Below are positions 1 to 64,000 of a stretch of 64,000 nt of DNA, piece by piece. A model generated the notes under the pieces. The model worked only from the letters and a program-made list of their open reading frames with translations. It searched no databases and had not been told where the DNA came from. Numbering within the stretch: the stretch's first letter is position 1; each line of letters opens with the position of its first letter. This DNA comes from Kribbella qitaiheensis (GTDB lineage Bacteria > Actinomycetota > Actinomycetes > Propionibacteriales > Kribbellaceae): positions 62,001-126,000 of the forward strand of contig NZ_CP043661.1 in assembly GCF_014217565.1 (NCBI RefSeq). Direction: 5' to 3'. The translations under genes were made by a program, and so were the position numbers.

Positions 1-2
1 CC

Positions 3-290
3 ACCGGATCCCTCTACGAGGCGTTCGACCCGGCCAAAGCGTTCGCGTTGGCACAGCGCCTGGACATCCACCACACCCCCAAGCACGGCTCCTGGCTCAA
101 CATCGCCGAGATCGAACTGTCCGCCCTCACCCGCCAATGCCTGGACCGCCGCCTCGACGACCTCGTCGCACTGAACACCGAACTCGCCGCCTGGCAGCAA
201 GCCACGAACACCGCCCAGCGCCAAGTCGACTGGCAGTTCACCACCGACGACGCACGCACCAAACTCCGCCACCTATACCCCAACAGTTAG
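3..290 (+). CDS. IS630-family transposase, C-terminal end (5' part outside window)
   Basis: Open from the first base of the window, so the gene begins upstream. The reading frame starts at base 3 and gives a C-terminal DDE segment that includes the block HTPKHGSWLN followed by IAEIEL, the third catalytic acidic residue region typical of IS630-type transposases. About 95 residues are visible, ending at a TAG stop at 288-290. It is a different transposase from the two other IS630-type genes in the window, because the C-terminal sequence does not match either. The right end of this element must lie between 291 and about 304, just before the next insertion sequence, but its inverted repeat cannot be confirmed without the missing left end. 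Confidence 0.8.
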   Translation, partial: TGSLYEAFDPAKAFALAQRLDIHHTPKHGSWLNIAEIELSALTRQCLDRRLDDLVALNTELAAWQQATNTAQRQVDWQFTTDDARTKLRHLYPNS

Positions 291-306
291 ATGCGACGAT
301 CTACTA

Positions 307-1440
307 GTGGGGCGTGTCATTAATTAGGTAACGGTTGGTGGTGGGTCAGAATGGGGTATGGCGAACCGTCCTGCTGCCGCGTTGGTGCTTCGTGAGGGTG
401 ATCGGGAGCGGTTGGTGTCGTTGACGCGGTCGACGACGGTTCGTGCTGGGTTGGCGTTGCGGGCGCGGGTGGTGTTGCTGGCTGCGGGTGGGGTATCGAA
501 TACGGCGATCGCGGAGCAGGTGGGGTTGTCTCGTCCGAAGGTGATCGGGTGGCGGCAGCGCTACGTGCGCAGCGGGATCAAGGGTCTGGATGATGCCGAA
601 CGGGTGGGCCGGCCGCGCGAGATCGATCACGCGATGATCGTGGCCGAGACGTTGAAGCCGCCGCCGAAGCGGCTGGGGGTGACGCACTGGTCGTCTCGGC
701 TGCTGGCCGTGCGGCTCAAGGTCGGCAACGCGACGGTCGCGCGGGCGTGGCGTGACTATGGGGTGCAGCCGTGGCGCAGTGAGACGTTCAAGTTCTCCAC
801 CGATCCGGAGTTGGTCGCCAAGGTCACTGATGTGGTCGGGCTGTATCTGGCGCCACCGGACAACGCGATCGTGTTGTGTGTCGACGAAAAGTCGCAGATC
901 CAGGCTTTGGACCGGACTCAGAAGATGCTGCCGATGCAGCCTGGTTTTCCCGAGCGCCGCACCCATGACTACGTCCGGCACGGCACCAGCACGTTGTTCG
1001 CGGCACTGGAGATCGCCACCGGCACGGTGACCGCGGCCTGCAAACCCAGGCACCGCCACCAGGAGTTCCTTGCGTTCCTCAAGCAGATCGACCGCGCCTA
1101 CCCCGACGACGGCACCGGTCAGGAACTGCACCTGGTGATGGACAACTACGCCACACACAAACGGGCCGAGGTCCGTGACTGGCTGGCCGCGCACTCCCGG
1201 TTCAAGGTCCACTTCACCCCGACCTCCGGGTCATGGCTCAACCTGGTCGAGGTCTGGTTCGGCATCATCGAACGACAAGCCATCCACCGCGGGACCTTCA
1301 CCTCGGTCAAAGACCTCAACACAAAGATCCGAGCCTTCATCACCGGCTGGAACGACCGCTGCCACCCCTTCGTCTGGACCAAGACCCCAGACCAGATCCT
1401 CAAGAAAGCCAACCGTCACCGAACTTCAGAAACGCTCCAC
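307..1440 (+). mobile_element. IS630-family insertion sequence (copy 1, intact)
   Basis: A 1134-bp element with imperfect inverted ends: GTGGGGCGTGTC at the left and, on the other strand at the right, GTGGAGCGTTTC. It is flanked by TA at 305-306 and 1441-1442, the dinucleotide duplication expected of the IS630 family. It encodes one transposase that runs to the last base of the element. The right TA is shared with the adjoining degenerate IS630 element that starts at 1443. One of the two therefore inserted at the border of the other, and both lie in what was once a CTAG tetranucleotide. Confidence 0.8.
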
Positions 1441-1443
1441 TAG
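358..1443 (+). CDS. IS630-family transposase
   Basis: A 361-residue DDE transposase. The N-terminal 90 residues hold a helix-turn-helix region that would bind the element ends. The catalytic core shows Asp176 in CVDEKSQ, Asp262 in VMDNYATH and Glu298 in NLVEVWF, the usual DDE spacing, and the GSWLN motif precedes the Glu. The length is normal for the family and no frameshift is seen, so the protein is probably active. The stop codon is odd: the last sense codon ends at 1440, the last base of the element, and the TAG stop at 1441-1443 is made from the duplicated target TA plus the next G. Confidence 0.92.
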   Translation: MANRPAAALVLREGDRERLVSLTRSTTVRAGLALRARVVLLAAGGVSNTAIAEQVGLSRPKVIGWRQRYVRSGIKGLDDAERVGRPREIDHAMIVAETLKPPPKRLGVTHWSSRLLAVRLKVGNATVARAWRDYGVQPWRSETFKFSTDPELVAKVTDVVGLYLAPPDNAIVLCVDEKSQIQALDRTQKMLPMQPGFPERRTHDYVRHGTSTLFAALEIATGTVTAACKPRHRHQEFLAFLKQIDRAYPDDGTGQELHLVMDNYATHKRAEVRDWLAAHSRFKVHFTPTSGSWLNLVEVWFGIIERQAIHRGTFTSVKDLNTKIRAFITGWNDRCHPFVWTKTPDQILKKANRHRTSETLH

Positions 1444-1497
1444 TGCCGCGTCTAGTGAGGTGCCGCGCGTTTCCCGGACAGCTTTTTCACGGTTAAT

Positions 1498-2409
1498 TCA
1501 CGCTGCGAGCTGCTTTTCCAGGTACTCGTCATGGGCTTGTTGTGGGGTTCGATAGCCAAGCCCTGAGTGGCGACGTTTGGTATTGTAACGCAATTCGATG
1601 TAGCGGGCAACGTCGCGGCGTGCATGTTCGCGGGTGGGATATTCAGTGCGATAGATACGCTCGTTCTTGAGAGTTCCGAAGAACGATTCAGCCATGGCGT
1701 TGTCGTAACAGATGCCGGTCCGGCCGACCGATTGGCGAAGATTGTTCTTCTTCAAGGTGGCGGCGAACTGGGCGGACGTGTAATTACTGCCACGGTCGGA
1801 ATGAAAGATAGCGCCGTCAGCGAGTTCATGGTTCCGGACAGCCATTTCGATGGCGGCCTCGATCAGTGGGGTCTTGTAGTTATCGTCCATCGCCCACCCG
1901 ACCACCGCCTTGGTGTGGCAATCGATCACGGTCGCCAGATAGAGCCAGCCCTCCCAGGTCGAGATGTAGGTGATGTCGCCGACCATCTTGAGACCTGGAG
2001 CTTCCGCGGTGAAGTCGCGCTCGACCAGGTCCGGGATCGCGCCGGCCAGGCCATCTCGCTCGGTCAGACCGTGCCGCCACGGCCGCGGCTGACACGGCTC
2101 CAGGCCCAGCTCCCGCATCAGGACCCGCACCAGTTCGAGCCCGCACGGCACGCCCCAATCCACCAGATCGGCATGCACCCGCCGGTACCCGTAGGTGTCG
2201 TCGGACTCCTCGAACGACTTGCTGATGATCAGCTTGAGATCGGCTCGGCGCTTCGCCGTCACCGAGACCGGCCGGTTCCGCCACTCGTTGAAACTGGACC
2301 GGCCCACCCCGAACCATCGGCACATCTGAACAATCGATGGCGCATCAGCGTCCTTGTAAGCCTTATTATCCGCATATTCCGCGTCGATGAACTCGAACCT
2401 TTCGCTCAT
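1498..2409 (-). CDS. IS3-family transposase OrfB (DDE integrase core), copy A
   Basis: A 303-residue protein with an HTH_21-like N-terminal part (CRWFGVGRSSFNEWRNRP, then TYGYRRVHADL) and an rve integrase core. Catalytic residues are visible as the Asp in MVGDITYIS, the Asp in FHSDRGSNYTS and the Glu in NAMAESFFGTLKNE, followed by the family C-terminus (RYNTKRRHSGLGYRTPQQAH). The start overlaps the orfA stop as ATGA. The orfB frame is the -1 frame relative to orfA and stays open upstream through the A6 run at the end of orfA, so an OrfAB fusion by -1 frameshifting is possible as in other IS3 elements. Confidence 0.93.
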   Translation of the reverse strand: MSERFEFIDAEYADNKAYKDADAPSIVQMCRWFGVGRSSFNEWRNRPVSVTAKRRADLKLIISKSFEESDDTYGYRRVHADLVDWGVPCGLELVRVLMRELGLEPCQPRPWRHGLTERDGLAGAIPDLVERDFTAEAPGLKMVGDITYISTWEGWLYLATVIDCHTKAVVGWAMDDNYKTPLIEAAIEMAVRNHELADGAIFHSDRGSNYTSAQFAATLKKNNLRQSVGRTGICYDNAMAESFFGTLKNERIYRTEYPTREHARRDVARYIELRYNTKRRHSGLGYRTPQQAHDEYLEKQLAA

Positions 2410-2696
2410 CGATGATCCTTGGCGAAGTACGCTGCGGCTTTTTTCAAGAACGTGAGCTCCATCTGCAACTCCCGCGTCTCACGCTCAAGCTCACGCAGCC
2501 TGGCCCGCTCATTCACAGTGAGCGGCGGCTCCTCGCCGGCATGATCACGCCGATACGCAGCTACCCAATTACTCAAAGTCCCCGGATTGATACCGAGCTC
2601 TTTCGCTACCTGAGCTACTGGCCGCGAAGTCTCGATCACCGACTTCACAGCTTCCTCCCGATACTCAGGAGTGAAATTCCTCTTCGAACGCGGCAA
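2406..2696 (-). CDS. IS3-family transposase OrfA (HTH_Tnp_1), copy A
   Basis: A 96-residue DNA-binding subunit. The helix-turn-helix is at about residues 20-45 (VAQVAKELGINPGTLSNWV). It is followed by a leucine-rich coiled coil (ERARLRELERETRELQMEL) that in IS3 proteins mediates dimerisation and OrfAB assembly. It ends in the family-typical LKKAAAYFAKDHR. The codons for LKK lie in a run of six A residues, the usual place for programmed -1 frameshifting. The stop codon overlaps the orfB ATG by the ATGA arrangement. Confidence 0.92.
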   Translation of the reverse strand: MPRSKRNFTPEYREEAVKSVIETSRPVAQVAKELGINPGTLSNWVAAYRRDHAGEEPPLTVNERARLRELERETRELQMELTFLKKAAAYFAKDHR

Positions 2697-3557
2697 AATC
2701 TTTCCTTTCCAGACAACCCAATCTTAGTTTGGGCACTGTCCGGAAGGTTCGTAGCACCTCATAGAAACGTTGGGGTTGTAACCGTGTTCGGGTTGACCTG
2801 GCCGGGGTTGGTTTTGGAGGCTGTCGTGTTGGAGGTGGTGATGGCTCGACAGCCTGAGGTGTTCGTGCGTTCCTTGGAGCCCGAGGAAGCGGCTCGGTTG
2901 GTGAAGATCACGCGGACGACGAAGGACCGGGTCCGGTTGCGGCGGGCGGGATCGTGCTGGCGTCGGTGCAGGGCCGTAGCGCGGTCGAGGCTGCGGGCAT
3001 GTTCGCGATGAAGGCGCAGTACGCGCGGGAGGTGATCCACGCGTTCAACGAGTCCGGGTTCGCGGCGCTGGACCCAAAATGGAGCGGGGGCCGGCCACGC
3101 AGGTTCGGGCCCCCGGTGCGTGAGACGGTCTGCCGGGTCGCGAAGACGCCGCCGCAGAAGCTGGGTCGCCCGTTCACGACGTGGAGTTTGTCGAAGCTGG
3201 TCGAGTACCTGGCCGGGCACAAGAGCATCGCCATCAGTACCGAGTCGGTGCGCCAGATCCTGCGTCGAGCCGGCATCAGGTGGCAGGTGAGTGTGCCAGT
3301 CTGATTTGGCCCCACTTGGGGCGGTAGTGATGGCTTGATTTGGCTCCACCCTCGACCATCCAGTCCTCTACGTTCGTGTCGTCTGCCAAGGCGATCACGA
3401 GAGGTGGAGGGGTTGAAGGAGAGATCGAGAGTGGAGCAGTTCGAACGTATCCGACGCGAGCGTCGAGATGAAGGTTTGTCGATCCGGGCACTGGCGCAGC
3501 GCCACCAGGTCCATCTGAGGTGCCACGCGCTTTCCGGACAGCTTTTTGATGGCTGAT

Positions 3558-4470
3558 TCAGGCGGCGGATTGTGTTTCCAGGTAGTCGTCGTGGGCTTGC
3601 TGTGGGGTCCGGTAGCCGAGCCCTGAGTGACGGCGTTTAGTATTGTAGCGCAATTCGATGTAGCGGGCGATATCGCGGCGTGCATGGTCGCGGGTCGGGT
3701 ACTCGGTTCGGTGGGTACGCTCGTTCTTGAGAGCGCCGAAGAACGATTCGGCCATCGCATTGTCGTAACAGATACCGGTCCGCCCGACTGATTGGCGAAG
3801 ATTATTGTTCTTCAAAGTCGCGGCGAACTGGGCGGAAGTGTAGTTGCTGCCCCGGTCGGAGTGAAAGATTGCGCCGTCGACAAGATCGTGATTCCGCACC
3901 GCCATGTCGATCGCGGCTTCGATCAGCGGGGTTTTGTAATTGTCGTCCATGGCCCACCCGATCACAGCTTTGGTGTGGCAATCGAGCACGGTCGCCAGAT
4001 AAAGCCACCCTTCCCAGGTCGAGACATAGGTAATGTCTCCGACCATCTTGTGCCCCGGAGCATCAGCGGTGAAGTCCCGATCTACCAGATCCGGGATCGG
4101 GCCGGCCTGGCCATCCTGCTCGGTCAGACAGTGCCGCCACGGCCCGCGGCTGGCACGGCTCCAAACCCAACTCACGCATGAGCTTGCGCACCAACTCCAG
4201 CCCACAGGTCACACCCCAGGCCACCAGGTCGGCATGCACCCGCCGGTACCCGTAGGTCTCGTCGGACTCTTCGAACGACTTGACGATGATCAGCTTGAGT
4301 TCGCCTTGGCGGCGCGCAGTCGCCGACATCGGACGGCTCCGCCAATCATTGAAACTGGACCGTTTCACCTCGAGCCACCGGCACATCTTCACAATCGACG
4401 GCGCATTTCCGTTCTCTCGGGTCAACCTGTTGGCATACTCCGCATCGATGAACTCGAACTTTTCGCTCAA
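3558..4470 (-). pseudogene. IS3-family transposase OrfB, copy B (frameshifted as read)
   Basis: The N-terminal half reads from ATG 4470 (MSEKFEFIDAEYAN) to about LEPCQPR. The frame is then lost at the tract GGCCCGCGG (4141-4149). The intact copies read GGCCGCGG here, so one extra C explains the break. The C-terminal half continues in the other frame with WRHCLTEQDG, the DDE residues (GDITYVS, HSDRGSNYTS, AMAESFFGALKNE) and the usual end. Removing one base gives 303 residues, the same as the other copies. It may be a sequencing error, since the same kind of extra base recurs elsewhere in the window. Confidence 0.9.
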
Positions 4471-4760
4471 CGATGATCCTTGGCAAAGTATGCTGCGGCT
4501 TTTTTTAGGAACTCGTTTTCCATCCGGAGTTCTCGCGTCTCCCGCTCCAGCTCGCGGAGCCGCGCACGCTCGTCCATGCTCAATGCCGGTTCCTCGCCGG
4601 CATGGTCTCGCTTAAAGGCGCTCACCCAGTTACTGAGGGTTCCCGGGTTGATGCCGAGCTCTCTCGCGACCTGAGTGACAGAACGTGAAGTCTCAATCAC
4701 CGACTTCACAGCTTCCTCCCGATACTCAGGAGTGAAATTCTTCTTCGGACGCGGCAACAT
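4467..4760 (-). CDS. IS3-family transposase OrfA, copy B
   Basis: A 97-residue protein with the same plan as the other OrfA copies: helix-turn-helix (VTQVARELGINPGTLSNWV), a charged coiled coil (RARLRELERETRELRMENE) and the LKKAAAYFAKDHR end. The coding strand has a run of A residues at the FLKKAA codons, the presumed frameshift site. It overlaps its orfB by ATGA. Confidence 0.92.
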   Translation of the reverse strand: MLPRPKKNFTPEYREEAVKSVIETSRSVTQVARELGINPGTLSNWVSAFKRDHAGEEPALSMDERARLRELERETRELRMENEFLKKAAAYFAKDHR

Positions 4761-6275
4761 CTTCCCTTTCCGGACAGCTCAATCTTAGTTGAGCCGCTGT
4801 CCGGAAGGTTCGTGGCACCTCAATCGGCGCACGGTGCGTCTGGCGTTGGGTGATGCGGTGCCTCCGACGCGGAAATCTCCAGAGCGTGTGGCGCCGGTGC
4901 TGGGCCCGCATCTGGCCACGATCGGTGGCTGGCTGACCGCGGACCTGGACGCCCCGAAGAAGCAGCGGCATACCGCTCGCCGGGTCTGGCAGCGGCTGAT
5001 GGAGGAAGAGGGTGTCGTGGTGGCCGAGTCCAGCGTGCGGGGGTTGGTCGCCCAGCTGAAGACCGAGATCGGTGGGGACCGGGCGCAGGTGATGGTGCCC
5101 CAGACTCATGGACCGGCCGAGGAGGCCGAGGTCGACTTCGGGGAGTTCACTGCGGTGATCGCTGGGGTGGTGATGAAGGTGTTCATGTTTTGCCTGCGGC
5201 TGTCGCATTCGGGCAAAGCGGTCCATGTTGCCTATGCCAATCAGACCCAGGAATCGTTCCTGGATGGGCATGTGCGTGCGTTCGAGGCGCTGGGTGGGGT
5301 ACCGACCGGGATGATCCGTTACGACAACCTCAGGCCCGCGGTGATCCGGGTCGCGCTGGGCCGGGAACGGTTCGAGCATCCACGGTTCATCGCGATGCGC
5401 TCCCACTACGGCTATGACTCGTTCTTCTGCGCGCCAGGCTTAGAGGGTGCTCATGAGAAGGGCGGTGTCGAGGGCGAGATCGGCCGGTTCCGCCGACGGC
5501 ACCTCACTCCTGTCCCGCACGTGGCATCGTTGGCCGCGCTGAACCAGGCCCTGGCCGCCGCCGATGCCCGCGACGACGCGCGCCGCATCGGTGCCCGCGC
5601 CGAGACCGTGGGAGCGGCCGCGGCCCGTGAACTGGTCTTGCTGAACCCGCTGCCGAGTGAAACCTTCGATGTCTCGGCCCCGCTGTCATGCCGGGTCGAC
5701 GCCAAAGCACGGGTCTGTGTCCGCCAGTCGTACTACTCGGTCCCGGCCCGGTTCGCTGGTCGCCGGCTCGAGGTTCGTCTCGGCGCCACCGCGGTGATCG
5801 TGCTCGACGCAGGCAAGGTGATCGCTGAACATACCCGGTCGCTGCACAAGGGCAGCGAGGATCTCGTTCTGGACCACTATCTGGAAGTCCTCACCCGCAA
5901 ACCCGGCGCCATGTCCGGGTCCACCGCCTTGGTCACCGCGCGAGCATCCGGGGCGTTCACGGCGGTTCATCAACGGTTCTGGGACGCCGCCCGCAAGCAA
6001 CACGGCGACGGGCCCGGCACCCGCGCCCTGATCGGGGTGCTGTTGCTCCACCGCACCATGACCGCGACCGTGGTGAGTGCGGGCATCGAAGGCGCGCTGG
6101 TGCTCGGAAACTTCGATCCCGACCTGGTCGCGGTCACCGCACGCAGCGCGATGACCTCAGCCGGCGCGACCTCCCCGCCGGTCCCGGTTCCACCCACCGC
6201 GTCCCACGCTGCGACGACCCAACGGCCGACGCCATCACTGGCCGACTACGACCAACTACTCCAGAAAGAAACCGC

Positions 6276-7103
6276 ATGAGCCCCGCCACGAAAACCGCGC
6301 CAGCCGCCACCCCGACGACCACGGTGACCGCCCTGTCTGACCCCGCCGCCGAGGCCGCGATCCACGCCGCTTGCCGACTACTCGCACTGCCCACCATCCG
6401 CGCCGAAGCCATCGCGATGGCCGAGGCCTCAGCCAAGCAACGCCTTACCCACAAGGCATTCCTGGCCGAAATCCTCACCGCGGAATGCGACGAACGCGAC
6501 GCCCGCCGCCGGATCCGGCGAGTCAACGAGGCCAAGTTCCCCCGCACCAAACGCCTCACCGAGTTCGACCACACCGTGCTGCCCGACCTACCGGCACCGA
6601 CGCTGGCACACCTGGCCGGCGGCGGCTGGATCGACGCCGGACAACCACTGGTCCTGCTCGGCGACTCCGGCACCGGGAAAACACACCTGCTCATCGCACT
6701 CGGCACCGCAGCAGCCGAGCAAGGACGCCGGGTCCGCTACGTGACCACCGCCGCCTTGGTCAACGAGCTCGTCGAAGCCTCAGACGACAAACAGCTGTCC
6801 CGCGTCGTGGGCCGCTACGCCCGACTCGACCTGCTCTGCCTCGACGAGATCGGCTACGTCCGCCTCGACCCACGCGGCGCGGAACTGCTCTTCCAGATCA
6901 TCACCGCCCGCGAAGAACGAGCATCCATCGCCTGCGCATCCAACGCCCCATTCTCCGAATGGGGCGCCACCTTCACCGACCCCCGCCTCGCCGCCGCAGT
7001 CGTGGACAGACTCACCTTCAACGCACACATCATCCAGACCGGCACCAAGTCCTACAGACTCAACACCACCCGGCAAACCCGCAGCCGAACCGCCACCAAC
7101 TAA
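6276..7103 (+). CDS. istB: IS21-family helper ATPase IstB
   Basis: A 275-residue AAA+ ATPase that in IS21 elements assembles on target DNA and recruits and activates IstA. Walker A is GDSGTGKTH at about residues 129-137. Walker B is LLCLDEIGY at about 187-195. The DnaC-like core follows, with the sensor region IACASNAPFSEWG. The start overlaps the istA stop (ATGA at 6276-6279), so translation is probably coupled. The ORF is intact, in contrast to its partner, so the element as it stands makes only the helper protein. Confidence 0.93.
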   Translation: MSPATKTAPAATPTTTVTALSDPAAEAAIHAACRLLALPTIRAEAIAMAEASAKQRLTHKAFLAEILTAECDERDARRRIRRVNEAKFPRTKRLTEFDHTVLPDLPAPTLAHLAGGGWIDAGQPLVLLGDSGTGKTHLLIALGTAAAEQGRRVRYVTTAALVNELVEASDDKQLSRVVGRYARLDLLCLDEIGYVRLDPRGAELLFQIITAREERASIACASNAPFSEWGATFTDPRLAAAVVDRLTFNAHIIQTGTKSYRLNTTRQTRSRTATN

Positions 7104-8167
7104 CCCAAGACAACACCACCAAAACAAGCAGGGTGGGGCCAAATCAAAGCATCACAGCGGGGCCAGATGGGGTTGTCATACTCAGGCAGGCGACCAAGAC
7201 CTGGAAAGGCAGCCGGGATCCCGACTTCGCCGCCAAGATGGCCCGTGTTCTCGACCTCTACGACCATCCACCAGCCGATGGCCGGGTGATCTGCGCCGAC
7301 GAGTTCGGTCCGTTGAACCTGCAGCCCAGGCCCGGCAGGGGCTGGTTTCCCACCGGCCGCCCAGCCCGGTTGCGGGCCACCTACAACCGCAACGGCGGAG
7401 TACGGCACATGCTCGCCGCACTCGATCTGGCCACCGGGCAGATGTTCTACCGGTTCCGAGACCGCAAACGGTGGCGGGAGTTCCTCGGGTTCCTCAACAA
7501 CTCCGGGACCGGTTCCCGACCGGGAAGCTGTATGTCGTGTGCGACAACTATGGACCCCACAAGAAGGCCGAGGTCCTCGAATGGTGCCAGGCCAACCAGA
7601 TCGAGATAGTGCTCACCCCGAGCAACGCATCCTGGCTGAACTGGATCGAGTGCGAGTTCACCGCCCTGCGCTACTTCACCCTCGACGGCAGCGACTACCC
7701 CAGCCACACCGCCCAAGAGAACGCGATCACCGGCTACGTCCGCTGGCACAACAAACACGCCCAACCCAAACGACACTTCGCCATCGACTCCAAAATCCGC
7801 CGACCCGATTACCTCCCCAACGTTGCTTGACGAGGCACTAGCCCAGATATTTCATGGAGTTCCGGCGTGTCGTTGGGGGTCCTTGTTTAGTGGGGTTTTT
7901 GGCCGTTGGTCGGGGTGGTGGCGTGGGTTGGGCCCGGCTGTCGCGTCGGGTGGGCGGGTTCCGATGTTCCTTGGGTGGTAGGGGTGTGGGGCCGGGTCAG
8001 GTGGCTGGCCAGGGGGCTGCGCGGAGGCGGTCGAATGCTGTTGCGAGTTGGTGTGCCCAGGGCCAGTCGGTGTCGAGTCTGAGGTGCCGGCCGCGGGCGG
8101 TGCGGACGAGGACTCCTGCGGTGTGTGAGGTGCCGCGCGTTTCCCGGACAGCTTTTTCACGGTTAAT

Positions 8168-9079
8168 TCACGCTGCGAGCTGCTTTTCCAGGTACTCGTC
8201 ATGGGCTTGTTGTGGGGTTCGATAGCCAAGCCCTGAGCGGCGACGTTTGGTATTGTAACGCAATTCGATGTAGCGGGCAACGTCGCGGCGTGCATGTTCG
8301 CGGGTGGGATATTCAGTGCGATAGATACGCTCGTTCTTGAGAGTTCCGAAGAACGATTCAGCCATGGCGTTGTCGTAACAGATGCCGGTCCGGCCGACCG
8401 ATTGGCGAAGATTGTTCTTCTTCAAGGTGGCGGCGAACTGGGCGGACGTGTAATTACTGCCACGGTCGGAATGAAAGATCGCGCCGTCAGCGAGTTCATG
8501 GTTCCGGACAGCCATTTCGATGGCGGCCTCGATCAGTGGGGTCTTGTAGTTATCGTCCATCGCCCACCCGACCACCGCCTTGGTGTGGCAATCGATCACG
8601 GTCGCCAGATAGAGCCAGCCCTCCCAGGTCGAGATGTAGGTGATGTCGCCGACCATCTTGAGACCTGGAGCTTCCGCGGTGAAGTCGCGCTCGACCAGGT
8701 CCGGGATCGCGCCGGCCAGGCCATCTCGCTCGGTCAGACCGTGCCGCCACGGCCGCGGCTGACACGGCTCCAGGCCCAGCTCCCGCATCAGGACCCGCAC
8801 CAGTTCGAGCCCGCACGGCACGCCCCAATCCACCAGATCGGCATGCACCCGCCGGTACCCGTAGGTGTCATCGGACTCCTCGAACGACTTGCTGATGATC
8901 AGCTTGAGATCGGCTCGGCGCTTCGCCGTCACCGAGACCGGCCGGTTCCGCCACTCGTTGAAACTGGACCGGCCCACCCCGAACCATCGGCACATCTGAA
9001 CAATCGATGGCGCATCAGCGTCCTTGTAAGCCTTATCATCCGCATATTCCGCGTCGATGAACTCGAACCTTTCGCTCAT
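8168..9079 (-). CDS. IS3-family transposase OrfB (DDE integrase core), copy C
   Basis: A 303-residue protein that differs from copy A at two residues (Asp for Asn near position 15 and Arg for His in KRRRSGLGYRT). The catalytic Asp-Asp-Glu residues in GDITYIS, HSDRGSNYTS and AMAESFFGTLKNE are intact, as are the start overlap with orfA and the C-terminus. It is probably functional and could supply transposase to all copies. Confidence 0.93.
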   Translation of the reverse strand: MSERFEFIDAEYADDKAYKDADAPSIVQMCRWFGVGRSSFNEWRNRPVSVTAKRRADLKLIISKSFEESDDTYGYRRVHADLVDWGVPCGLELVRVLMRELGLEPCQPRPWRHGLTERDGLAGAIPDLVERDFTAEAPGLKMVGDITYISTWEGWLYLATVIDCHTKAVVGWAMDDNYKTPLIEAAIEMAVRNHELADGAIFHSDRGSNYTSAQFAATLKKNNLRQSVGRTGICYDNAMAESFFGTLKNERIYRTEYPTREHARRDVARYIELRYNTKRRRSGLGYRTPQQAHDEYLEKQLAA

Positions 9080-9366
9080 CGATGATCCTTGGCGAAGTAC
9101 GCTGCGGCTTTTTTCAAGAACGTGAGCTCCATCTGCAACTCCCGCGTCTCACGCTCAAGCTCACGCAGCCTGGCCCGCTCATTCACAGTGAGCGGCGGCT
9201 CCTCGCCGGCATGATCACGCCGATACGCAGCTACCCAATTACTCAAAGTCCCCGGATTGATACCGAGCTCTTTCGCTACCTGAGCTACTGGCCGCGAAGT
9301 CTCGATCACCGACTTCACAGCTTCCTCCCGATACTCAGGAGTGAAATTCCTCTTCGAACGCGGCAA
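9076..9366 (-). CDS. IS3-family transposase OrfA (HTH_Tnp_1), copy C
   Basis: A 96-residue protein identical in sequence to OrfA of copy A. It has the helix-turn-helix around residues 20-45, a leucine-rich coiled coil and a terminal LKKAAAYFAKDHR. It overlaps orfB by ATGA, and the A6 tract near its 3' end could allow an OrfAB fusion by -1 frameshifting. Confidence 0.92.
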   Translation of the reverse strand: MPRSKRNFTPEYREEAVKSVIETSRPVAQVAKELGINPGTLSNWVAAYRRDHAGEEPPLTVNERARLRELERETRELQMELTFLKKAAAYFAKDHR

Positions 9367-10860
9367 AATCTTTCCTTTCCAGACAACCCAATCTTAGTTT
9401 GGGCACTGTCCGGAAGGTTCGTAGCACCTCAGTGGAGGATCTGGTAGCGGTAGGTGGCTGGTTCGGTGCGGGCGAGGGTGCCGGTGAAGCACAGTGCTTG
9501 GGTCCAGGTGAGTAGGTCGGCGGCGGTGAGGGCGAGTTCGAGCCAGCAGGCGTTGGCGGTGTAGGCGTGGAAGGGCAGGTTGCGCATTCCGGTGTCTTTG
9601 CCGGTGCGGATGCGGTCCTCGACGCGGGCGTGGCTGCGGTGCTCGTGTTCGAGGTCGGGGAGTTGCTGTCCGGTGGGGGTGTCGGTGAGGAACGCGGTGA
9701 ACCGGTGTCCGTCGATGTCGGTGAACGTCAGTTGGGCGCCGGGGTGGGGCCGTTCGCGTCGGACGATGACGCGGGAACCGGCCGGCCAGTTGTCCAGGGT
9801 GAGCAGGTCTGTCAGTTCGGCGACCCAGGCGCCGCGGCGGGGTTGCCCGTCGGCGTTGTAGGCGGGTTGCCAGGCGTGTTCTGGGGTGGCCAGGATCGCT
9901 TGCTGCAGGTTCTCGTCGACGGAGAACCCCAGTGAGTATCCGATGCCGCGGGTCCGGAGCGCGGCAGCGAAGGCGTGGGTCGCGCCGGCCGAATCAGCGC
10001 TGGCCATCACCTGGGGTCCGTCGACCTCGTCCGGTCGGGGCCGGGCGTTCTCGGGCAGTGCGGCGATCGCCAGGTCGAGCACGGTCACGTGGTCGGCGGC
10101 GGTGTTTGAGCCTGCGTTTCCGGGCCGGAGCAGCCCGGCCAGTGCTTCACCGCCGGACACGTCGGGGCGGTCCAGGTAACACAGCAGCGGATGGAAGCCG
10201 AACCCTTTCTTCCAGGTGGGTGCGGCGTTTTCCTTGTCCGAGTGGGCAGTGAGCAGGGTCGCGTCGAAGTGCAGCCACAGGGCTTTGATCAGGTCCGGGC
10301 CTGCGCCGGCCGCCCAGACCAGCTCGCGAGCCTTGGCCCGGGCAGCCCGCAACAGGTCCAGTTTGAGCTCGTCGACCTTGTCGACCACCCGCCACGCGGT
10401 CGGGTCGGAGGCGACCGGCCCGAACAGGCGCGGCTGGTCGCGCAGTGTCCGCAGGTGCCGCAGCGCGTCACCACCGTCGGCGATCGACACCGCGACATCG
10501 ACCAGCACCTGCCCCGGTGCATGCAACGGCGGCAACCGGTAGGTATCGATCAACGCCTCGGTCCAGCCGTCTACCAGTCCGGTCGAGGTGGCAAGCTCCC
10601 GCAGCAACGCCGTCCCGGCGTGCGACACGAGGCCCTTACCATCCGCCGACACCTTGAACCGGGACCCGCCCTTGCTAGGCTTCACCTGAGAGTGTCTTTC
10701 TGTTCGAGATCATTGAGTCTTCGCAAACCCAATTTTCCCTTACAGGCAAGGCACTCTCGCCTTTTCACCTCACGTGTCGCCACAATTTTCGTGAAACGTG
10801 GAGGCTAGCGTTGTCGGAAGGGCCGCCAGCGGGTCGGCAAGGGATGAAGCGGGAGACCAG

Positions 10861-11739
10861 GTGAGTGCATCGCGGTCGTATTCAGCTGGGGTGAGGGCTG
10901 CGTTGTTCACCTTGAGCCGGGGACGGTGTTATGCGCCGGACTGCGTGCAGCAGGTGACACGCTTCATCGATGGCGAGCCCAGTATCAACATTCAGATCGC
11001 GCACATCCACGCCTTGGAGGAGAACGGGCCGCGCTTCGTTTCGTCGTTGACGATCCCTGAGCGCAACCTGTTCAGGAACCTGCTTTTGCTGTGCCAGGCG
11101 CACCACAACCGGGTTGACAGCAAGCAGTTCGAGCGCAGCTTCCCCGCCACACGATTGTTGAAGTGGAAGCGAGATCGCGAAGGTGACGCCGGGGCTGAGC
11201 TCGCGATGGTTCAGATCAAGGACAACGAGGCGCTGAGGGAGCTGTTTACCGACGCGCTGCATGAAGCGAAGGTGGAGCTGCTTGAGGCGATCGGACGTGT
11301 CGAGAAGGTCAGCCTGAATCAGGCAGCGATGCTGCGGACGCTGGTGGATGAGTCTTTCGGGCAGCCCCGACTAAATGAGGATGCCGTCGCCTCTTTGGAG
11401 CGATCCGCACGCATGCTGGTCGGCCTGGAGGATACGGCGGGTGTGCTGTATGTCGCCTCGCAGACCATCAATGAGGACACGGTGATTTCCATTCAGTCGG
11501 CGACCAAAGAGTTGAACACCGCGGTCGGCCAGGCGAAGGAGATGGGTCACTCGCTGACTGCGAAGCTGGAGTCGTTCGACGTAGGGGATCGGCCGGTCGA
11601 CGAGGTTGAGCCTGCGGTGTATTACGTCGACCAAGGGAGCAAGTGGCTTTTCTTCCTGCGAGGTATGGGCGTCGGAGCGGCGCTCGTAGCAGTCATCATA
11701 TTGGCGATCGTGATTACCAGGGCCAGAAGCGGTGCTTGA
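10861..11739 (+). CDS. HNH-nuclease-like protein with C-terminal membrane anchor
   Basis: A 292-residue protein from GTG 10861, chosen because GGGAG lies five bases upstream; an earlier in-frame GTG at 10798 falls inside the IS1380 end. Residues 19-90 look like a zinc-associated HNH domain: RGRCYAPDC gives a C-x4-C pair, IAHIHALEENGPR holds the first His, the Asn lies in NLFRNLLLLC, and LCQAHHNRVD holds the last His. Residues about 100-255 are mostly helical with no recognised family. Residues about 268-288 form one hydrophobic segment (VGAALVAVIILAIVI) followed by a short basic tail. An HNH domain tethered to the membrane suggests an effector-like role, for instance in phage defence, but that is inference. 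It directly follows the IS cluster. Confidence 0.7.
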   Translation: MSASRSYSAGVRAALFTLSRGRCYAPDCVQQVTRFIDGEPSINIQIAHIHALEENGPRFVSSLTIPERNLFRNLLLLCQAHHNRVDSKQFERSFPATRLLKWKRDREGDAGAELAMVQIKDNEALRELFTDALHEAKVELLEAIGRVEKVSLNQAAMLRTLVDESFGQPRLNEDAVASLERSARMLVGLEDTAGVLYVASQTINEDTVISIQSATKELNTAVGQAKEMGHSLTAKLESFDVGDRPVDEVEPAVYYVDQGSKWLFFLRGMGVGAALVAVIILAIVITRARSGA

Positions 11740-11777
11740 GTGCGAATCAGGAATATGGAGGGGTGGTTTCTCACCGC

Positions 11778-12061
11778 GTGAGCGATGGACTCGAGGCGGC
11801 GAGCAGCGTTGCGTCGTCCGGGTATCGTCGGGCGGACTGGGCAGCTGACCGATCGCGGCTCCGACCTCGACCCTCCTCAACGACTGGCCCGAAAGATTCT
11901 GGTTTGCTGGGACGCGTCTCGAGAGGTGCGTCCCCGGTTGCCTCCGCAATGCTTTGTCGGTCGGAGAACTCGTGGGACTCGTACGCGCTTACGCCGAGAT
12001 CTGGAACAGGTCGGCCGCGCACGAGCAGCTTGCCCCGGACGCCGTCGAGCGGGTGCGCTGA
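11778..12061 (+). pseudogene. Short unrecognised gene, frameshifted as read
   Basis: From GTG 11778 the frame reads SDGLEAASSVASSGYRRADW. A shift of one base near 11834 (adding one C at GACCGAT) lets it continue as AAPTSTLLNDWPERFWF, then RNALSVGELVGLVRAYAEIW, to the TGA at 12059-12061. The second half has protein-like composition (Trp, Leu, acidic residues) although the unshifted frames do not. The restored product would be 94 residues. No family is recognised. It sits 38 bases after the HNH-membrane gene on the same strand, so it could be its operon partner. Confidence is limited because it depends on one assumed indel. Confidence 0.4.
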
Positions 12062-12259
12062 GCAGCTGCTTGCCGAAGGCTCTCCCAAGATGCTTGGGCG
12101 CCAGCCGAAAGGTTGTGCGCAGTCGCCTCAACCGCTTCAGGCAGCGAGGTCAGCGCTTCAGGCTCAACTGTTCTACGCGACGGCCGGCTATCGTCTGCAG
12201 CTTTCTTGGTCCAACTCTCGCCGAGCCTCCGTCCACTCGGACCTCGCCCAGGCCGGTAT

Positions 12260-12291
12260 GTCGGGTTCGTCGGAGCATTGACGAACCCGAC
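12260..12291. terminator. Perfect 12-bp hairpin between convergent genes
   Basis: GTCGGGTTCGTC at 12260-12271 and its exact complement GACGAACCCGAC at 12280-12291 enclose an 8-base loop. It lies after the plus-strand accessory genes and just past the end of the minus-strand gene at 12317, so it could end transcription from both sides. There is no T-run, as is common in actinobacteria. Confidence 0.65.
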
Positions 12292-12316
12292 GCTGTGCAT
12301 CGGCGCAGCTCTCCGG

Positions 12317-13433
12317 CTAGAGGATCCGGTCTTGGTGCGCGCTGGCTTCCTCTCTCAACGCATCGAGGAACTCGTTGTCGACAACTTCGTCGTCGGTGTC
12401 ACTGCCGTCTTCTGGACCGTAGTCGGCGGACTCGCGGTACAGCAATAGACAGCCTCGTATCCCGTCGAGTAGGTCCTCCAGGAGATCCTGTGCGGGACGC
12501 GTGGGATCCAATGGCGTCAGGCGCGGCATCAGGCCCGCCATTAGTTCCTGGTCGCCGGGCCCGTACTTTTCAGCTTTCGTCCGTGCCTGCTCGATTTCAT
12601 CGATCAGCGCTTCCGGATCAGGGATCTTGCCTTCAGTAACCGTCATCGCGGCTCGTACGAGGCCCACGACGATCGCCCGCGGACTCTGACCCGCCTCAAG
12701 CAGCTCCAAGACCGCGGTCGGGGTCCGAACGGCGAGCGCTTCGATGTTGTCCGCTTCGGCCACCACCAAAGTCGGATCGCAGTCGGGCCTGCTCGGCGGC
12801 AACTCGTGCGGCTGCCTGCAGCCAGTGCGCCGCCGCAATGGCGGCGGCTGTGGCGTCGACCTCCTCGAAAAGTCGCGAGGAGCCCAGGGGTTGTTCCTGG
12901 AAGATGTCGTTGGCCGCGAGGACTTGCAGTGGTGACGCATCAGAACGCGCCAGTGCCACTGCCTGCTTCGCCCGGCCCGTTAGGTCTCCGAGTTCGGCCC
13001 GTTCGACCGCGTCGATCTCCTCCGAGACGTCACCGGCAACCTGTTCGATCAAGTAGGCGCTGGCTATTGAGTGCAGTACCCGTCCGACGCGATGAGCCGC
13101 CTCCTCGACGCGAAGGTACGACTGCTCCAGATAGCCGTCTTGGGGCAGATTGGGATTCCGCAATGCGTCGATCACGCCGCCGAACGCGTCGCGTTCGCCT
13201 TGTCGCCGCCATCCTTCGGTGTTCGGCTCCATGCTGTCCGCAGAGCTAGCTGGATTGGTGTAGCAGCGCCATAGGTGCCTGGATAGGCCCGACAGGGCGG
13301 ACGCCAGGCGCAATGCGCCTTCCGCGGACACATCTGTAGGCAGCGTGGCGAGAGTATTCGCGAGCCGGCCGACCCCGATGTTCCAGCTCGTCACGAGGGC
13401 ATGTCGGGTCGTGTCGTATGCGTAGTCGGTCAC
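12317..13433 (-). pseudogene. Unrecognised accessory gene, frameshifted as read
   Basis: The N-terminal part starts at ATG 13433 (MTDYAYDTTRHALVTSWNIG) and reads about 220 residues to RVAAEQARLRSD. There the frame degenerates into an arginine-rich stretch. A one-base deletion near 12770 (TTT to TT) joins it to the second frame, LVVAEADNIEALAVRT, then VLELLEAGQSPRAIVVGLVR, and a strongly acidic C-terminal region around DGSDTDDEVVDNEF. The restored protein would be 371 residues, alpha-helical and soluble, with no signal peptide or membrane segment. I recognise no family. It is transcribed away from the next gene at 13535, so the two may share a promoter region. Confidence 0.55.
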
Positions 13434-13534
13434 GCCACGGAGCGTAAAGGGGACCAGGGACAGTTTTCGTTGGCGGCTCTCTCCGTATGGCTAATCTGGG
13501 GTTTGCGACGTCGGCGCCGCCTAAGATCGCCGGC

Positions 13535-14701
13535 GTGGCTAACTCGATGCACGATTGGCTTCCTGAGCGGCATCTCAGCGTGGCCGCGACACTTTCACAT
13601 GCCGATGAGCTGATCGGCCAGGTCGGAGATCTGCTCTTCGATTACCAGAGCCAGACTGAGGGCGTCTTCGGGCTACGTGAGGTTCCGGTGGGGGCGTTCA
13701 GCCGATCCGTGGTCGATCGAGTGGCGCCGATCCCGCGCAAGGTGCCGCTACTGGTAGCTGATGCGCTGGTTGCCCTGCGGGCCGCGATCGAGCACGCACT
13801 GTTCACGGAGGCCGAGTTTCTCGATGGCTCGCCCCTGGACGCCAAGGCCGCCAGACTCGTCGAGATGCCAGCCTCGGACAGCTACGAGAATTTCGAGGAG
13901 TGGAAGAAGAGGCGGCTACGCAACGGTCCGTTGTCGCTGCGAGATGGCGGTGAACTCGCGCGCCGGATCGATGGGCTGCAACCCTTCCACCGCCGGACAG
14001 ACCCTCAGCTGCATCCTCTGGCCCGTTTGGTGCTCCACACGAACCACGCGAAACACAGGGCGCCGGCGATCACGGCAGTCCGGCTGGCTGCCCTGTACCA
14101 AGACGACCAGCGCCCCCGCTCGCCGCGCGATCTGCCTTCTCGCCCGGAAGTGCCGCTGCGTGTCGGTGACGTCATCGCGGAGGTCCCGCTGGGCACAGCA
14201 GTCCCCATCACATTGTTTCCGACCGTCGGGATCAATCGGCCGGGCACGGACCGGTGGCCGGTACTGATACAGGAGCTCGATGAGATTTCGGAATGGGTCC
14301 GCACCCAGGCGGTACCACGGCTTGTCACCGGAACCGAGCCGCCAGCGCCGGAGCTTCCGACGCGGTACGCGATCGACATCGGTCACCAGGATGAACGCCA
14401 TGCGATAGCGGCGGGATCGACAATCTCAGCTGCTGATCGCCATATGCAGCGCCTGACCGCCGCAACGGCTCGGGGCGATCTGGGTAGCATTCTCGCCCAG
14501 ATGGACCGCTCGCTGAGCGAGCACCAGCTCGTAGCGTGGCTGGCCCAGCTGACCGATGACGCTGTACTCGAGCGAGTGTCCAAGCTGAAGGCGAATGAAA
14601 TCCACGACCCCGGCACCATGCGCCAAAACGTCAGGCTTCTGGAGGGCCTGCGCGATGAGGCACGGGCCTTCGCCCAGGCGAATCAGACTGCAGCGAACTG
14701 A
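13535..14701 (+). CDS. Hypothetical protein, accessory block
   Basis: A 388-residue protein of unknown family. GTG 13535 is preferred because a TAAGAT hexamer at 13522-13527 lies seven bases upstream, the spacing of a leaderless transcript, and no start here has a convincing ribosome site. In-frame alternatives are ATG 13487 and ATG 13547. It has no signal peptide, membrane segment or obvious catalytic motif. The N-terminal half is rich in Asp, Glu and Leu; a His-rich patch (LVLHTNHAKHRAPAI) lies near the middle; the C-terminal 100 residues look helical (LERVSKLKANEI). It is intact, unlike its neighbours. It lies between a divergent unknown gene and an HNH-type gene. Confidence 0.65.
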   Translation: MANSMHDWLPERHLSVAATLSHADELIGQVGDLLFDYQSQTEGVFGLREVPVGAFSRSVVDRVAPIPRKVPLLVADALVALRAAIEHALFTEAEFLDGSPLDAKAARLVEMPASDSYENFEEWKKRRLRNGPLSLRDGGELARRIDGLQPFHRRTDPQLHPLARLVLHTNHAKHRAPAITAVRLAALYQDDQRPRSPRDLPSRPEVPLRVGDVIAEVPLGTAVPITLFPTVGINRPGTDRWPVLIQELDEISEWVRTQAVPRLVTGTEPPAPELPTRYAIDIGHQDERHAIAAGSTISAADRHMQRLTAATARGDLGSILAQMDRSLSEHQLVAWLAQLTDDAVLERVSKLKANEIHDPGTMRQNVRLLEGLRDEARAFAQANQTAAN

Positions 14702-14763
14702 TCGGCCGCACACGCTCATCACGGCCGCGACCTGACGGAACCGACAGCGACCATCGTCATGAG

Positions 14764-15871
14764 GTGGCTCCGGCCACGACTGCGGATGACAATGACTGGA
14801 TGGCAGGTGCAGAACATCCACGCTTGACCCCCGACTGGCGCCGCGAGCCGTGCCTGGGTTGCGGCGAACTGGTCAAGCGGCAGCGAGGCGCCTGGAGCGA
14901 GATCATCGGAACACGGACCGGTAGCTGGATCGCCGCGGTACCGGTCTCAGCAGGTCAGATGGTTGCGACGGACCCTGAGAACGTCCCGACTTCGGCTCAC
15001 GTGTTGGGCGTCGCCCACATCTCGTGCCTGCCAGATGCTCTTGCGACGATCCGCCGAGGCGATGTCACTTTCCACACGGATCTAGAGATCGCGCTCCTCG
15101 ATACTTTACCCTCGGTGACGCCTTTGAATCTGCCATCGAGTCAGACCGAGTGTTTGTTCTGTGAAGGATTTACCGGTGCCGCGCTGACCGACGAACACGT
15201 CTGGCCGGCCCTGGATGATTCGCGAGTTCGAGGCTCGGGGCGGAGCCATTGACAGCAGCGGACGGAGTCGGCCCGCCGTACCGGTGGTGCAGGTCTGTTC
15301 GGACTGCAACAACCGGTGGTTGAGCGTCCTGGAGAACGACTGCAAGCCCTTGCTGCTGCGCATGTGGAACGAGCCGACGACGCTCAACCCACAAGAGCGC
15401 GAACTGCTGGCGGTATGGGCGACCAAGACCGCGATCTCCGTCGATGCCTACGGATCTCCGTCGATTCCGCGTGGCTTCGCCTATGACCTTCGTGTCGGCA
15501 GGCGCCCTTCTCCGGGCGTGTGGGTCTGGGCCACCGCATTCGTCGGACCGACCAGATACGCCGCTGCCTGGGGCAGCGACGTACGGCTGGCCGCTCTGGA
15601 GGAGCTGCCCGGACCTCACGGACTGACGATCACATTCACCGCTGGCCCGGCTCTGTTCCAGGTGATGTTTGTCTACGAGCGTGGCGAGTTCGAGGTGGAC
15701 ATTCGAGCAGACGACGCCGCTCTGCTGATGGCCCTGTGGCCGACCGCTGCCGAGACCTACCAGTGGCCGCCTGGAGGATTCGATGACGAGGCCGCAGGAC
15801 GACTGGTGGTTCGGTTCTCGGGCTCTGACCCCGATCAACCGCTCTCGGACAGCGCTGACCGTGTCACCTGA
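14764..15871 (+). pseudogene. HNH-type protein with extra zinc knuckle, frameshifted as read
   Basis: From GTG 14764 (ATG 14800 is an alternative) the first frame shows a CLGCG zinc knuckle near residue 32. It later has CLFCEGFTGAALTDEHVWPA, the start of an HNH domain in which EHVWP holds the first catalytic His. The frame is lost at CCGGCCCTGG (15205-15214). Deleting one C restores AWMIREFEARGG and the second half, VVQVCSDCNNRWLSVLEND, the Cys pair and Asn of the HNH fold. A further 150 residues follow. The restored length is 368. The CxxC-EHVWP-CxxCNN pattern is common in small phage- or island-borne HNH proteins. The extra base sits in a GGCC tract, so it may be a sequencing error. Confidence 0.7.
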
Positions 15872-15918
15872 TGTCATCATCGAGCTGCCCGCAGCGGGTC
15901 TGGACTACGCTGGCGGGT

Positions 15919-16023
15919 ATGGACGTACTACCGACTCGCTGGCGGGAATCAACAATCTTGGGCCACGGCATCAACGTCGACGAGATCCCGCAGCCGCACC
16001 GCCTCGCCGAGCGCGGCTGGTGA
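15919..16023 (+). CDS. Possible 34-residue small protein
   Basis: ATG 15919 is preceded at seven bases by TACGCT (15906-15911), a leaderless-promoter pattern seen at several other genes here. The peptide reads MDVLPTRWRESTILGHG, then NVDEIPQPHRLAERGW, with protein-like composition and no arginine-rich shadow character. No family is recognised and there is no signal or membrane segment. It ends 25 bases before the DUF6891-like gene. It could be a real small protein or the end of a gene lost at the island border. Confidence 0.35.
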   Translation: MDVLPTRWRESTILGHGINVDEIPQPHRLAERGW

Positions 16024-16048
16024 TCAAGCAGGACCTGGGCTGCCGCGA

Positions 16049-16609
16049 GTGACGGATCAGGTGATCGGCGAGCGGGCCGCGCGTGAGCTGCGCGGTCTCG
16101 CTCGCGTCCTGGTGCGGTCCGGGTACGCCGACCGCGCCGCCGTGACGGCCGCGTTGACCGAGGCCGTGCGGGAGGATGCGCCTTCCGCCGACCCGGCCAC
16201 GCTCGTCCCGGAGCTGATCGACGAGGCCGTGGCGGCTCTTGCTGCCGACTCGGCTGACTGGCCCGACGAGACCGATCCCGACCGGCTGGACGTAGTACTG
16301 GCTGAGCTGGAGTCGCTGGGTGTCGTGGTGGTTCGCTACTGCACGGACCACCACGACGCACGGCAGGCGTTGGAGGCTGCGGCGGAGCCGAAGGGCCTGG
16401 TGTTCTTTACCGACACCGATGTCTGGCACGCCGTCGATTTCGGGATGCTCGAGCTGAAGGTCTGGCACCCGGACACCGCCAACGTGGCCCCCGGCGAACC
16501 GCTGCTGGACGACGTACTGGCGCTACTGCACGAGCGCGACCTTCCTGCCGTCTTCGACGAGGGCCGCATCGAGACCACCCTGACCTGGCAGCGCCGGGTC
16601 GGCTACTGA
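16049..16609 (+). CDS. DUF6891-like hypothetical protein
   Basis: A 186-residue soluble acidic protein starting at GTG 16049. The C-terminal half is characteristic: [39 protein letters not shown] and a terminal [10 protein letters not shown]. It resembles actinobacterial proteins labelled DUF6891, whose function is unknown; the family name is from memory of the pattern and is not certain. It ends 14 bases before pdxT on the same strand, so the two are probably co-transcribed. Confidence 0.65.
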
Positions 16610-16623
16610 GGCGGAGGAGCGAA

Positions 16624-17223
16624 GTGAGCAAGCCTGTGATCGGCGTGTTCGCCCTGCAGGGCAACGTGCGGGAGCATCTCGCGATGCTGGCCCAGGTCGG
16701 CGTCGAAGGCCGGCCGGTACGCCGTCCGTCGGAGCTCGCCGAGGTCGACGGGCTGGTGCTGCCGGGTGGCGAGTCGACCACGATGGACAAGCTGGCCCGG
16801 TCGTTCGAGCTGTTCGAACCGCTGCAGAAGCGGATCGCGGACGGGATGCCGACGTTCGGGACCTGCGCCGGGATGATCATGCTGGCGAACGAGATCACCG
16901 GCGGGATCGAGGGCCAGGAGACGCTCGGCGGACTCGACGTCACGGTCCGCCGGAACGCGTTCGGGCGGCAGGTGGACTCCTTCGAGGCGGACCTGGAGTT
17001 CGCGGCTTTCGACACGGCGTACCACGCGGTGTTCATCCGGGCACCCTGGGTGGAGCGGGTCGGCCGGGAGGTCGAGGTGCTCTCGACCGTGAGCTCTGGC
17101 CCGGCTGAAGGTAGGATCGTCGCGGTTCGTCACGATCGGCTGCTGGCCACCTCGTTCCACCCGGAGATGACGGGTGACGCCCGGCTGCACGGATACTTCG
17201 CTGATCTGGTGCGCGACCACTAA
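16624..17223 (+). CDS. pdxT: Pyridoxal 5'-phosphate synthase glutaminase subunit PdxT
   Basis: A 199-residue class I glutamine amidotransferase that releases ammonia from glutamine and passes it to PdxS to build vitamin B6 (pyridoxal phosphate). The oxyanion motif is LPGGEST at about residues 47-53. The nucleophile is Cys80 in FGTCAGM, and the His-Glu pair lies in SFHPEMTGD near the end. Length is normal. It has a ribosome site (GGCGGAGG) ahead of GTG. It is followed by yebC, a common actinobacterial arrangement. The partner pdxS, often next door, is not in the window; the accessory block lies upstream instead. Confidence 0.95.
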
Positions 17224-17257
17224 GTCAGTTGCAGGCGGTAGAAGGGTTGGGTTCGCG

Positions 17258-18019
17258 ATGTCAGGCCACTCCAAATGGGCCACCACCAAGCACAAGAAAG
17301 CGGTCATCGACTCGAGGCGCGCCAAGCTCTTCGCGAAGCTGATCAAGAACATCGAGGTGGCCGCCCGCACGGGCGGTGGTGACCTCGCGGGTAACCCGAC
17401 CCTGTACGACGCGGTCCAGAAGGCGAAGAAGTCCTCGGTCCCGAACGACAACATCGACCGCGCGGTCAAGCGCGGCTCCGGTGCCGAGGCCGGTGGCGCG
17501 GACTGGCAGTCGATCACGTACGAGGGCTACGGGCCGAACGGCGTCGCGATGCTGATCGAGTGCCTGACCGACAACCGGAACCGGGCCGCGGCCGACGTAC
17601 GGACCGCGATGACCCGCAACGGCGGCTCGCTCGCCGACCCGAACAGCGTCGCGTACCTGTTCCACCGCAAGGGCGTCATCGTGGTCAACAAGGAGCAGGA
17701 CGGCAAGTCCTACTCCGAGGACGACGTGATGGAGGCCGTCCTCGAGGCCGGCGCCGACGAGGTGAACGACGACGGTGAGTCCTTCGAGGTGATCAGCGAG
17801 GCCAGCGACCTGGTCAAGGTCAGGACCGCGCTGCAGGAGGCCGGGATCGACTACGAGTCGGCCGACGCGTCCTTCGTCCCGTCGATGACGGTCGACCTGG
17901 ACGCCGACGGCGCGGGCAAGATCTTCCGCCTCATCGACGCCCTCGAGGAAAGCGACGACGTCCAGAACGTCTACGCCAACTTCGACGTCTCCGACGAGGT
18001 CATGGAACAGGTCAGCTGA
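17258..18019 (+). CDS. yebC: YebC/PmpR (TACO1) family translation or transcription regulator
   Basis: A 253-residue protein beginning [15 protein letters not shown], the strict family start, so ATG 17258 is chosen over longer in-frame options. It has the three-domain YebC fold, with conserved [24 protein letters not shown], then YEGYGPNG and [14 protein letters not shown]. Family members act as DNA-binding regulators or help ribosomes through difficult stretches such as proline runs; which applies here is not visible. It lies between pdxT and ruvC, where it is usually found in actinobacteria. A hairpin follows the stop. Confidence 0.95.
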
Positions 18020-18036
18020 CTTTCCGTCCTTCGCCT

Positions 18037-18063
18037 GCGCCCCGGAAGAGGTTTCTGGGGCGC
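18037..18063. terminator. Hairpin after yebC
   Basis: GCGCCCC at 18037-18043 pairs with GGGGCGC at 18057-18063 across a 13-base loop that can extend the stem. It lies 18 bases after the yebC stop and is a plausible factor-independent terminator for the pdxT-yebC unit. Confidence 0.5.
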
Positions 18064-18114
18064 TGGTCGGTTGTGGGCGGACAACACGCCTTACTCATGG
18101 GTAACATGTCCGTC

Positions 18115-18577
18115 ATGGCGACTCAGGTGTTCGGGATGTGGGAGAAGTTGCGCGGCGTACCGGGTGGGACCCGGGCGTTCTCGCTCGCGTTCACCTGGAA
18201 GGCGCCGTACTTCCGGTCCATCCGGCCGCGATTCGTGCAGGTGAGCCCGAACTACGCGTCGCTCGTACTGCCGAAGCGGCGGGCGGTGCAGAACCACATC
18301 GGCACGGTGCATGCCATTGCCGTGTGCAACGGTCTGGAGGCCGCAATGGGCGCGCTGGCCGAGGCGACCGTGCCCAGCGGAAAGCGGTGGCTGCCCAAGG
18401 GCATGGAGGTCGCTTACCTGGCCAAGTCGACCTCAGACCTCACCTGCTCGGCAGAGACCGACCCGGACGCCTGGAGCGCGGGCCCCCGACGTACCGGTCC
18501 GGGTGAAGGCGGTCCGTTCCGACGGCACGGTCGTGGTCGAAGGCACCATCAACCTGTGGGTCACCGACAAGAAGTAG
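18115..18577 (+). pseudogene. DUF4442 (hotdog-fold thioesterase-like) protein, frameshifted as read
   Basis: Starts at ATG 18115 (MATQVFGMWEKLRGVPGG) and shows family blocks FTWKAPYFRSIRPRF, PKRRAVQNHIGTVHAIAVCNG and LPKGMEVAYLAKS of the DUF4442 hotdog fold, related to acyl-CoA thioesterases. The frame is lost at the GGGCCCCC tract (18480-18487). Removing one C joins SAG to PDVPVRVKAVRSDGTVVVEG and the end LWVTDKK at 18577, giving 153 residues. The substrate is unknown. The extra C fits the recurrent GGCC-associated indels of this window, so the gene is probably intact in the organism. Confidence 0.8.
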
Positions 18578-18621
18578 TAATGCGCTCGCCCGCGTGAACA
18601 AGGGCGTCGTAGGGTCGTCCC

Positions 18622-19788
18622 GTGACTGATGCTGTGCGACTCGTCGACATTGCTGTTGAGCACCTCGACGACGTGATCCGGGTCCGATCCCGGTCGTTCG
18701 GACCGCTGGACGCAGCCAGCCGGGACGACTGGATGAAGGACGCCAAGGAGTTCATCGACGGCGGCCGGTACCTCGGGGTGATGGACGGCGACGAGGTGGT
18801 CGCGGCGGCCCGGTTCTGGGACTTCCAGCAGTGGTGGGGCGGCCGGCGGGTACCGATGGCCGGTATCGCCGGCGTCGTGGTCTCCCCGGAGTACAGGGGG
18901 CGTGGGGTCGGCAGCTTGCTGATGCGCGGCGTACTGCAGCGTGCGGTGGACAAGGGCTTCCCGCTCACCGCGCTCTACCCGGCGACCACCGTGATCTACC
19001 GGCACCTCGGGTACGAGTTCGGTGGTGGCCGGTACCGATTCAGCTTTCCAGCGGTCGGCCTGCGAGCCCTTGGTGGCAAGGAAGTCCCCGTACGCCGGGC
19101 GGGCGCCGACGACGCCGCACGCATCCTCGAGTTGGTCGCGCAGGCGCACACTGCCGGTCGTACCAGCGGTCCGCTCGTCTGGTCCGAGTCGAAGGTGGCC
19201 GACTGGCTCGCTGACGACGACAACTTCGGCTATCTGGCTGAGGACGGTTTCGTCGTCTACAACTGGGAAGGCGGCGACCTGCGGGTCGACGAGATCATCG
19301 CCGGCTCCGAAGCGACCGCACGTGCTTTGTGGGCCACTGTCGGCTCCGGCTCCTCCATTGCGCGCACTGTGAGTGCGTACGTGCCTCCGAGCGATCCGAT
19401 CCATCTCCTGATCGAGCAGGAGGCCGACAAGAACGCCCAGCTCCAGCGGTGGATGCTCCGCCTCCTCGACGCCCCAGCAGCGATCGCCGCACGCGGCTTT
19501 GGGATTGGCGCCTCGCTGGAGGCCGACCTGGAGCTGGAAGACGCTGAGCTGCCCAGTAACACCGGCCGCTGGCATCTGTCGGTCGCGGACGGCTCTGGCT
19601 CACTGACCCCTTCCACAGCGAGCAGTGAAGCCCTCCGCCTCACCGCACGCGGCCTAGCGGGCCTGTACGCCGGTACGCCGCTCGCCACGTTGCGCCGGGC
19701 GGGCCTCGCTCTCGGTGGTTCGCAGGCGGCCGATGCTGTCTTGGACACCGCGTTCACCAGCGCGTCGTACATGCTCGACTACTTCTGA
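18622..19788 (+). CDS. Eis-like GNAT N-acetyltransferase
   Basis: A 388-residue protein with the three-part Eis plan: an N-terminal GNAT domain with the acetyl-CoA loop (VVVSPEYRGRGVGSLLM, residues 90-106), a second GNAT-like domain, and a C-terminal sterol-carrier-like domain. The conserved Tyr that acts as general acid in Eis fits the segment ALYPATTVIYRHLGYEF. The protein ends in MLDYF with Phe as last residue, matching the Eis family's use of the C-terminal carboxylate as base. Family members acetylate amines, including aminoglycosides and peptides; the substrate here is unknown. GTG 18622 follows TAGGGT by six bases, suggesting a leaderless transcript. Confidence 0.85.
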   Translation: MTDAVRLVDIAVEHLDDVIRVRSRSFGPLDAASRDDWMKDAKEFIDGGRYLGVMDGDEVVAAARFWDFQQWWGGRRVPMAGIAGVVVSPEYRGRGVGSLLMRGVLQRAVDKGFPLTALYPATTVIYRHLGYEFGGGRYRFSFPAVGLRALGGKEVPVRRAGADDAARILELVAQAHTAGRTSGPLVWSESKVADWLADDDNFGYLAEDGFVVYNWEGGDLRVDEIIAGSEATARALWATVGSGSSIARTVSAYVPPSDPIHLLIEQEADKNAQLQRWMLRLLDAPAAIAARGFGIGASLEADLELEDAELPSNTGRWHLSVADGSGSLTPSTASSEALRLTARGLAGLYAGTPLATLRRAGLALGGSQAADAVLDTAFTSASYMLDYF

Positions 19789-19839
19789 AAAGTTCGGGCG
19801 CGTCGATTTCTTGGCGACCGGGCCGGGCTACTAGGGTTG

Positions 19840-19855
19840 TCGAACAAACGTTCGG
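19840..19855 (+). promoter_or_regulatory. LexA (SOS) box upstream of ruvC
   Basis: TCGAACAAACGTTCGG matches the actinobacterial SOS box TCGAAC-N4-GTTCGA except for the last base. It lies just before the ruvC ATG (19865) and overlaps the GGAGG ribosome site, so bound LexA would block ruvCAB expression until DNA damage. Confidence 0.85.
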
Positions 19856-19864
19856 AGGTAGTCC

Positions 19865-20461
19865 ATGCGCGTACTCGGTGTCGACCCTGGCCTGACCAGG
19901 TGCGGCCTCGGCGTCGTCGAGGGCTCACCCGGACGGCCGCCGGCGCTCGTCGCGGTCGGCGTGATCCGGACTCCGGCCGACCTGGACGTGGCCAAGCGCC
20001 TGGTCCGGATCGAGGCCGGGATCGAGGAGTGGATCGCCGAGCACAAGCCGGACGCGGTCGCGGTCGAGCGCGTGTTCGCTCAGCACAACGTCCGGACTGT
20101 GATGGGGACGGCGCAGGCTTCCGGGGTCGCGATGGTGGTCGCGGCCCGGCACGGACTGCCAGTGGCGCTGCACACGCCTAGTGAGGTCAAGGCCGCTGTC
20201 ACCGGGTCGGGGCGCGCTGGCAAGGAGCAGGTGACGGCGATGGTCACCCGGATCCTCAAGCTGGCCGAGCGCCCGACTCCGGCCGATGCCGCGGACGCGC
20301 TGGCGCTGGCGATCTGCCACGTCTGGCGGGGCGGGGCGACGAGCCGGCTGCAGGAGGCCGCTGGGAGCCGGGCTGAGCTGGAGGCGAAGGCGCAGGCCCA
20401 GTCCCGGTTGCAGGTCGCGAGGTTGAAGGCAGCGGTGGCGGCGCAGGGTGGGCAACGATGA
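19865..20461 (+). CDS. ruvC: Holliday junction endonuclease RuvC
   Basis: A 198-residue RNase H-fold nuclease that cuts Holliday junctions in concert with RuvAB. Metal-binding acids are visible: Asp7 in [13 protein letters not shown], Glu68 in AVAVERVF, and Asp141 and Asp144 in [15 protein letters not shown]. The C-terminal 25 residues are a basic, Ala- and Gln-rich extension. ATG 19865 follows a GGAGG site. It is first in a ruvC-ruvA-ruvB order under an SOS box, the usual actinobacterial operon. Confidence 0.97.
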
Positions 20462-20504
20462 CGACGACGGCGCGCGGCTGCGTCGTAGTACGGGGAGGTA
20501 GTCG

Positions 20505-21107
20505 ATGATCGCGTTCGTGCGTGGCCCGGTGGCCGCGATCGGGCTGGACAGTTGCGTGATCGAGGTCGGGGGAGTGGGCCTGCAGGTCTACTGCCACCCC
20601 GGGACGCTGGCGACGCTCCGGCCGGGTCAGGAGTTCAAGCTGGCCACCTCGATGGTGGTGCGGGAGGACTCGCTGACTCTGTACGGGTTCTCGGACGCCG
20701 ACGAGAAGGAGCTGTTCGAGCTGCTCCAGACCGCGTCGGGCGTCGGCCCGAAGCTGGCTCAGGCGGCGCTCGCGGTACTGAGCCCGGATCAGCTGCGGCA
20801 GGCTGTCGCAGCCGAGGACCTGGCCATGCTGGTGAAGATCCCCGGCGTGGGCAAGAAGGTCGCGCAACGACTCGTGCTCGAACTGAAGGACAAGATCGGT
20901 GCACCGTCGCGAACGGTTTCCGGACGCCCGCTGCAGCCGGCCGAGGCCTGGCGCCAGCAGGTGCATGCCGGTCTGGTCGGGCTCGGCTGGTCCGCGCGCG
21001 ACGCCGAAGACGCCGTGATCGCCGTGTCCCCCTTGGCTGCGGGCACCAGCGAGCCGTCGGTGCCTGACCTGCTCAGGGCCGCCCTCCGCGCGCTGTCGAA
21101 GGCATAG
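20505..21107 (+). CDS. ruvA: Holliday junction DNA helicase subunit RuvA
   Basis: A 200-residue protein of normal length that forms the tetramer holding the junction open. It shows the N-terminal OB fold ([23 protein letters not shown]), two helix-hairpin-helix motifs ([16 protein letters not shown] and [20 protein letters not shown]) and the C-terminal RuvB-binding helical domain ([17 protein letters not shown]). It follows ruvC by 43 bases with GGGGAGGTAG as ribosome site, and ends two bases before ruvB. Confidence 0.97.
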
Positions 21108-21109
21108 CG

Positions 21110-22163
21110 ATGGAAGACAACGTCCGGCCGCTGGTTTCGGCGGACCTCGCGGATCTCGAGGAACGCAAGATCGAGTCCGCGCTCCGGCCGCGCACCCTCG
21201 CGGAGTTCGGCGGCCAGCGCCGGGTCAGTGAGCAGCTGGAGCTGGTCCTGCATGCCGCCCGTGGTCGCAACCGCGCTCCCGACCACGTGCTGCTGTCGGG
21301 TCCGCCCGGGCTCGGCAAGACCACGCTGGCGATGATCATCGCCAGCGAGTTGTCGGCGCCACTGCGGATCACCAGCGGTCCGGCGATCCAGCACGCCGGC
21401 GACCTGGCCGCGATCCTGTCCGGGCTGAACGAGGGCGAAGTGCTCTTCCTGGACGAGATCCACCGGATGTCGCGTCCCGCCGAGGAACTGCTCTACATGG
21501 CGATGGAGGACTTCCGGGTCGACGTGATCGTCGGCAAGGGGCCGGGCGCGACCGCGATCCCGCTGGAGATCCCACCGTTCACGCTGGTCGGCGCGACGAC
21601 CCGGGCGGGCTTGCTGCCGGGGCCGCTGCGGGACCGGTTCGGGTTCACCGGGCATCTGGAGTTCTACGAGGCGGCCGAGCTGGAGAAGATCGTCAACCGG
21701 TCCGCCGCCCTGCTCGAGGTCGACATCACCGCCCAGGCCCGCGGCGGAGATCGCGTCCCGGTCCCGCGGCACACCCCGGATCGCGAACCGGCTGCTGCGC
21801 CGGGTCCGCGACTTCGCCGAGGTCCGCGCCGACGGCATCGTCACATTGGCGCTGTCGAAGTCCGCCCTGGAGCTCTACGAGGTGGACAAGATGGGTCTGG
21901 ACCGGCTCGACCGCTCCGTCCTGGAGGCCCTCTGCCGTCGCTTCGGCGGCGGCCCGGTCGGCCTGTCCACGCTCGCTGTAGCCGTCGGCGAGGAACGCGA
22001 GACGGTAGAAGAGGTAGCCGAGCCGTTCCTGGTCCGCTCCGGCTACCTCGCCCGCACCCCACGCGGCCGCGTAGCCACTCCCGCAGCCTGGCGCCACCTC
22101 GGCCTGGCGGTGCCGAAGGGCGCCACTTTCGCCGACACCCTCTTCGACACCGAGGACGAATAG
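21110..22163 (+). pseudogene. ruvB: Holliday junction branch migration ATPase RuvB, frameshifted as read
   Basis: A AAA+ motor with Walker [10 protein letters not shown] (residues 64-72) and Walker [10 protein letters not shown] (around 113-120). The arginine-finger region [15 protein letters not shown] is present. The frame is lost after about codon 209 at GGCCCGCGGCGG (21736-21747). Deleting one C restores [20 protein letters not shown], then [15 protein letters not shown] and the winged-helix C-terminus to [15 protein letters not shown] at 22163. The restored length is 350 residues, normal. The extra base sits in a GGCC tract like seven others in the window, so a sequencing error is more likely than loss of ruvB. 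Confidence 0.93.
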
Positions 22164-22297
22164 CCGGGCACGATCTGGCTGGTGAGGGCGTTGGAAGGGG
22201 TAACGAGTAACGCAAACGTGACCCGGTGTTATGAGGTACTGAACGCCGCTCGGGGTTAGACTCCCCGGTGGCCTGACCTCGGGCCATCCCGCCGTAC

Positions 22298-22324
22298 CCT
22301 GCGCGCCTGAGCAGAGCGCGCAGG
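22298..22324 (+). terminator. Hairpin between ruvB and yajC
   Basis: CCTGCGCGC at 22298-22306 pairs perfectly with GCGCGCAGG at 22316-22324 across a 9-base loop. It is followed by ACCCCCGTTTT with a short T-run. It would end the ruvCAB transcript 135 bases after ruvB, so the yajC-secDF genes probably have their own promoter or readthrough. Confidence 0.6.
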
Positions 22325-22359
22325 ACCCCCGTTTTCTCTACGAAGGATTCTGAGCCCCG

Positions 22360-22794
22360 ATGCAACTGATCGCCGTACCGATGGCCTCCTCCGGCGGAGG
22401 GGGCATCACGCTCCTGCTCCCGCTGATCCTGATCGTCGGGATGATCTGGTTCATGAGCCGGACGCAGCGCAAGCAGCGCCAGAAGCAGGCCGACACGGTC
22501 GCCCAGCTGGTGCCGGGCACCAAGGTGGTCACCACCAGCGGTGTGGTCGGCATCGTCGAGGAGGTCGACGACGAGTACGTCACGCTCGAGATCTCCGAGG
22601 GCGTCCTGGTCCAGTTCGTGAAGGGCGCGGTCGGCCGGGTCATCCTGGACGAGATCGAGGAGCCGGCAGATGAGGCTGCCGACGCCGACGACGAGGAGCC
22701 GGCCGAAGAGGTCCGGGACACGGTGGACGTGCCCGAGACCGGTGAAAAGGTGCAGGACAAGGCGAAGCTGCCGCCTACGCACACCGAGAACTGA
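22360..22794 (+). CDS. yajC: Preprotein translocase subunit YajC
   Basis: A 144-residue small membrane protein that joins SecD-SecF at the SecYEG translocon. One N-terminal transmembrane segment (ITLLLPLILIVGMIWFM, about residues 12-29) is followed by a basic stretch (SRTQRKQRQKQADTVAQ) and the conserved LVPGTKVVTTSGVVGIV domain. The tail from residue 105 is a long acidic extension (DEAADADDEEPAEE), longer than in model proteins. It comes before secD with 81 bases between. Confidence 0.95.
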   Translation: MQLIAVPMASSGGGGITLLLPLILIVGMIWFMSRTQRKQRQKQADTVAQLVPGTKVVTTSGVVGIVEEVDDEYVTLEISEGVLVQFVKGAVGRVILDEIEEPADEAADADDEEPAEEVRDTVDVPETGEKVQDKAKLPPTHTEN

Positions 22795-22875
22795 TTTTCC
22801 GTCCTATCGGCGTGCGGCGCGCGGGGGTCATGGTGACCCCGCGGCGCGCCCAGTAACGCAAAGGTTGAATCTGAC

Positions 22876-24648
22876 GTGGCAACGACGACGACATCCCGCC
22901 CGGGACGGCTCCTGATCGTCCTGGCGGTCATCCTGGTCATCTTGTTCGGGGTGATGGGGCTCACCAAGTCCTGGCAGCCCAAGCTCGGCCTGGATCTGCG
23001 CGGTGGCACCACCATCACGCTGACCGCCAAGTCGCTGGCCGGCGGTGGCCAGGTGACCGCTGAACAACTCTCCGAGGCGAAGAACATCATCTCCGACCGG
23101 GTGAACGGCGCCGGTGTCGGTGAGTCCGACATCACCACGTCAGGCCGCGACCACATCAACGTCGCCGTGCCGGGCTCGAACCGGGACGACCTGGTCAAGC
23201 AGGTCGGCCAGACCGCGTTGCTGTACTTCCGGATCGTCTACGACGCGCAGGCCGGCGCCCCGTTGCCGCCGACGCCGAGCACCACGCCGACAGGCAAGCC
23301 GTCGACGAGTGCCACGCCGAAGCCGAGCTCGACCATCAAGCCCCCGTCGACCCCGGCCACCACTCCGAAGGGCCGGGCCTGGAGCAGCGTGCTGTCGGGT
23401 GCCACGCCGACACCGACGCCGACCCCCAAGCCCAGTACGACGCCGACGCCCACGCCCAGTACGCCGGCCACACCCGGCGCCCAGTTGCCGAAGGCGACCG
23501 GTGACCCGCTGAAGTGGACCCCGGACGCGACCACCCAGGCCGCCTTTGCGGCGGCCGAGTGCGCGACGATCAAGAAGGACGCCGATCCGAACCGCGACCA
23601 GCCGGACAAGCCGCTGATCTCCTGCGACCAGCAGGGCCAGTACAAGTACCTGCTCGGCCCCGCGATCCTCAAGGGCACGGAGCTTTCCGACGCCAGTGCG
23701 GGGATCCCGCAAGGTGGGTTCCAATGGCAGGTCAACCTGAAGTTCACCGGTGAGGGCGGCAAGAAGTTCCTCGACGCCACCACGAACATCTCTCAGCGCG
23801 GGCAGGGCCAGAACCTGTTCGCGATCGTCCTGGACGGCGTCGCCATCTCCACCCCGAGCGTGACGAACCCGATCCCGGGTGGCCAGGCGCAGATCACCGG
23901 CTCGTTCTCCGAGCCCGAGGCCCGCCAGTTGGCGAACGTCCTGAAGTACGGCGCGCTGCCGGTCTCGTTCGAGACCTCCACGGTCGAGACGGTCTCGCCC
24001 CAGCTCGGTGGCGACCAGCTGTCGGCCGGGATCGTGGCCGGCCTGGTCGGCCTGGGCCTGGTGATCATCTTCTCGTTCCTGTACTACCGCGGGCTCGGCC
24101 TGGTCGTGGTGTTGTCGCTGGCCGCGGCCGCGGCGCTCACCTACGCGTCGGTCGTACTGCTCGGCAAGTCGATCGGGTTCACCCTGACGCTGGCGGGTAT
24201 CGCCGGTCTGATCGTCGCGATCGGTATCACCGCGGACTCGTTCGTCATCTACTTCGAACGGCTGCGGGACGAGGTCCGCGAGGGCCGCAGCCTGCGCTCG
24301 TCGGTGGAGACCGGCTGGACGCGGGCGAAGCACACCATCATTGCGGCCGACTCGATCTCGCTACTGGCCGCGGTGGTCCTCTACATGCTGGCGGTCGGCG
24401 GGGTGAAGGGCTTCGCGTTCACGCTCGGCCTGACCACCCTGATCGACCTGCTGGTCGTGTTCATCTTCACCAAGCCGATCGTGACGCTGCTGGCCCGGAC
24501 CGACTTCTTCGGCCACGGTCACAAGCTGTCCGGCCTCGACCCCGAACACCTCGGTGTCGAGCGGTTGCCAGGCCAGATGAAACCGACAGGCCGTCCGGCG
24601 TCCAAGTCTTCCCGGCCGACGCGCAAGCCCGTGGGAGGCGAGCTCTGA
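22876..24648 (+). CDS. secD: Protein translocase subunit SecD
   Basis: A 590-residue RND-family membrane protein that uses the proton gradient to pull proteins through SecYEG. TM1 is at about residues 12-34, then the family motif QPKLGLDLRGGTTI. The large periplasmic P1 domain is interrupted at about residues 127-206 by a low-complexity Pro-Thr-Ser insertion built of TPTPTP- and KPSTTP-like repeats. TM2-TM6 occupy about residues 375-545 (GIVAGLVGLGLVIIFS onward), with the IGITADSFVIYFERLRDE motif. GTG start. The stop overlaps the secF ATG, so the two are coupled. Confidence 0.95.
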   Translation: MATTTTSRPGRLLIVLAVILVILFGVMGLTKSWQPKLGLDLRGGTTITLTAKSLAGGGQVTAEQLSEAKNIISDRVNGAGVGESDITTSGRDHINVAVPGSNRDDLVKQVGQTALLYFRIVYDAQAGAPLPPTPSTTPTGKPSTSATPKPSSTIKPPSTPATTPKGRAWSSVLSGATPTPTPTPKPSTTPTPTPSTPATPGAQLPKATGDPLKWTPDATTQAAFAAAECATIKKDADPNRDQPDKPLISCDQQGQYKYLLGPAILKGTELSDASAGIPQGGFQWQVNLKFTGEGGKKFLDATTNISQRGQGQNLFAIVLDGVAISTPSVTNPIPGGQAQITGSFSEPEARQLANVLKYGALPVSFETSTVETVSPQLGGDQLSAGIVAGLVGLGLVIIFSFLYYRGLGLVVVLSLAAAAALTYASVVLLGKSIGFTLTLAGIAGLIVAIGITADSFVIYFERLRDEVREGRSLRSSVETGWTRAKHTIIAADSISLLAAVVLYMLAVGGVKGFAFTLGLTTLIDLLVVFIFTKPIVTLLARTDFFGHGHKLSGLDPEHLGVERLPGQMKPTGRPASKSSRPTRKPVGGEL

Positions 24649-25826
24649 TGTCGAAACTCGGAAACATCGGTGCCAAGTTGCACCGCGGTGAGGTCTCCTA
24701 CGACTTCATCGGCAAGCGCAAGCTGTGGTTCTCGATCTCGATCGCGCTGATCGTCATCTCGCTCGGTGGCCTGTTCGCCAGACACCTTGCCCTCGGCATC
24801 GAGTTCCGGGGTGGCGTCGAGTACCAGACCGACGTGAAGGTCACCAGCAGTACCGTCGGGGACTTCACCAGTGCGGTGAAGGCGACGAACGCAAAGGACC
24901 TGGGCGACCCGGTCGTCACCACGGTCAACGACAACAAGGTGCGGGTGCAGACCCGGCCGCTGAGCCAGGACGACATCGCCAAGGTCCGGTCGGCGATCGC
25001 CACAGAGGCGGCCGTGCCCGTCGACAAGGTGAGTACCTCGCAGATCGGCGCCTCGTGGGGTTCTCAGATCGCGAACAAGGCGATCTGGGCCCTGATCGTG
25101 TTCCTGGTCCTGGTCTTCGGGGTGATCTGGGCCTACTTCCGGGAACCGAAGGCCTCGATGGCCGCGATCCTCGCGCTGATCCACGACGTCACCATCACGG
25201 TCGGCGTCTACGCGCTGATCGGCTTCGACGTCACACCGTCGACGGTGATCGGCGTCCTGACAATCCTCGGCTACTCGCTGTACGACACGGTCGTGGTCTT
25301 CGACAAGGTTCGCGAGAACACCCGTGGCATCACCGGGTCGAACCGTTTCACCTACAGCGATGCGACCAACCTGGCCGTGAACCAGACCGTCGTACGGTCG
25401 ATCAACACCACGTTGATCGCGCTGATGCCGGTCGGGTCGATCCTCGTGGTCGGCACCGTGGTGCTCGGCACCGGGCCACTGAAGGACCTGTCCCTGGCGC
25501 TTTTCGTCGGTATCGCCGTCGGCGCGTACTCCTCGATCTTCATCGCTCCGGCGCTGCTGGCCACCTTCAAGGAGCGCGAGCCGGGCATGCAGGCGCTGCG
25601 CCGCCGGGTGCTCGCCAAGCGCGGTGCCACTGCCACCACGGCCTCCGGTACGCCGGTGCCGGTGGCGGCCGGGGCTGCTGCCACGATCGTGAACGAGCCG
25701 AGCGCGCGCAAGCAGGACCGCCCGAAGGCCGGCACGCCGGTCACCTCGAGCCGGCCGGTGAAGTCGTCGACCTCGGCAGGACGCCCGCAGCCGACGCGCA
25801 AGCCGCGTTCCAAGCGCGGTAAGTGA
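24648..25826 (+). CDS. secF: Protein translocase subunit SecF
   Basis: A 392-residue partner of SecD. TM1 is at residues 25-45, the SecF motif GIEFRGGVEYQT is near 52-63, and five more membrane segments run through residues 145-310 with the family pattern GYSLYDTVVVFDKVREN and the NQTVVRSINTTL loop. The last 80 residues form a basic, Pro-Ser-rich cytoplasmic tail ending TRKPRSKRGK, an actinobacterial feature. ATG overlaps the secD stop; the stop abuts the apt start. Confidence 0.95.
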   Translation: MSKLGNIGAKLHRGEVSYDFIGKRKLWFSISIALIVISLGGLFARHLALGIEFRGGVEYQTDVKVTSSTVGDFTSAVKATNAKDLGDPVVTTVNDNKVRVQTRPLSQDDIAKVRSAIATEAAVPVDKVSTSQIGASWGSQIANKAIWALIVFLVLVFGVIWAYFREPKASMAAILALIHDVTITVGVYALIGFDVTPSTVIGVLTILGYSLYDTVVVFDKVRENTRGITGSNRFTYSDATNLAVNQTVVRSINTTLIALMPVGSILVVGTVVLGTGPLKDLSLALFVGIAVGAYSSIFIAPALLATFKEREPGMQALRRRVLAKRGATATTASGTPVPVAAGAAATIVNEPSARKQDRPKAGTPVTSSRPVKSSTSAGRPQPTRKPRSKRGK

Positions 25827-26365
25827 TGCGGTCGCTGGAGCAGGTCCTCAAGGAGGGCATCCGCGACATCCCGGACTATCCGCAGGCGGGAGTGATGTTC
25901 AAGGACATCACCCCGCTGCTGGCGGACCACGAGGGCTTCAGCATCGTGGTCCAGGCGCTGGCTGCCGCGGGCCGGGACGCCGATGGCAAGGTCGTCGTCG
26001 ACAAGGTGGTCGGGATCGAAGCCCGTGGCTTCATCCTGGCCGCTCCGGTCGCGCTCGCTCTCGGAGCCGGGTTCGTCCCGGTCCGGAAGAAGGGCAAGCT
26101 GCCGGCCGCGACGTACGAGGAGTCGTATGCGCTGGAGTACGGCGAGGCGACCATCGAGGTCCACCAGGACGCCTTCGAGCCGGGGGACCGGGTGCTGGTG
26201 ATCGACGACGTGCTCGCCACCGGCGGCACGGTCGAGGCCTGCCTGCGGCTGGTACGGCGCTGTGGGGCCGAAGTGGCCGGTACGACGGTATTGCTGGAAC
26301 TGTCCTTCCTGCCGGGCCGCAAGCGACTCGAAGGGGAGCAGCTCAGCGCTCTCGTCACTGTCTGA
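25826..26365 (+). CDS. apt: Adenine phosphoribosyltransferase
   Basis: A 179-residue type I phosphoribosyltransferase that makes AMP from adenine and PRPP for purine salvage. The PRPP loop VLVIDDVLATGGT (about residues 124-136), the IRDIPDYPQAGVMFKDITPLL start and the adenine-site GIEARGFI are all family-typical. The ATG overlaps the secF stop codon region (TGATG), so it is translationally coupled to secDF. The apt-rel pairing downstream links purine salvage to (p)ppGpp control, a standard actinobacterial order. Confidence 0.95.
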   Translation: MRSLEQVLKEGIRDIPDYPQAGVMFKDITPLLADHEGFSIVVQALAAAGRDADGKVVVDKVVGIEARGFILAAPVALALGAGFVPVRKKGKLPAATYEESYALEYGEATIEVHQDAFEPGDRVLVIDDVLATGGTVEACLRLVRRCGAEVAGTTVLLELSFLPGRKRLEGEQLSALVTV

Positions 26366-26465
26366 AGTCGTCGGTCACGTCAATTTGGCGTGTTGTCCAC
26401 AGCCCGTGTCCGCCTCGCTGGTCCGTGCCCCCTAGACTGGTGCTCTGTCGGCGGAGGGATACGAA

Positions 26466-28871
<2,406 letters not shown>

Positions 28872-28873
28872 CC

Positions 28874-28918
28874 AGTGCTCAGCAGGCCGCAGCTCACAAG
28901 ACGCGGCCTGCTGACACT
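28874..28918 (+). terminator. Hairpin after rel, overlapping a lipoprotein-like leader remnant
   Basis: AGTG-C-TCAGCAGGCCGC (28874-28890) pairs with GCGGCCTGCTGA-CACT (28903-28918) across a 12-base loop, immediately after the rel stop. The rest of the 368-base gap to 29240 has no convincing gene. The first 35 codons from GTG 28875 read like a Tat or lipoprotein leader (RPQLTRRGLLTLSAAALA, then SACAGGPELP), but the continuation is arginine- and proline-rich shadow sequence. This may be the start of a decayed lipoprotein gene. Confidence 0.6.
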
Positions 28919-29239
28919 GAGCGCTGCCGCACTCGCCCGCGGACGTTCAGCCTGTGCAGGAGGCCCTGAGCTGCCGACGCCTGCAACTCCGCGTCGCCAC
29001 CTGGCACCAATGCAACCTCACCACCGCCCGGCCAAGACCAACCGCATCGGCATCTCAGTCATCCGCTTCCGGCCGCCCGAGTACGTCTCCGGCACCACCC
29101 GCCCCACCACGACCACATCCACGCCGCCTACCGCACCTAACCAACGACAAGCGCCCCGGCTTCGGACGCCGTGCTGCACCTTCTCCGAGCCACAAAGCAC
29201 CTCAAGCCATTTCGCTCACGCTGCGTTGGTCTGCAGGTG

Positions 29240-30151
29240 TTACCAACGGCGGGGGAGGCGGGGTTGCTGGCTCAGGAAGGCGCCTACGGCTAGTTCGAGG
29301 GCTGGGTAGGAGCCCCAGAGGTCAGGGCGGCGGACGGAAATGATGTGCCAGCCCAGCGCATCCAGCTCAGTACGGCGTACTTCGTCTCGTTGCTCGTCCT
29401 TGGTTTTTGAGTGCCATCGGTCGCTGTCGTACTCGAGGCCCAATCGTCGACCGTCGTTGACCGGTTCCGGGTAGGCCAGGTCGAGTCGGTAGTCACGCTG
29501 TGGCCCATGTACGCGAACCTGGAGCTGAGGCTGGCCGAAGCCGGCGTCGATCAGCCGGAGCCGAAGCCAGGACTCACCAGGCGACTCGGCCCGGCGGTCG
29601 GCGTACTCCAGGATCTCGCGCGCCTGTGTGATGCCAGCTCGACCCGCGTACGCCTCGGACGCCGCACGCACAGCCCAGCGATCGGCGATGCCTGAGCGGA
29701 GCATCGCATCGACCGCCGACAAGGCGAACGGGCGCGGAAGCTGCATGGCGAGCTCGACTGTTGTGGCGATCGGGCTGGTGACCCTGACGCCCGCCACCTC
29801 GACGACCTCGACCGGCTCGCGCGTCCACTGGATGCCGACCTCTTCCCGGCTACCGAGAGCCGTGGTGGCGATGCCGTGTATCCAAGCAGCAGTCAACCCG
29901 CAGGCGATGCCGTCAGCCGGCAGCAGAAGTGCGACGGCTGCCGCGCGTAGTTCTCGCGAGTCGGGCACCCGCGTGTCGACGTACACACCTTTGAGCACCT
30001 CGCGGATCTCGGCCCCAGCAAGTAGCCAACGCAGCTTCTTGCCCACCTGGCGCCCGGTGAACGGCAGACCACAGAAGTACAACGGAAACTCAGCAGGCAA
30101 CATCGCGACAGGATGACCGATCCAGCCCACCCCATGCTTTGCGTTATCCAC
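29240..30151 (-). CDS. AbiEi-like antitoxin N-terminus with DUF559 endonuclease-like C-terminus
   Basis: A 303-residue protein. The N-terminal 200 residues resemble the actinobacterial family annotated as type IV toxin-antitoxin AbiEi-like, with REVLKGVYVDTRVPD, a winged-helix remnant, and LTAAWIHGI. The C-terminal 100 residues are a DUF559/Vsr-like nuclease fold: RLIDAGFGQPQLQVRVHG, then DYRLDLAYPE with the Asp, GLEYDSDRWH with Glu-Tyr-Asp, and WHIISVRRPDLW. These proteins are numerous in Nocardioidaceae and Kribbella genomes and their role is unproven. No toxin partner is adjacent. ATG 30103 (MLPAEFPLYF) is an alternative start. Confidence 0.75.
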   Translation of the reverse strand: MDNAKHGVGWIGHPVAMLPAEFPLYFCGLPFTGRQVGKKLRWLLAGAEIREVLKGVYVDTRVPDSRELRAAAVALLLPADGIACGLTAAWIHGIATTALGSREEVGIQWTREPVEVVEVAGVRVTSPIATTVELAMQLPRPFALSAVDAMLRSGIADRWAVRAASEAYAGRAGITQAREILEYADRRAESPGESWLRLRLIDAGFGQPQLQVRVHGPQRDYRLDLAYPEPVNDGRRLGLEYDSDRWHSKTKDEQRDEVRRTELDALGWHIISVRRPDLWGSYPALELAVGAFLSQQPRLPRRW

Positions 30152-30590
30152 AGCCGCGGTTTGGCGGCCAACTGCAGGCCGTGAAGCGCGCCCTCGGTGT
30201 CGGGGGCCTATGGCGTGGTCAGGTTGCGCGGAGCGTGATTGGGCAGGTCGACTGGCTTCAAGGCCAGGTCGTCTAAGGAGCCTCCGTCGACTGCGGTGCG
30301 GACTCTATGTGCACTGGCTGAGTGTTCCGGGCCGGTCGCATGCTCGGGCCGCGCACAAAGGCGCGGGACCGCCCGCGCTGGTTGCGGCCCTTGTGCATCC
30401 GGTGAGCGTCTTCCGGGGGCAGATTGCTCAGCTGGTGCACAAGGACGCCCATACTGGCGGAGGACAACGCTGGAGGCTCGCCTGCTGTTGGGTGTGGTCG
30501 GCGACCTGGGGTGGGTGGGGGTAGCGCCGACGGAGGAGGGGCGGGCGGGGCGCCGTACGGGTGGGCCCCTGCCCCGCTCCTCGTGGCTGG
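30152..30590. other. Intergenic stretch without a convincing gene
   Basis: 439 bases between the DUF559-type gene and the DUF349 gene, both on the minus strand. No frame has a protein-like ORF with a start and ribosome site. One minus-strand frame ending near 30208 gives a plausible tail (GGSLDDLALKPVDLPNH) but upstream it turns into arginine-rich shadow of the DUF349 gene. No repeat, tRNA or clear terminator is seen. Confidence 0.5.
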
Positions 30591-31818
30591 CTAGCTGAAT
30601 TCGGCTAGGGCGTTTTGGGCCTGGGTTAGCCATTCTCGGCGGGCTGCGATGGATTCGCGGGCCTCGTTGGCCTTCTTGGTGTTGCCCTGGGCGTCGTGTT
30701 TGGCGGCCTGCTTCTCCAGGTCCGTGATGAGGGACTGGAGTTGCTTGACGGTAGCCTCGGCGCGGGCGCGGGCCTCGGGGTTGCTGTTGTTCCAGACCTC
30801 GTCCTCGGCGGACTTGACGGCCTGTTCGACGGCGCGCAGCCGGCCGTCGATCGAGCGCATCGAGTCGCGCGGGATCTTGCCGATCGCGTCCCAGCGGTCG
30901 AGCAGGTCGCGGAGCTGGTCGCGGGCGACCTTGGCGTCGCGGACCGGCAGGACGGCCTCGATCTCGACCAGGAGGGCTTCCTTGGCGGCCAGGTTGGCGA
31001 CCTGCTCCTCGTTCTCCTCGGCCTGTACTGCGTCGCGCGCGCCGAAGAACGCGTCCTGGGCGCTGCGGAACCGGGCCCAGAGCTTGTCGTCCACCTCGCG
31101 CGGCGCGGGACCGGCGGCCTTCCACTGCCGCATCAGTTCACGGAAGCGGCCCGAGGTCGGTCCCCAGTCGGTGTTGCCGGACAGGCCTTCGGCTTCGGCC
31201 GCGAGGCGTTCCTTCACCACGGCCGCCTCGTCGCGCTTGGAGGACAGCTCGGCGAAGTGCTGCTTGCGGTGCCGGGTGTACGTCGTACGGGCGGACGAGA
31301 ACCGGTGCCACAGCTCGTCGTCGCTGGACTTGTCGAGCCGGGGGAGTGCCTTCCATTCGTCCAGCAGCTCGCGCAGCCGGGTGACTCCGTGCCGCCAGTC
31401 GGTGCCGGCGGCGATCGTCTCGGCCTCGATGGCGATCTTGGTCTTGGCCTCGCGGGCCTCCTCGACCTTCGCCGCGCGTTCGGCCTTCTTCTTCTCGCGC
31501 TGCTGGGCGACGAGTGGGCTGAGCGCCTCGAGGCGGCCGCGCAGGCCCGTCCAGGTCGCCGACGGCCTGAGCCTCGTCGATGGCGCCGGTCACCTTCTTC
31601 ACGGCTGATCGCGCGTCGTCGGGGGAGACGGTGCCGGCCTGGACCCGCTTCTCCAGCAGGTCGACCTCGAAGGCGAGTGCGTCGTACCGCCGGGTGTAGA
31701 AGGCGAGCGCCTCCTCCGGGTTGGCGTCCGGCCACTGGCCGACCGCTCGTTCGCCGTCCTTCGTCCGGACGAACACCGTTCCGTCGTCTGCTACCCGGCC
31801 CCAGCTTTCCTCGGCCAC
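30591..31818 (-). pseudogene. DUF349 domain protein, frameshifted as read
   Basis: Starts at GTG 31818 behind GGAAGGGG and reads AEESWGRVADDGTVFVRTKDG, a region typical of actinobacterial DUF349 proteins. The frame is lost at the tract that reads GGCCC on the plus strand (31544-31548). Removing one base joins AVGDLDG to LRGRLEALSPLVAQQREKKK and then three helical DUF349 repeats, each with Trp-rich cores (TDWRHGVTRLRELLDEWKAL, TSGRFRELMRQWKAAGP, ARDQLRDLLDRWDAIG). The restored length is 408 residues, almost all coiled coil. Function is unknown. Another case of the GGCC-associated extra base. Confidence 0.88.
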
Positions 31819-32086
31819 AACTCGCCCCTTCCGGCGGTATGTACTGCGCTCGTGCCCATTCTGGTCAGTCGCCGGTTCATCCGCGCCGACCGGGTCCAGC
31901 TGGGCGCGTCGGGACCTGTCCCGACGCTTATCACTGAACAATCACAAACTCCCGTCCGCTACGCAACGGGGTTGCCATCACAATCCGCTGTGCAATGCGG
32001 GTCGGTACGGCGCAATCCGGTTCGAAACTCGTATCGCGGGACCGGTAACCTTGGCTGGTCCCCGATCTTTTCCAGGAAGGTAAGTC

Positions 32087-32773
32087 GTGCTCATCGCCGG
32101 GTTCCCCGCGGGTTCGTGGGGTACGAACTGCTACGTCGTCGCCACCGGCCAGGGCGCGGAGTGCATCGTCATCGACCCCGGTCAGGAGGCGACCGCGGGG
32201 GTCGAGCAGGTAGTTCGCGAGAACAAGCTGAAGCCGGTCGCGGTGCTGCTCACCCACGGCCACATCGACCACATGTTCTCGGTGCTGCCGGTCTGCGGCG
32301 CCTACGACAGCACCGCCTGGATCCACCCGGACGACCGGCACCTGCTCAGCGACCCGATGGCCGGGATCAGCGCGGAGAGTGCCCGGATGCTGCTCGGCGG
32401 TAACCACACGTTCGCCGAGCCCGACGACGTCGCCGAACTCGAGGACGGGCTGAGCCTCGAACTCGCCGGCCTGCGGTTCGCGGTCGACCACACTCCCGGG
32501 CACACGAAGGGCTCGGTCACCTTCACCACTCCGTACGACGGGCCGGAGGACGTGCCCGCCATTTTGTTCTCCGGGGACGTGTTGTTCGCCGGATCGATCG
32601 GCCGGACGGATCTGCCAGGCGGCGATCATCCGGCGATGCTGCATACGTTGGCCACCAAGATCCTGCCGATGCGCGACGAGATCGTCGTCCTGCCGGGTCA
32701 TGGTGGCCAGACCACGATCGGCCGGGAAAAAGCGACCAACCCTTACCTGCAGGACCTGGAGATATCGAAATGA
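32087..32773 (+). CDS. MBL-fold metallohydrolase (glyoxalase II-like)
   Basis: A 228-residue metallo-beta-lactamase-fold hydrolase. The metal motif THGHIDH (H-x-H-x-D-H) is at about residues 56-62, a further His lies in DHTPGHTKGSV, the bridging Asp in FSGDVLFAGSIGR, and the last His in VVLPGHGGQT. This layout matches the glyoxalase II-like hydrolases found next to hisS in actinobacteria, which probably hydrolyse a thioester; the substrate is unproven. It ends 10 bases before hisS and is probably co-transcribed with hisS-aspS. It is divergent from the DUF349 gene. Confidence 0.88.
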   Translation: MLIAGFPAGSWGTNCYVVATGQGAECIVIDPGQEATAGVEQVVRENKLKPVAVLLTHGHIDHMFSVLPVCGAYDSTAWIHPDDRHLLSDPMAGISAESARMLLGGNHTFAEPDDVAELEDGLSLELAGLRFAVDHTPGHTKGSVTFTTPYDGPEDVPAILFSGDVLFAGSIGRTDLPGGDHPAMLHTLATKILPMRDEIVVLPGHGGQTTIGREKATNPYLQDLEISK

Positions 32774-32783
32774 GCAAGGCCTG

Positions 32784-34115
32784 ATGAGCAAGATCGGACC
32801 CATGAGCGGGTTCCCCGAATTCCTTCCCGCGGACCGGATCGTCGAGCAGCACTTCCTCGATGTCGTCCGCGAGACGTTCGAGCTGCACGGCTTCGCGTCG
32901 ATCGAGACGCGTGCCGTGGAGCCGGTCGAGCGACTCTCGAACCAGGGCGAGGACGCGGACAAGGAGATCTACGGCGTACGCCGGCTCGCGGCCGACGGCG
33001 AGGACAGCGCGAGCATCGGGCTGCACTTCGACCTCACGGTGCCCTTCGCCCGCTATGTGCTGGAGCACGCCGGCAAGCTGGCGTTCCCGTTCCGCCGCTA
33101 CCAGATCCAGAAGGTCTGGCGGGGCGAGCGCCCGCAGGAGGGTCGCTACCGCGAGTTCACCCAGGCCGACATCGACATCGTGGACAGCGGCGAACTGCCG
33201 AACCACTACGAGGTCGAGCTGCCGCTGGTGATCGCCGAGGCACTGGGCAAACTGCCGGTGCCGGAGTTCGTCATCAAGGTGAACAACCGCAAGATCCCCG
33301 AGGGGTTCTACCGCGGGCTCGGCCTGACCGACGTGGCCACCGTGCTGCGGATCGTCGACAAGATCGACAAGTTGGGGCCCGACAAGGTGGTCGAGCGGCT
33401 GATCGAGTCCGGCGCCACCGACAAGCAGGCGAGGCTGGCCGTTCAGCTGGCCGACATCTCCAGCACCGACACCTCCTTCGTCGAGAAGGTCCGGGCGCTC
33501 GGGGTCGAGCACGAGATCCTCGACGATGGCCTCGAGCAGCTGAGCCAGGTGATGGCGGCCGCCATCGAGCACGCTCCGGGTCTGCTGCAGGCCGACCTCC
33601 GGATCGCGCGCGGGCTGGACTACTACACCGGCGCGGTCTACGAGATCTACCTGGTCGGGGACGAGTCCTTCGGCTCGATGGGTGGCGGCGGCCGGTACGA
33701 CGCCCTCGCGAGCGACGGCAAGACGACGTATCCGGGGGTCGGGATCTCGATCGGCATCTCGCGGCTCGTCCACCGGCTGATCAGCAAGGGCCTGCTGAAG
33801 GGCACCCGCAGTACGCCGACCGCCGTACTGGTTGCCCTCAACAACGAAGACGAGCGCTCGGACGCCCTCCGGACGGCGGCAGCCCTGCGCGCACGGGGGA
33901 TCCCGGTCGAGGTGGCTCCGGCCGCGGCCAAGTTCGGCAAGCAGATCAAGTTCGCTGATCGCCGCGGCATCCCGTTCGTCTGGTTCAGCACCGAGAACGG
34001 CCCAGAGGTCAAAGACATTCGCAGCGGTGAGCAGGTGCCGGCCGATCCGGCGACCTGGACCCCGCCCGCGCACGACGTACGCCCCAGCATCGAAACCCCT
34101 CAGGAGATCTCGTGA
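32784..34115 (+). CDS. hisS: Histidyl-tRNA synthetase
   Basis: A 443-residue class II synthetase that charges tRNA-His. The catalytic core shows motif 2 ([25 protein letters not shown]), the histidine-binding block [14 protein letters not shown] and motif 3 near [15 protein letters not shown]. The C-terminal anticodon-binding domain ([17 protein letters not shown]) is present. ATG 32784 is preferred because it follows the MBL stop closely and gives the usual length. The stop overlaps the aspS GTG (GTGA), so hisS and aspS are coupled. Confidence 0.96.
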
Positions 34116-35917
34116 TCCGTACCCATTCCGCCGGCTCGCTACGGGCCGAGCACAACGGGCAGACCGTCACGCTGGCGGGCTGGGTGGCGCGGCGGCGTGA
34201 CCACGGCGGCGTCGCGTTCATCGACCTGCGCGACTCCAGCGGTACGGTCCAGGTCGTCATCCGGGACGAGGAGGCCGCGGGCGAACTGCGCGCGGAGTAC
34301 TGCCTGAAGATCGTCGGCGCAGTCTCGCCGCGCCCCGAGGGTAATGCGAACCCGAACCTGCCGACCGGCGAGATCGAGGTCATCGCCCTTGAAGGCACAG
34401 GGGTCGAGGTTCTGTCTGAAGCCGCGCCGCTGCCGTTCCCGGTCGAGGAGCACCACGCGACGCCGGTGAACGAGGAGGTCCGGCTCAAGTACCGGTACCT
34501 CGACCTGCGTCGCCAGGGTCCGGGGGCCGCACTGCGGCTGCGGAGCAAGGTGAACAGCGCGGCCCGGAACGTGCTCGCGAAGCACGACTTCGTCGAGATC
34601 GAGACGCCGACGCTGACCAAGTCGACGCCGGAAGGCGCCCGCGACTTCCTGGTCCCGGCCCGCCTCAACCCCGGCTCGTGGTACGCGCTGCCGCAGTCGC
34701 CGCAGCTGTTCAAGCAGCTGCTGATGGTGGCCGGGATGGAGCGGTACTACCAGATCGCGCGCTGCTACCGCGACGAGGACTTCCGCGCCGACCGGCAGCC
34801 GGAGTTCACCCAGCTCGACGTCGAGATGAGCTTCGTCGACCAGGACGACATCATCGCGCTGTCCGAGGAGATCCTGACCGAGCTGTGGAAGCTCGCCGGG
34901 TACGAGGTGCAGACGCCGATCCAGCGGATGACGTACGCCGAGGCGATGGCTCGCTTCGGCAGCGACAAGCCGGACCTGCGGATGGGTCTGGAGCTGGTGG
35001 AGTGCACGGACTACTTCAAGAACACGCCGTTCCGGGTGTTCCAGGCGCAGTACGTCGGCGCGGTCGTGATGCCGGGTGGCGCCGACCAGCCCCGTAAGCA
35101 GCTGGACGCGTGGCAGGAGTGGGCGAAGCAGCGTGGTGCGCGCGGTCTCGCGTACGTGCTGGTCGGTCAGGACGGCGAGCTCGCTGGTCCGGTCGCCAAG
35201 AACCTGTCCGAGGAAGAGCGTGCGGGGCTGGCCGATCACGTCGGTGCGAAGCCGGGCGACTGCATCTTCTTCGCGGCCGGTGCGGTCAAGTCGTCGCGGG
35301 CGCTGCTCGGTGCGGCGCGGCTGGAGATCGGCCGGCGCGGTGGGCTGATCGACGAGTCGACCTGGTCGTTCGTCTGGGTCGTCGACGCGCCGCTGTTCGA
35401 GCCGGCCGATGACGCGACTGCCGCTGGTGACGTGGCTGTCGGTTCGGGTGCGTGGACCGCGGTGCACCACGCGTTCACGTCGCCGAAGCCGGACTCGCTG
35501 GAGACGTTCGACACGGATCCGGGCAGTGCGCTCGCCTACGCGTACGACATCGTCTGCAACGGCAACGAGATCGGTGGTGGGTCGATCCGTATCCACCGCG
35601 AGGACGTGCAGAAGCGCGTGTTCAAGGTGATGGGACTGACGGACGAGGAGGCGACCGAGAAGTTCGGCTTCCTGCTCGACGCGTTCAAGTTCGGCGCGCC
35701 GCCGCACGGCGGGATCGCGTTCGGCTGGGACCGGATCACCGCGCTGCTGGCCGGCGCCGACTCGATCCGCGACGTGATCGCGTTCCCGAAGTCGGGCGGC
35801 GGCTTCGACCCGCTGACCTCGGCCCCGGCGCCGATCACCGCCGCCCAGCGCAAGGAAGCCGGCGTCGACGCCAAGCCGGCGCCCAAGGGCGAAGAGAAGA
35901 GCGCACCGAAGGAATAG
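34112..35917 (+). CDS. aspS: Aspartyl-tRNA synthetase
   Basis: A 601-residue bacterial-type class IIb synthetase. Domains in order: N-terminal OB-fold anticodon domain ([23 protein letters not shown]), catalytic core with motif 2 ([19 protein letters not shown]), the bacterial GAD insertion (residues about 280-420), and motif 3 ([13 protein letters not shown]). The tail beyond residue 575 is a Lys/Ala/Pro-rich extension. The GTG start overlaps hisS. A strong hairpin follows. Confidence 0.96.
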
Positions 35918-35924
35918 CAGCCAC

Positions 35925-35951
35925 GGCGGGCGTCGCCTGTCGACGCCCGCC
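35925..35951 (+). terminator. Strong hairpin after aspS
   Basis: GGCGGGCGTCG (35925-35935) pairs perfectly with CGACGCCCGCC (35941-35951) around a 5-base loop, eight bases after the aspS stop. No T-run follows. Confidence 0.75.
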
Positions 35952-36031
35952 ACTTCCCGGCTGGGAAGGCGAGCAAGCTCGCAGCTGTAGCTGAGGTCCG
36001 CTCCTGTCGCACGCCTCGCCTCTTGCTTCCT

Positions 36032-36062
36032 ACGCCCCGCGGCCCTCAGGGCAGTGGGGCGT
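36032..36062. terminator. Second hairpin between aspS and the chitinase gene
   Basis: ACGCCCC (36032-36038) pairs with GGGGCGT (36056-36062). The loop holds a smaller CCCT-AGGG stem. It may be a backup terminator or a 5' leader structure of the chitinase transcript starting beyond it. Confidence 0.4.
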
Positions 36063-36136
36063 TGTGCACTTGAGCAACGGCTGGTTGGCGGTGGGAGGGT
36101 GGCGGTCCTGCCCCTCCTCCCGCCCCAGGAGACCTC

Positions 36137-37091
36137 ATGCTCAGACGCGTTCTCACTTCCGCTCTGGCCTTGGCCGGAGTCGCCGCGACCGGTCTGGTTG
36201 CTGCTACACCGGCCCAGGCTGTTGCCTTCCAGACGACTGCCAACAACCTCAATGTCCGCTCGGACGCCTATCTGTCCGCCTCGGTGATCAAGGTGCTGGC
36301 CGGGCCGACCTCGGTCGACGTGGACTGCCAGAAGTCGGGTGACTCGGTCACGGTGCCGGGCCGGGGCCGCGACGACCTGGTGGGCTCACCTGCCGGCTCA
36401 TGGTGGCTACGTGACCGTTGGATACATCAACACGACGGAGACCAAGCTTCCCGGCGTACCGGACTGCGTCGTCAACCCGAATCCGCCGACCGGCGACGTC
36501 ACGCTGGCCGACGTACAAGGCATGTTCGGCAGCAGGATCGCGAATCCCTCGCTCGTGCAGACCGGTCTCCCGTCGCTGAACCAGGCGATGCGCGACGCGA
36601 ACATCAACACGCCGTACCGCAAGGCCGCCTTCCTGGCCACGCTGGTGCACGAGTCACGGCTGGAGTACAACATTCGCGAGATCGGCGACACCCGCGTGTA
36701 CGGCGGTCGCGGCTACATTCAGCTGACCGGTGACTTCAACTACGGACCCGCCGGCCGGTACTTCGGGATCGACCTACTCGGCAACCCCGAACTGGCCCGC
36801 TCGCTGCAGTGGAGCGCCCCGATCGCCCGCTGGTACTGGACGGTGGCCCGCAACATCAACCCGATGGCCGATGCGTTGAACATGGGCAAGGTGAACGCGG
36901 CGATCGGTTACCCGGCCGGTGCCGAGGACCAGCGCCGCTGCGACTCCTTCAAGAACGCGATCCGCTACCTCACCGGCTCGGTCCCGGCGGGCGTGATCTG
37001 CACGCGGTCGAAGGCGTTCTCTGGTGACACCAGCAAGCTGACCCGGGCCCAGTTCGACGCCCTCGGCAAAACCCCGGGCACCGTCGGCTGA
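36137..37091 (+). pseudogene. Secreted GH19 chitinase, first of a tandem pair, frameshifted as read
   Basis: ATG 36137 follows AGGAGACC. A signal peptide (LRRVLTSALALAGVAATGLV, cleavage after AQA) leads to an SH3-like domain (NVRSDAYLSASVIKVL). The frame is lost at the GGGCCGGGGCC tract (36358-36368). Dropping one base restores TTWWAHLPAHGGYVTVGYI and the GH19 catalytic domain: LADVQGMFGSR, a Glu in LVHESRLEYN, GRGYIQLTGDFNYG and WYWTVARN. The restored length is 317 residues. Such enzymes hydrolyse chitin or related beta-1,4 glycans outside the cell. The catalytic domain is nearly identical in DNA to that of the next gene although the SH3 part differs. Confidence 0.85.
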
Positions 37092-38215
37092 CAGTCGGCG
37101 AACAACGACCTGATTACCGAGTGTGCCGTGGCAGTTACCTGCCACGGCACGCTGCATTCGGTCGAAAGGGTTGAGCATTGACTGGAACGGGTGGAAAGTA
37201 ACTGTGAACTGACTTGCGCTAGGTACTTTTTAACCTCTCAGAGATCGCCCCTCTGCCCCGCCCCGGGAGAAGTCATGCCGAAGCCCAGATTCCGCCGTCT
37301 CCTCATCTCAGTCCTGGCCCTGGCCGGGCTCACCGCCGGCGGTCTGATCGCCGCCACCCCGGCGCAGGCCGCCGTCTTCCAGACCTATGGGAGCGGGGTC
37401 AACGTCCGCGCCGACGCGTACCTGTCGTCAGCCATTGTCCGCACTCTGTCCGGTCCCACGTCCATCGATGTGGACTGCCAGAAGGAAGGCGACCTGGTCA
37501 CCGTGTCCGGCGGTTCCAGCAAGTGGTGGGCGCACGTCCCCGCCTTCGGTGGGTACGTGACCGTCGCCTATGTGGCGATCCCCGAGGACAAGCTCCCCGG
37601 CGTACCGGAGTGTGGCGGTACGCCGCCGCCGACCGGTGGCGACATCACGCTGGCCGACGTGCAAGGCATGTTCGGCAGCAGGATCGCGAATCCCTCGCTC
37701 GTGCAGACCGGTCTCCCGTCGCTGAACCAGGCGATGCGCGACGCGAACATCAACACGCCGTACCGCAAGGCCGCCTTCCTGGCCACGCTGGTGCACGAGT
37801 CACGGCTGGAGTACAACATTCGCGAGATCGGCGACACCCGCGTGTACGGCGGTCGCGGCTACATTCAGCTGACCGGTGACTTCAACTACGGACCCGCCGG
37901 CCGGTACTTCGGGATCGACCTACTCGGCAACCCCGAACTGGCCCGCTCGCTGCAGTGGAGCGCCCCGATCGCCCGCTGGTACTGGACGGTGGCCCGCAAC
38001 ATCAACCCGATGGCCGATGCGTTGAACATGGGCAAGGTGAACGCGGCGATCGGTTACCCGGCCGGTGCCGAGGACCAGCGCCGCTGCGACTCCTTCAAGA
38101 ACGCGATCCGCTACCTCACCGGCTCGGTCCCGGCGGGCGTGATCTGCACCCGGTCGAAGGCCTTCTCTGGTGACACCAGCAAGCTGACCCGGGCCCAGTT
38201 CGACGCCCTCGGCAA
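36500..38215 (+). repeat. 570-bp near-identical direct repeat in two chitinase genes
   Basis: Bases 36500-37069 and 37646-38215 (offset 1146) are the same except for about three single-base changes that I can see. They cover the GH19 catalytic domains only. The signal peptides and SH3 domains upstream are clearly diverged. This points to recent gene conversion rather than a recent whole-gene duplication. Confidence 0.88.
37123..37150 (+). terminator. Strong hairpin between the two chitinase genes
   Basis: GTGCCGTGGCAG (37123-37134) pairs perfectly over 12 bases with CTGCCACGGCAC (37139-37150) around a 4-base loop, 32 bases after the first chitinase stop. The two chitinase genes are therefore separate transcripts. 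Confidence 0.75.
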
Positions 38216-38237
38216 GGTGGGCGGCGGCCTCGGCTGA
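37275..38237 (+). CDS. Secreted GH19 chitinase, second of the tandem pair
   Basis: A 320-residue intact paralogue of the preceding gene. ATG 37275 follows GGGAGAAG. It has a signal peptide (RRLLISVLALAGLTAGG, cleavage near AQA), an SH3-like domain (NVRADAYLSSAIVRTL with WWAHVPAFGGYVTVAYV), a short Gly/Pro linker and a GH19 lysozyme-like catalytic domain (VHESRLEYNIREIGD, GRGYIQLTGDFNYG, CDSFKNAIRYL). The conserved Glu residues are in place. It probably degrades chitin or fungal wall material outside the cell. The domain from 37646 on is about 99% identical in DNA to the first copy. Confidence 0.92.
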   Translation: MPKPRFRRLLISVLALAGLTAGGLIAATPAQAAVFQTYGSGVNVRADAYLSSAIVRTLSGPTSIDVDCQKEGDLVTVSGGSSKWWAHVPAFGGYVTVAYVAIPEDKLPGVPECGGTPPPTGGDITLADVQGMFGSRIANPSLVQTGLPSLNQAMRDANINTPYRKAAFLATLVHESRLEYNIREIGDTRVYGGRGYIQLTGDFNYGPAGRYFGIDLLGNPELARSLQWSAPIARWYWTVARNINPMADALNMGKVNAAIGYPAGAEDQRRCDSFKNAIRYLTGSVPAGVICTRSKAFSGDTSKLTRAQFDALGKVGGGLG

Positions 38238-38252
38238 CCCGAACCGCCCCGA

Positions 38253-38288
38253 AGACCGGCCGGACGCCACTGAGGGTTCGGCCGGTCT
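38253..38288 (+). terminator. Hairpin after the second chitinase gene
   Basis: AGACCGGCCG (38253-38262) pairs perfectly with CGGCCGGTCT (38279-38288) across a 16-base loop, 15 bases after the stop. Confidence 0.6.
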
Positions 38289-38438
38289 CCTGCCTGCTAC
38301 TGCCTACCGGCGGCATCGAACGCCCACCCTCGACCTCTTGTGCTTGACCTTGAGCTGTTTGTATTTCCGGCGTGACCGCGCCGGCCAACACCAAGCGCGG
38401 GTTGCGGCGTTCCCAGCACGTCGTGGAAGGCTGAGGGC

Positions 38439-38792
38439 ATGATCATCTCGGTAGATCCGGCCGCCGCCCGGCCGCCGTACGAGCAGGTGAAACAGCAGAT
38501 CGAAGCGCTGATCCGGCGAGGTGAGTTGGCGCAGGGAACCCGGCTGCCGACTGTTCGCCAGTTGGCCGGCGACCTGGGGCTGGCGGTGAACACGGTCGCC
38601 CGTGCGTACAAGGAGCTGGAAGCGGGCCAACTGGTCGAGACCCGCGGCCGCAACGGCACCTTCGTGCTGGCCTCCCGCAGCCAGGTCGACGACGAAGAGA
38701 CCCTCGCCGCCGCCACGGTCTTCGCCCGAGCCGCCCGCCGGGCAGGCCTCAGCGTCGCCGAAGCCACCCGAGTCCTCCAGAAGGCCTGGTAA
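38439..38792 (+). CDS. GntR-family (YtrA subfamily) transcriptional regulator
   Basis: A 117-residue repressor-type protein. The winged helix shows YEQVKQQIEALIRRGEL, then LPTVRQLAGDLGLAVNTVARAYKELEAG and the wing LVETRGRNGTFVL. The C-terminal domain is only about 45 residues, which is the YtrA type. YtrA members usually control a neighbouring ABC transporter, but none is adjacent here. It could autoregulate or act elsewhere. It is short, and no effector-binding domain is present. Confidence 0.9.
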   Translation: MIISVDPAAARPPYEQVKQQIEALIRRGELAQGTRLPTVRQLAGDLGLAVNTVARAYKELEAGQLVETRGRNGTFVLASRSQVDDEETLAAATVFARAARRAGLSVAEATRVLQKAW

Positions 38793-38942
38793 CTCAGAGC
38801 ATCTCGCCCGCGGAGCGGGCAGGGGCGGAAACGATTCCAAAATTCTCGCCGACAACGTTGTCCGAGGTATCGACACGCGTCGTCACCGTTGTTAACCTCG
38901 CCGTCATTTGACAGCGATGTCAACGACAGGGGAGTGGTCACG

Positions 38943-40961
38943 ATGGTCTCGAGACGAACGTTCCTGGCAGGCAGCGGCGCGGTGACGGCAGGTGGGTTCG
39001 GGCTACTCCCGGGCCTCCAATCGACCGCGCTGGCCGCCCCTTCCTCGACGTCCGGCAGTCCCGCCCGGCTGCTGCCGGCCTTCGCTCGCCCGCACCACCT
39101 GCACTACGGCGACGTCAGCAAGCTGAACGGCGCCGACCAGACGTTGCTTACAACGTTGCAAGGCGTGGTCAACCGCGCCAGGCCCGAGCTCTACTTCAGC
39201 TTCGACACCGGCACCATGAGTACGCCGGACGCCAAATGGCTGGCCGACATGCGCCTGCCAACCACGACGTACAAGAACCCCTTGGACCTGGTGGCCAAGT
39301 ACCGGCATCGCGTCCGCGGCGCCATCGTCCACGATCCCGCCGTCCCCGACTCGCTGAACGTCGCGACCACCCTGGCCGGGCTGGAGGACGCGGTCGTCGC
39401 CAACGCCGATCAGGCCAAAGCGCACGGTCTGCGAATCGTCAAGGACCTGCGCGGGATGTTCGACGACGACCGGGTGAAGACGTACCGGTGGCAGCTCGAC
39501 AACCTGTTCCCGCGGGTCACCCACAAGCTGCTCGCCGGCCTGCCGCCGACCCGGGTGGTGCCGGTCGAGAACGTGCAGTGGAAGGAGATCGCCCGCGAGA
39601 CCCGGCAGATCCGCGACTCGTCGAACCGCGGCAGCTACGACCTCGATGTGTCGGCCGAGCTCGGTAAGGAGGCCGTCTACGTCCGGTTCGCCGACTCGTT
39701 CACCGACGACGGCTGGGGTGGCTCGGTCGCCGAGGTGACGGTGAAGGCGAACGGCACCCAGATCGCCCACTTCCTGCCGGGCACTCCGGACGAGGCGCAG
39801 TACCTGTTCGACGGCGTCAACTCGTCGATCGGCGGCGAGGCCAACCGCTTCAGCGACGGCGGTGGTTACTTCATCTACCGCTTCGAACCACCCGCCGGTA
39901 CGACGTCCTTGGTGATCACAGCCACGATGTGGAATCAGTATCTGGTCGCGGCGACCGACACCGCACCGACCCGGATCGAACCGTTCGCGTACTTCCGCGA
40001 CTACGTGGTCGCCACCAAGGCTCTGGTGAGCTGGCTGCCCCCGGGCGGTGAGACCGGGGACCTGCTGATCGAGCACTTCGCGAAGTACCCGACGCTCGCG
40101 CCGTACATGGGCTGGTTCGCCAATGACGTCAGTGGCGAGTGGGACGGCGTCGACCTCGCCTCGCAAGGCGGTTCGCCGGTGATCGCGGCCGACTTCTACA
40201 TGAACGGGACGGTCCACGCCGGATTCACCGCACCGATCTCGGACAAGGTCCGGCCGGTCCGGCGGATCAGCAAGCCGAAGAACAAGGTCTATCTGACGCT
40301 GACCTTCGGCGAGGGCGACAACATCCAGTACTGCCAGCGGCACATGCGCGATCTGTGGGACGACCCGAAGCGTGGTGAGGCTCCGGCCAACTGGACCATC
40401 AGTCCGCTGCTCCTGGAGACCGGTCCGGGGTTGTTCAGCCACTTCCAGCGGACCGCGACGGCCAACGACCTGCTGGTCTGCGGACCGTCGGGTGCGGGCT
40501 ACACCTACCCGGGATCGTGGAAGCCCGACCAGTTCACGCAGTTCCTGAAGCTGACCGGCTCGGTGCTGCGCCGGACCGGGATAAACCAGGTGTACTCCTA
40601 CAGCCACCGCGAGAACGACAAGTGGGTGCTGCTGTCGGAGGAGATCGCCCGCGGGTTCGCGAAGTACACGCCGCTGAAGGGGATCATGCAGACCTGGGAC
40701 GGCGATCTGCTGGCGGTCCGCCAGGGTGGTCTGCCGATCGTCGGGCAATGGGGCGCACCCGGCAAGGCAGCGGAGTACAAGGCCGCGCTGGACGCCCGGG
40801 TCGCGCAGTGGGACGGCGCGGCCCCGCTGTTCATCTCCGGCGGTATCAACGCCTGGTCGTGGACCCCGTCGGACATCGCGGACCTGGCCGCACTGCTCGG
40901 CGACCCGTACGAACTGATCCTGGCAAACACCTTCTTCGACCTGCTGAACCGCACGCTGTAA
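38943..40961 (+). CDS. Secreted GxGYxYP-family putative glycoside hydrolase
   Basis: A 672-residue protein from ATG 38943. It begins MVSRRTFLAGSGAVTAGGFG, a twin-arginine signal, so it is probably exported folded. The family motif GxGYxYP is present as GAGYTYPGSW at about residues 518-527. An N-terminal GxGYxYP_N-type domain (LTTLQGVVNRARPELYF) and an inserted beta-sandwich-like region (residues about 220-345) precede it. The enzymatic activity of the family is not established. The neighbour at 38439 is a GntR regulator on the same strand, 150 bases upstream. Confidence 0.82.
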   Translation: MVSRRTFLAGSGAVTAGGFGLLPGLQSTALAAPSSTSGSPARLLPAFARPHHLHYGDVSKLNGADQTLLTTLQGVVNRARPELYFSFDTGTMSTPDAKWLADMRLPTTTYKNPLDLVAKYRHRVRGAIVHDPAVPDSLNVATTLAGLEDAVVANADQAKAHGLRIVKDLRGMFDDDRVKTYRWQLDNLFPRVTHKLLAGLPPTRVVPVENVQWKEIARETRQIRDSSNRGSYDLDVSAELGKEAVYVRFADSFTDDGWGGSVAEVTVKANGTQIAHFLPGTPDEAQYLFDGVNSSIGGEANRFSDGGGYFIYRFEPPAGTTSLVITATMWNQYLVAATDTAPTRIEPFAYFRDYVVATKALVSWLPPGGETGDLLIEHFAKYPTLAPYMGWFANDVSGEWDGVDLASQGGSPVIAADFYMNGTVHAGFTAPISDKVRPVRRISKPKNKVYLTLTFGEGDNIQYCQRHMRDLWDDPKRGEAPANWTISPLLLETGPGLFSHFQRTATANDLLVCGPSGAGYTYPGSWKPDQFTQFLKLTGSVLRRTGINQVYSYSHRENDKWVLLSEEIARGFAKYTPLKGIMQTWDGDLLAVRQGGLPIVGQWGAPGKAAEYKAALDARVAQWDGAAPLFISGGINAWSWTPSDIADLAALLGDPYELILANTFFDLLNRTL

Positions 40962-41010
40962 GGGAAAGCAAGGGAAGGAAGGCGCTCGTGGGCGGGTGGC
41001 CCACCACTGG

Positions 41011-41595
41011 TTACCAGTGGTGGGCTACGTCGATGACCAGGCGGGTGGTGTTGGCGGGACCCGGAATCAGATGGGTCTGGAACGGCAGCCGGGCCCGGAC
41101 GCCGAGCGCCAGAGTCGTCCGGCCTTCGAAGCTGCCGCCCCAGGCCACCTGGCGGAAGGTGTCGTACCCGGCCACGCTGGTGACCTCGCGGAAGTTCTTC
41201 AACGGGTACGTCGGCCGGCCGTCCGCGTCGTAGGAGTTGGCCTCGATGTCGATCCGGAGCTTGGCCCCGCCGCGCAGCGCGATCGGCGTACCGGAGCCGT
41301 CCTGGACCACCACTGAGACGTAGGAGACGCGATAGGCGGCCGACTTGCCCGCGAGATCGACGACCAGCCGGTCGAAACAAGGATGCTGTCCGGTGCGGAT
41401 GTCGTGCACCGCGGTCGCGGACCAGCGAGTGTTTGCCTCAGGCAACGATCCCCAGTAGGTCGCGCAACTGCTGCCGCGTTCGGCCCGGATCGGACTGGCC
41501 TGCGCCGGTACGGCGACCGCGCCGCCCGCGGTGACGGCTGCCACGGCAAGTGAGGCGAGGGTGATCCGGACAGGGTGTCGAACGGTGTTGAGCAT
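41011..41595 (-). CDS. Secreted AMIN-like domain protein
   Basis: A 194-residue protein with an N-terminal signal peptide (RHPVRITLASLAVAAVTAGG, cleavage after AQA). The mature part has two Cys residues (SSCATYWGS and QHPCFDRLVVDLAG) that could form a disulfide. It also has a beta-rich C-terminus (PFQTHLIPGPANTTRLVIDVAHHW) typical of the AMIN-like family in actinobacteria, thought to bind cell-wall polymers. The start ATG is at 41595 with GGAAGGG upstream. It is convergent with the GxGYxYP gene. Confidence 0.8.
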   Translation of the reverse strand: MLNTVRHPVRITLASLAVAAVTAGGAVAVPAQASPIRAERGSSCATYWGSLPEANTRWSATAVHDIRTGQHPCFDRLVVDLAGKSAAYRVSYVSVVVQDGSGTPIALRGGAKLRIDIEANSYDADGRPTYPLKNFREVTSVAGYDTFRQVAWGGSFEGRTTLALGVRARLPFQTHLIPGPANTTRLVIDVAHHW

Positions 41596-41691
41596 GGTCG
41601 TTGTCCCTTCCGTTCCGCTTTTCCAGTGCCCACTTCTTCGACGTGCCAATAGGGGTGACGGTTGACACGGCAGCGGGCAGGATGGCGGGTG

Positions 41692-42489
41692 ATGACACCT
41701 GATGAGCTTCTTGACGTCTTCCACCACCGGATCCGACTGCCCGACGCGGACACGATTCCCGGCTGGAAGACCGAGCATGTCGGCCCGGTCCACCGCTCGT
41801 ATCTCGACGGTCCGGGCGGTGGCGGGTTCGTCGAGACGCCGCGAGGGCTCGGTGCCGACCCGGACGCGGTGATCGCCGGCGAGATCGCCTTCTTCCGTGA
41901 GCGCGGCCTGTCGTTCGAGTGGAAGATCTACGCGTACGACGAACCGGCCGACCTCGGCGAACGCCTGATCGCGGCCGGCTTCGTGCCGGAGGACCCCGAA
42001 ACCCTGATCCTCGGCGAGGTGGACCGGATCCTCCAGCGCCCGTCCGCGCTGCCGTCCAAGGTCCTGCTCCGGGACGTCGACGAGCAGGCCGACTTCCACC
42101 GGATCGCGGTACTGATGGACGCCCTGTGGCACAACGGCCTGGAGCGGATCGAGGAGCGGCTCTCCGCCGAGGCCCGGATGTTTCCGGACCGCCTGGTCGT
42201 CAGCCTGATCGAGGAGGCGCTCAAGGCGCCCGACGGCCCGGCCCTCACCGCCGCCTGGATCCGGTTCCATCCGGGGACAGGCTTCGCGAGTCTCTGGGGC
42301 GGTGGCACCCTGCCGGAGTGGCGGCGCCAGGGCCTGTACTCCGCGATCCTGGTCCACCGGGCCAAGATCGCCAGCGAGCGCGGCTACGCATTTCTGCGTG
42401 TCGACGCGTCCGAGGACTCCCGCCCGATCCTGCAGAAGCTGGGCCTGCACGCGGTCACCACCACCACGCCGTACGCCTTCACGATCTGA
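41692..42489 (+). CDS. GNAT-family N-acetyltransferase
   Basis: A 265-residue protein. The C-terminal 120 residues carry the GNAT fold with the acetyl-CoA loop as GGGTLPEWRRQGLYSAILVHR and the last strand SERGYAFLRVDASEDSRPIL. The N-terminal half (residues 1-130) is a less conserved domain seen in related actinobacterial proteins. The substrate is unknown. It is 54 bases upstream of the secA2-like gene and on the same strand. Confidence 0.85.
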   Translation: MTPDELLDVFHHRIRLPDADTIPGWKTEHVGPVHRSYLDGPGGGGFVETPRGLGADPDAVIAGEIAFFRERGLSFEWKIYAYDEPADLGERLIAAGFVPEDPETLILGEVDRILQRPSALPSKVLLRDVDEQADFHRIAVLMDALWHNGLERIEERLSAEARMFPDRLVVSLIEEALKAPDGPALTAAWIRFHPGTGFASLWGGGTLPEWRRQGLYSAILVHRAKIASERGYAFLRVDASEDSRPILQKLGLHAVTTTTPYAFTI

Positions 42490-42543
42490 ACACGCGGGGT
42501 TGGTGCACGGAACGACCGGGTGAGGTTGTACGTTGCGGAGACC

Positions 42544-45061
42544 ATGGCACTGACGAAAATCACCTCGCGCTTCCGCCGGCTCCTGCAGCGCCCCGGCTCG
42601 ATCGACCTCGGCCCGTACGAGCGGCTGACCCAGCTGGTCGCCGAGGCGGAGGAGTCGGTCCAGTCGCTGTCCGACGACGAACTCACCGAGGTCGTCACCG
42701 AGATGCGCAAGCCCGACGGGCTGGACGAGGACGACCTGATCGAGTTCCTCGCACTGGCCCGGGAGGCCGGTCAGCGGGCGATCGGTGAGCGGGCGTTCGA
42801 CGGCCAGATCGTCGGCGCGCTGGCGCTGCTGCGTGGCCGGATCGTCGAGATGGCCACTGGTGAGGGCAAGACCCTGGCCGGCGCCTTCGCCGCTGCCGGG
42901 TATGCGATCGGCGGCCGGCGCGTCCAGGTGATGGCCGTGAACGACTACCTGGCCGAGCGCGACGCCGAGTGGATGGGCCCGATCTACGCCCTCCTCGGGG
43001 TCAGTGTCAGCCACATCGGTCAGGCCTCCACGCCGGAGCAGCGCCGCGAGGCGTACCAGGCCGACGTCTGCTACGCCCCGGTCACGGAGCTGGGCTTCGA
43101 CGTACTGCGGGATCGCCTCGTCACCGATGTCGCAGACAGGGTGACCGTGAAGCCCGACGTCGCACTGGTCGACGAGGCCGACTCTGTCCTGATCGACGAG
43201 GCCCGGGTGCCGCTGGTGCTGGCGGGCGCGACCAGGACCGAGGAGCTCGACGACGACGTGGTGGCGCTGGTCCGCACCCTGCGCGCCGGGGTCGACTACG
43301 AGGTCGACGGCGACGGCCGGACGGTCGCGCTGACCGACAGGGGCACGGACAAGGTCGAGAAGCAGCTCGGCGACATCAACCTGTACGAGGACGAGAACCT
43401 CGACCGGCTGACCCAGATCAACGTCGCGCTGCACGCCGAGGTGCTGCTCCGCAAGGACGTCGACTACCTGGTCCGCGACGGCAAGGTCAGCCTGATCAAC
43501 AACAGCCGCGGCCGGATCGCCAAGCTGCAGCGCTGGCCCGACGGCCTGCAGGCGGCCGTGGAGGCCAAGGAGGCCGTGCCGGTCAGCGACTCCGGTGAGG
43601 TGCTCGACAGCATCACCGTGCAGGCGCTGGTCAGCAGCTACCCGACGCTGTGCGGCATGACCGGTACTGCGGTCGTCGTCGGCGAGCAGCTCCAGGAGTT
43701 CTATGACGTCGAGGTGGCCGTGGTGCCGCCGAACACGCCGAACGTCCGGATCGACGACACGGACCGGCTCTACCTGACCGTCGAGCAGAAGAACGTCGCA
43801 CTGGTCGAGCACATCAAGGAGATCCACGAGACCGGGCGGCCGATCCTGATCGGGACGCACAGCGTCGAGGAGTCCGAGCAGCTCAGCGACCGGCTCGAGG
43901 CCGCCGAGGTGACGCACGTCGTACTGAACGCCAAGAACGACGCCGAGGAGGCCGCGATCGTGGCCGAGGCCGGCGTGCCGGACACCGTGACGGTCTCGAC
44001 GCAGATGGCGGGCCGCGGTACGGACATCCGGCTGGGCGGTCGCGACGGGTCGCACGACAAGGACCGTGCCGCCGAGCTCGGTGGGCTGTGCGTGATCGGC
44101 ACCGGCCCTGCACGCGTCGTCGCGGCTCGACGACCAACTGCGCGGCCGGGCCGGCCGGCAGGGCGACCCGGGTGGGTCGCTGTTCTTCGCCAGCCTCGGC
44201 GACGAACTCGTCACCCGGTACTCCGTCACCAGCGGGCTGCGGCCGTCGCCGGACGAGCACGGCCGGCTGACCGACCGCAAGGCGATCGCGATGCTGGAGC
44301 ACTCCCAGCGGGTGGCCGACGGCGCGAACGCGGAGCTGCACCGTACGACGTGGTCCTACCACCGGCTGACCGGGCAGCAGCGGGCGATCCTGCTCGACAC
44401 CAGGGAGAAGGTGCTCACCGAGGACCTGGCGGCCGAGGAGCTCGCCGAGCGGGCCAAGGAGCGGTACGACGAACTGGTGGAGGAAATCGGCGAGGAGACG
44501 GTCAAGGAGGCGGCGCGGAAGATCGCGCTGCACCACCTCGACCGCCGGTGGACCGACCACCTGGCCTATCTCGCGGACCTGCGCGAAGGCATCCACCTGC
44601 GCTCGCTGGCCGGCGGAATCGTGCACATGAAGCCGATCGACGAGTTCAACAAGTCGGCGATCGCGTCGTTCGACCCGCTGATCGCGGATGCCTGGAACGA
44701 CGCGGCGGAGACGTTCAAGGAAGCCGAGATCACCGCTGACGGGTTCGACGAGGAGGCGTCCGGCGTACCGCGGCCGACGGCCACCTGGACCTACCTGGTC
44801 AACGACAACCCGTTCGGCACCGAGGCGGACCGGATCCTTGGCCGCCTTCGCAACGCCATCAGGCCCGGCGCCGCGGCCCAGTCGGAGGAGATCCTCCCCG
44901 AGGAGTTCGACGAGGACGAGCTTCCGGAGGAACTCCGCGACCTCGACGAGGACGAGCTCTCGGACGACCTCCCCGAAGAACTCTGCGAGGCAGCATCCGA
45001 CGACGAGGCAGCCTCCGACGACGAGACCCCCGAGGCCAAGAAGGCCGACGGCAAGGACTGA
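42544..45061 (+). pseudogene. secA2: Accessory preprotein translocase ATPase SecA2-like, frameshifted as read
   Basis: ATG 42544 has GGAG close upstream. The Walker A variant ATGEGKT is at about residue 107, the DEAD-type box is VDEADSVLIDEA, and helicase motif VI begins STQMAGRGTDIRLGG. The frame is lost at GGCCCTGCACG (44104-44114). Removing one C restores [33 protein letters not shown], the helical scaffold and wing domains, and a strongly acidic tail. The restored length is 838 residues. There is no C-terminal Cys-rich zinc motif and the protein is shorter than housekeeping SecA, so the SecA2 type fits best. It exports a subset of proteins with the Sec channel. The frameshift is probably a sequencing error. 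Confidence 0.88.
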
Positions 45062-45067
45062 CCGGTG

Positions 45068-45098
45068 GAGGCTGCTGGATCATCGATCCAGCAGCCTC
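45068..45098. terminator. Bidirectional hairpin between secA2 and the GGDEF gene
   Basis: GAGGCTGCTGGATC (45068-45081) pairs perfectly over 14 bases with GATCCAGCAGCCTC (45085-45098) around a 3-base loop. It lies between two convergent genes, 7 bases from one and 9 from the other. Confidence 0.8.
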
Positions 45099-45107
45099 GC
45101 CAGTACG

Positions 45108-46436
45108 TCAGCCGTTGCTGATCGGGGCGGTGACGACGCGGTTGCGGCCGGCGTTCTTGGCGGCGTACGTCGCGGTGTCCGCGGCCAGCAGCAGCACGTC
45201 GAGGCGGTCACCCGCGGCCGGGTAGGTCGCTGCGCCGATGGAGCAGGTCAGCCCGTCCACCGTGGTGGAGCCCGAATTGGTGGTGACGGTGATCGAGAGG
45301 GCCGCGACCCGGCGCCGGATCCGCTCGGCCGCCTGCGCGGTCTCGTCCTCGCTGGTCTTGGGCAGCAGGATCGCGAACTCTTCACCACCGAGACGGCCGA
45401 CCAGGTCGTCGGTCCGGATCTCGCGCTTCAGCTCCGCCGCGATCGCTTTCAGCACCTGGTCGCCGGCCGGGTGACCATAGGTGTCGTTGATGGCCTTGAA
45501 GTGATCGAGATCCAGATAGAGCACGCCGAGCGAGGTGTGGTCGTGCTGGGCGCGCTCGAGCTCCTTGGTCGCGATCTCGTGCCAGAAGACGGTGTTCGTG
45601 AGCCCTGTCTGCGGATCGGTGCGAGCCGCGAACTGGAACTGCCCGACGAGCAGCGAGCGGTGCAGGCCGAGGACGGTGATGAGCAACGTGACGGTCAGCC
45701 AGGGCTGGTCCATCAGCAGGGCCGCGGTGGCGATGCCGAGACCGAGGGCGCCGGCCACGATGAACTGGTCCGACAGCCTGCCGAGGACCTTGCGGGCGGT
45801 GCTGTCCGGGTTGGACAGCAACAGCGCGCCGATGACGAGGGCGTAGTTGACGAACCAGTACGCCGTCGCGGCGGCGACCACCGCGATCAGCCCGACCAGA
45901 CCACCGGCATAGCGGAGATCCGAGCCGGGGTTGATCGCGTACAGGCATACCGCGGCGGCGGCCGCGGCCAGCACCACGGTGGAGGTTGAGAAGACGGTGC
46001 GGTGCGGAGCGATTCGCCGCAGTCGGTACCAGGAGTGCAGGAAGCTCAACGCGATGATCGCGACCGCGAGAGGCGGCGGCAGGACCAGTACGCCGGCGAA
46101 GGTCCACATCCCCTTGAGGTTCACATAGGGAGTGCCTTCGGCTGCACTGCGCCGGAGCCGCTCGATCTCACGCCCTGCCTCGATGTGGATCGCGGACCCG
46201 ACCGCCAGTACGCCGAACCGGATCCAGTCGCCCGAGGCGATGTCGACACCGACGAACGAAGCGGCCACGACGCCGATCGCGAGCAGGTCGATGGCCAGCA
46301 CGTAACCGATCACCGCTGACGGGGCAGACCACAGGGCCCAGTGCATGGGTGAGGAGGAGGTGCCGCCGTCGCTCTCGCGGCGCCGTCTGCGCTTTGGTCT
46401 CCAATGGCGGATACTCGGCATTAGCGTTTCTCCCAA
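45108..46436 (-). CDS. Membrane-anchored GGDEF diguanylate cyclase
   Basis: A 442-residue protein with eight or so hydrophobic segments between residues 35 and 255, a MASE-like integral membrane sensor region. A C-terminal GGDEF domain follows. The active-site motif is GGEEF in LVGRLGGEEFAILLP, an active variant, with the metal-binding Asp in LYLDLDHFKAINDTYGH. It should make cyclic di-GMP at the membrane. No RxxD inhibitory site is obvious in the five residues before the motif. ATG 46421 (MPSIRHWRPKRRRR) is an alternative start and keeps the basic N-terminus. Confidence 0.9.
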   Translation of the reverse strand: MGETLMPSIRHWRPKRRRRRESDGGTSSSPMHWALWSAPSAVIGYVLAIDLLAIGVVAASFVGVDIASGDWIRFGVLAVGSAIHIEAGREIERLRRSAAEGTPYVNLKGMWTFAGVLVLPPPLAVAIIALSFLHSWYRLRRIAPHRTVFSTSTVVLAAAAAAVCLYAINPGSDLRYAGGLVGLIAVVAAATAYWFVNYALVIGALLLSNPDSTARKVLGRLSDQFIVAGALGLGIATAALLMDQPWLTVTLLITVLGLHRSLLVGQFQFAARTDPQTGLTNTVFWHEIATKELERAQHDHTSLGVLYLDLDHFKAINDTYGHPAGDQVLKAIAAELKREIRTDDLVGRLGGEEFAILLPKTSEDETAQAAERIRRRVAALSITVTTNSGSTTVDGLTCSIGAATYPAAGDRLDVLLLAADTATYAAKNAGRNRVVTAPISNG

Positions 46437-46614
46437 CCCCCCACATTCGTCCTCACGATCAGCGTAAACGTGACATCACCCGATGTCACTGGGCTGATCA
46501 GGTTGCGTTAGGCGATCCGGCTTCCGGGAAGGAGGTGCGTCGTGATGCGGAACAACGAGTGGTGATCCTTGTCCTCGGCGCCTCGCCCCAGCCTTCTCCC
46601 AGTTGACCAGCAGG

Positions 46615-47844
46615 TTACGCGCGTTGGTAGCCACGGCCAGCACCGGCTGCGAAGGCGACGCCGCAAACACCCGCAGCCGCGACCACCAGAGCCGGCTGCC
46701 AGCGGTCCGCCGCCGCCCCGGCGACCAGGACCCCTATCCCCTGAGAGACGATCAGCGCAGTGCGGGCCAGGCCGATTGCCTGACCCCGCTGCGCGTCAGG
46801 GATGTCCTGAACGAAGGTTGCCTGGGCTGTCACCAGGTAGGACGCGGACAGCCCTGAAAGCGCCCAGAGCGCCACAGTCGTCCACAGGCCGGGCTCGAAG
46901 GCGCAGAAGATCAGGGGGGCGCACGACGCGATCGCGAGCCGTCCCATCAAGGCCAGCCGCCGGGTGGGCGCCACCCGGGAGAACAGCAGGATCCCCACCA
47001 CCTGCCCGGCCGGGTTCGCCGCGAAGAGCACGCCGACCGCCAATGGCCCCCCACCGACTGCCGCGGCGTACGGAGCAGCGAGCCCTTCGACCGTGATGTA
47101 GAAGCCCGGCACACAGACCAGCGCCGTCAGGTACCGCAGCTTCCGGTCGTTCCAGACGAGCCGCGCCCCAGCCGACAGGGAACCCCACCAGCTGGGCTTG
47201 GCCATCGGATCGGCCCCAATGGGGACCGGCCGTTCCCGTACGCCGAGTTGCAGCAGGACCGCCGAGATCGCGAAGGACGCCGCGTTGAGGACCAGGGCCT
47301 GGCTCGTCCCGAGCGCGGCGACCAGACTGCCGCCGGTGACGAAGCCGACGAGTTGGGCGGTCTGGTTGGTGACAGCGGACAGTCCGGTGGCTGCCTTGAA
47401 CTTGTCGCCGGTCATGACCGTTGCCAACATCGCTGATCTGGCTGCCTGGAAGGGGGCCGAGAGTAGTTGCACCACAACCAGCAGCACGCACAGGATCCAC
47501 AGGGGCGCGCCAGGGATCGCCATCAGAGCGACCAGTACTGCGCGGGCGGCGTCGCAGCTGACCATCACGCGCCGACGGGGGTAGCGGTCGGCCAGGCCGG
47601 ACAGCAGTGGGCCGCCGGCGATGTCGGGCAGGAAGGTGAGTGCGTACGTCAGCGCGGACAGCCCGGCCGACCCGGTTCGGTCGAACACCAGGATGGCCAG
47701 CGCCACGCGTGCCAACTGGTCGCCGATCACCGATCCGAGCAGAGCCGTCCACAGCCACCGGAACTCGGCTACGGCGAAGACTTCGCGGTAGGTGGCGGGC
47801 CGGTCGGCAGGGTCGGTCGGGGCGGGGTCAGGGGGGCGGACCAT
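46615..47844 (-). CDS. Major facilitator superfamily exporter
   Basis: A 409-residue protein with about 12 transmembrane segments. The loop 2-3 signature SGLADRYPRRRVMVSCDAAR is characteristic of the MFS_3/enterobactin-exporter-like MFS branch found in actinobacteria. The substrate is unknown. The second half repeats the motif as FSRVAPTRRLALMGR. It starts at ATG 47844 and is divergent from rarA, sharing a 190-base intergenic region. Confidence 0.88.
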   Translation of the reverse strand: MVRPPDPAPTDPADRPATYREVFAVAEFRWLWTALLGSVIGDQLARVALAILVFDRTGSAGLSALTYALTFLPDIAGGPLLSGLADRYPRRRVMVSCDAARAVLVALMAIPGAPLWILCVLLVVVQLLSAPFQAARSAMLATVMTGDKFKAATGLSAVTNQTAQLVGFVTGGSLVAALGTSQALVLNAASFAISAVLLQLGVRERPVPIGADPMAKPSWWGSLSAGARLVWNDRKLRYLTALVCVPGFYITVEGLAAPYAAAVGGGPLAVGVLFAANPAGQVVGILLFSRVAPTRRLALMGRLAIASCAPLIFCAFEPGLWTTVALWALSGLSASYLVTAQATFVQDIPDAQRGQAIGLARTALIVSQGIGVLVAGAAADRWQPALVVAAAGVCGVAFAAGAGRGYQRA

Positions 47845-48034
47845 TCGCTCAAGTTACCCAGATCCCCTTACCGCGTGCCTACCGATCCGGTGAGCCGTTA
47901 CTGGTTCGACGCCCGATCCGGTCAAGTACCACCGCCGACTGCCCTGAAGCGAGCGATTGACCCCGAGTTCGATCCGCCGGGAACCGGGCAGGGCGTAGTA
48001 CGGGAGTGTCGGTGGGCGTCTGTAGGCTCGCCGG

Positions 48035-49426
48035 GTGAGTGATGGTCTGTTCGATCTGCCTGGAAGTCCCGCGCCCGCCAGGGGTGGCGGGAGTCTGGCG
48101 GATGCCGACCACACCTCGGCGCCGTTGGCGGTCCGGATGCGGCCGCGGAGTCTGGACGAGCTGGTCGGCCAGCAGCACCTGCTCGCGCCCGGATCGCCGC
48201 TGAGGCGGCTCGTCGAGGGCGACCAGCCGATGTCTTTGCTGCTGTGGGGGCCTCCTGGCACCGGGAAGACCACGATCGCGGCGGTCGTGTCGCACGCGAC
48301 CAACCGGAAGTTCGTGGAGCTGTCGGCCGTCACGGCCGGGGTGAAGGAAGTCCGGCAGGTGATCGACGGCGCGCGCCGGGATCTGTCCCGCCCGGGCAAC
48401 ACCGTCGAGACCGTGCTGTTCATCGACGAGGTGCACCGCTTCACCAAGGCCCAGCAGGACGCGTTGCTGCCCGGCGTGGAGAACCGCTGGGTCACGCTCG
48501 TCGCCGCCACCACCGAGAACCCGTTCTTCTCCGTCATCTCGCCACTGCTGTCCCGGTCGCTGCTGCTGACGTTGGAGTCCCTGACCGACGACGACATCGC
48601 AGTACTGCTTGATCGGGCGCTCGCCGACGAACGCGGGCTGAACGGCGAGTACGAGCTGGCGGACGACGCACGCGACCACCTGCTGCGGATGGCCGGCGGC
48701 GACGCCCGGCGCGCCCTGACCTACCTGGAAGCAGCAGCAGGCGGCGCCAAGGCAAGAGCCACCGCAGACAAAGCGGCCGACGGCGGTACGGCGTTGATCG
48801 ACCTCAAGACGCTCGAGACGGCCGTTGATCGGGCGGCGGTCCGGTACGACCGGGCCGGTGACCAGCACTACGACGTGGCGTCGGCGTTGATCAAGTCGAT
48901 CCGCGGCTCCGACGTGGATGCCGCGATGCACTACCTGGCAAGGATGGTCGAGGCCGGCGAGGACCCGCGCTTCATCGCCCGCCGGCTGGTGATCTCGGCC
49001 AGCGAGGACATCGGCATGGGCGACCCGACCGCACTCGGTGTCGCGGTCGCCGCGGCCGACGCGGTCCAGCTGATCGGCATGCCGGAAGCCCGGATCAACC
49101 TCGCCCAGGCCGTCGTCGCGCTCGCCCTCGCACCGAAGTCGAATGCCGTCATCATGGCGATCGACGCCGCCATCGCCGACGTGCGGGCCGGCAAGGTCGG
49201 CCCGGTCCCGCCGCATCTGCGCGACGCCCACTACGCCGGCGCGAAGAAGATCGGCCACGGCAAGACCTACCAGTACTCCCACAACGACCCACGCGGCGTG
49301 GTCCCGCAGCAGTACGCACCAGACGTCGTCGACGACGCCGAGTACTACAAGCCCACCCGCCGCGGTGGCGAGGCGACCTACGCCGACCGCCTGGCCGGAA
49401 TCCGCAAAATCCTCAAGGACCGCTGA
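48035..49426 (+). CDS. rarA: Replication-associated recombination protein A
   Basis: A 463-residue AAA+ ATPase of the RarA/MgsA/WRNIP1 family that acts at stalled replication forks with SSB. Walker A is GPPGTGKTT and Walker B is LFIDEVHRF. The substrate-specific ends include [15 protein letters not shown] and the C-terminal tetramerisation domain ([32 protein letters not shown]). GTG 48035 lies six bases after a TAGGCT hexamer, suggesting a leaderless transcript. The stop overlaps the next gene (TGATG). Confidence 0.95.
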
Positions 49427-49737
49427 TGGACCGGGTCGCCGCCCACGTCGAGGCCTTCAACGCGGCCGTCACCACCGGCGACTGGACCACCTTCGCCGCC
49501 CGTTTCGCGCGGGATGCCCGGATGACCTTCCCCGGCCTGCCGATCGGCCCGTACGACGGTCGCGCCGCCATCGCGCAGGCCTACCGCGACAACCCGCCGA
49601 CCGAGACGATGACGGTCATCGGCAGCGGCGACGACCAGACGATCCGGTTCCGCTGGGCCTCCGGTTCCACCGGCGCGATGCAGCTCCGCTGGACCCCCGA
49701 CGGCCAGGTGGCAGGCCTCGCCATCACGTTCGACTGA
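49426..49737 (+). CDS. NTF2-like/SnoaL-like small protein
   Basis: A 103-residue protein with the NTF2-like fold pattern: an N-terminal helix (VAAHVEAFNAAVTTGDWTTF) and the conserved FARDARMTFPGLPIGPYDGRAAIAQAYRD cone, ending in two beta strands. Members are small isomerase- or polyketide-cyclase-like proteins; the function here is unknown. ATG 49426 overlaps the rarA stop, so it is coupled to rarA. Confidence 0.85.
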   Translation: MDRVAAHVEAFNAAVTTGDWTTFAARFARDARMTFPGLPIGPYDGRAAIAQAYRDNPPTETMTVIGSGDDQTIRFRWASGSTGAMQLRWTPDGQVAGLAITFD

Positions 49738-49876
49738 CCGGCCGTTTGCGCAAGGGGCTGGACCGAGTTGGTGAGGGACTGTGATGTGGGGGATGGTGTC
49801 CAGTGGGGGAGTCGATGCGGGCGCGCGATAAAGTCGGGCGGTCCACGAGGTGTCAACGGAAGGTGGATCGTTTCCC

Positions 49877-50300
49877 ATGAGCGTCGGTGAAGTCGCGGGG
49901 CTGATAGCTGCCTGTGCGCTGCTCATCCTGGTTGGCCTGCTGGCCTACCCGATCCTGAAGCTCGGCAAGGTGCTCGACGAGACCCGGATCATGGTCAAGG
50001 GCGTCGCCGACTCCAGCGTGCCGCTGCTCGGCGAGGTGACGAACACCGTGGCGACCACCAACGCGCAGTTGGCGAAGGTCGATGTGATCACCGACAACGC
50101 GAGCACCGTGACAACCAACGCGGGCCGCGTTGACGTCTTTGTTTGCGGCGACCGCGGGCGGCCCCCTGGTGAAGGCAGCTGCTTTCACCTACGGCGTACG
50201 GCGGGCGCTCGGTGAGAGTCAGCGCCGCGACGTGTCCCGCCGGGTGAAGGACGAGATGAAGGCCGAGCGCAAAGCGAAGAAGCGCGGTGACGTGCGATGA
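49877..50300 (+). pseudogene. DUF948 membrane protein, frameshifted as read
   Basis: ATG 49877 opens a single N-terminal membrane segment (EVAGLIAACALLILVGLLAYP). It is followed by a helical region (TNTVATTNAQLAKVDVITDN) typical of DUF948 proteins with a methyl-accepting-like coil. The frame is lost at GCGGGCCGC (50121-50129). Removing one G restores NAAALTSLFAATAGGPLVKA, then FTYGVRRALGE and the basic end MKAERKAKKRGDVR. The restored length is 140 residues, with the stop overlapping the next ATG. The gene lies in the conserved DUF948-small protein-alaS order of actinobacteria. The indel is GGCC-associated. Confidence 0.85.
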
Positions 50301-50536
50301 AGCGGATCCTGTGGTTCGTCATCGGCACCGTCGTCGGCGTCTACGTGGTGACCCGGCTGAAGAAGCGGGTCCAGGTGCTCGCGCCGGACAGCCTGCAGCA
50401 GTCGGCGGAGAAGGTTGCCACCGCGATCCGGCACTTCGGTGACGAGGTCCGGGTCGGGATGGCCGAGCGGGAGACCGAGTTGCGGGACGCACTCGGGATC
50501 GAAAATGCAGACACTACGCGTGAGGACTACCGGTAA
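50297..50536 (+). CDS. Small membrane protein (DUF6167-like) upstream of alaS
   Basis: A 79-residue protein with one N-terminal membrane segment (ILWFVIGTVVGVYVVTRL) and a soluble helical rest (QQSAEKVATAIRHFGDEVR). It starts with the ATGA overlap on the DUF948 gene and ends 5 bases before alaS, so the three are one operon. It resembles the DUF6167 family found at this site in actinobacteria; its function is unknown. Confidence 0.8.
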   Translation: MKRILWFVIGTVVGVYVVTRLKKRVQVLAPDSLQQSAEKVATAIRHFGDEVRVGMAERETELRDALGIENADTTREDYR

Positions 50537-50541
50537 CACCC

Positions 50542-53211
50542 ATGGAAACCAGTGAGATTCGCCGGCGGTTCCTGAACTTCTTCTCGGAGCGCGGCCACAC
50601 GGTGGTGCCGAGCGCACCCCTGCCGTCGCCGGACCCGAACCTGCTGTTCAACGTCGCGGGGATGGCACAGTTCGTGCCGTACTTCGTCGGCCAGCAGACC
50701 CCGCCGTACCCGCGCGCCACCAGCGTGCAGAAGTGCGTCCGGACCCTCGACATCGAGGAGGTCGGCAAGACCACCCGGCACGGCACGTTCTTCCAGATGA
50801 ACGGCAACTTCTCGTTCGGCGACTACTTCAAGGAACAGGCCGTCCAATACGCGTGGGAGCTGGTCACCAAGCCGCAGAGCGAGGGTGGCTACGGCTTCGA
50901 CGAGTCGGTCCTGTACGCCTCGGTGTACTACGAGGACGACGAGGCGATCGACATCTGGAAGCGGGTCGCAGGGCTGCCCGACGACCGGATCGTCCGGCTC
51001 GGGATGAAGGACAACTTCTGGTCGATGGGCATCCCGGGTCCGTGCGGCCCGTGCTCGGAGATCCTGATCGACCGGGGCCCGGAGTTCGGCGCCGACCGCG
51101 ACTGGGAGGCGGGCGACCGCTACCTGGAGTTCTGGAACCTCGTGTTCATGCAGAACATCCGCGGTGAGGGCGGCGGCAAGGAGGGTTACCCGATCCTCGG
51201 CGAGCTGCCGAAGAAGAACATCGACACCGGTCTCGGCCTGGAGCGCGTCGCGTACCTGCTGCAGGGCGTCGACAACATGTACGAGATCGACGAGATCTAC
51301 CCCGTGATCGAGCGGGCGTCGGAGCTCAGTGGCCGCAAGTACGGCGTCGAGAACGTCGACGACGTCCGGTTCCGGGTCATCGCGGACCACGTCCGCAGCG
51401 CGCTGATGCTGATCGGCGACGGAGTCACCCCGGGCAACGAACAGGGCGGTTACGTACTGCGTCGCCTGCTGCGCCGCGCGATCCGCTCGATGCGCCTGCT
51501 CGGGTACGAGGACCCCAGCCTGGTCGAGCTGCTCCCGGTCAGCCTGGAGCAGATGAAGAAGTCGTACCCCGAGCTGGTCGCCGACTTCGGCCGGATCAGC
51601 CAGGTCGCGTACGGCGAGGAGGAGGCCTTCCGGCGGACACTCACCGCGGGCACGAGCATCTTCGACCTGCACGTGAAGACGCTGAAGTCCGCGGGCACCG
51701 CCCAGCTGGCCGGCGACCAGGCGTTCCAGCTGCACGACACCTACGGGTTCCCGATCGACCTGACCATCGAGATGGCCGCCGAGCAGGGTCTGCAGGTGGA
51801 CACCGACGGCTTCCGGTCGCTGATGAAGGAACAGCGCGACCGGGCCAAGGCAGACGCACGGGCTAAGAAGGCCGGCCACGCTGACACCTCCGGCTATCGC
51901 GAGCTGCGGGAGAAGGGCGTCACCGAGTTCACCGGCTACCAGGAGCTGGCGACCGACTCCCAGGTCCGCGGACTGCTCAAGGAGGGCGTGGTCTCGACCT
52001 CTGCCGAGCCGGGCGAGACCGTCGAGGTCGTGCTGGAGAAGACCCCGTTCTACGCGGAGTCCGGTGGCCAGATCGCCGACGAGGGCCTGATCGTGGCCGA
52101 CGGCGTGAAGCTGCGGGTGCTCGATGTCCAGCGTCCGGTCAAGGGCCTGATCGTGCATAAGGTCGAGGTGGTCGAAGGACTGCTGCGGCCCGGGCTCGAC
52201 GTGCACGCGCAGGTCGACCACGAGTGGCGGGTCTCGGCCTGTCAGGCGCACTCCGGCACGCACGTCATCCACGCCGCGCTGCGGCAGGTGCTCGGCCCGA
52301 ACGCGCTGCAGAGCGGTTCGTACAACAAGCCCGGCTACCTGCGGCTCGACTTCGCCTGGTCGTCGGCGCTGGACCAGGCGACGCGCAGCGAGATCGAGGA
52401 GGTCGCGAACCTCGCCGTACGGCAGGACCTCGCTGTCTCCGCGCAGTACATGACCCTGCCGGAGGCTCGGGAGTGGGGCGCGCTGGCGCTGTTCGGCGAG
52501 ACGTACGACGAAGAGGTCCGGGTCGTCGAGATCGGTGGACCCTGGTCGCGTGAGCTGTGTGGTGGCACGCACGTCAAGCACTCGTCGCAGGTCGGCGCGC
52601 TGACGGTGACGAGCGAGTCGTCGGTCGGAGCGGGTGTCCGCCGGCTCGAGGCCTTCGTCGGCATGGAGGCGCTGCACTACCTCGGCAAGGAGCGCTCGCT
52701 GGTCCGGCTGCTGTCGGAGAACCTGAAGACCCGGCCGGAGGAGCTGCCCGCGAAGGTGGCGGACCTGGCCGAGCGGCTGCGGGTCGCCGAGAAGGAGCTG
52801 GAGAAGGTCCGCGCCGGTCAGGTGCTGGCCGCCGGGGCCGAGCTGGCGTCGAAGCCGAAGGACGTCTTCGGGGTCGCGTACGTCGGCCACCGGGCACCCG
52901 ACGGCGTGAACGGCGGGGACCTGCGCAAGCTGGCCCTCGACGTCCGCGGCCGGATGCCGGCCGACAAGCCGGCCGTGATCGCGCTGCTGAGCGTGAACGA
53001 CGGAAAGCCGGCCGTGGTGGTCGCGCTGAACGACATCGCGCGCGAGTGGCGGCTGAAGGCAGGCGACCTGGTCCGGGTCGCGGCCGAGCAGCTCGGCGGT
53101 CGTGGCGGCGGCAAGGACGACGTCGCGCAGGGCGGTGGCACGGACGCCGGCGGTGCCGACCAGGCACTGGCCGCTGTCGAACATTCCATCGGCCAGCTCG
53201 TCACCGGCTGA
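50542..53211 (+). CDS. alaS: Alanyl-tRNA synthetase
   Basis: An 889-residue class II synthetase. The catalytic domain starts ETSEIRRRFLNFFSERGHTVV and shows QKCVRTLDIEEVGKTTRHG and the motif LGLERVAYLLQG. The editing domain has the zinc-binding HSGTHVIHAAL and a second site in ELCGGTHVKHSSQ. The C-terminal DHHA1/C-Ala domain ends in a Gly-rich GGRGGGKDDVAQGGGTDAGG stretch. Length is normal. The ORF is unbroken in spite of its size. It is followed within two bases by ruvX. Confidence 0.97.
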   Translation: METSEIRRRFLNFFSERGHTVVPSAPLPSPDPNLLFNVAGMAQFVPYFVGQQTPPYPRATSVQKCVRTLDIEEVGKTTRHGTFFQMNGNFSFGDYFKEQAVQYAWELVTKPQSEGGYGFDESVLYASVYYEDDEAIDIWKRVAGLPDDRIVRLGMKDNFWSMGIPGPCGPCSEILIDRGPEFGADRDWEAGDRYLEFWNLVFMQNIRGEGGGKEGYPILGELPKKNIDTGLGLERVAYLLQGVDNMYEIDEIYPVIERASELSGRKYGVENVDDVRFRVIADHVRSALMLIGDGVTPGNEQGGYVLRRLLRRAIRSMRLLGYEDPSLVELLPVSLEQMKKSYPELVADFGRISQVAYGEEEAFRRTLTAGTSIFDLHVKTLKSAGTAQLAGDQAFQLHDTYGFPIDLTIEMAAEQGLQVDTDGFRSLMKEQRDRAKADARAKKAGHADTSGYRELREKGVTEFTGYQELATDSQVRGLLKEGVVSTSAEPGETVEVVLEKTPFYAESGGQIADEGLIVADGVKLRVLDVQRPVKGLIVHKVEVVEGLLRPGLDVHAQVDHEWRVSACQAHSGTHVIHAALRQVLGPNALQSGSYNKPGYLRLDFAWSSALDQATRSEIEEVANLAVRQDLAVSAQYMTLPEAREWGALALFGETYDEEVRVVEIGGPWSRELCGGTHVKHSSQVGALTVTSESSVGAGVRRLEAFVGMEALHYLGKERSLVRLLSENLKTRPEELPAKVADLAERLRVAEKELEKVRAGQVLAAGAELASKPKDVFGVAYVGHRAPDGVNGGDLRKLALDVRGRMPADKPAVIALLSVNDGKPAVVVALNDIAREWRLKAGDLVRVAAEQLGGRGGGKDDVAQGGGTDAGGADQALAAVEHSIGQLVTG

Positions 53212-53212
53212 C

Positions 53213-53677
53213 ATGCGCCGGGGGGTGCGGGTGGCGCTGGACATCGGTGATGCGCGGATCGGGGTGGCGAGCTCCGATCCGCACGGCATCCTCGCGACAC
53301 CGGTCGAGACCGTACGGCGTGGTCCGGGCGACCTGGACCGGATCTCCAGTCTCGTCGCGGAGCTCGAGGCGTTCGAGATCGTCATCGGCCTGCCCCGATC
53401 GCTGTCCGGCGCCGAGGGACCGGCCGCGGTCAAGATCCGTGCGACCGCGGAACTGGTCCGGCAGAATGTGCTGACCCGTACCGCGGGGGAGACTCCAGGC
53501 GTGCGGTTGGTGGACGAGCGGTTCAGTACGGTGACCGCCGAGCAGCAGCTGCGAGAACGTGGAAAGAAGGGCTCCAAGCGACGGGCGGTGGTCGACCAGG
53601 CCGCGGCGGTCGTGATTCTGCAACACGCGCTCGACTTCGAGCGTGAGACCGGCAACCCGCCTGGGAGGCCCTTGTGA
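53213..53677 (+). CDS. ruvX: Putative pre-16S rRNA nuclease / Holliday junction resolvase-like YqgF
   Basis: A 154-residue RNase H-fold protein. The start RRGVRVALDIGDARIGVASSDP carries the first catalytic Asp, IGLPRSLSG the second conserved region, RLVDERFSTVTAEQQL the Glu, and AVVDQAAAVVILQ the last Asp. It starts two bases after alaS and overlaps the mltG start. It sits in the alaS-ruvX-mltG-aroE order typical of actinobacteria. Confidence 0.94.
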   Translation: MRRGVRVALDIGDARIGVASSDPHGILATPVETVRRGPGDLDRISSLVAELEAFEIVIGLPRSLSGAEGPAAVKIRATAELVRQNVLTRTAGETPGVRLVDERFSTVTAEQQLRERGKKGSKRRAVVDQAAAVVILQHALDFERETGNPPGRPL

Positions 53678-54864
53678 ACGGACCATCGGTGGACGAAGAC
53701 GAACGCGAAGGCCTGCACGACGACCTGGGTCTGCGCCCGGAGAGCCGGGTCGAGCGGCGGGCGAACCAGCGCCGGGCCCGGAACCGGCGCGGCTTCGGCT
53801 GCTTCGCGGGGCTCGTCTCGCTGCTGGTGGTCGGCGGACTGATCGGTGGACTGGCGTTCGGCTTCGGCAAGGGCCGCGACGCCCTGGAGAAGGTCTTCTC
53901 GGCCCCCGACTACTCCGGCACCGGTACGACGGCGGTGACGGTCGAGATCACCCAGGGCCAGAGTGCGCAGTCGATCGCGGACACGCTGGAGAAGAAGGGC
54001 GTGGTGAAGAGCGCCCGCGCCTTCGAGCGGGCCGCCCGCGACAACGCGAAGTCCCGCTCGATCCAGGCGGCGACGTACACGCTGAAGAAGGAGATGTCGG
54101 CGAAGGCGGCGCTGGAGCTGCTGCTGGATCCGGCCAAGTCGGTGCTGGTGACCCGGATCGGGTTCCCGAGCGGGCGGACCAAGGCCGAGATCACCGCCAT
54201 CCTGCAGAAGGCGAAGGCGGCCAAACTGCCGGCCGGTGCGGCCGCGGCCGCGATGTCGAAGCCCTGGTCACTCGGGCTGCCGTCGTACGCGAAGAACAAC
54301 CCGGAAGGCTTCCTGTACCCGGGCACGTACGACGTACCGAAGGGCGCCACGGCGTTCACGATCCTGAAGCTGATGACGACGCAGTTCGCGAAGACCTCGG
54401 CGGTGATCAACCTGCCGGCGACCGCGCAGCGCAAGAAGGTCGATCCGTACCAGGTGGTGATCATCGCCAGCATCATCACCGCGGAGACGAACCGCAAAGA
54501 GGACTACGGCAAGGTCGCCCGGGTGATCTACAACCGGCTGGCGGCCGGTGAGAAGCTCCAGATGGACTCCACGATCCACTACGTCGTCGGCCGCAACGGC
54601 AAGGTCTTCACCTCGGACGCCGACCGGCAGATGGACTCGCCGTACAACACCTACCTGCACGCCGGGCTGCCGCCGACGCCGATCAACTCGCCCGGCCGGG
54701 AGACCTTGCAGGCCGCGTTGAACCCGACGCCGGGGGGCTGGAAGTTCTTCACCCTGGTCAACCTGGACACCGGCGAGACGGCGTTCTCCTCCAGCGCTTC
54801 CGAACACCAGCAGAACGTGAGGAAGCTCCAGGCCTGGTGCGCGGCTCACGCCGGTCGGTGCTGA
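53674..54864 (+). CDS. mltG: Endolytic murein transglycosylase MltG
   Basis: A 396-residue membrane-anchored YceG-like enzyme that cuts nascent glycan strands and sets their length. A charged 45-residue cytoplasmic N-terminus leads to one membrane segment (FAGLVSLLVVGGLIGGLAFGF, about residues 48-68). A LysM-like region follows (VEITQGQSAQSIADTLEKKG), then the catalytic domain, with the Glu in IIASIITAETNRKEDYGKV and the family signature DSPYNTYLHAGLPPTPINSPG. The start overlaps the ruvX stop (GTGA). Confidence 0.94.
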   Translation: MNGPSVDEDEREGLHDDLGLRPESRVERRANQRRARNRRGFGCFAGLVSLLVVGGLIGGLAFGFGKGRDALEKVFSAPDYSGTGTTAVTVEITQGQSAQSIADTLEKKGVVKSARAFERAARDNAKSRSIQAATYTLKKEMSAKAALELLLDPAKSVLVTRIGFPSGRTKAEITAILQKAKAAKLPAGAAAAAMSKPWSLGLPSYAKNNPEGFLYPGTYDVPKGATAFTILKLMTTQFAKTSAVINLPATAQRKKVDPYQVVIIASIITAETNRKEDYGKVARVIYNRLAAGEKLQMDSTIHYVVGRNGKVFTSDADRQMDSPYNTYLHAGLPPTPINSPGRETLQAALNPTPGGWKFFTLVNLDTGETAFSSSASEHQQNVRKLQAWCAAHAGRC

Positions 54865-54913
54865 TGACTGTGTCATTGCCGCGCCTCCGGCACGGCGGAT
54901 CATGGGGCTGTCA

Positions 54914-54959
54914 CCCCCGTCCTTCCCTCCTCGCTTTGCTCGTCAGTGCAGGACGGGGG
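54914..54959 (+). promoter_or_regulatory. Hairpin covering the aroE ribosome-binding region
   Basis: CCCCCGTCCT (54914-54923) pairs perfectly with AGGACGGGGG (54950-54959). The second arm ends five bases before the aroE ATG and contains its only purine-rich ribosome-site-like sequence (AGGA). The stem could end the mltG transcript or hide the aroE start. A T-run is absent. Confidence 0.45.
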
Positions 54960-54964
54960 GCCCC

Positions 54965-55789
54965 ATGACTCGTTGTGCCGTGCTGGGCTCGCCGATCGCG
55001 CACTCGTTGTCGCCGGCGATGCACAGGGCCGCGTACGCCGAGCTCGGGCTCGACTGGCGCTACGAAGCTCACGAGGTCGGCGAGCAGGAGCTCCGGGAGT
55101 TCCTGAGCACGTTGGGCGACGACGTCCGCGGGTTGTCGCTGACGATGCCGTTGAAGCGGGTCGCGCTGGAGTTGGCGGACACCGTCGATCCGGTGGCGGA
55201 GCTGATCGGCGCCGCGAACACGATGCTGTTCGAAACCGACGGGTCGAGGTCCGCCCACAACACCGACGTACCAGGTTTGATCGCTGCCTTTGCGGAGCAG
55301 GGGATCACGGCCGCCGACACGGCCGTAGTACTGGGTGGTGGTGCCACCGCGGCATCCACGTTGGCGGCGTTGCGTGGGCTGCGGGTGTCCGAGGTGACTC
55401 TCGTACTACGGGATCCGTCGAAGGCGAACCGGTTGCTCGATCTCGCGGCCGAGCTAGGGTTGAAGACGTCGGTCGCGGACTTCGGCCAGGTCGAGCAGAT
55501 CGGTGGGTTCGATCTGTGCGTGTCGACCCTGCCCGGCGGTGCCGTGGATCCGTGGGCGGAGCATTTCGCTGCCGTCGCACCGGTGGTCTTCGACGTCGCG
55601 TATCACCCGTGGCCGACCCAGCTGGCGATCGCCGCGCACCGGATCGGTACAGAGCTGTTGAACGGCCTTGATCTGCTTGTGCATCAGGCGACTCTCCAGG
55701 TGGAGATGATGACAGGTAGGTCGCCCGCACCCCTGGCGGCCATGAGGGCCGCCGCGCGTGAGGAGCTCGACGATCGTGAGCCAAATTGA
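54965..55789 (+). CDS. aroE: Shikimate dehydrogenase AroE
   Basis: A 274-residue NADPH-dependent enzyme that reduces 3-dehydroshikimate to shikimate. The shikimate site shows GSPIAHSLSPAMHRAA and the catalytic Lys in LSLTMPLKRVA. The Asp is in SAHNTDVPGL, the Rossmann Gly-rich loop is VLGGGATAASTLAAL, and QATLQVEMMTGR is near the end. ATG 54965 gives the usual length. A longer in-frame start at 54902 would add an unconserved Pro-rich stretch and cross the hairpin. The 3' end overlaps the following oxidoreductase by 14 bases. Confidence 0.95.
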   Translation: MTRCAVLGSPIAHSLSPAMHRAAYAELGLDWRYEAHEVGEQELREFLSTLGDDVRGLSLTMPLKRVALELADTVDPVAELIGAANTMLFETDGSRSAHNTDVPGLIAAFAEQGITAADTAVVLGGGATAASTLAALRGLRVSEVTLVLRDPSKANRLLDLAAELGLKTSVADFGQVEQIGGFDLCVSTLPGGAVDPWAEHFAAVAPVVFDVAYHPWPTQLAIAAHRIGTELLNGLDLLVHQATLQVEMMTGRSPAPLAAMRAAAREELDDREPN

Positions 55790-57242
55790 CCGCCGCACAC
55801 TTCTGAAGGCCGGCGGCGCGCTGGCCGCCGTCGCCCTGACGAGTTGTTCCGACACCAAAGCGGCCACCGCCGGGCCGGACGGACTGACAGCCGCGGCGCC
55901 GGACTGGGCCGGCTTCACAAAAGGCCTGACCGGCAAGCTCTATCGCCCGGGGGAGACCGGTTACGCGGCAGCGCACCAGGTCTTCAATCCCAGGTTCGAC
56001 TCGATCCAGCCGGCCGGCGTGGTCCGGATCTCGACGGTTGACGATGTGCGCGAGTCGATCCTGTTCGCCCGGAAGAACAAGCTGGTCTGCGTCCCCAAGG
56101 GCGGCGGCCATTCGTACGTCGGCGGCTCCACGGTCAGCAACGGGCTCGTCGTGGACGTCGGCTCGGCCCGCGGGATCAGCTACGCGAGCGGCGCGGTGAC
56201 CATCGGCGCCGGCGCGAAGCTGTACGACGTGCACGCGTTCCTGGACAAGTACGGTCAGTCGATCCCGACCGGGACGTGTCCGACCGTCGGTATCGCCGGG
56301 TTGACCCTTGGCGGCGGGATGGGGATCCACACCCGGACGTACGGGCTGACCCACGACCGGCTCATCTCGCTGCAACTGGTCACGGCCGACGGGGTGTTCA
56401 AGACAGTCAGCGCGACGCAGGAGCCGGAGCTGTTCTGGGCGCTGCGCGGCGGTGGCGGTGGCAACCTCGGGATCGTCACCTCGTTCAAGATCGCCACCAT
56501 CCCGGCGAACAAACTCGGCTTCTTCAGGCTGACCTGGACGGAGGCGCAGGCGGCGGCCGTCGTACGAGGCTGGCAGCGGTTCGCGCACGAGGCGCCGTCG
56601 ACGGCCTGGGGCAATCTGCATATCGATGCCCAGAGCAACGGAACGCTGTCGATCCACATCCTCGGCGTCTCCATCACCGGTTCGGCAGCGGCGGCCGCGG
56701 CGCAGGTCGAGTCGTTCGTCGGGGCGAAGGCGACGACCCGGTCCGTGACGGTGAAGACGCACATGGAGGCCGTCCGCTATCTCGGCGGTGGCACGACCAG
56801 TCCGCGGACCGGTTTCCTGGCGGGTTCCGACGTACTGCGTGGGCCGATGGACGCCGCCACCATCAATGGAGTGCTCGGCGCGGTGAAGACCGCGGCCCGG
56901 GCGAAGGTGCCGGCCGCCGCGATCTTCGATCCGCTCGGTGGTCAGGCCGCGAAGGAGCCGGCAGCGGGTACGGCGTGGCCGTGGCGATCCGCGCTCGGCG
57001 TGATCCAGTGGTACTGCGGGACCGCGGCGCACCCCACCTCGGCACAGCTCGCGGCGGCGCAGAAGTTCGTCACGGCCGGGCATCACGCCGTCACGAAGGC
57101 CTCGGCCGGGGGCTACGTGAACTACGTCGAGGCCGGCCGCTCGGTCAATTCGTACTACGGCGCCAAGCTCGGCCGACTGCAGGCCGCCAAGAAGAAGTAC
57201 GACTCGACCAACTTCTTCCGCACCTCGTACACCCTTTCGTAG
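55776..57242 (+). CDS. Secreted FAD-linked oxidase of the BBE (berberine bridge enzyme) family
   Basis: A 488-residue protein from GTG 55776, which lies inside the aroE end and follows GAGGAG. The N-terminus shows twin arginines (DRRTLLKAGGAL) and a lipobox (ALTSC), so it is probably a Tat-exported lipoprotein. The FAD_binding_4 domain shows PKGGGHSYVGGS with the His used for covalent FAD. GTCPTVGIAGLTLGGG supplies a Cys where bicovalent members attach FAD a second time. A C-terminal BBE motif is seen as YVNYVEAGRSVNSYYG. It probably oxidises sugars or secondary metabolites outside the cell. Confidence 0.9.
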   Translation: MSQIDRRTLLKAGGALAAVALTSCSDTKAATAGPDGLTAAAPDWAGFTKGLTGKLYRPGETGYAAAHQVFNPRFDSIQPAGVVRISTVDDVRESILFARKNKLVCVPKGGGHSYVGGSTVSNGLVVDVGSARGISYASGAVTIGAGAKLYDVHAFLDKYGQSIPTGTCPTVGIAGLTLGGGMGIHTRTYGLTHDRLISLQLVTADGVFKTVSATQEPELFWALRGGGGGNLGIVTSFKIATIPANKLGFFRLTWTEAQAAAVVRGWQRFAHEAPSTAWGNLHIDAQSNGTLSIHILGVSITGSAAAAAAQVESFVGAKATTRSVTVKTHMEAVRYLGGGTTSPRTGFLAGSDVLRGPMDAATINGVLGAVKTAARAKVPAAAIFDPLGGQAAKEPAAGTAWPWRSALGVIQWYCGTAAHPTSAQLAAAQKFVTAGHHAVTKASAGGYVNYVEAGRSVNSYYGAKLGRLQAAKKKYDSTNFFRTSYTLS

Positions 57243-57275
57243 TTAGCGGCCCGTGGGGGCGGTTAGCCTTCCGCC

Positions 57276-58325
57276 ATGAAGCTGTGGCGGATGGTTGCGG
57301 GAGTGTTGGGGTTCGCTGCGGTCGCGGTAGGGGTGACTCCTGCTTGGGCGTGTGCGTGTGGCGGGTACCTGGCGGATGCGGAGTCGCGGGCCCGGGTGTT
57401 CGGGGAGAACGCGCTGGTCCGGTTCGACGGCGGGCGCGAGGAGATCGTGTTGTCGATGAACGTCCATGGTTCGTCGAAGAAGGCGGCCTGGATCATGCCG
57501 GTGCCGGCCGCCGCCGAGGTCAGTCTGGGGGAGCCGTACACCTTCGAACGGCTGGCGAGCCTGACCGCACCCAAGGTCGTGGTGCGCAAGACGTACTGGC
57601 CGTTCCGGGACCTCGGGATCATGGCCGGCGGCCGGGACGGCTCGGTGGGCGCCGCGCCAGGTGCCGGTGCCGGGGTCGACGTCCGCCAGCAGATGACGCT
57701 CGGGCCGTTCCAGGTCGTCCGCCTCGGTGGGACCAGCGCGACCGCGGTGACGAACTGGCTGAAGGTCAACGGCTACGCGGTACCGGCAACGCTCGCCACC
57801 AACCTCACGCCGTACATCACCGAGAAGTGGGAGATCGTCGCGGTCAAGCTCGCGCCGAAGGAAGTGACCGGCAGCCTGTCCGGGGTGACTCCGCCGCTGC
57901 AGCTGAGCTTCGCCTCGTCGCGGATCGTCTACCCGATGCGCCTGAGCAAGGGCGCGACCATGGAGCAGACGGTCACGGTGTACGTCGCGTCGTCCCATCG
58001 CGTGGACGCCTCGCAACTGCCGGATCCGTCCGTACAACCGAAGCTCCTGTACGCCGGGCAGTTGACCGACGAGCCGGAGCTGACCGGATCGCAGCACTAC
58101 CTGACCGCCTACTCGGTCACGTACGCCAACCCGTCGCGAATCACCAACGACTTCGCCTTCACCCAGGCACCCAACGACGCCGAGTTCCAGCGAGTCACCT
58201 ACCGCACCGAGAACCACCCCTGGCTCAGCACGATCGGGATCCTCCTTGGCATACCGCTCCTGATCGGCGTCGGCGCGGCCCTGATCGCCCGCCGCTCGGT
58301 CCGGAGGTCTGCCCGCCGCACTTGA
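57276..58325 (+). CDS. DUF2330 membrane-anchored secreted protein
   Basis: A 349-residue protein. A signal peptide (LWRMVAGVLGFAAVAVGVTP, cleavage after AWA) is followed at once by a Cys-rich start CACGGYLADAESR, typical of DUF2330. The body is beta-rich (EEIVLSMNVHGSSKKAAWIMPVP). A C-terminal membrane segment (IGILLGIPLLIGVGAALIA) and a basic tail RRSVRRSARRT anchor it. Function is unknown. A TAGCCT hexamer lies six bases before ATG 57276, suggesting a leaderless transcript. Confidence 0.85.
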   Translation: MKLWRMVAGVLGFAAVAVGVTPAWACACGGYLADAESRARVFGENALVRFDGGREEIVLSMNVHGSSKKAAWIMPVPAAAEVSLGEPYTFERLASLTAPKVVVRKTYWPFRDLGIMAGGRDGSVGAAPGAGAGVDVRQQMTLGPFQVVRLGGTSATAVTNWLKVNGYAVPATLATNLTPYITEKWEIVAVKLAPKEVTGSLSGVTPPLQLSFASSRIVYPMRLSKGATMEQTVTVYVASSHRVDASQLPDPSVQPKLLYAGQLTDEPELTGSQHYLTAYSVTYANPSRITNDFAFTQAPNDAEFQRVTYRTENHPWLSTIGILLGIPLLIGVGAALIARRSVRRSARRT

Positions 58326-58398
58326 AACCCACCGGTTTTCCACAGGGCAGGCGCTCGGGGGCCGCTGGAGAGTCCCCGATCGTCTAGGCTCATGGATC

Positions 58399-59118
58399 GT
58401 GTCGGCAGAGAACGCGTTGCTCGCCGCGGGTGCCGGCGTGGTGCTCTGCGGACCTTCGGCGTTCCTGCTCGGGCCCTGGCTGATGCGCCGGATCCCCGAG
58501 CCGGTGCTGGATGAGGGCGAGACCAAGACTCCGTACGCGGCGCTCGCGGGGCGTGGGTCGGCCGGCAGCTCGGCGTACTGGTGTGGCGGGGCAGCGGCAG
58601 TCGCGGGTGGACTGCTCGGGTGGAGTCTCGGTACCTCGGCGGCGCTGGCCGCGTGGTTGCTGCTGGCCGTCGCGGGAGCCGTTCTCGGGTACATCGACAC
58701 CCGAACGAGGTTCCTGCCGTCGGCGATCATCTGGCCGACGTACGGCGTGGTCGGTGCGGCGCTGATCGTCGGGGCGGCGGTGTCGGGGGAGTGGGGATCA
58801 CTGCGCCGGGCCGCGATCGCAGGGGTGATCGGCTTCGGAGTGTTCTACTTGCTCTGGTTCGTGTTCCCGCGCGGCGTCGGCTTCGGTGACGTCCGGCTGT
58901 CCGGGCTGCTCAGCATGGCGCTCGGCTGGCTCGGCTGGGGACAACTCGTCACCGGTCTGTACGGCGGGTTCTTCCTCGGCGCGGTGATCGGCATCGTGCT
59001 GACGCTGGCGAAGGTCTTCAAACGCCGGCAACTCTTCCCGTTCGGCCCCTTCATGCTGGTCGGCGCCCTCATCGGCGTCCTGATGGGCAGCCCGCTGGAG
59101 CACCTCTACCTCGGCTGA
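58399..59118 (+). CDS. A24-family prepilin peptidase (leader peptidase)
   Basis: A 239-residue integral membrane aspartic protease. About seven hydrophobic segments are visible. The two catalytic Asp residues are in GYIDTRTRFLP and the family GxGD motif GFGDVRLSGLL. There is no N-terminal Cys-rich methylase domain, as expected for the small actinobacterial or archaeal type that processes tad/flp or type II-like prepilins. No pilin genes are adjacent. GTG 58399 follows TAGGCT by eight bases. Confidence 0.9.
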   Translation: MSAENALLAAGAGVVLCGPSAFLLGPWLMRRIPEPVLDEGETKTPYAALAGRGSAGSSAYWCGGAAAVAGGLLGWSLGTSAALAAWLLLAVAGAVLGYIDTRTRFLPSAIIWPTYGVVGAALIVGAAVSGEWGSLRRAAIAGVIGFGVFYLLWFVFPRGVGFGDVRLSGLLSMALGWLGWGQLVTGLYGGFFLGAVIGIVLTLAKVFKRRQLFPFGPFMLVGALIGVLMGSPLEHLYLG

Positions 59119-59216
59119 CGAGATGCCCGAGGACGTCGCGTATGAGGCGCCCAACAGCAACACCACCGGCAAACTCGAACTCCAGCCGGACGGAGCAGCT
59201 CTCAGGGCTAGCCCGA

Positions 59217-60338
59217 CTACCAGCCGGGGTAACGTCGGATCCAGGCGGTCTGTGGGCCATACTCGCTGTGCAGCCTGGCGGTCTGGGTGAACTCGAGGAC
59301 GAGGTCGTCGGCCAATTCCAAGATGGTGCCGCGGCCTTCGACGGCGTACACGAGCTCCGCCGGGAGAGCGGTCTCTCCGTGCAGAGCGCCGAGGAGGTTG
59401 CCGCAGATCGCGCCGGTCGAGTCGCTGTCGCCCGAGTGCGTCACGGCCAGGGCGAGGGCATCGAGGAACTGCTCGGGTTCGGGATACGCCAGAGCGGCGT
59501 ACACGCCGATAGAGAGCGCTTCCTCGGCGATCCAGCCGCCGCCGAGTTGCTCAACCGTGACAGGGCCACGCCCAAGGTCGCTTGCCGCCGTCTGGCGTGC
59601 GCGGGCGAGCGCAATACTGGTCTCTTCGTGGTCTGGATAGCGGGCCAGCAGTGCCTCGGTCGTATCGAGAGCGGCGTTGAGATCGGCGCCCTGGCAGAGC
59701 TGGTGAACGATCGCGGCCAGTGCGCCCGAGGCGAGCTTGCCGGTCGGATGGCCGTGCGTATATCCAGCCGCCTGCGCGGCCGCGTCGAACGCCCACTCGA
59801 CGTCGAACCAGGTCGCAGGTAACAGACCGAACGGCGCGGCCCGCATGACACCGCCGCAGCCCTTCGAGTCGTTGACCGCCTGCTCGCCGAACTGCCGGAT
59901 CCGATCCTCGCCGTTCCGGGCCTGGCTGAGGGCTGACAGACAGGTGTTGCCGGGCGCGCGGCGTACGTAGAGCCACTGCTCCGCCTGCAACCACCCGTCG
60001 CGTTCGCCACTAGGTGCCGACAGCAACTGAGTGTCGAGCCACCGGTCGTACGCGTGCTGCACGACCGCCACGGTGAACCCGATCCCGCGATCGGTCCGTA
60101 CGCCGGCGCGGATCAGCCCCTCGACGGTGAACAACGTCATCTGGGTGTCGTCGGTGACGGTGCCCGGGGGCCAATTGGCGCCCCCGGCAACAAACTCCCG
60201 CAGCCCACCCGGATGCTTGGCGACGATGGTCCGCCCGTCATCGAACTCGATCGGCCCACCGAGCGCGTCACCGATCGCGCCACCGAGCAGGCACCCCCGC
60301 GCACGGCTCCGGTACGCTTCGTCACTCTCCCGTGTCAT
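59217..60338 (-). CDS. ADP-ribosylglycohydrolase family protein
   Basis: A 373-residue all-helical DraG/ARH-type hydrolase. Metal-binding acids are visible in GCLLGGAIGDALGG, TVTDDTQMTLF and the late THSGDSDSTGAICGNLLG motif, which together bind two metal ions that attack ADP-ribose linkages. ATG 60338 is chosen for the GGGAGG site five bases upstream; an earlier ATG at 60368 is possible. The substrate (protein, nucleic acid or small molecule ADP-ribose) cannot be told. It is convergent with the prepilin peptidase gene. Confidence 0.93.
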   Translation of the reverse strand: MTRESDEAYRSRARGCLLGGAIGDALGGPIEFDDGRTIVAKHPGGLREFVAGGANWPPGTVTDDTQMTLFTVEGLIRAGVRTDRGIGFTVAVVQHAYDRWLDTQLLSAPSGERDGWLQAEQWLYVRRAPGNTCLSALSQARNGEDRIRQFGEQAVNDSKGCGGVMRAAPFGLLPATWFDVEWAFDAAAQAAGYTHGHPTGKLASGALAAIVHQLCQGADLNAALDTTEALLARYPDHEETSIALARARQTAASDLGRGPVTVEQLGGGWIAEEALSIGVYAALAYPEPEQFLDALALAVTHSGDSDSTGAICGNLLGALHGETALPAELVYAVEGRGTILELADDLVLEFTQTARLHSEYGPQTAWIRRYPGW

Positions 60339-60484
60339 CGACGCCTCCCAGTCCTTGAGCAGTCGCACGAGAGTAGCGGGGTAGTGCTAGCGCTACCCCC
60401 AAGACGGGTCCCAAAGCCAGTTCTTCCGGCGCCGCCGGCTTCTACGGTCGTAGTACAGAACAACCGGACCGCAAGGAGCACACC

Positions 60485-60691
60485 ATGAGCACCACTCTCC
60501 GCCGCACCGCCACGCGACTGGCGGCCGCCGGCCTCGCCGCGATCGCCCTCGGCGGCGCAGCGGCAGTCGGCGCCCAGGCAGCCCTCCCGTCCACCACCCC
60601 CTGCAGCGCCAACCCGGTCAGCAAAACCTTCGACGTCCTCCTCACCCTCCGCTCCATGGACAACGACACCCAAACCTGCCCTTCCCGCTAA
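60485..60691 (+). CDS. Small secreted peptide
   Basis: A 68-residue protein with a clear signal peptide (RRTATRLAAAGLAAIALGG, cleavage after AQA). The predicted mature peptide has about 36 residues, LPSTTPCSANPVSKTFDVLL and more, with two Cys residues near its ends that could form one disulfide. ATG 60485 has a GCAAGGAG site. No family is recognised. Confidence 0.7.
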   Translation: MSTTLRRTATRLAAAGLAAIALGGAAAVGAQAALPSTTPCSANPVSKTFDVLLTLRSMDNDTQTCPSR

Positions 60692-60795
60692 CTTCCCGCC
60701 GTACTACGTCCCCCGCGCCTGCTTCTGCATCGCCCGCTCCTCGAGGCAATCGCCTTGGAGCGTGGGCGGCCGTCGCACTTCATCGCGGCTATAAA

Positions 60796-61941
60796 TCAAG
60801 ACTGCGCAAGCTCCGGCTCAGCCGCACCCGTGAAGAAGTTGATAAGCCCGTAAGGCGCGCTCTCGCCCAGGCAGAGGTCCAAGATTTCGTGGGCGTCCGC
60901 ATAGAACTCCTCGCTTCGCGCGAACATCTCCACCTCGTACGCCGTGACAGCCGCCTCAACATCCCCAGGATTCGCCACGATCGCCCGAGCAAGTTCCGAG
61001 CCGTCGAACATCGCCAAGTTCGCGCCGTCACCGGAAGGCGGCATCAAATGAGCGGCGTCGCCGATCAGCGTCACCCCAGGGACGCGATCCCAGCGGTGTC
61101 CGTCCGGAAGCGTGTGGATCAGCCGCGCCACCGGCGCCGTCTCGCCATCGGTGATCAGCGCCAACAGTTCCGGCGCCCACCGATCGAACTCGGCCGCGAC
61201 CCGCGCGCTCGCCGCAGCACCATCCGTGAAGTCGATGGACGAGATCCACTCCAGAGAGCGGTTGAGTTGGGCGTACGTGTGCAGGATGTTCCCCGCCTCG
61301 CGGTGCGCCGTGATCCCCTTGCCCGGAGTCAGTGCGTACATCGCGCCGGCGCCGACCGCCTTCGCCGTCGCGGCGTGCCGCTCATCGACGTCGTACAGGT
61401 AGGTCTCGACAAACGCAATGCCGCTGTACTCCGGCTTGGCATCGGACAGCAGCGGCCTGATTCTCGACCAAGCGCCGTCAGCACCGACGAGCAGGCTGCT
61501 GGTCGCGATCGACCCGTCGGCGAAGGTCAGCTCGTGCCGGCCGTCGCCAAGCGGTTTGACCTCGGTGAGCTTGTGTCCCCACTGGATCGTCTGGTCGGGC
61601 ACGGACTCGATCAGGATCTGCCGCAGAGCTCCGCGGAGCACCTCAGGACGCCCCGCCGAACCCTCCTCGGGATCGTCGAACAGCACCGCGCCGTCCGCGC
61701 CGAGCACCAGCAAGGCCTCGGCGCCCTCGTGGATGATCGCGCGGAACTCGTCGGTGAGGCCGGCCGCCGCGAGCGCGGCCTGTCCGTCGTCCTCGTGGAT
61801 GTCGAGCTGACCGCCCTGCGTGCGGGCGCCGGCCGAAGGATCCGCCTCGTAGACGGTGGCAGGAATGCCGTGGACGTGCAGAACGCGGGCGAGGGTGAGG
61901 CCCCCGAGACCCGCGCCGACGATCGTGACCGTTGTCCTCAT
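60796..61941 (-). CDS. TetX-like FAD-dependent monooxygenase
   Basis: A 381-residue group A flavin monooxygenase. The N-terminal Rossmann loop is IVGAGLGGLTLARVL. The block ARTQGGQLDIHEDDGQAAL is close to the TetX signature, and the second FAD site is GVTLIGDAAHLMPPSGDGANLAM. It probably hydroxylates an aromatic or drug-like substrate with NADPH. Tetracycline as substrate is only a possibility from family resemblance. ATG 61941 is preceded by GGAGCAGGAC. The promoter region carries two TetR-type palindromes, so it is likely repressed until an inducer binds. Confidence 0.88.
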   Translation of the reverse strand: MRTTVTIVGAGLGGLTLARVLHVHGIPATVYEADPSAGARTQGGQLDIHEDDGQAALAAAGLTDEFRAIIHEGAEALLVLGADGAVLFDDPEEGSAGRPEVLRGALRQILIESVPDQTIQWGHKLTEVKPLGDGRHELTFADGSIATSSLLVGADGAWSRIRPLLSDAKPEYSGIAFVETYLYDVDERHAATAKAVGAGAMYALTPGKGITAHREAGNILHTYAQLNRSLEWISSIDFTDGAAASARVAAEFDRWAPELLALITDGETAPVARLIHTLPDGHRWDRVPGVTLIGDAAHLMPPSGDGANLAMFDGSELARAIVANPGDVEAAVTAYEVEMFARSEEFYADAHEILDLCLGESAPYGLINFFTGAAEPELAQS

Positions 61942-61969
61942 AGTCCTGCTCCTTCCGAAGAAAACCGAT

Positions 61970-62009
61970 TGGAATGTCGTTCCACGGCCTAGAATGGAAT
62001 GACATTCCA
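61970..62009. promoter_or_regulatory. Two tandem TetR-type operators
   Basis: TGGAATGACATTCCA (61995-62009) is a perfect palindrome around a central A. TGGAATGTCGTTCCA (61970-61984) is the same site with one mismatch. They are 25 bases apart start to start, 29 bases ahead of the monooxygenase ATG and 68 bases ahead of aroC. This fits a TetR-family repressor. No regulator gene is adjacent, so it must be encoded elsewhere. Confidence 0.75.
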
Positions 62010-62076
62010 GCCATGTCAACCCGACGCCGATGAGACTGCTCGAAAGGTCGCGACGACCCCGTGAAAGAATCGCCGC

Positions 62077-63282
62077 ATGCTGCGCTGGCTCACCGCCGGC
62101 GAGTCGCACGGACAAGCGCTCGTCGCCGTACTCGAAGGTCTTCCCGCCGGGGTTCAGGTCACCACTGATGATGTGGCCGATGCCCTGGCTCGTCGTCGTC
62201 TCGGCTACGGCCGTGGTGCCCGGATGAAGTTCGAGCGGGACGAGGTGACGTTCGTCGGCGGGTTCCGGCACGGGCTGTCGCTCGGCAGCCCGGTCGCCAT
62301 CCAGGTCGGCAACACCGAGTGGCCGAAGTGGGAGCAGGTGATGTCTGCCGACCCGGTCGATCCGGAGATCCTGGCCGACCTCGCCCGCAACGCCCCGCTG
62401 ACCCGGCCGCGACCCGGTCATGCCGATCTCGCCGGGATGCAGAAGTACGGCTTCGACGAGGCCCGTCCGGTGCTCGAACGCGCCAGCGCCCGCGAGACCG
62501 CGGCCCGCGTCGCGCTCGGCGAGGTGGCCGCGCGGTTCCTCAAGCAGGCGTACGGCGTGACGATCGTCAGCCATGTCGTCGAGCTCGGCACCGTCAAGGC
62601 GCCGTACGGCGTGATCCCGTCGGCGGCCGACGTTGCCCGTCTGGACGAGGACCCGGTGCGCTGCCTCGACGCGGACGCGAGCAAGGCGATGGTCGCCGAG
62701 ATCGACGCCGCGCAGAAGGCCGGCGACACCCTCGGTGGTGTCGTCGAGGTGATCGTCGACGGTCTCCCGCCGGGCCTCGGCAGCTACGTGCACTGGGATC
62801 GCCGCCTCGACTCCAAGCTGGCCGGCGCCCTGATGGGCATCCAGGCGATCAAGGGCGTCGAACTCGGCGACGGCTTCGAACTCGCCCGTACGCCGGGATC
62901 GCTCGCGCACGACGAGATCGTCGCGGCCGACGGTGAAGTACGCCGTACGAGCGGTCGCTCGGGCGGTACCGAGGGCGGCATGAGCACGGGGGAGACCCTG
63001 CGCGTCCGGGCCGCGATGAAGCCGATCGCGACGGTGCCGCGAGCGCTGCGCACGATCGACACCGTCACCGGTGAGGCCGCGGCGGCGCATCACCAGCGCT
63101 CGGACGTCTGTGCCGTACCGGCCGCGGGCATCGTCGCCGAGGCGATGGTGGCGCTCGTCCTCGCGGATGTCTCGATCGAGAAATTCGGCGGCGACTCGGT
63201 GGCCGAGTCCTCCCGTAACCACAAGTCGTACCTCGCGAACCTGCCGACCGCGATCAATCCGCGCGAGTGGGGCAACGAGTGA
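62077..63282 (+). CDS. aroC: Chorismate synthase AroC
   Basis: A 401-residue FMN-dependent enzyme making chorismate, the last step of the shikimate pathway. Family motifs include [15 protein letters not shown] at the start, [29 protein letters not shown], the central [14 protein letters not shown] and the C-terminal [17 protein letters not shown]. Length is normal. The stop overlaps the aroK GTG, giving an aroC-aroK-aroB coupled run. The upstream monooxygenase is divergent. Confidence 0.97.
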
Positions 63283-63788
63283 GCAACGCTGGGCCGGTTG
63301 TCGTACTGGTGGGGCCGCCGGGATCGGGTAAGTCGACGATCGCGGAGCTGCTCGCGGCGAAGCTCGGCAAGACGCATCGCGACACCGACACCGACGTGGA
63401 AACCGAAGCAGGTAAGCCGATCTCGGACATCTTCGTCGATTCCGGCGAAGCCGTCTTCCGTGCGCAGGAGCGGGCCGCGATCATCGCCGCGTTGAAGGAC
63501 GACGACGCAGTACTGTCGCTCGGTGGCGGCGCGATTCTCGACCCCGACACCCGCGCGGACCTTGCCGGTCACAACGTTGTCTTCCTCAACGTCTCGGTCG
63601 GCGAGGCTGCCAAGCGCGTCGGCCTCGGCGTCGCCCGCCCGCTGCTGCTCGGCAACGTCCGCACCCAACTGCGCAACCTCCTCGAAGCCAGGCGCCCGTA
63701 CTACGACGAGGTCGCCAAACTCACCGTGGACACCGACAACCGGACCCCGGCGGAGATCGCCGCCGAGATCCTGGAGCACCTCGGATGA
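63279..63788 (+). CDS. aroK: Shikimate kinase AroK
   Basis: A 169-residue P-loop kinase that phosphorylates shikimate. Walker A is [10 protein letters not shown] at about residues 11-20, the shikimate-binding Asp is in HRDTDTDVE, the GGG motif is SLGGGAIL, and the lid Arg lies in ARPLL. GTG 63279 overlaps the aroC stop (GTGA) and the stop overlaps the aroB ATG (ATGA), so all three are translationally coupled. Confidence 0.95.
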
Positions 63789-64000
63789 CAGACCAGCCGA
63801 ACGGCGTTGATCACCCGAGCCGCGAGGACCAGCAGAGCCGTGAGGAGCCGCGCCGGATCCAGGTCGCGGCAGCAGCGCCGTACGACGTTGTCATCGGCAA
63901 CAATCTCCTCGGTGAACTCCCCGGCCTGCTGGGAGACGACGTACGCCGAGTTGCCGTGATCCATCCTCGTGCGCTCCGGACCAGCGGCGACGCGATCCGT
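63785..64000 (+). CDS. aroB: 3-dehydroquinate synthase AroB, N-terminal part (cut by window edge)
   Basis: Only 72 codons are in the window. After a charged 25-residue extension (NGVDHPSREDQQSREEPRR) the family start is seen as QVAAAAPYDVVIGNNLLGEL and RRVAVIHPRALRTSGD, the first Rossmann strand of AroB. It follows aroK with an ATGA overlap in the common aroC-aroK-aroB order. The assignment rests mainly on the N-terminal pattern and gene order. Confidence 0.9.
   Translation, partial: MTDQPNGVDHPSREDQQSREEPRRIQVAAAAPYDVVIGNNLLGELPGLLGDDVRRVAVIHPRALRTSGDAIR

Follow-up and report, generated by a model that had tools for sequence, protein, structure and literature searches.

A complete IS630-type element can be read in the sequence at positions 304–1443 of the window, the 64,000-nucleotide stretch of Kribbella qitaiheensis DNA analysed here, and its transposase gene lacks a stop codon within the element. 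Comparison with related insertions indicates, with a confidence that we regard as high, that the element is stopless by design: insertion at NTAN sites, mostly CTAG and with a likely 4-bp duplication, would supply the TAG, and the choice of CTAG would permit the loss of the stop.

The open reading frame extends over positions 358–1443 and encodes a 361-residue transposase ending in ...TSETLH, with the coding part at 358–1440 on the plus strand and the TAG, also on the plus strand, at 1441–1443. No in-frame stop occurs upstream of the right junction, in agreement with the initial annotation, which had the frame running to the element's final base and the stop borne by the target. The left junction reads ...ctaCTAG|TGGGGCGTGTC (304–307|308) and the right junction GAAACGCTCCA|CTAG (1439|1440–1443). 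The left inverted repeat, TGGGGCGTGTC, was placed at 308–318 (plus strand) by the script used for end finding, and its counterpart, GAAACGCTCCA, occupies 1429–1439 (plus strand); the repeats span 11 bp with 2 mismatches, and the right one also codes for the last residues of the transposase. Depending on whether four bases or only TA were duplicated, the element starts at 308 or 307 and measures 1132 or 1134 bp. With the element bounded at 308–1439, the gene is seen to cross the right inverted repeat and reach the element's end without meeting a stop, and the frame arrives there in such a phase that the right-hand CTAG reads (CA)C-TAG, so that the insertion event itself would provide the stop. 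This CTAG contributes the TAG and, under the 4-bp reading, also the third base of the last His codon. The protein matches the Pfam models DDE_3 (1.8e-22) and HTH_29 (5.3e-12) as well as several other helix-turn-helix models. A DDE_3-type transposase with an N-terminal helix-turn-helix, encoded by the single reading frame of an approximately 1.1-kb element with short inverted repeats and insertion at TA, places the element in the IS630 family, while a frame that reaches the end of the element stopless and is closed by the target corresponds to the type of action described for IS870.

The host genome (8,156,807 bases in one contig of 8.16 Mb) holds four full-length copies that we could find, namely the window copy, L013, L014 and L015, together with a partial fifth (L016), of which an exact-string search located neither end. 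The protein of L013 is identical to that of the window copy, and L014 and L015 are each one base longer and frameshifted. The frame changes of these two copies lie at different spots, around codons 85–88 and 226–229, and may reflect decay, sequencing error or frameshifting. The junctions of all four full-length copies are CTA|G (left) and C|TAG (right), so each is sited at CTAG. Since only 25 of the 872 TA dinucleotides in the window (2.9%) fall within CTAG (of the 872, 157 have G as the next base and 65 have A), the location of all four copies at this tetranucleotide exceeds chance. CTAG is itself scarce in the window, with 25 occurrences against approximately 195 expected from base composition, about eightfold fewer, so the IS630-type elements here target a rare site.

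Directly to the left of the studied element lies a second, distinct IS630-type element (L017, G000:C1:61055–62304), the right part of which occupies positions 1–303 of the window on the plus strand and, as read from the translated frame, ends its transposase at an internal TAG (288–290). The CTAG at 304–307 is common to the right end of this neighbour and the left end of the studied element, and apparently one element inserted into the repeat that the other had left; because insertion into CTAG yields two CTAG sites, such elements can stack. Sited at CTAG despite its internal stop, the neighbour also provides an example of CTAG choice without any need for a stop. Other repeated sequences were observed in the window. 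A remnant at 7187–7743 derives from a third IS630-type transposase, 29–35% identical to the studied one. Three copies of a two-ORF insertion sequence, which from its ORF layout we take to be IS3-like, are found at ~1455–2760, 3515–4732 and 8125–9341; the compared blocks of copies 1 and 3 are identical, and those of copy 2 are 80–85% identical. A 300-base direct repeat (93% identical) occurs at 36438–36737 and 37584–37883, 1146 bases apart.

Relatives were gathered from several sources: 80 loci from named genomes, further loci from the host genome's own genus, order and class, the 14 genomes behind earlier loci, two other genera, plasmids, and viral contigs, which contributed few (2 and 5 loci). 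A pattern search of 394 genomes of the class with one left-end sequence gave matches in three genomes. Ends were located by a script via the inverted repeats, with the TA-adjacent base left unscored, so that neither this base nor the outer one was constrained in end finding. From 442 sources, 396 were taken into the final survey, and both ends were proposed for 348 of them, giving 268 distinct sites, of which 221 passed the inverted-repeat criterion and 47 failed it. The 46 sources left out were L001–L012 and L018–L037 (other views of the window's genome), the partial copy L016, the neighbour L017 and L410–L421 (empty sites). Before counting, L323, L330, L332, L044, L050 and L087 were corrected or dropped as having ends that were not credible, as were L073 and L088, in which the end finder had settled on an internal stop (in L088, moreover, the left end is not preceded by TA). 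Inspection by eye reassigned L092 and L098 to the stopless CTAG/CTAG class, and L093, L107 and L195, which are CTAG/CTAG with a stop that lies beyond the end via a frame change, were placed in neither class. The loci outside the repeat criterion include L211, with a weak repeat, L406, with a masked interior and no transposase match, and L276, which reads CTAA on the left and CTAG on the right with a weak left repeat (8/13 letters) and was taken as decayed. In L404, which seems rearranged, there are three ends, lying after ATAG, CTAG and CCGG. Many of the sampled sites are copies of one element and are thus not independent as elements; in an earlier run, the 206 passing sites represented 139 elements when told apart by the outer 60 bases.

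Among the 221 passing sites, CTAG flanks both ends in 151 stopless and 53 internal-stop cases. Together with the two by-eye corrections and three stopless insertions off CTAG (L381, L403 and L407), the stopless class comprises 156 resolved sites, and its architecture recurs in relatives down to 45–50% identity. The right end is followed by TAG in 155 of these 156 insertions, by TAC in one and by TAA in none; the expectation that A or G would follow the right TA was correct for G, and A did not appear. The C before the left TA, which has no effect on the stop, is kept in 154 of the 156. The internal-stop class (n = 54 after L330 was dropped) has 53 sites at CTAG and one at CTAC (L077, the same copy as L163), and insertion off CTAG is similarly infrequent in both classes (3/156 stopless, 1/54 internal-stop). 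In the genus of G746, a manual count over the 127 ends listed in 45 of 246 genomes, obtained with an end pattern that requires G or C before the site, gave 120 at CTAG and 7 elsewhere. The preference for CTAG supposed at the outset is borne out, as a strong one, by all four own-genome copies and by the 151 stopless relatives, and the branch is seen to insert at NTAN sites, overwhelmingly CTAG. Copies with an internal stop, which the initial annotation had named as evidence against its idea, are present in related lineages, whereas none of the four own-genome copies is of this kind. In the Gordonia alkaliphila element L075 and in relatives such as L241 and L336, an internal TAA lies inside a right inverted repeat that is longer and mirrors the left end, and may derive from the left end having been copied onto the right.

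The rare insertions off CTAG indicate what the frame would do at other targets, where it would meet another TAG (at ATAG) or run on into host DNA and gain a C-terminal tail (at CTAC). In L403, a stopless element at CTAC, the frame continues past ...ISDSGH through 35 residues of host DNA before reaching TGA, whereas L408, in the same genome and sited at CTAG, ends in ISDSGH (L409 is identical to L408 with common flanks, and both were counted as one site). The inner sequences of L403 and L408 differ at 18 of 1121 bases. A tail gained at a TA site that does not form a stop had been foreseen, and L403 appears, from its translated frame, to be a natural instance. L381, also stopless and sited at ATAG, retains its stop, with Gln as the final residue. 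The target site of L381 is uninterrupted in 22 of 58 other genomes searched and reads ACC-TAC-GTC in all 12 of those fetched; since the site is whole in relatives, L381 represents a real insertion at a non-CTAG site. Empty sites of this kind give the same joined sequence for a 2-bp and a 4-bp duplication, and the 4-base overlap of the flank matches in G793 stems from query construction and is no independent proof of either.

At CTAG itself, 2-bp and 4-bp duplications read alike, and it is the insertions off CTAG that separate them: duplication of TA should leave the element's own G or C beside each end, whereas duplication of four bases should repeat all four. Three relatives repeat all four, namely L381 (ATAG/ATAG), L163 (CTAC/CTAC) and L403 (CTAC/CTAC). 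L381 shows 0 differences from its sibling L397 over 1130 inner bases and L163 shows 0 from L154 over 1121, so that under TA duplication the sole change in each of these two copies would have to have fallen on the terminal base and to match the other flank. According to this competing account, which we consider unlikely, the element occupies 307–1440 with its own G...C ends, and the stop is formed by TA plus the next host base. It is favoured by the TA duplications published for IS630 and ISY100 (PMC2170065) and by three sites whose two ends disagree in the pattern expected of a TA duplication: L407 (TTAG/CTAG), L211 (GTAG/CTAG) and L406 (GTAG/CTAG). L407, the only disagreeing site compared with siblings, differs from L422 at 73 of 1127 bases and may have a mutated flank; L211 has a weak repeat (6/13 letters) and is located at the end of a contig; and the masked interior of L406 leaves its two ends possibly not from one element. 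The off-CTAG relatives accordingly divide into three that show 4 bp and three that show the TA pattern. Against TA duplication, all three concordant sites would need a substitution exactly at the terminal base and matching the other flank, two of them in copies otherwise indistinguishable from a sibling, and a changed element-adjacent base is also present at the single ends L402 (CTAA), L405 (CTAT) and L151 (CTAT). On these grounds the site is probably duplicated as four bases, CTAG, rather than as TA, a reading that is the better of the two and not proven, and the initial annotation, which ended the element at 1440 with a TA duplication, is probably wrong on this point in view of L381, L163 and L403. 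A literature search by literal terms found no paper on a 4-bp target site duplication in the IS630 family, which is weak evidence of absence. For the studied copy the most likely layout, extrapolated from the off-CTAG relatives, is an element at 308–1439 flanked by CTAG repeats at 304–307 and 1440–1443. We think it likely, judging from sequence comparison, that the transposase of this branch makes a 4-bp staggered insertion, with the whole stop and the wobble base of the last codon being target DNA, that the right inverted repeat serves both as a binding site and as C-terminal coding sequence, and that off-CTAG insertions such as L403 are natural C-terminal fusions.

The initial annotation further proposed an economical link between target choice and correct protein ends. 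One half of it holds, in that the target provides the stop; the other half, that the target is chosen for the sake of the stop, does not, because internal-stop relatives use CTAG equally (53/54), and the choice of CTAG is thus independent of the need for a stop. That the preference is created or upheld by selection for correct protein ends is in our estimate very improbable: the TAG at 155 of the 156 resolved stopless sites is what such selection would favour, but the equal use of CTAG by the internal-stop class, the similar rarity of off-CTAG insertions in both classes and the retention of the left C, irrelevant to the stop, all speak against it, with numbers too small to tell against a weak effect of selection, which may exist. 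The notion that the stopless end is a decay artefact, with the true end lost and the TAG accidental, has a negligible chance of being right: frameshifts in two of the four copies of this genome show that the element is partly decayed, but both inverted repeats and the CTAG on both sides are present in all four, and relatives with as little as 45–50% identity share the architecture. A tree of 109 transposases (84 stopless and 25 with an internal stop, some labels being hand overrides and some internal-stop labels, such as L221 and L283, possibly representing single decayed copies) requires at least 8 changes of state, 6 of them forced by starred branches, compared with approximately 22.6 for shuffled labels; the tree does not give the ancestral state. 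CTAG specificity, present with or without an internal stop, would permit the loss of the stop, and the choice of CTAG is not a device for making one.

A stop made by the target would rest on a fixed target choice without being its cause, and rare off-target copies would yield tailed transposases. If the 4-bp duplication is true, element boundaries annotated from TA are displaced by one base at either end in this branch, and the 2-bp cut described for IS630, ISY100 and Tc1/mariner does not apply throughout the superfamily.

IS870 originates from A. vitis. The nearest precedent for the studied element is found in IS870 itself, a clade representative of the Tc1-mariner-IS630 superfamily (PMC4678618), since the title of Fournier, Paulus and Otten 1993 makes a CTAG target a requirement for generating the stop codon of its large ORF1. 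Two elements from plasmids of the A. vitis group, L326 and L327, candidates for IS870 itself, are approximately 50% identical to the studied transposase over residues 1–314, and by eye their right ends read ...GGT-GAC-TAG at CTAG; they differ in that they show no one-frame alignment past residue 314 and in that L327 lacks CTAG at its left end. Elsewhere, the IS5-family element ISPsp10 (IS427 group; PMC4133298) is described as having a stopless ORF2 for which the target provides the stop, with TA duplicated; it differs from the studied element in its family, its two ORFs, its TAA stop and the single insertion analysed. For ISLxc2 and ISLxx4, of the IS481 family, PMC2516522 places the transposase stop within the duplicated host site NCTAGN, again in another family and with a duplication given as NCTAGN. 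Closer in family are IS630 and ISY100, which share the transposase family of the studied element and differ in their reported TA duplication; IS630 prefers the TA within CTAG, as stated in the title of Tenzen and Ohtsubo 1991, and the term 'stop codon' is absent from the text of PMC2170065. The target of ISPsy32, another IS630-family element, is described as CTAG repeats in the text of PMC8027508 examined, which contains nothing on a stop codon, and an ISPsy32-type transposase is 42.7% identical to the studied one. A stop made by the target is thus not new, having been reported earlier for IS870, ISPsp10 and ISLxc2/ISLxx4. The present analysis adds how widely the design occurs, that it is independent of target choice, a tailed copy found in nature and support for duplication of 4 bp. 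The trick, described for a few individual elements, proves common across a broad set of IS630 relatives.
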